Shown here in pieces: positions 1 through 23,772 of a stretch of 23,772 bases of DNA (position 1 is the first letter of the stretch; each line of letters starts with the position of its first letter). The notes beneath the pieces are model-generated. The model made no database searches and was not told the DNA's origin. It saw only the letters and a list, made by a program, of their open reading frames with translations. Origin of the DNA: a virus. Position numbers and translations under genes: made by a program. Location of the stretch: IMG/VR virus record IMGVR_UViG_3300037333_000015, positions 1 to 23,772 of that record; one strand, written 5' to 3'.

Positions 1-109
1 CCTAATGGGTTGATAATAATATCAGTTTTATCTCTTTTATCAGACCTATCTTGAACAGCTCCATAAGCATAAGTTGTAGTATCACTATTACCTAATTGAA
101 CTTGATCAT
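1..109. repeat. 109-bp perfect repeat shared by the two fibre genes, copy 1
   Basis: Bases 1-109 are identical to 2209-2317. Both encode the junction DQVQLGNSDTTTYAYGAVQ followed by the first residues of the S74 chaperone. The match begins abruptly at base 109 and runs into the window edge, so the full repeat is probably longer and may cover the whole chaperone domain. Confidence 0.95.
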
Positions 110-1778
110 GTCCAGTAACATCTGTATCATAACCTAATAAAGTAACATTTGAATAATGATCACCATCACTAAAATGTGCACCAAAACCTACAAATGTATT
201 ATTATTACTATCTTCATTATATATACCTGCACTACCACCAATAGCAACATTATTATTACCTGTTGTATTATCATATAAACTTGCATAACCAACTGCAACA
301 TTTGCATCACCTTCAGTATTACTTTCTAATGTTTTCCAACCGATTGAAGTATTACTAGAACCTTTTGTATTATTATATAAAGAATTATAACCAATAGCAA
401 CTTCACCACCACCCTCTGTATTATTAAATAAACTTTTTTTACCAATAGCAACATTATTACTACCTGTTGTATTACTAAATAAAGATTGATAACCAACAGC
501 AGTATTATTATAACCATCATCATTTTTTAATAAAGATTGATAGCCTATTGCTGTATTATTATAACCAGTTGTATTATAAAATAAAGAATTATAACCTAAT
601 GAACTATTACAATCACCATCAGTATTATTATATAAAGATTGATAACCAACAGCAGTATTATCATCAACAGTATTATTATATAAACTTCTATAACCAATAG
701 CAACATTTCCATTACCTTCTTCATTAGTGTATAAACTTCTATAACCAATAGCAACATTATTATTACCTGTTGTATTATATTCCATACTTCTATAACCAAT
801 TGATATATTACTATCACCATCAGTATTATTATATAAAGCAAAATTACCAAAAGCTATACTTGTTCCACCTGTTGTTTCATTAAGAGCATTATAACCAATT
901 GCTAAATTATCACTTGATTTATTATTATAAAAAGTAACCATATCAGGTAATATATATTTATTAGCTTCACTTTCAATATTATTTAATTTATCTTTTTCAT
1001 TTTGAGTGTAATTTGTATCAGTATGAACATAATTACCATCAATTGCAAATTCAGTATCATTTAAAGTTTTAAATGCTTTTTGAACAGTATCATCATTTTC
1101 AGTTAAATTATTATCAAAATCATCAGTATTTATTGAATTTAAAGAACCATCAGTTAAAGATAGATTATTTAATGTTTCCATTGCTTTTTGTAAATTTGTA
1201 TCAGTAGAAGATAAATTATTATCAAAATTAGAAGTATTTAAAATCATATCTAAACTTGATTGGTCTCTTGTTGCATTATCTTCAATATTATTTAATTTAT
1301 CTTTTTCATTTTGAGTGTAATTTGTATCAGTATGAACATAATTACCATCAATTGCAAATTCAGTATCATTTAAAGTTTGTAAAGCTTTTTGAACAGTATC
1401 ATCAGAATTTGAAAGATTATTATTAAATAATCTAGTATCAATATAACTTAAATTAAAATTTATATTATCAACATAACCAAAACCTTCTTGTATTAAATTA
1501 AATAATTGATTACTATCTAAATCTAATTCTTGTTCTCTTAGAACACTACCATTTACATAATCAACTAATCTATTATTACTTATAGTTTCTCTATATATCT
1601 CAATTAAATCATTTGTTTCAGGTAATTCAATTAATTTAATAATAGTTGGAGAAAGAAATTCAAATTCTTTCTCAACTTTATTAACTAAAACTTTTATAAT
1701 ACTTAAATTTTCATCAAATATTGGACTAATAAATTCATTTATTCCATTATATCTATAATTATAATATGTTTTTATCAT
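1..1778 (-). CDS. Tail fibre protein, T7 gp17-type anchor, 17-aa head repeats and start of S74 chaperone (3' end outside window)
   Basis: I translated this by hand; it is open for 592 codons from ATG at 1778 to the window edge. AAAGGA precedes the start. Residues about 15-90 match the virion-anchoring N-terminus of T7 gp17; the clearest stretch is NNRLVDYVNGSVLREQELDL, against RLVDFTDGSILRAYDLNV in T7. Residues 120-280 form a linker with a duplicated block containing NYVHTDTNYTQNEKDKLNNI. Residues about 290-535 are some 14 repeats of the type AIGYQSLYNNTTGNN, in exact 17-residue register between glycines 378 and 531. This resembles the YadA-type left-handed beta-roll found in trimeric adhesins and phage fibres. 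From about 578 (RSDKRDKTDII) the peptidase S74 intramolecular chaperone begins. Its catalytic remainder lies beyond base 1. The protein probably forms the trimeric receptor-binding fibre on the tail. Confidence 0.9.
   Translation of the reverse strand, partial: MIKTYYNYRYNGINEFISPIFDENLSIIKVLVNKVEKEFEFLSPTIIKLIELPETNDLIEIYRETISNNRLVDYVNGSVLREQELDLDSNQLFNLIQEGFGYVDNINFNLSYIDTRLFNNNLSNSDDTVQKALQTLNDTEFAIDGNYVHTDTNYTQNEKDKLNNIEDNATRDQSSLDMILNTSNFDNNLSSTDTNLQKAMETLNNLSLTDGSLNSINTDDFDNNLTENDDTVQKAFKTLNDTEFAIDGNYVHTDTNYTQNEKDKLNNIESEANKYILPDMVTFYNNKSSDNLAIGYNALNETTGGTSIAFGNFALYNNTDGDSNISIGYRSMEYNTTGNNNVAIGYRSLYTNEEGNGNVAIGYRSLYNNTVDDNTAVGYQSLYNNTDGDCNSSLGYNSLFYNTTGYNNTAIGYQSLLKNDDGYNNTAVGYQSLFSNTTGSNNVAIGKKSLFNNTEGGGEVAIGYNSLYNNTKGSSNTSIGWKTLESNTEGDANVAVGYASLYDNTTGNNNVAIGGSAGIYNEDSNNNTFVGFGAHFSDGDHYSNVTLLGYDTDVTGHDQVQLGNSDTTTYAYGAVQDRSDKRDKTDIIINPL
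972..1069. repeat. Direct repeat, copy 1 (98 bp, inside tail fibre gene)
   Basis: Bases 972-1069 are identical to 1281-1378 (offset 309). Similarity continues to about 1093 and 1402 with a few mismatches. The repeat encodes the fibre linker segment from NDTEFAIDG to DKLNNI, so the fibre shaft carries two copies of the same module. Confidence 0.9.
1281..1378. repeat. Direct repeat, copy 2 (98 bp, inside tail fibre gene)
   Basis: This is the second copy of the repeat at 972-1069. In reading direction it comes first, at about fibre residues 134-166. The perfect identity, including synonymous positions, suggests a recent internal duplication or gene conversion. Confidence 0.9.
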
Positions 1779-1793
1779 CTTTAATTTTCCTTT

Positions 1794-3326
1794 TTATTTT
1801 TTATTTTTTCTTTCTAATTTTCTTTCTAATCTTTCAACTTTTTTAGTTAATTCTTGAACAGCTTTAATTAAAGGTGAAATAAATTCTTCATAACCAATTG
1901 ATAAAACATCTTTACCACCATTAATACTTGCATCGTGATAACCAGCAAAATCAACATTCATTTCATCCATAACTTCTTTAACTTGTTGAGCAATAACACC
2001 ATTATGAGGTCTATTTCTTTTTTTTGAACCATCTTTTTCATAAAATTCTTTAACTTGAATAGTTTCTTTAACTTCAACTTCAATTTCATTACCATCTTTA
2101 TCAATTTCAATTTTTTTTCTTGTTATTTCTTTATCTACAATATTATAATAATCTTCTCTGAAATCCCATTTAAATTGAACAGGTTCAATTTTATTAATAA
2201 ATTCTAAACCTAATGGGTTGATAATAATATCAGTTTTATCTCTTTTATCAGACCTATCTTGAACAGCTCCATAAGCATAAGTTGTAGTATCACTATTACC
2301 TAATTGAACTTGATCATCACCTGTAACAGTTGATTGATAACCTAACATAGTACAATTAACAAATTTATCATCATCATCACCAAAATCTGCATAAGAACCT
2401 AAACAAGTATTATTATCACTATTTACATTAGAACCTGCATAATAACCAATTAAAGTGTTATCATTTAATAAATTATTATAACCAGAATAATAACCTACTG
2501 TTGTATTTTTTTCTCCTGATTTATTTTTTAAACTTGACCTACTACCTATATATACATTATAGTTTGCATCTTCATTATTATAACCAGACTCTTTACCTAT
2601 ACTAATTATATCACTTGCAGTATTATTATATAAACTACTTTGTCCAATAGCTATATTATCTACCCCATCTTTACAACAATAATTAGTCTCTTTACCAATA
2701 GCTATATTATAATCTGATGATTCAATAGAATTATTAGATTTATAACCTAAACTAATATTATGTTCTCCTGTTGTTATATTAATACTAGAATTATAACCTA
2801 AACCTAAATTATAATATCCTGTTGTAACATTTAATAAACTATTACAACCAATACCAATATTACTAGTACCTGTTGTAACATTTAATAAACTCTTATAACC
2901 AATAGCAGTGTTACAATTACTTGTTGTAACATTTAATAAACTATTAAAACCAATACCAATATTATAATCTCCTTTTGTTAATGAATTCAAACTATTAAAA
3001 CCAATACCAACATTATATTTTGCAGTTCCATCAATATTTTCAAAAACACCTATACCTACACCTGTATTATATTCATCATTATCTTCTGTTAGAACTTCAC
3101 CACCATCACCACCACTAAAAGATGTTGCACTAGCAGTGTTACCTTCAATTGATAATATTCCTGATTGAGATTCATCTAATGTTAATTTATAATCATTAAT
3201 AGTAAAATCAGTAAAAACTGAATCATTTAATTTAACTACAATTGTTGAAGTATCTATTATATTTCTACTTATTTCATATACTAATACATCATCTTCTAAA
3301 CTTATTTTATTTACACTTATTGCCAT
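1794..3326 (-). CDS. Second tail fibre/adhesin protein with head repeats and complete S74 chaperone
   Basis: 510 residues. Residues 1-75 are a small N-terminal domain without the RLVD-type T7 gp17 anchor signature, so how it joins the virion is unclear. Residues about 88-310 are 17-residue head repeats of the form IGIGFNSLLNVTTGYYN. Residues 310-357 lead into the peptidase S74 domain. Motifs there are S359-D360 in RSDKRDKTDII, then FINKIEPVQFKWDF, NGVIAQQVKEVMDEM and the final SIGYEEFISPLIKAVQELTKKVERL. In this family the chaperone trimerises the fibre, cuts itself off just before the conserved Ser (here predicted at S359) and is released. Residues 485-510 look like the usual terminal coiled coil. 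The start has GAAAT preceded by AAGG. Only 15 bases separate the gene from the next fibre gene. Confidence 0.92.
   Translation of the reverse strand: MAISVNKISLEDDVLVYEISRNIIDTSTIVVKLNDSVFTDFTINDYKLTLDESQSGILSIEGNTASATSFSGGDGGEVLTEDNDEYNTGVGIGVFENIDGTAKYNVGIGFNSLNSLTKGDYNIGIGFNSLLNVTTSNCNTAIGYKSLLNVTTGTSNIGIGCNSLLNVTTGYYNLGLGYNSSINITTGEHNISLGYKSNNSIESSDYNIAIGKETNYCCKDGVDNIAIGQSSLYNNTASDIISIGKESGYNNEDANYNVYIGSRSSLKNKSGEKNTTVGYYSGYNNLLNDNTLIGYYAGSNVNSDNNTCLGSYADFGDDDDKFVNCTMLGYQSTVTGDDQVQLGNSDTTTYAYGAVQDRSDKRDKTDIIINPLGLEFINKIEPVQFKWDFREDYYNIVDKEITRKKIEIDKDGNEIEVEVKETIQVKEFYEKDGSKKRNRPHNGVIAQQVKEVMDEMNVDFAGYHDASINGGKDVLSIGYEEFISPLIKAVQELTKKVERLERKLERKNKK
2209..2317. repeat. 109-bp perfect repeat shared by the two fibre genes, copy 2
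   Basis: This copy lies inside the upstream fibre gene and is identical to bases 1-109. Identity ends at base 2317, inside the codons following DDQVQL in reading direction. Upstream of it the two genes share only the 17-residue repeat pattern, with clearly different codons. Confidence 0.95.
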
Positions 3327-3360
3327 TTTATATTTCCTTGTTTTATTTATTTGTTTTTAT

Positions 3361-3380
3361 TTGTCTTATAGGGTGCTATA
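3361..3380 (-). promoter_or_regulatory. Candidate phage RNA polymerase promoter before the fibre genes
   Basis: On the minus strand this reads TATAGCACCCTATAAGACAA. The only close relative in the window is at 18568-18587, identical at 18 of 20 positions. Both sit in intergenic DNA within 5 bases of an upstream stop codon and ahead of gene groups. The shape, a C-rich block followed by CTATA and then a purine start (AGACAA), is like single-subunit phage promoters such as those of T7 and SP6. The position matches T7 phi17. Promoter function is inferred. Confidence 0.55.
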
Positions 3381-3381
3381 A

Positions 3382-6069
3382 TTATTTTAAATTTTCATCA
3401 AAATCATTAGTTAAACCAATTGATTTTAATACACTATTAGTTCCAACTATATAAGGCATAATTTTATTAAAATCATTATATTTTATATTTTCACTATCAA
3501 ATAATAATTTATTAGTAAAATCTTTAATTTTACTTGCATATTGAACTGATGGTGGGTTTAATAAAGAATTATGAAATCTTGAACCACCTAATGTAGTATT
3601 AAGAGGTTCAGCACCAGGAATTAAACTTAAAGCTAAATTTGTAGCTAAACTAAAAGGAGCTCCCATTGTTGTTGATAATGATGCTTCTTTTATTAAGTTA
3701 GTTATTTCCATTTTTTCTTTTAATTTCTTTTTATCATTTATATTTTTATCATAATTTCTAATACTTGATACAATAAACATAATAAACATTTGTGATAGAG
3801 TTGATATAATTGCTTCTCTATCTCTATGTTTCATAGATATAAGAGTTTGTGAAGTATAAGCATTTATAACAAAACTTTGAAATTGTGTAGCTGTTTTTAA
3901 TAATGGGTCTCTTTTAATAAAAGATAAATGTTCACCTGTTGTTGGGTCTAATGTTAATTGATAATTTTTAGTTTCAACAATATTATCAAAAAATGTTTTC
4001 ATTTCAATATCCATTTCATCTATAATTTTATCAATTTCTTTTATACTATAATTTTTTATATTATATTTGTCAAAATGTTGTTTAAATTTTAAAATATCAT
4101 CATTATTTAAACCTAAATCTTTTATATTTTTTTCACTTAAATTTAACATACCTGTTTCTTTAATACTTTCTACAAATCTTCTTCTTATACCTAGATGTCC
4201 CATTGTTCTTGATAATGTTGTTATATAAAATAATCTTCCTGGGTATTTCATCATCCATTTACTATATTTATTTGATATATTTCTAATTTTCATTAATGTT
4301 TTATGTGGTGAATTTATATCATTTATATTATTACCTTCATTTCTGAAACCACCTGTATTATCAAAATAATCATTAAATAAATATTTATAATCATTATATA
4401 ATGTTTGTGTTTCAATAGATAATTCATTAAGAGGTTTACCACTTGATAATTCTCTCATTGCTCTATGTGAAATATGTAAATTTTCTGATATATTTTTAAA
4501 TTGTGAAAAAGCAATTTGATTTGTCATTTCAGATAAATTTGAATACCAAGCATTAGGTAACATTGTTCCACTTGTTATATCTCTTGCAATACCTAAAACT
4601 TCATTAGTTGTTCCATCATAATATTTAGTTTCTTCAATACCACCTAATCTTGTTTCATTATATCTTTCTAGTAATCTTTTAGTATCTAAACCTTTATGAT
4701 GTAAATTTTCTGATAAAAAATGTTTAAAATTATTAAAACTTGTAATATCAACAATTTCTCCACTTGGTAATTTAATGTTTTTATTTTTTTCAAAAGTAAT
4801 ATGAGTTGAATGTGATCTAATTATTTCTCTCATTAACATTTCATTATCTTTTTTCATTATATCATTCATTTTATATTTTTTATTATTAACTATAATTTCT
4901 TCAAAAGGGTCTAATATTATTCTTCTTTTTTGATAACTTGGAGATTTTATATCACCTTTAATATTTTCTACAATTTCTAATAACATTTTTTTATCTTTAA
5001 AATTATCAGTAAAATATTTATTTTCAGATAATAATATATCTAATTTTTCAGTATCATTTTTTATAATTTTTTCAACTTCTGTGAAGAATTTATTACTTTC
5101 TATTAAACTTCTTCCTGCAATTGATAATTCTTTTGAACCTAATGAATTATCTAAATCTTTTTTTAATTTAGCAAAAGCATAATGTTCTATTAAATCTAAT
5201 TGGTCTTTATTTAATTCAACACCTTTTTTTTCATGTCCTTTTAAAATACTTTTATTATAAAGTTCTTTCATATTATCATAACCTATTATATCAAACATAT
5301 CTTTAAAAGAATCTTCATCAGTAACTTGTCTTGTATAATATTTTCCATCTCCATATTCAAAACCTAATTTTTTTTCTTCTTTTCTAATATTTAATAAAAC
5401 ATCTTCTTCTATTTTAATTTGTTTCATAATATCATCAGGGACATCTGATTCTTTAATTATATTATTTTCTAATCTTCTTTTATATTCTGTAACTAATGTA
5501 TTAAAATCTAATGAATTAATTTCTTTAAATATTTTATTACTAGCAAACAAAGAAATATTATTTTTGTAGTATCTATCATAATTTTTTTTATTAATTTCAT
5601 TACCTCTTGCAACAATAGTATCTAAATCTTTAAATCTTTTTAATGATTGTTGTGCAATAGAATAATTAGAACTTAAAATATTTAAATTATAAGAATCTTT
5701 TGATAAAACCATTAACATTGATATATAATCTTTATCATAAACATAATTACCATTTTCATCTTTTAAATATTTACCATCATCACCTTTTAATCTACCTTTT
5801 TTAGCATCTAATGCAAAATCATTACCAATATTAACTTTTTTTAAAAATTTATCAAACCATCCATCTTTATTAATATTACCATTATCTATAATATCTACAA
5901 TTAATTGATTATATTTATTGTAGTATGTTTTAGCAAAATTATTATCAAGGTTGAATGGGTTTATAATATAACCATCTTTATCAATATTTTTATTTAATAA
6001 TTTTGCTCTTTTTTCTAATATATCTTTATTTAATTCTTTTAATTCATTTTCTATTATTTTACAATTCAT
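3382..6069 (-). CDS. Internal virion/ejection protein, C-terminal part of a T7 gp16-like protein
   Basis: 895 residues. The gene follows the 518-aa gene with a one-base TAATG stop-start overlap, so the two are translationally coupled. The long helical, lysine- and asparagine-rich body has few recognisable motifs. The last 250 residues have the look of gp16-type ejection proteins: TATQFQSFVINAYTSQTL, then a hydrophobic segment at about 754-770, then TMGAPFSLATNLALSLIPGA. In T7, gp16 leaves the capsid and forms the part of the ejection conduit that crosses the inner membrane and starts pulling DNA in. Position after gp14- and gp15-like genes and before the fibres supports the call. With the neighbour, the total is 1413 aa, against 1318 in T7 gp16. 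Homology is judged by context and general features. Confidence 0.72.
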   Translation of the reverse strand: MNCKIIENELKELNKDILEKRAKLLNKNIDKDGYIINPFNLDNNFAKTYYNKYNQLIVDIIDNGNINKDGWFDKFLKKVNIGNDFALDAKKGRLKGDDGKYLKDENGNYVYDKDYISMLMVLSKDSYNLNILSSNYSIAQQSLKRFKDLDTIVARGNEINKKNYDRYYKNNISLFASNKIFKEINSLDFNTLVTEYKRRLENNIIKESDVPDDIMKQIKIEEDVLLNIRKEEKKLGFEYGDGKYYTRQVTDEDSFKDMFDIIGYDNMKELYNKSILKGHEKKGVELNKDQLDLIEHYAFAKLKKDLDNSLGSKELSIAGRSLIESNKFFTEVEKIIKNDTEKLDILLSENKYFTDNFKDKKMLLEIVENIKGDIKSPSYQKRRIILDPFEEIIVNNKKYKMNDIMKKDNEMLMREIIRSHSTHITFEKNKNIKLPSGEIVDITSFNNFKHFLSENLHHKGLDTKRLLERYNETRLGGIEETKYYDGTTNEVLGIARDITSGTMLPNAWYSNLSEMTNQIAFSQFKNISENLHISHRAMRELSSGKPLNELSIETQTLYNDYKYLFNDYFDNTGGFRNEGNNINDINSPHKTLMKIRNISNKYSKWMMKYPGRLFYITTLSRTMGHLGIRRRFVESIKETGMLNLSEKNIKDLGLNNDDILKFKQHFDKYNIKNYSIKEIDKIIDEMDIEMKTFFDNIVETKNYQLTLDPTTGEHLSFIKRDPLLKTATQFQSFVINAYTSQTLISMKHRDREAIISTLSQMFIMFIVSSIRNYDKNINDKKKLKEKMEITNLIKEASLSTTMGAPFSLATNLALSLIPGAEPLNTTLGGSRFHNSLLNPPSVQYASKIKDFTNKLLFDSENIKYNDFNKIMPYIVGTNSVLKSIGLTNDFDENLK

Positions 6070-7625
6070 TATTTTCCTTTACATTTTAATTGTTCTAACT
6101 TATCCATTAACTCATTTTTTTTACTTTCTAATGATAATATTTCTTTATCATTATTTAATTTTTTATTTAAATTATAAATATCATTTTCATTATTATTTAA
6201 TTTAATTTCTTCTTCTTTAATTTTTAAAGATTTTTCGTTATTTATTTTTTTATCATTTTTTTTATTTTTTATTTCATAATTTTTATCTAATTTAACATTT
6301 AAATCATCAACTATTTTTTTATTTGATTTTTCTAATTCTTTTTGTATTAATGTTTTATCATTTAAATAAATTTGTTCATCTAATATATTTTTTTTAATAT
6401 CTTCAATATCTTTTTTATTTTGTTTTATATTATCAATATTAATTTTATTTTGTTTTTTTATATTTGAATTAGTTTTTTTAATTTTATCTAAATTTTTAAT
6501 ATTTTTATTTTCAATACTTTTTATTTCATTTTCTATTTTTAAAATTTTATTACTATTACTATTTAAACCATCTTCTTTTAACTTTATTAAGTCTTTTTTT
6601 AAATCTTTAACATATTTATCATTAAAATTATTTTCTTCATTTATTTTAGTTTTATTAACTTGGTTTTTTTTATTATTAGTTTTAAAAGTTTTTTTATTAT
6701 TTAATAAAGTATCTTCTAAATTTTTAAGTTTAGATTTATTTTTTTCAATATTTTTTGAAGTAATAAATATTTCATCATTTAATTTACCTAATTCATCACT
6801 TTTTTTATTAATTGATTTAGTTTTTTTATAAATATTAACATTATTTGTTTCTTCAATATTAATATTATTATTACTATTATCAACATTATCAATATTGTTT
6901 GTTTCTTCAATATTAATATTATTATTACTATTATTTTCTTTTAATTTTGAAATACCTTTACCTAAACCGTGAAACATACCAACCATAATAGTATTTAATG
7001 TTGTATTTAATAATGCTTCTTGTTGTGTATAATTAAAATTAGTTTGTGTTTTAGTTTCTTCATATGTTAAATTACCAGCAAAAACTTTACCTAAACCTTT
7101 TACAATTGATGTTTCACCTATACCTAAATAATTAGCAGGGTTTAAAAATTCACCTGCACTTTCATTTAGAAATCTTTGAACTCCACTTTGTGTATTTACA
7201 GAATGTTCTAATTCCATCATTTCTTTATAATATTCAATACCTTTTCTAAAATTAGTTTCATTGTTACCAAAATCATCAACTAAATCTTCAAAATAAATAT
7301 CAGGTATTTTAGAATCTTTAAATATATTTTGTCTTTTTTCTGTTTCATTATTTATCCAATTAGTATCAATTGAATTATTAGTTTTATAATTTTGTTTTTT
7401 AATAACATTCCAAACAGGGTTTGTTAATTCAATAGTATCTACAAAATTTGTTAAATTGTCTTTGTATTTACTATCATTCCAATCATTTTTTTTTAATTCA
7501 TTATTAAGTTCAACATCTTTAACACTTTGGAAATCTGAATTATCAGATTTTATATCTAAATTAACATTACTATATTTTATTTCTTTATCTATGTTTAATA
7601 AACCATTTAATTCATTAATATCCAT
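6069..7625 (-). CDS. Internal virion protein, N-terminal/central part of a split gp16-like protein
   Basis: 518 residues. Residues 1-230 are a mixed-composition region, including the segment ESAGEFLNPANYLGIGETSIVKGLGKVFAG, as in central regions of gp16-like proteins. From about residue 230 on it is almost purely asparagine-, lysine- and glutamate-rich coiled coil (many KNLDKIKK and IENEIKSIEN-like stretches) up to the end, KNELMDKLEQLKCKGK. I see no lytic transglycosylase motif, whereas T7 gp16 starts with such a domain. An AAGGAAAAATAAATG start is evident. It ends one base into the next gene (TAATG). The two genes probably make partner proteins of one ejection complex; a separate unknown virion protein is the alternative. 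Confidence 0.6.
   Translation of the reverse strand: MDINELNGLLNIDKEIKYSNVNLDIKSDNSDFQSVKDVELNNELKKNDWNDSKYKDNLTNFVDTIELTNPVWNVIKKQNYKTNNSIDTNWINNETEKRQNIFKDSKIPDIYFEDLVDDFGNNETNFRKGIEYYKEMMELEHSVNTQSGVQRFLNESAGEFLNPANYLGIGETSIVKGLGKVFAGNLTYEETKTQTNFNYTQQEALLNTTLNTIMVGMFHGLGKGISKLKENNSNNNINIEETNNIDNVDNSNNNINIEETNNVNIYKKTKSINKKSDELGKLNDEIFITSKNIEKNKSKLKNLEDTLLNNKKTFKTNNKKNQVNKTKINEENNFNDKYVKDLKKDLIKLKEDGLNSNSNKILKIENEIKSIENKNIKNLDKIKKTNSNIKKQNKINIDNIKQNKKDIEDIKKNILDEQIYLNDKTLIQKELEKSNKKIVDDLNVKLDKNYEIKNKKNDKKINNEKSLKIKEEEIKLNNNENDIYNLNKKLNNDKEILSLESKKNELMDKLEQLKCKGK
6844..6934. repeat. 54-bp tandem repeat (37-bp perfect core) in the gp16-like N-terminal gene
   Basis: Bases 6844-6880 and 6898-6934 are identical. 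They encode two copies of NNNINIEETNN, an 18-residue period, at the transition from the folded part to the coiled coil. It is low-complexity coding DNA, probably made by replication slippage. Confidence 0.85.
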
Positions 7626-7647
7626 TTATTTTTCCTTTTTATTTATT

Positions 7648-9810
7648 TTAATTAAAAAAACCATTACTATTAAAATTATTATTAACTTTATTAATTATTA
7701 TTTCTTCTTTATTTAATTTTCCATAATTTTTTTGATATTCATTAACTAATTCATCACCTTTAAAAATACCATAATTATCATCTATTCTTTTCTCTCTACC
7801 ATATTCATTAATATAACTTACTTCTATATATCCTTTATTAAAATTATTTCTTATAATTAAATCATCTTCATCAATATCATATTTTTTAGATAAGTAATTT
7901 TTAATTTTAGGGTATCTATCTTCACTAATACCTGTATCTTTAATATTTAAATCTTCTACAATTGTTGGTAGATAACTTTTAGTTAATTCATAACTTGGTA
8001 ATTTATTTTCTAAATAATAATATTCTCTTACAAATAATTTATAATTATTAATATCTTCTTGTTTATATTTTGAAAAATCAATATTATCTTTTATACTCCA
8101 ATTACCAATATCTAAATCTTCTACAATATCTTCAAATTTAGGTAAATCTTTATCATTTTTTAATTCAAATAATTTAGATGCTTTTTCTGCTAATAATTTA
8201 GGATTTTCTAAATAATCTTTAAAAGAACTATTATAATAAGACATAACAAAATCTAAATTTTTATTATTATTAGTTATCATATTACCATTACCATATTTTT
8301 TATTATTTTTCCATAATAATGCAACTTTTTGAAATTTATTAAAATTAGAATCATCAATATCTTTATTACCTGTTGGTTTAAAATTACTAAACATTTCAAA
8401 AAATGCTTCTTGTTTTTCTGTATATTTATTTAATATTTTATAACTTTTTTGAATTTCATTTTCTAAACTTAAAGTATTATTATTACTAACAATCAAATTA
8501 TCATCAGTAAATTTATCAAATAATTTATTATTAACTTCTTTAATATTATTTTTAATTTTAGTTATTATTTGATTAGCTGTTGTTTTACCATATTTATTAG
8601 ATATATTATTATATAAATCTTCTTCTATATATTTTACATTTTCATTTTTATCAATAATATATTTTGTATTATTTTCAGCTACAATATCAGTTATTTTATC
8701 TATTTTATATTCATTTATTTTATTAATATATTTATCTTTATCAATATTAATATTTTTATTTTTTATTTCTTCACCATTAACTTTATTAATAGCTTTTTCA
8801 ATGTCCATTTTTTGATTTATAACAATTTCACCTTTATCATTTTTTGATAAAGAATACATAGTATTAAATATCATATCTTTATTATCTTTTGTATCAAATT
8901 TAGTCATAAATTCATTTTCTACAAATTTTGATTTTTCAAAATTTATAGTTTCTTTATGTTTTTTTATTTTTTCAATTTGATTATTTATTAAAATTTCATT
9001 ATTACTAATATTTTTAATTTTAACACCTTGATATTCTGCTTTTTTTAATTCTTCTAATTGTTCAATAGTTCCATTTTCAATAATTGAATTAACAATAGAT
9101 TTTGAAGTTGTTTTTTTATCTGATTTTAATATTTCATTACTATATTTTAATATTTCATTTAAATCATCTGATTTTAAATCATCGCCATATAATTCTAAAC
9201 TTTGTGTAGTTAGATTTTTTATTTCATTAATATTATTAATTTCTTTATTTATTTTATCTTTATTATCAGCATTTTTTAATTCTGAATTAAAACTTTTATA
9301 ATAATTTTCTTTTGTAGTTAATCTTTCTTTTAAATATGGGTTTGAAATATTATCATTTTCAATTGATTTTATATTTTCATCAATATATAAATCAATTAAT
9401 TCTTTATTATTTTTTGAACCATCAGGATTATTTTCTAATAAATATTGTTCTATTTCTTGTTTTTTTTCAAAAAAATATTTATTACCTACTTTTTTAGATT
9501 CTATTTTAAAATTATCATCAATTAATTTTTTTTGTTTATTTTGTTCTATTTTATTATTATTGTTTTCTTTATCGATTATAGATTGTTCTAATTGATTTTG
9601 TCTTGTATCAGTATTTATAATATTAGTTGTTTTTTCAATACTTTTATTAACTAAACCTAATGAAGTTGCTAAACTATTTGATTTTTCAGATACAAATTGT
9701 TTTTCAACCATATCTACATTTTTTATTTTATTATCCATATTTATTTTTTGAATAAATTTTGTATTATCAATACCTAAACTATTATTATTGTTTATATTAA
9801 CTTTTTGCAT
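7648..9810 (-). CDS. Internal virion protein, T7 gp15-like
   Basis: 720 residues, against 747 in T7 gp15. It is hydrophilic and strongly helical, rich in N, K, E, D and I, with no membrane segment or catalytic motif that I can see. The N-terminus is low-complexity; the last 250 residues are more globular, with FFEMFSNFKPTG, KFQKVALLWKNNKKYG and, near the end, KNYLSKKYDIDEDDLIIRNNFNKGYIEV. In T7, gp15 stacks with gp14 and gp16 as the internal core and forms the periplasmic tunnel during DNA ejection. The assignment rests on length, composition and position between the gp14- and gp16-like genes. The start has AAGGAAAACATTAAAG before ATG. Confidence 0.7.
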   Translation of the reverse strand: MQKVNINNNNSLGIDNTKFIQKINMDNKIKNVDMVEKQFVSEKSNSLATSLGLVNKSIEKTTNIINTDTRQNQLEQSIIDKENNNNKIEQNKQKKLIDDNFKIESKKVGNKYFFEKKQEIEQYLLENNPDGSKNNKELIDLYIDENIKSIENDNISNPYLKERLTTKENYYKSFNSELKNADNKDKINKEINNINEIKNLTTQSLELYGDDLKSDDLNEILKYSNEILKSDKKTTSKSIVNSIIENGTIEQLEELKKAEYQGVKIKNISNNEILINNQIEKIKKHKETINFEKSKFVENEFMTKFDTKDNKDMIFNTMYSLSKNDKGEIVINQKMDIEKAINKVNGEEIKNKNINIDKDKYINKINEYKIDKITDIVAENNTKYIIDKNENVKYIEEDLYNNISNKYGKTTANQIITKIKNNIKEVNNKLFDKFTDDNLIVSNNNTLSLENEIQKSYKILNKYTEKQEAFFEMFSNFKPTGNKDIDDSNFNKFQKVALLWKNNKKYGNGNMITNNNKNLDFVMSYYNSSFKDYLENPKLLAEKASKLFELKNDKDLPKFEDIVEDLDIGNWSIKDNIDFSKYKQEDINNYKLFVREYYYLENKLPSYELTKSYLPTIVEDLNIKDTGISEDRYPKIKNYLSKKYDIDEDDLIIRNNFNKGYIEVSYINEYGREKRIDDNYGIFKGDELVNEYQKNYGKLNKEEIIINKVNNNFNSNGFFN

Positions 9811-9840
9811 CTTTAATGTTTTCCTTTTTTATTTTATTTA

Positions 9841-10386
9841 TTATTTTGAATAATTATTTATTGAATTATTTAAATTTTGACCTGTTGAATAACCTTTCAA
9901 ACCAGCATTTACAACATTTAAACCATTAACAACATCATTGTTTTCAACTTTATTTGCTTCAATTCTATTTAAAGTTGTTTTATAATTACTTTTTATACCA
10001 TATTTTTCTAATTCAAGTTGATTATATGATGTATTATAATTACCTTGTAATATACCTTTATTTAAAGAATTTTGAACCTCTTGTGTATTTAGTTGTCTAT
10101 CAACAGAAATACCACTTAAACCACTATTTGCTTGTGCTGAATTTATTAAAGCTCTTTCTCTTAATGATTCCATTTCAAGTTTAGATAAATCATTTTGTTC
10201 TTGTTGTTCAGTTGCTAACATATTATTTTCAGCATAAGCTTGATTTTGTTTCATTACATTTTCAGCTTCTTGTTTTTGTTGTTTTTCAATTTTATCTTGT
10301 CTTTTTTTCTTTTCTTCTTGTGAAGAATAAGCACTATAAGCACTTATTGCTGTTGTTGCAGCCATAACTCCAATTGCACTACACAT
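9841..10386 (-). CDS. Internal virion protein, T7 gp14-like
   Basis: 181 residues, against 196 in T7. It begins MCSAIGVMAATTAISAYSAY, a short hydrophobic alanine- and serine-rich helix following a Met-Cys start, very like T7 gp14 (MCWAAAIPIAISGAQ). After it comes a charged, glutamine- and lysine-rich helix (residues 22-60) and a conserved-looking SGLSGISVDRQLNTQE region. In T7, gp14 is ejected first and forms a pore in the outer membrane. The gene lies between the gp13-like and gp15-like genes, in T7 order, and its ATG follows AAAAGGAAAATTAAT. It is separated from the preceding gene's stop by a single base. Confidence 0.8.
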   Translation of the reverse strand: MCSAIGVMAATTAISAYSAYSSQEEKKKRQDKIEKQQKQEAENVMKQNQAYAENNMLATEQQEQNDLSKLEMESLRERALINSAQANSGLSGISVDRQLNTQEVQNSLNKGILQGNYNTSYNQLELEKYGIKSNYKTTLNRIEANKVENNDVVNGLNVVNAGLKGYSTGQNLNNSINNYSK

Positions 10387-10387
10387 A

Positions 10388-10846
10388 TTAATTTTCCTTT
10401 TTTTTTTTTATTTCAAAATATAAAAAATTTTTATTCTCTTTAAATTCTGTTAATTTAAAACCTATAAATTCTAAATATTTTATACTTTTTTTATTTTCTT
10501 TTGATACTATATTATATAATTTATTATTACTTAATTTAAGATATTCATTATTTATAATTTTTTTTGAATATCTACTTATTTCAAACCAAATTTCATCAAT
10601 TCCATTAGTTGTTAATAACCAAGGAATTCCATTTTTATCATTATCTATTGATAAACCAAAAATACCTACAACTTCATTTCTTTTATTAAATATTACATTA
10701 TTTAATTCTGAACAGTTTATACTTTGTAATATAGCATCTTTTGAATTATAATATTTTAAAAGTGCTAATTCATCCATATCTGATTTTTTTAATTGTATAT
10801 TTAAAACCTCTTTTAAATTACATTCTTCTAATTTTTTTACTATCAT
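10388..10846 (-). CDS. T7 gp13-like protein with GNAT-type acetyltransferase fold
   Basis: 152 residues, against 138 in T7 gp13. The C-terminal half follows the T7 protein closely in pattern: PWLLTTNGIDEIWFEISRYSKKII, then LYNIVSKENKKSIKYLEFIGFKL, against QCWFVTSDQVWRLSG and YVWVGNTSHIRFLKTIGAVF. The middle strand NEVVGIFGLS and the final FLKTIGF-type element are typical of GNAT-fold proteins, as is known for the phage gp13 family (DUF2833). In T7 it is a virion-assembly protein needed for correct internal core formation; acetyltransferase activity has not been established there and is not implied here. Position between tube B and gp14 supports the call. Confidence 0.78.
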   Translation of the reverse strand: MIVKKLEECNLKEVLNIQLKKSDMDELALLKYYNSKDAILQSINCSELNNVIFNKRNEVVGIFGLSIDNDKNGIPWLLTTNGIDEIWFEISRYSKKIINNEYLKLSNNKLYNIVSKENKKSIKYLEFIGFKLTEFKENKNFLYFEIKKKKEN

Positions 10847-10875
10847 TTTTTTATCCCTTTATTTTTTTTATTTTT

Positions 10876-13869
10876 TTATATATTTGAACTTCTTGAAATA
10901 TAATAAGCTTCCCAATTAGCAGTTTGAAATTTACTTGGTAAATAACTATTATTTGTTAAACTTATTTTAATTTTTTCATTATTACCAAGTATAGTTGTTT
11001 TAAAATTTCCACTTGTTTTTTTAACTTTACCTATTATACCTAAACCTAATCTTGTTCCTGTATATTGTTTAACCCTTTTTGTTCTTCCAATATTTTCAAC
11101 TTCAACATTAAAATAACCTGTATCTACAAATGATATATTTATATTTCTTATTTGTAAATGACCTGATGTATTTGATACATTTGTATTATTTTGTTTTACA
11201 TCAAATTTATTAAAAACATATTCCATATTATAATTATATCCTATATTTACTTTTTTATCATCAGTTTCTTTTGTTATTATAATTGTTTTATTATCTTCAA
11301 TATAATGTGTTATAATTATTTTTGTAATATTAAACCCATTAATTTTATCAATAATTGATATTTTTGTTATATCATTAATAATATATGGAATAGTATATTT
11401 TATATAATTTTGTTCATAAGTATTATCATCTTCTTTTAATATTAAAATACCATCTATTTCAACTCTTTTATCTAACATTATATTAAAATCAATACTATTA
11501 TCTATTAAATTGTTTTTAAAATTAACATTATCATATTCACCATTTATTTTTAAAAAATAATTATCAATTGAATAAACTTCATTAGTAATATCTAAACCTT
11601 GATTTGTAGTTACTATATTATTTTGACTTGGGTAAAAATCATCTTGAAATCTAAATAATGTAATATCATCTTCTTCATCATAAACTCCATTTAAATTAAT
11701 AAAACCTGATGATATAAATTTATCTAAATAAGTTGTATAATTATTTGAAACATCTAATGTTATTATTTCTAAATTTATATTATTATAATCATCTCTTGTT
11801 ATCAAATAAATATAATTATCAATAATTTCAATATTTAAAATATCATCATTGAATAAAAATTTACTCCAAGCTGTTTGAATTTTTTCATTTTGTGACCAAA
11901 AATAATTATAAACATATAATTCTTTCTTATTATCTTTATTTGTTAATAATAATATATTTGAACTATTATCACCTTTTAAATTACTGATTGATTTAGGTAA
12001 ATAATTAGGAACATGTAAAGTTATATTATTTGCTTCATTAGATATTGAATTATCTAATAAAAAATATTCCCTAATATTTGAACTATTATTATTTTGATCT
12101 ACAAAATATACATTTGGTCCTACTGTTATAGGTTTAATAAAGTTATTAACTGAATAATTAGTTGTTTGGTTTATAATTATATTATTTAAAGTTAAAATTT
12201 TATTATTTGTAGTTAATACCATTTGGCTATAATCACTAAATAATAGTAAATTATTATTATATACACTATAATTTTTTAAAACTTGTGAATTTTCATTACT
12301 TGAATTAATATCAATAGGAGTATCATCTAATATTTCTTTAACAGTTGATGGAAAAAAATTACTAAAATCATTTGCTTTACTTAATATAACATTATAATCA
12401 GATAAAAAACCTAATCTACCTTTAAACATAAAACTATTATTAATTTTTTTATTTACAAAAGATGGAAAAGGTGCTGTATCATTATCACCTACTTGTCTTG
12501 AATTCCATATTATATTTTCAATGTAAATATATATACCTAATTTATTATCATTATTTATATATTCTTCTTTACTTCTAAATGATATTTTTTTAGGCATTGT
12601 ATTTTCATCAATTGTATGTGATATACCTATTTTTTTATATTCTTTCCAATTGTTATCAATATAAGTATTATAAAAACCATACTTATCATTAACACCTTTA
12701 ACTTGAATAACTATACCATTAAAAAACCTTGCAGGTAATTTATCTATACTATCAACAGTATCTTTAAAAGCATAAATACTAATATCTCCACTACCATCAA
12801 ATGCTTCAATTTTTTTTACATTATTATCATTACTTTTAACTTTACAAGAATTAAAATTTTGTATTGCTGTAATATCATTATCTTCATCATCATTTATTGT
12901 TTTTGTTAATTCTTCTGTTATATTTAAAGTAGACCAAGTTGATGCATCAGTTGTTGTTTCATAAGTATATTCTTTTGAACTATCATCTTGAAATGTTAAT
13001 TTAATAGTATATTTATTCTCAGGAATACCTTGTTTTACATTGAAAAAATAATTTGAAATTATAGGTGATGTTTCTAATTCTTCTCCTCCTAAAAAAGTAA
13101 TATCAAATGAATTATGTCTTATTGAAATATTTTTATCATAAGAACTTGTTTCTGAATATACTTTAACAATTTCTTGTTTATCTAATCTTGTTATATTAAA
13201 TGTATCACCTGATGTTTGAGTTGCTTCAAATATATTTGATGAATTAAATCTATCTAAAAATATACCTACAATTTCACTATCTGTCCAATTACTTAAAGTT
13301 CTACCAAATGATATTTCATATTCAATACTGTCTACACTTAATTTATATGTTGATAGTTTATCTTCTCTTTCAGGTAATGTTACATTAATATAATAAGGGT
13401 TTCTGTTTATATAAATATCATCAGTTGTTAATTCATTATAACTTCTAATAGCAACTTCTTTTGTTGTGTTAGTTAATATATAATAATCTTCAACTTTTGT
13501 TATTTTAATATCATTACTTTTAAACCCTTCTGTTTTTTTAACATAATCTTCAACTATATCATCTTGATATTCTACATTTATATATTTTCCTTTTTCATCA
13601 AAAGATATTAAATCATTATCATTTGTTAGTATAAAATAATTATAATTATTTTTATATTTTATATTATAAAAAAATGAATTATCATAAATATTATTACTAT
13701 TTATTAATAAGTTATTAATATATTCTGATGGTGGTCTTTTATAAACTCCATCTACAATACTTGATATTGCATTTGTTTGTTTGTCACATTGTTCATCTAA
13801 TCTTAAATTTGATGGTTGTTGTGAAACTCCACCATATAACCCTGTTATAGTATGATTTATTAAACTCAT
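10876..13869 (-). CDS. Tail tubular protein B (T7 gp12-like, tail nozzle)
   Basis: 997 residues, longer than T7 gp12 (794). The N-terminus SLINHTITGLYGGVSQQPSNLRLDEQ, then NAISSIVDGVYKRPPSEYI, is the diagnostic opening of this family (T7: LKGGISQQPDILRYPDQ...EGLQKRPP). Other typical stretches are FMFKGRLGFLSDYNVILSKANDFSNFF near the middle and VFNKFDVKQ...GHLQIRNINISF followed by GTRLGLGIIGK near the end. The protein forms the nozzle below the portal and tube A ring and holds the fibres. The ATG follows AAAGGAAAAAATA. It is separated by only 17 bases from the tube A stop, consistent with cotranscription. Confidence 0.93.
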   Translation of the reverse strand: MSLINHTITGLYGGVSQQPSNLRLDEQCDKQTNAISSIVDGVYKRPPSEYINNLLINSNNIYDNSFFYNIKYKNNYNYFILTNDNDLISFDEKGKYINVEYQDDIVEDYVKKTEGFKSNDIKITKVEDYYILTNTTKEVAIRSYNELTTDDIYINRNPYYINVTLPEREDKLSTYKLSVDSIEYEISFGRTLSNWTDSEIVGIFLDRFNSSNIFEATQTSGDTFNITRLDKQEIVKVYSETSSYDKNISIRHNSFDITFLGGEELETSPIISNYFFNVKQGIPENKYTIKLTFQDDSSKEYTYETTTDASTWSTLNITEELTKTINDDEDNDITAIQNFNSCKVKSNDNNVKKIEAFDGSGDISIYAFKDTVDSIDKLPARFFNGIVIQVKGVNDKYGFYNTYIDNNWKEYKKIGISHTIDENTMPKKISFRSKEEYINNDNKLGIYIYIENIIWNSRQVGDNDTAPFPSFVNKKINNSFMFKGRLGFLSDYNVILSKANDFSNFFPSTVKEILDDTPIDINSSNENSQVLKNYSVYNNNLLLFSDYSQMVLTTNNKILTLNNIIINQTTNYSVNNFIKPITVGPNVYFVDQNNNSSNIREYFLLDNSISNEANNITLHVPNYLPKSISNLKGDNSSNILLLTNKDNKKELYVYNYFWSQNEKIQTAWSKFLFNDDILNIEIIDNYIYLITRDDYNNINLEIITLDVSNNYTTYLDKFISSGFINLNGVYDEEDDITLFRFQDDFYPSQNNIVTTNQGLDITNEVYSIDNYFLKINGEYDNVNFKNNLIDNSIDFNIMLDKRVEIDGILILKEDDNTYEQNYIKYTIPYIINDITKISIIDKINGFNITKIIITHYIEDNKTIIITKETDDKKVNIGYNYNMEYVFNKFDVKQNNTNVSNTSGHLQIRNINISFVDTGYFNVEVENIGRTKRVKQYTGTRLGLGIIGKVKKTSGNFKTTILGNNEKIKISLTNNSYLPSKFQTANWEAYYISRSSNI

Positions 13870-13886
13870 TATTTTTTCCTTTTTAT

Positions 13887-14459
13887 TTATCTTAAAAACA
13901 TTTGACTTATTTCAGAATCACTATCTAATATATTAAATTTATCAACATCTGTTTCAAATTCAATTAAATTCATTCTTGCTATTTCTTCTTCTCTTGCTGT
14001 AAAACCAAATAATGTTTCACTTCCTAATATTCTTTCTTGAAATTTTCTAGCAGCTCTTATCATTATATAATATCTTGCTATTTCAGGTATTTCTTCATAA
14101 TCTAATAATATTGTTAAATCTACATTTATATTAGTTTCAAATATAAAACTATTATTATTTCTATTAAAAACATAATTACCTCTTTGAACAAATTTATCTC
14201 CTTTTTTAGAAGCACTAAATCTTAAAGTATTATTTGGTAAATCTATTTTACTATTTGTATTAGGTTGTAATTCATAATTTAAATATGTATTAAAACTTAA
14301 TTTCATTGATTGAACTTCTCTTGAAGTTTCTTCTAAAATTCTTTTAGCTAAATCTGCTTCTACTATTTCACTAATTTCATTTAAACTATTAATAGGTGCT
14401 TCACCTATTACCCCTAACATTACATTTATTGCATTTAATTTTGTTGATAATTCTAACAT
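13887..14459 (-). CDS. Tail tubular protein A (T7 gp11-like, head-tail gatekeeper)
   Basis: 190 residues, against 196 in T7 gp11. Matching features include LNAINVMLGVIGEAPINSL near the start (T7 LSAVNDILASIGEPPVSTL), AKRILEETSREVQSMKLSFN, then YVFNRNNNSFIFETNINVDLTILLDYEEIPEIARYYI (T7 [20 protein letters not shown]). The tail end resembles EFETDVDKFNILD, against YEMDYGGYNMLD in T7. The protein forms the dodecameric adaptor ring under the portal. The gene lies directly after the capsid terminator, with AAGGAAAATAAGAATA ahead of ATG. Confidence 0.93.
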   Translation of the reverse strand: MLELSTKLNAINVMLGVIGEAPINSLNEISEIVEADLAKRILEETSREVQSMKLSFNTYLNYELQPNTNSKIDLPNNTLRFSASKKGDKFVQRGNYVFNRNNNSFIFETNINVDLTILLDYEEIPEIARYYIMIRAARKFQERILGSETLFGFTAREEEIARMNLIEFETDVDKFNILDSDSEISQMFLR

Positions 14460-14487
14460 TATTCTTATTTTCCTTTTTTACTTTTTT

Positions 14488-14522
14488 ATATATTATTTAT
14501 AATATATTTGATGATAATATAT
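14488..14522 (-). other. Second AT-rich hairpin between capsid terminator and tube A
   Basis: The 9-base arms ATATATTAT (14488-14496) and ATAATATAT (14514-14522) are perfectly complementary, with a 17-base loop. It directly follows the U-run of the capsid terminator and precedes the tube A ribosome binding site. It could protect or mark the 5' end of read-through mRNA. An AT-only palindrome in such AT-rich DNA may also be chance. Confidence 0.4.
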
Positions 14523-14561
14523 AAAAAAACAAAAAAACAGGTCAGAAAATTCCAACCTGTT
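14523..14561 (-). terminator. Intrinsic terminator after the major capsid gene (T7 T-phi analogue)
   Basis: On the minus strand the arms AACAGGT (14561-14555) and ACCTGTT (14542-14536) flank a further short stem GGAA/TTCT. They are followed by a run of T interrupted by one G. It is the most G+C-rich hairpin I see between genes. It lies 22 bases past the capsid stop, exactly where T7 places its single late terminator. This would raise capsid mRNA over tail mRNA. The opposite strand also has a T-run, so it could act both ways. Confidence 0.88.
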
Positions 14562-14583
14562 ATTTTTTTATAATAATTATATA

Positions 14584-15525
14584 TTAATCATCTTCTAATT
14601 TTAATTCTACTGCACACTCTGGTCTTAATATACCATGTCCAACAACATATTTTGCTACAAATAATGTTCCTTGACGTCTGATGTCATAAGCATTATCAAC
14701 AGTAATATCATTTAATTTAACCATACCAACAGCATCAGTAGTAAATACTAATCCTTTTGTTTTAGTTGCATCAACACCATTAACTGTATCAGCAGATGTA
14801 TCTGTATTTGGTAAATTATTTGATTTAAATATTTTAATACCATTTAATTCTAATATTGTTCCTTTTGAAATTGAACCCATTCCATCATAATCACTTGAAA
14901 TTACTTCTGGTAATTGTGCTAATGCAGCATAATCAGCTGGTTTTAATATTGCAAATCTTTCTTCTGGTGCATTTTTTTCATCTAATGCTACACCTGCATC
15001 AAATATTGCTTTTTTAAAAGCTTGTGCTTTTACTTCAACATCATCACTACCTAAATTATTATCTTTTAACTCAGTACCACCATCTAAACCATCAACTACA
15101 TTTGTAGCTCTTGCTGCTTTAACTAATGTTTGTAATGAATTTCTATCCATTTTGTTTGCTAATTCAGCACCCATTTGTTTTGTATATTCACCTTCAATAT
15201 TGTAGTGATTTTTTTTAGCATCAACTTCGTCAATAAATACATCAGCTATTACTTTTGCATCTATATTAATAGTTTGTTCTGCTTGGTTTATATTTTGTCC
15301 TAAAATTTCTTCACCTGGTGTATAAGTTCCTGAACTTACTTTACCAACTATTGGAAATTGGTATGAACTACCACCTGATATAGTTTTTACAACTTGTTTG
15401 TCTAACATAATTGTTTTTTGAATAAATGCTCCATAAACTTCACCACTAAATAATTTTAAAAATAATGCTTCATTATCACCTGTGTTATTGATTTGTCCTA
15501 AATTGTTTACATTTGAATTTGCCAT
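14584..15525 (-). CDS. Major capsid protein (T7 gp10-like)
   Basis: 313 residues, against 345 in T7 gp10A. Residues 18-60 (EALFLKLFSGEVYGAF, then VVKTISGGSSYQFPIVGKV) match T7 KLALFLKVFGGEVLTAF and MVRSISSGKSAQFPVLGR. Further along, INIDAKVIADVFIDEVDAKKNHYNIEGEYTKQMGAELA matches the T7 stretch ending EYTSQLGESLA. The C-terminus FVAKYVVGHGILRPECAVEL matches IIAKYAMGHGGLRPEAAGAV. It has the HK97 fold in known relatives. It is flanked by a 204-base leader upstream and a terminator downstream, and has a strong AAAAAGGACATAGA before ATG. G and C are more frequent here than in neighbouring genes, as expected for a very highly expressed protein. There is no sign of a frameshifted 10B form. Confidence 0.96.
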   Translation of the reverse strand: MANSNVNNLGQINNTGDNEALFLKLFSGEVYGAFIQKTIMLDKQVVKTISGGSSYQFPIVGKVSSGTYTPGEEILGQNINQAEQTINIDAKVIADVFIDEVDAKKNHYNIEGEYTKQMGAELANKMDRNSLQTLVKAARATNVVDGLDGGTELKDNNLGSDDVEVKAQAFKKAIFDAGVALDEKNAPEERFAILKPADYAALAQLPEVISSDYDGMGSISKGTILELNGIKIFKSNNLPNTDTSADTVNGVDATKTKGLVFTTDAVGMVKLNDITVDNAYDIRRQGTLFVAKYVVGHGILRPECAVELKLEDD

Positions 15526-15729
15526 TCTATGTCCTTTTTGTTTTTATTTTTTTTGTCTTACTTTTAATAATTCGTCAATTATTGATTTTCTTTTATAAAA
15601 ATATTTAAATTTTAATTAAAAAGTATCTTATTATATAATACCTCAATATTATTGTAATAAGGTTTTTGTGTTCTATTTATTATTTTTACATATATAAAAA
15701 TGGACTTACACATAAATAGATGCCATATT
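15526..15729 (-). promoter_or_regulatory. Leader region of the capsid gene
   Basis: This is the longest non-coding stretch in the window (204 bases) in an otherwise gapless block. It holds the capsid ribosome binding site, a strong AT hairpin at 15627-15661, and at 15553-15560 the octamer TTGTCTTA, which also begins the candidate promoter at 3361. The C-rich part of that motif is absent here, so a promoter is only suspected. I found no ORF with a credible start in it. T7 has its strongest promoter, phi10, at the same place. Confidence 0.4.
15627..15661 (-). other. Hairpin in the capsid leader, possible RNA processing or stability element
   Basis: The outer arms CTTATTA (15627-15633) and TAATAAG (15655-15661) and the inner arms ATAATA and TATTAT form a nearly continuous 13-pair stem with a CCTCAA loop on the plus strand. 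On the minus strand it is followed by a weak T-run, so a minor terminator is an alternative. T7 has RNase III-cut hairpins between its late genes; this is comparable by position only. Confidence 0.5.
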
Positions 15730-16554
15730 TTAAGAAAAAACTATTGAATTATCAGTTAATGCCATTTTATTTCTTACATTTTCAGTATAACCTTTATCAA
15801 AGTTATATCTTTTATCATTAATATCTTTAACATATTCCATTTTACTTTTATAACCTTGATTGTTATTAATATTATTAGTATTATTCCCTGTTATTATTTG
15901 AGGTTGATTTGAATTTTGATTGTTTAATTGAAATCTATTATATAAACCATCAATTGCAAATTTAGTTGTTTCTAAATCACCACTATCTAATATTTTATTA
16001 AATGTATTTATTTCTTGTTCATTTAAATTATTACCAGCCCATTCTAACATTTTATTATAATTATCTTCACCACCTATATTAGATGTTAGATTTGTATTAT
16101 ATTCATTTATATTTGTTTGTGCTAATGTTATTTGACCTTTTATATAATTATCAACTATTTCTTTTGGTAAACCTAAATCTGAAAGTTCTTTATAACTTTC
16201 TTCATTTAATGTTCCATTTTCTACAATTTGATTTGTATATTTGTCGAAATCTAAACCTTTATTTTCAAGTTCTTCTTTTACATTTTTATTATCTTTAATC
16301 ACTTCATTATTTTCAACATTTACTACTTCTTCATTTGTTTTTATATCCTTAGATGAAAATTGTTTTTGTAATTCTAAATAACCATTTATTAATTCTTCTT
16401 GTGTTTTATATTTACCTGCTAATAATTCATTATTAACATTATTTTCAACATTTGTTTCATTATTAATGTTTTCATTAACTTCATTAATATTTTCATTATT
16501 TTCAACTATTTCTTCATTATTATTAGTATTTTCAATATTTGTTTCATTTTCCAT
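15730..16554 (-). CDS. Capsid assembly scaffolding protein (T7 gp9-like)
   Basis: 274 residues, against 307 in T7. The first 42 residues are almost only N, E, V, I and T and are strongly acidic, as usual in this family. The family landmark follows at about 43-67: ELLAGKYKTQEELINGYLEL (scaffold proteins of this group have a short LAGKFKS..DLEKAYLELQ-type motif). The rest is helical and polar, ending in EYVKDINDKRYNFDKGYTENVRNKMALTD. It lies directly between portal and capsid genes. It guides procapsid assembly and is removed before DNA packaging. The start is preceded by AAGGAAAGTTAA. Confidence 0.88.
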   Translation of the reverse strand: MENETNIENTNNNEEIVENNENINEVNENINNETNVENNVNNELLAGKYKTQEELINGYLELQKQFSSKDIKTNEEVVNVENNEVIKDNKNVKEELENKGLDFDKYTNQIVENGTLNEESYKELSDLGLPKEIVDNYIKGQITLAQTNINEYNTNLTSNIGGEDNYNKMLEWAGNNLNEQEINTFNKILDSGDLETTKFAIDGLYNRFQLNNQNSNQPQIITGNNTNNINNNQGYKSKMEYVKDINDKRYNFDKGYTENVRNKMALTDNSIVFS

Positions 16555-16575
16555 TTAACTTTCCTTATTTTTATT

Positions 16576-16713
16576 TTAATTATCTTTTCTTATTGTTTTT
16601 TTAATATTTTTATCTTTTTTATTATTGTTTTTATTTTCATCTATTATTTTTTCTAATTCTTTTATAATTTCTTTTAATTCATAATTTTGTTCTTCTAATT
16701 CTTTTTTTGTCAT
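16576..16713 (-). CDS. Small coiled-coil protein between portal and scaffold (45 aa)
   Basis: A short ORF of 45 residues starting MTKKELEEQNYELKEIIKEL and ending in a lysine-rich tail (KKTIRKDN) with TAA. The ATG at 16713 has AAAAGG eight bases before it, as good as the sites of the large genes, and the ORF fills nearly the whole gap between portal and scaffold. The first 30 residues show heptad spacing of leucine and isoleucine, suggesting a coiled coil. Function is unknown; a small capsid-assembly or packaging accessory would fit the position. It may be missed by annotation that uses a length cutoff. Confidence 0.65.
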   Translation of the reverse strand: MTKKELEEQNYELKEIIKELEKIIDENKNNNKKDKNIKKTIRKDN

Positions 16714-16731
16714 TTTTAAAACCTTTTAATT

Positions 16732-18270
16732 TTATTGAGGTTGCTCTTGTTGTTGTTCTTCAAATTGTTTATTTTGAATACCATTATTAATAGCATTTTC
16801 AGCAACTCTATCACCCATTTGTTCAGTCTTTTCATTTTGGATTTGTTCTTTACTTTTAATTAATTCATTAGTATCTACACCCATATCTATACCAAGACTT
16901 TTACCTAATAAATCAACATTTAAAATTTCAGTTATTTTTTCAGGACCTACTAATTGTTGCATAGTTTGTACCCATTGTATTTTTTTATTTGCATCATTTG
17001 TTCTTCCTAATGCTTCAATACCAGCTGTTATAGTTGGTTCAACATTTTTATCTAATTTAGGTATTTTATTTTGTTTACCTAATACTTTAATCATTCTTTT
17101 AATTAATGGTAATTGTAATTCTTGTGATAATAATGAATATATACCACTTAAATTACTATCTAATTCTTGTGCCATTAATTGAACTTCTGTTGCAGTAACT
17201 CTTTCAGCATTTCTTGTTGTTGAAGCATTCATCATAAATGTATTTTCTAATCTTCTTGTATATCTATCAATTGAACTGTTTAATATATTAAAATCAACTG
17301 ATTTATTACTTTGTATAGTTCCTACATCTAATTCATCACCTTTTATTACATCACCATTTCTTGCTTGTGCAACATCTGATAATCTTGTTGTTCCATTTGG
17401 TTTAACAGTAAAAACTGTTTTACTTGCAATTGCTGATATTTGAAGATTTGCTTTTTCTAATGTGTTTAAACTTGTTAAATCACTATAATTGTTTTCTACA
17501 ATTCCTCTTCCATAATTTTCACCACTTATTGCTGTTAATCTTACAGGTATAAATGGGTTATCATCATATTTTAATACACCTTCACTTTCAGGTATTATAA
17601 ATTCTTCAACTTCTTGTTTTAATTCCCATTTTTTATCTTTATTTAATTCTAAATATGTAAATAATTCTAAATCTTCATTTAAATCTTTATCTTTAATTTT
17701 TAATTTATTTATAACTTGTTCTTTTATACTATCAGGTAAACCTAATGGACTTATACTTTCTTTTGTTATAATTTTTAATATATTACCAAAATTATCTCTA
17801 TTAACTACAAATGTGTCGTATCTGAATATTCTTAACCCTGTATCTTTATTTTCAGGATAATATATTAAAGAATTACCTGTTATATAACAACTTTGTATAA
17901 CTTGTGTTAAAGGAACTCTAAATGAGTTTGTGTTAAATTCTTTCATTACTCTTTTTTCAATTTTTGATAATGATTGATTAAATAATGATATATTTTCTTC
18001 ACTTTCTTCTTCTAATATAGTTTCATCTATATCTAATCTAAAATATGATGTTGAAGCAGGAAATAAAGTATTCATTGTTTTATTAGTTAATGATTTTATA
18101 CCATTACTACCAACATTTGTATAGTTTTCAGAAAAGTTTGTATTTTCATTATCACCATCTTGTGGTAAAGCAGATGGTATTGTAATTTCAGCATTTTCTC
18201 TTGCTCTATCTAAACTTGAACTTCTTAAATTATCTAACCTTTCAAACTCACTTTTAATATTATTATCCAT
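16732..18270 (-). CDS. Portal / head-tail connector protein (T7 gp8-like)
   Basis: 512 residues, against 536 in T7 gp8. The N-terminus follows T7 closely: FERLDNLRSSSLDRARENAEITIPSALPQDGDNENT (T7 YERLKNDRAPYETRAQNCAQYTIPSLFPKDSDNAST), then GSNGIKSLTNKTMNTLFPASTSYFRL and SKIEKRVMKEFNTNSFRVPL, then VIQSCYITGNSLIYYPE. The later ERVTATEVQLMAQELDSNLSGIYSLLSQELQLPLIKR is the conserved helix of the portal stem and crown region. Twelve copies form the DNA-packaging channel at one capsid vertex. The C-terminus is glutamine-rich (QFEEQQQEQPQ). AAAAGG precedes ATG. Confidence 0.95.
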   Translation of the reverse strand: MDNNIKSEFERLDNLRSSSLDRARENAEITIPSALPQDGDNENTNFSENYTNVGSNGIKSLTNKTMNTLFPASTSYFRLDIDETILEEESEENISLFNQSLSKIEKRVMKEFNTNSFRVPLTQVIQSCYITGNSLIYYPENKDTGLRIFRYDTFVVNRDNFGNILKIITKESISPLGLPDSIKEQVINKLKIKDKDLNEDLELFTYLELNKDKKWELKQEVEEFIIPESEGVLKYDDNPFIPVRLTAISGENYGRGIVENNYSDLTSLNTLEKANLQISAIASKTVFTVKPNGTTRLSDVAQARNGDVIKGDELDVGTIQSNKSVDFNILNSSIDRYTRRLENTFMMNASTTRNAERVTATEVQLMAQELDSNLSGIYSLLSQELQLPLIKRMIKVLGKQNKIPKLDKNVEPTITAGIEALGRTNDANKKIQWVQTMQQLVGPEKITEILNVDLLGKSLGIDMGVDTNELIKSKEQIQNEKTEQMGDRVAENAINNGIQNKQFEEQQQEQPQ

Positions 18271-18349
18271 TTTTTTTAACCTTTTTTAATGTATTTTTAT
18301 CATTATTTTTTAATTTTGTTTTTGATAAATCTTTTGTTACTATACACAT
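18263..18349 (-). CDS. Tiny ORF overlapping the portal start (28 aa)
   Basis: The ORF starts MCIVTKDLSKTKLKNNDKNT and ends 8 bases inside the portal gene in another frame. The ATG has GGAG eight bases before it, and it starts directly at the end of the 60-aa gene (the stop of that gene is one base away). The product would be very basic. It may be a real small protein, or a translational link from the upstream gene to portal. No family is recognised. Confidence 0.4.
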   Translation of the reverse strand: MCIVTKDLSKTKLKNNDKNTLKKVKKNG

Positions 18350-18532
18350 TTATTTTTCTCCATTTTTTTCTTTTTCATATTCTAAAATTATTAATAAACT
18401 ATCTATTAATTCTCTTTTTCCACTATATATCCAAATATCCCTATCAGTCATATCTTTTGTAGGACATTTATGTTTATATAATTGATTTAATTTTTCTATT
18501 AAATCATAACTATTATAAGGTATATTTTCCAT
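18350..18532 (-). CDS. Hypothetical protein, 60 aa, between polymerase and portal
   Basis: The sequence has the central motif CPTKDMTDRDIWIYSGKRELIDSLL, followed by a short helix and a lysine-rich end. Compositionally it looks like a compact folded protein, not a shadow ORF: it contains W, C, Y and D at conserved-looking spacing and has AAGGAAAAAGAAAAAT before ATG. It is the first gene behind the candidate promoter at 18568-18587. I recognise no family with certainty. In T7 this interval holds genes 5.5 to 7.7, including the 5' exonuclease, none of which is seen here. Confidence 0.7.
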   Translation of the reverse strand: MENIPYNSYDLIEKLNQLYKHKCPTKDMTDRDIWIYSGKRELIDSLLIILEYEKEKNGEK

Positions 18533-18551
18533 ATTTTTCTTTTTCCTTTTT

Positions 18552-18569
18552 AATAATAAAATTATTATT
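18552..18569 (-). other. Short AT hairpin at the 5' end of the predicted late transcript
   Basis: The 8-base arms AATAATAA (18552-18559) and TTATTATT (18562-18569) are complementary. The hairpin begins within a few bases of the predicted start point of the candidate promoter, so it would form the very 5' end of the mRNA, as stem-loops do on many T7 mRNAs. It lies just before the AAGGA of the 60-aa gene. It may be chance, since it consists only of A and T. Confidence 0.35.
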
Positions 18570-18587
18570 GTCTATTAGGGTGCTATA
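18568..18587 (-). promoter_or_regulatory. Candidate phage RNA polymerase promoter before the portal gene group
   Basis: On the minus strand this reads TATAGCACCCTAATAGACAA. It differs only at two adjacent bases from the site at 3361-3380, and both sites are intergenic. The G/C core GCACCC stands out sharply in this DNA. The arrangement up to CTAATA and GACAA recalls the SP6/T7-type promoter core ending at the transcription start. It directly follows the polymerase stop codon and would drive the structural genes. Confidence 0.58.
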
Positions 18588-18591
18588 TATT

Positions 18592-19563
18592 TTAATGTGT
18601 TTCATACCAATTTTTACCAATATTAACTTCTGAATCTAATTTGATTTTTAAATTATAATATTCACCACTTTCTATTAAACTTTCTTTACCTAATTTTGAC
18701 ACTAATTCTTTATCTTTTTCAAATATTTCAATTTGTATTTCATCATGTATATTTGCTACAAAATTATATTTTATACAGTTTGCTCTTAGTTTACTATTGA
18801 ACAATTCTAACATTTTTATCATTATTATACTACTTGCTGATTGTAGTAATAAATTTAAATTTTTATAACTTTCTTCTGATTTTATAATTTCACCATTTAA
18901 TAATTCTATATTATTATTACTTTCTATTTTATTTTTTAATTTATTTAACTTTGGTAAATTTTCAAGAAATTTTTTTTTAATATCTTTACCTATTTTTTTA
19001 TATTCTTCATCAGTTTTATTATTACTTAATTTTTTACCTAAATTTAAATCACCAATTCCATATAAAAAAGCATATATAAATGTTTTAGCTTGATTTCTAT
19101 CTTTTAATTCTGCTTTATCTCTATTATAATTATGAATATCACCAAAATATATTTGTTCTATATATTTTTCATCATCCATATAATGTGCTAATAATCTTAA
19201 TTCTATATTACTTGCATCAATACCTAATAATACTTTATTATCTTCTACAATAAATAATTGTCTAAACTCTTTACCATATAAAGAATTTTTAGATGGTATT
19301 GAACTTATATTAGGGTTTGAATGTGATATTCTTTTTGTTATAGAACCATTAATTTTATGATGACTATGTATTCTATTATTTTTATCATTTTCAGCATATT
19401 CTATTAAACTTAATAATAATGTCATTCTTCTATTAATTGTATCTTTATCTGCATCTATTTCATATATATCATTTAATAATTTAATATGTAATTGTTGTGC
19501 TTGTTTAACATCAAATTTAAAACCGTATTTCTCTTGTTTTTTTATAATTTCCTCAAATTTCAT
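18592..19563 (-). CDS. Minimal family A DNA polymerase (palm and fingers only)
   Basis: 323 residues, against 704 in T7 gp5. Residues 3-30 (FEEIIKKQEKYGFKFDVKQAQQLHIKLL) match T7 just after its exonuclease domain (LLAKQERNGFPFD). Then about 150 T7 residues (thumb and thioredoxin-binding region) are replaced by only about 25, and the match resumes at RIHSHHKINGSITKRISHSNPNISSIP. Motif A is GIDASNIELRLLAH (D116). Motif B is RNQAKTFIYAFLYGIG (R156, K160, Y164, Y168, G169). Then LLLQSAS (238-244) and motif C HDEIQIE (H273, D274). The C-terminus NWYETH parallels T7 NWAICH. All catalytic residues are present, but the 3'-5' exonuclease domain is absent. The start has AAGGAAAAGTA before ATG, so the short form looks genuine. 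Confidence 0.93.
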   Translation of the reverse strand: MKFEEIIKKQEKYGFKFDVKQAQQLHIKLLNDIYEIDADKDTINRRMTLLLSLIEYAENDKNNRIHSHHKINGSITKRISHSNPNISSIPSKNSLYGKEFRQLFIVEDNKVLLGIDASNIELRLLAHYMDDEKYIEQIYFGDIHNYNRDKAELKDRNQAKTFIYAFLYGIGDLNLGKKLSNNKTDEEYKKIGKDIKKKFLENLPKLNKLKNKIESNNNIELLNGEIIKSEESYKNLNLLLQSASSIIMIKMLELFNSKLRANCIKYNFVANIHDEIQIEIFEKDKELVSKLGKESLIESGEYYNLKIKLDSEVNIGKNWYETH

Positions 19564-19575
19564 TACTTTTCCTTT

Positions 19576-20323
19576 TTATTTTTTTAATATAAATAATTTT
19601 TCTGTTTGTTTTTTTTGCCCTAAACCATTTTTTAATTCTTTTTTAAATATTAATTCAAAATATTTCGGTGCATTATATTCACTTAAAAATATTATACAAT
19701 TTTTATTATATACTAAATTTTTACACCATTTATAAAATTCATCTTGATTTATTTCTAAATTTTTTGAATATTTAGTTGTATTAAAATATGGTGGGTCTAA
19801 ATAAATAATAGAATTATTTTCAATTTTTAAATTTAAATAATCACTATATATAAATTCAATATGTTTTATACTTTCTCTTTGTTTTAAAATATTATTATGT
19901 AATATTTTTTGATAATTCCTTTTAGATTTATTATCATTATCTTTATTACCTGCATAACTATGCATAAACATACCACTAAAAGTTTTAGTAAAACCTATAT
20001 AACCTATATACCATTTTTCATATTTTTTTATATAATTTTCATTATCTTTATTAAAAGGATGTTTATGGTTGTTATAATAATCATCTTTTTTCATAAAATT
20101 AAATTCTATTTTATCATTTGTTTTCATTTTATTTAATAATGCTATTAAATATTTATTATAATCACTTCCTATTATATTTTTAAAACCATTTTTATCTATT
20201 TTATCTATTAAATTTGCACCACCTACAAAAGGTTCATAATAGTTTTTTATTATTGTCGTAATAAATTTCTATAAAACCTAATATATCTTTACTTAATCTA
20301 TTTTTACTTCCAATATATACCAT
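19576..20323 (-). CDS. Dam-type (D12 class) DNA adenine N6-methyltransferase, broken by a frameshift
   Basis: The gene begins at 20323, overlapping the helicase stop as TAATG, and reads MVYIGSKNRLSKDILGFIE, the usual start of this family (R-Y-x-G-S-K). It then hits TGA at 20234-20236. The frame one base over continues without a break from about 20268: FITTIIKNYYEPFVGGANLIDKI, containing the AdoMet-binding motif EPFVGGAN. It then gives a full target-recognition region (YIGFTKTFSGMFMHSYAG), catalytic motif DPPYFNTT and the end GQKKQTEKLFILKK. A single +1 shift near 20263-20269 would restore about 247 residues, a normal Dam length. An internal ATG at 20127 gives 183 residues without motif I and should not be active. 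The cause may be an assembly error, a recent mutation or a programmed shift. Confidence 0.88.
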
Positions 20324-22026
20324 TATTTTTCCTTTTCATTATCTTTTATAAAATTTTTTATTTTTATTTTTTCTAAATATTTAGGTGTTTGGTCTTCAAG
20401 TAAATCAATTTTATTATTATCATCTTCAATTCTTCCTGTTAATTTATTATATTTTAATTTATCAGCAATACCTGTGTCTCCTGTCTCTCTACATTTTAGA
20501 ACTCTTATTTGTAGTTTATTTTTTTCATCACCATCTGCTTGTTGATTTCTTTCTAATGCTATAATTTGATCACTTAATTGTTCTAAACTTGCAGAACCTC
20601 TTAAATCTGTTAATGATACATTTCCACCTTCATTAAAATCACCACCACTTTTTCTTTTTAAATGAACTATTGCTATTATTATCAAACCTGTTTCTTCACA
20701 TAAACTTTTTAATGAAGTCATTATTATATCTAATTCTTTCCTTTCGTCTGATAATCTATTACCACTTACAACTATTGAAATATGATCTAAAAATACAACA
20801 TCAGTTTTTAATACTGTTCTCATAAATCTTATTTTATTAATTAAATTTTCACTATCTATACTACCAAAATGATTATAGAAATTTATTCCTTTATCAAATA
20901 ATTTTTCTTTTGATTTTTTTATTTGTTCAATTGTTAAAACTTTTGTTGGGTTTATTCTAAAATCTTTTAAAGGTACATTATTATCTAAACATATAAAAGC
21001 TTGTGCTGTTTTTTTATATTGTTCTTCAAGAAATATCATACTTACTTTTTTTCCTTTGTTTTTAAAATCATAAGCTATTTCCCTTGCTAATGTTGATTTA
21101 CCTATACCACTTCCTGCTGTTATCAACATTAATTCATTTTCTCTAATACCCATAGTCATATCATTTAATTTATTATATGGAAATTCTATACCACCTTCCA
21201 TTGGTTCTATTAAATCTTCTAAACTTATATCATCACCACTTATTATACTATCAGGTCTTAAAATTTCAGCATTATATATACAATTAACTAACATACCATC
21301 TTTATTATCTTTTAAATAATCATTAGCATCTTTATATCCATCTGTATATCTTACAATTTTTGTTTTACCTGGTTGAAATAAATTTGACACATCTTCAATT
21401 ACACTTTGTCCTGCTTCATCATTATCAAATGCTATTATTATTTCTTCAAAACTATCTACATATTCAAAATTTTTTAGTAAATCTCTAACTGCATTACCTG
21501 CACCATTTGGTATTGATACAACAGGTATTTTATTTTTAAATATTTTTGAAATAGATAATGAATCTATTTCACCTTCTGTTATTATAATTTTTTTACCACC
21601 ACTTTTAAACATATGTGAACCATATAAAGTAATTTCTTTACTATCACCTATCCATCTAAAATCTTTATCTTTACTTCTAGTTTTTTGTGCTACAATCCTT
21701 CCTTCTTTATTTCTATAATTAGCTATTTGTAGTTTTTTTTCTTCATTATATTTATAATCATATAATTTACAAGTATTTTCATCTATATTTCTAACTTTTA
21801 ATTCTTTAACAATACCTTTTAATAATTGTTGTTTTTGTTTTTTTACTACTACACTATTTACTTTATTATCTTTTTTAGTATATGTTATACTATTATCACC
21901 TTGTTTTGTATTATTACAAGAAAAACAATGTGAAGAACCTCCTTCATATATTGTTTTTGCATCTGAACTCCCACATACTTCACAAGGTTGATGACTTAAT
22001 TTTATTATATTATGATTATTTCCCAT
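20323..22026 (-). CDS. DNA primase-helicase (T7 gp4-like)
   Basis: 567 residues, the same as T7 gp4 (566). The zinc-binding primase domain has C15xxC18 and C34xxC37 (PCEVCGSSDAK...HCFSC). The TOPRIM core has TEGEIDSLS (E151) and FDNDEAG (D201, D203). The RecA-type helicase has Walker A GSGIGKST (305-312), the catalytic glutamate in FLEEQ, Walker B FLDH (D414), H455 in IVHLKR, SLTDLRGSASLEQLSDQIIALERNQ and LKCRETGDTG with the arginine R513. It lays primers and unwinds the fork for the phage polymerase. The C-terminus is lysine-rich, not the acidic tail by which T7 gp4 contacts gp5. The ATG follows AAAGGGAAAAACAA; the gene overlaps the methyltransferase start by one base. Confidence 0.97.
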   Translation of the reverse strand: MGNNHNIIKLSHQPCEVCGSSDAKTIYEGGSSHCFSCNNTKQGDNSITYTKKDNKVNSVVVKKQKQQLLKGIVKELKVRNIDENTCKLYDYKYNEEKKLQIANYRNKEGRIVAQKTRSKDKDFRWIGDSKEITLYGSHMFKSGGKKIIITEGEIDSLSISKIFKNKIPVVSIPNGAGNAVRDLLKNFEYVDSFEEIIIAFDNDEAGQSVIEDVSNLFQPGKTKIVRYTDGYKDANDYLKDNKDGMLVNCIYNAEILRPDSIISGDDISLEDLIEPMEGGIEFPYNKLNDMTMGIRENELMLITAGSGIGKSTLAREIAYDFKNKGKKVSMIFLEEQYKKTAQAFICLDNNVPLKDFRINPTKVLTIEQIKKSKEKLFDKGINFYNHFGSIDSENLINKIRFMRTVLKTDVVFLDHISIVVSGNRLSDERKELDIIMTSLKSLCEETGLIIIAIVHLKRKSGGDFNEGGNVSLTDLRGSASLEQLSDQIIALERNQQADGDEKNKLQIRVLKCRETGDTGIADKLKYNKLTGRIEDDNNKIDLLEDQTPKYLEKIKIKNFIKDNEKEK

Positions 22027-22048
22027 TTGTTTTTCCCTTTATTTTTAT

Positions 22049-22237
22049 TTATTGCATTATTTTTCTAAATTCTTTTATATCCATTCCATTTATTTCTTGT
22101 TCTATTAAAAATAATTTAATTTCACCTAATTTATTGTTTTTATACTCAATTTCTTTTGTTTTATCATTTATTAATTGTTGAGCATTTATAATATCTAATT
22201 CTAATATATTTATATATTCTTTGTAAATTTTTTTCAT
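22049..22237 (-). CDS. Hypothetical coiled-coil protein, 62 aa
   Basis: A short helical protein with leucine and isoleucine heptads from about residue 10 to 50 (LELDIINAQQLINDKTKEIEYKNNKLGEI) and no catalytic motif. It sits between the endonuclease VII-type gene and the primase-helicase with AAGGAAAATAAA before ATG, in a tight run of genes read in the same direction. No family is recognised. A small accessory factor for replication or for host takeover would fit the position. Confidence 0.65.
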   Translation of the reverse strand: MKKIYKEYINILELDIINAQQLINDKTKEIEYKNNKLGEIKLFLIEQEINGMDIKEFRKIMQ

Positions 22238-22247
22238 TTTATTTTCC

Positions 22248-22703
22248 TTATTTTTTTATTATACCATTAAAACCATTTTTCATTAAATAAATAGAACCTA
22301 AATTTAAATTATTAGGATTATCTTTTGAAAACCCTAACATTAAATTACAATTTCTACAAATTATTCCTCTTATATCTTTCTTCTCACATCTTTCTCCATC
22401 TTCTAAATGTTTATGATCAACTACAAATTCTTGTTTATTATCATTTGTATAATCTTTACCACAACATTTACATTCATAATTTTGTTCTTTTATTATTTCT
22501 TCAAATTCATCTAAATTAATACCATATCTATGTTTTAAATTTATATTTCTTCTTTCTTTCTTTGTATATTTCTTTTGTTTAGTTTTAGGTTTATCTTTTT
22601 CCTCAACTTTTAAACTAAATGTATATTTTTTTAAATCAATTGTTTCATTGATAATTACTTTTGTGATTTTTTCTATTGTTTTTGCTATTTTATTTTTACT
22701 CAT
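22248..22703 (-). CDS. Recombination endonuclease VII-type HNH nuclease
   Basis: 151 residues. After a basic N-terminal extension (1-55), residues 56-145 fit the endonuclease VII family: LKHRYGINLDEFEEIIKEQ, zinc cysteines C78/C81 (ECKCCGK) and C116/C119 (CRNC), the catalytic VVDHKH (D96, H97) and RGIICRNCNLMLGFSKDNP with N120. The family cleaves branched DNA such as Holliday junctions. T7 uses a different fold (gp3) for this job just upstream of gp4, so this gene is probably the functional replacement, resolving replication intermediates before packaging and perhaps breaking down host DNA. A free-standing homing HNH enzyme is the alternative. It follows the zinc ribbon gene after one base. 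Confidence 0.88.
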   Translation of the reverse strand: MSKNKIAKTIEKITKVIINETIDLKKYTFSLKVEEKDKPKTKQKKYTKKERRNINLKHRYGINLDEFEEIIKEQNYECKCCGKDYTNDNKQEFVVDHKHLEDGERCEKKDIRGIICRNCNLMLGFSKDNPNNLNLGSIYLMKNGFNGIIKK

Positions 22704-22704
22704 T

Positions 22705-22899
22705 TTATTTCCCTTGTTTTTTTTGTTTTTTAAATATTAATTCATATTTTTCTTCTGCTGTTTCTTTGTAATCTATATTATAAATTTCATTACCACAACA
22801 TACACATTTTATATATTCTTCACCATCAAATTTTATACCATAATTTAATTCATTACAATTTTCACAAATTACATCATTATATTCTTTATATTTATACAT
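22705..22899 (-). CDS. Small zinc-ribbon protein, 64 aa
   Basis: Two CxxC pairs, C12/C15 (VICENCNEL) and C32/C35 (KCVCCGN), spaced by 16 residues, form a typical rubredoxin-like zinc ribbon; C34 is an extra cysteine. The C-terminal 20 residues are a charged helix (AEEKYELIFKKQKKQGK). Such proteins often bind nucleic acid or RNA polymerase, but no family is identifiable. The start at 22899 lies 10 bases after the preceding gene and has only a weak ribosome binding site, so it may depend on translation of the upstream gene. Confidence 0.7.
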   Translation of the reverse strand: MYKYKEYNDVICENCNELNYGIKFDGEEYIKCVCCGNEIYNIDYKETAEEKYELIFKKQKKQGK

Positions 22900-22909
22900 T
22901 TATTTAACT

Positions 22910-23410
22910 TTAAACATATAATTCAATTGACATTGAATAATTAGTATATCTTGAATCATATTTATCTTTAAATTTATCTAATTTAATTAAACCACAATTA
23001 TCAATTTCATTTGTAAAACTTTTTATAAAATTATTTTTTAATTCTTCTTTTATATATTCTTCACCCATTATATCAATATCATATTGACTAACTTTTAAAT
23101 TTTTATTAAATATTTTTTTGTTTATTGTTTTTTCATTATAATTTATATTTGATATTTTAACATCTGTTTTTAAATTTAAACATTCATCTTGTAATTTTTT
23201 ATATTTATCTTTTAAATTTTTTAATTCAAATTCTAATGAATCATTTTTTGAAATTAAAAAATAATTATCATCTTCTAATTTTAAAGTTTTACTTCCTTCT
23301 TTTTCTAATTCTTTATTTAAATTATTTAAAACTTCTAATATATCATTCATAATATCTATATTATAACCACCTAATTTTTTTATTAAATATCTTTTTATAT
23401 TTTTTAACAT
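22910..23410 (-). CDS. Hypothetical coiled-coil protein, 166 aa
   Basis: The N-terminus is basic (MLKNIKRYLIKKLGGYN). Residues about 20-95 form a long amphipathic helix with leucine heptads (DILEVLNNLNKELEKEG, then LEFELKNLKDKYKKLQDECLNLK). The last 60 residues (GEEYIKEELKNNFIKSFTNEI...YSMSIELYV) look globular. No domain that I know is visible. It is four bases from the preceding gene and has AGAGGGTAAAAAA before ATG. In T7-like phages this position, ahead of the recombination and replication genes, usually carries small host-interaction proteins. Confidence 0.65.
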   Translation of the reverse strand: MLKNIKRYLIKKLGGYNIDIMNDILEVLNNLNKELEKEGSKTLKLEDDNYFLISKNDSLEFELKNLKDKYKKLQDECLNLKTDVKISNINYNEKTINKKIFNKNLKVSQYDIDIMGEEYIKEELKNNFIKSFTNEIDNCGLIKLDKFKDKYDSRYTNYSMSIELYV

Positions 23411-23414
23411 TTTT

Positions 23415-23630
23415 TTACCCTCTTTTTTTTATTATTTTATTTATATTATATATTAAATTTGAATTTATATTAGGAGTTGTTTTTAATTCTAAATCTAAAT
23501 ATTTAATTAACTCTTGTGTTTCCATTAATTCTAAAAATCCAAATTCATTATTAACATCTATTATTTTTATTGTTTCATTGTTAGTATCTATTAAATTAAA
23601 TAATTCAAAATTCATTTCTATATTTTCCAT
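23415..23630 (-). CDS. Hypothetical acidic protein, 71 aa
   Basis: An acidic small protein (MENIEMNFELFNLIDTNNET...IKIIDVNNEFGFLELMETQELIKYL) with a possible strand-helix pattern and a basic tail (KIIKKRG). It has no recognisable family. AAGGGAAATAACAAAA lies before ATG, and the next gene follows after four bases. Composition with F, L and D at regular spacing and the clear ribosome binding site support a real gene. Confidence 0.62.
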   Translation of the reverse strand: MENIEMNFELFNLIDTNNETIKIIDVNNEFGFLELMETQELIKYLDLELKTTPNINSNLIYNINKIIKKRG

Positions 23631-23672
23631 TTTTGTTATTTCCCTTATTATTTTTTATTTTTTTTTTTTTTT
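23631..23672 (-). other. Intergenic A-tract with ribosome binding site
   Basis: The gap between the partial gene and the 71-aa gene holds a run of 17 T on the plus strand (23658-23674, A17 in the mRNA; it reaches two bases into the stop codon TAA), then the AAGGGA of the next gene. There is no hairpin before it, so this is not an intrinsic terminator. The run is a likely place for replication or sequencing slippage. Confidence 0.6.
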
Positions 23673-23772
23673 TTATTTTATTTCTTCTATTTTCATTATA
23701 ACATAACCTAATTTATCTTTGTCATAATCTACAAATTTCATTTCACCATATTCTACAATTTTATAGTTATCA
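23673..23772 (-). CDS. C-terminal end of an unidentified gene (5' part outside window)
   Basis: Open from the window edge to TAA at 23673-23675. The last 32 residues read DNYKIVEYGEMKFVDYDKDK followed by LGYVIMKIEEIK. The composition and the frame next to well-marked genes suggest it is coding. A start at the internal ATG (MKFVDY...) is unlikely because no ribosome binding site precedes it. There is too little sequence to name a function. Confidence 0.6.
   Translation of the reverse strand, partial: DNYKIVEYGEMKFVDYDKDKLGYVIMKIEEIK

Follow-up and report, generated by a model that had tools for sequence, protein, structure and literature searches.

A Dam-family adenine methyltransferase gene in a very AT-rich T7-like phage record, probably broken by an accidental one-base length change

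Introduction

N6-adenine methyltransferases of the D12 class (PF02086, phrog_56) are carried by phages including Cellulophaga phage phi12:1, Vibrio phage K435 and Enterococcus phage PMBT2, and are encoded there in single open frames. A broken gene of the same family has a precedent in the records of Vibrio phages 141O35-1 and 141E35-1 (OX241427, OX241556; L262:801-1520), of oyster and seawater origin. Their Dam-family gene is interrupted at two homopolymers, a C7 run and again near a G6/A6 run towards the end of the gene, identically in both records, whereas the gene is intact in the relatives K453-K461. T7-like phages with the same replication and virion gene order as the phage described here are the Pelagibacter phages (Pelagivirus, Votkovvirus) and Lauvirus (Autographiviridae), and those examined are without a methylase between the helicase and polymerase genes.

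The window analyzed was the whole virus record of 23,772 bases. It has a GC content of ~20%, well under that of the pelagiphages it resembles, and encodes a T7-type primase-helicase, DNA polymerase, portal, scaffold, capsid and tail genes. The closest matches by protein were Pelagibacter phages and Lauvirus at roughly 35-45% identity. Judged by gene content and protein similarity, the source is a very AT-rich T7-like phage, and unlike those of its counterparts that were examined it has a methyltransferase gene, on the minus strand, between helicase and polymerase.

Results

The gene begins where the T7-type primase-helicase gene ends (20323-22026, minus strand; 567 aa; PF03796, PF21268 and Toprim; phrog_239). 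The helicase TAA overlaps the methylase start as TAATG, as the first-pass annotation had pointed out in taking 20323 for the true start, and the assignment was strengthened by an AAGGA Shine-Dalgarno sequence at 20334-20330, a pattern found upstream of nearly all window genes. From ATG 20323 the N-terminal frame opens with MVYIGSKNRLSKDILGFIE and runs for 29 codons to a TGA at 20236-20234 (first frame, 20234-20323, minus strand). All 19 other genes with a stop inside the window end in TAA.

The remainder of the gene lies in a second frame (19576-20268, minus strand), which is open from 20268 down to TAA 19578-19576. The AdoMet-binding motif FxGG (EPFVGGAN, 20235-20212) is one frame on from the frame of 20323. 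It was thus correctly reported that start and AdoMet motif are in different frames and that everything past the break, DPPYFNTT included, is intact. Off-frame codons are stops 16.7% of the time in this genome, so that the openness of the second frame is not due to chance (223 open codons, P ~2e-18). PF02086 was matched in this frame with E = 5e-10 and 40 bits against a cut-off of 22, across profile positions 23-241 of 253, and both the AdoMet motif and the catalytic DPPY (19797-19786) were present and aligned with those of eight relatives. NCBIfam returned no name. As in the phrog_56 enzymes, the N-terminal layout is YxGSKNR...EPFVGGAN, and identity to them is 37-43% over nearly the whole second-frame part; unlike theirs, the gene here is split after ~26 codons. 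By its domain and motifs, the gene is a broken member of the phage-borne D12-class N6-adenine methyltransferases (Dam/DpnM fold family). The start and the rest of the gene both have clear coding character, and the frame breaks between 20268 and 20236. Translation from 20323 as written would yield a 29-residue peptide that ends ahead of the AdoMet-binding motif, and therefore no methylase would be made.

The interval in which the frame can switch is bounded by TAG 20271-20269, beyond which the second frame does not extend upstream, and by TGA 20236-20234. Each possible switch point was scored against a profile of the relatives' N-termini (78 distinct sequences). The top-scoring point was an A6 run (20243-20248, minus strand; 64.4 bits), the likeliest position of a one-base length change. 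The shift had earlier been mapped to GAAATTT (20269-20263); that placement scored 57.7-57.9 bits and appears to be misplaced by ~20 bases, ~6 bits below the A6 run. When the profile was rebuilt from half-samples, the A6 side (20248-20242) was best in 37 of 40 rebuilds and an upstream -2 reading in the other 3, and the lead of the A6 run over the 20269-20263 site was 3.6-7.8 bits. A start-to-EPF spacing of 29 residues, the value seen most often in relatives, results from either site, so that sequence fit and not spacing separates them. Codon log-odds weakly favored the A6 placement (-1.5 vs -3.6 bits). The break is therefore most likely at the A6 run 20248-20243, its exact position depending on ~6 bits of profile score.

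A frame break at this place was found in 0 of 88 relatives (80 from IMG/VR and 8 from phage records), all of them distant. The N-terminus is covered in 79 of the 80 IMG/VR relatives, the remaining locus (L071) starting within the gene, and these N-termini were not selected for, because they lie outside the query used to fetch the relatives. The nearest methylase relative is 43% identical, and the nearest relatives overall are at ~43-45% protein identity. The first-pass annotation had proposed that a shift shared by several genomes would tell against a plain error; the comparison covered these distant relatives only, and none has the shift. Single-protein scans with Dam (viral_contigs and genome_contigs) and with the helicase (viral_contigs) gave no close relatives; in profile scans with helicase and portal, relatives among the first 600 candidates were at most 45% identical. 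An exact scan of viral_contigs for the site at any run length gave no copy, the record itself possibly lying outside that set. Apart from weak distant pairings, this methylase was not adjacent to a helicase or polymerase of the T7 type in any fetched locus.

Other coding sequence in the window holds 143 A/T runs of at least 6, and 0 genes are interrupted; errors are thus not widespread in the record. Among T7-like IMG/VR loci, one candidate frame break was found in 399 core-gene instances, with a bias in the counts for helicase and portal, because these two genes were used to fetch the loci. The candidate is the DNA polymerase of L122 (L122:5111-6815), in which the exonuclease and polymerase parts are in different frames, representing either a frame break or two genes.

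Signals of recoding were also sought. The heptamer A_AAA_AAC has the phase of the second frame and not of the first, so that -1 frameshifting of the classical kind would lead in the wrong direction. RNA folding at the break was at shuffle level (z-score 0.08), giving no stimulatory fold. A right-phase slippery site with a stimulator was thus not found, nor was conservation in the 88 distant relatives; a +1 or -2 slip with re-pairing on AAA AAA is conceivable. The A6 run is one of 88 runs of that length, and longer A7 and A8 runs stand in frame elsewhere in the Dam gene.

Discussion

An accidental change of one base in length has very probably broken the Dam gene: relatives keep the frame, the best switch point is a homopolymer and no recoding signal was found, all of which point to an accident. 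Placed most probably in the A6 run (20248-20243), this change would switch off an accessory methylase. With no further damage in the gene, the break would be either a recent null mutation or a consensus error; the absence of accumulated stops downstream fits recent loss or error, and would also fit a gene that is still expressed. The precedent in Vibrio phages 141O35-1 and 141E35-1 is alike in its homopolymer frame changes and intact relatives, and differs in that the breaks lie at other positions of the gene. Four causes had been listed unranked for the shift; error and fresh inactivating mutation fit the results, whereas phase variation is disfavored by the shortness of the A6 run, and a programmed shift by the lack of the shift in relatives, the wrong-phase heptamer and the missing fold.

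Within the accidental explanation, the recent loss of a dispensable gene through a null mutation has a probability close to even. A consensus or assembly error, by which the phage's own gene would be intact, is a serious possibility of somewhat lower standing: in published figures, the share of genes with homopolymer errors is ~1% for Illumina metagenome contigs (10x) and at least 20% for low-GC 454 assemblies (PMC3277595), and the remainder of the Dam gene is perfect. An error is, however, at odds with the absence of any other visibly broken gene in the window despite the 143 A/T runs, with the rate of only ~1 break in 399 core-gene instances of comparable IMG/VR loci, and with the fall of the break in an accessory gene that makes up ~3% of the window. 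On rough base rates, a null allele is slightly favored over a consensus error.

Recoding, by slippage of a T7-type RNA polymerase on the A6 run or by a +1 or -2 ribosomal shift, would leave a leaky gene with some full-length methylase, and is improbable. Three A's suffice for T7 RNA polymerase to slip, and indel mutants of the M2.MboII methylase were rescued by such slippage (PMC6260861); phage Mu has a known case of -2 shifting that leads to the +1 frame (PMC5009743), though nothing in the present sequence indicates one; and the downstream reading frame is fully kept here. Yet the direction needed, an mRNA one base short, never reached 20% on poly(A) (PMC6260861), the RNA polymerase gene of the phage is absent from the window, conservation, fold and heptamer phase all speak against a programmed site, and slippage would be expected equally at all A runs of this genome. 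The narrower version, that slippage on the A6 run by the phage's T7-type RNA polymerase compensates a real break and gives a little methylase from phage-driven transcripts only, is more doubtful still. Methylase genes are a class that is often phase-variable in bacteria, and a homopolymer break in such a gene might suggest that the A run changes length at a high rate and turns methylation on and off between phages. This is very unlikely: the run is only A6, the in-frame A7 and A8 of the same gene are longer, and the viral_contigs scan gave no variant record. A shorter methylase from an internal start codon can be given hardly any credence. The second frame is open from 20268, but no ATG, GTG or TTG occurs in it ahead of 20127; ATG 20127 is without a Shine-Dalgarno sequence and would leave out the AdoMet motif, and the ATG at 20237-20235 that overlaps the TGA belongs to the third frame, which closes after four codons.

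The case is an ordinary one, a break in an accessory methylase gene of a phage, seen in a single record; as it stands the observation carries little weight, the gene being broken or misread. Nothing suggests a designed genetic switch. If the break were real and the enzyme still made, the locus would be a case of transcription-coupled recoding in a very AT-rich phage; an A-run frame break in a single record should not be taken as regulation.

Other observations in the window

The neighboring family A DNA polymerase gene (18592-19563, minus strand; PF00476, phrog_15971) is intact and short. Its product of 323 aa has no 3'-5' exonuclease domain and lacks much of the pre-palm region, and no separate exonuclease was seen within the window. 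Podophage Lau218 (Lauvirus) has a similarly trimmed enzyme of 313 aa, compared with ~578 aa in pelagiphages. Trp codons are scarce in the window genes (25). Four-base palindromes are depleted across the whole window (seen vs expected: GATC 8 vs 32, CATG 5 vs 32, GTAC 5 vs 27, CTAG 10 vs 28), as if under restriction pressure. Two adjoining tail-fibre-like proteins (3-1778 and 1794-3326, minus strand) carry many IGYxSLxNNT-type repeats and have the stretch VQLGNSDTTTYAYGAVQDRSDKRDKTDIIINPL in common; the pair is perhaps a duplication.
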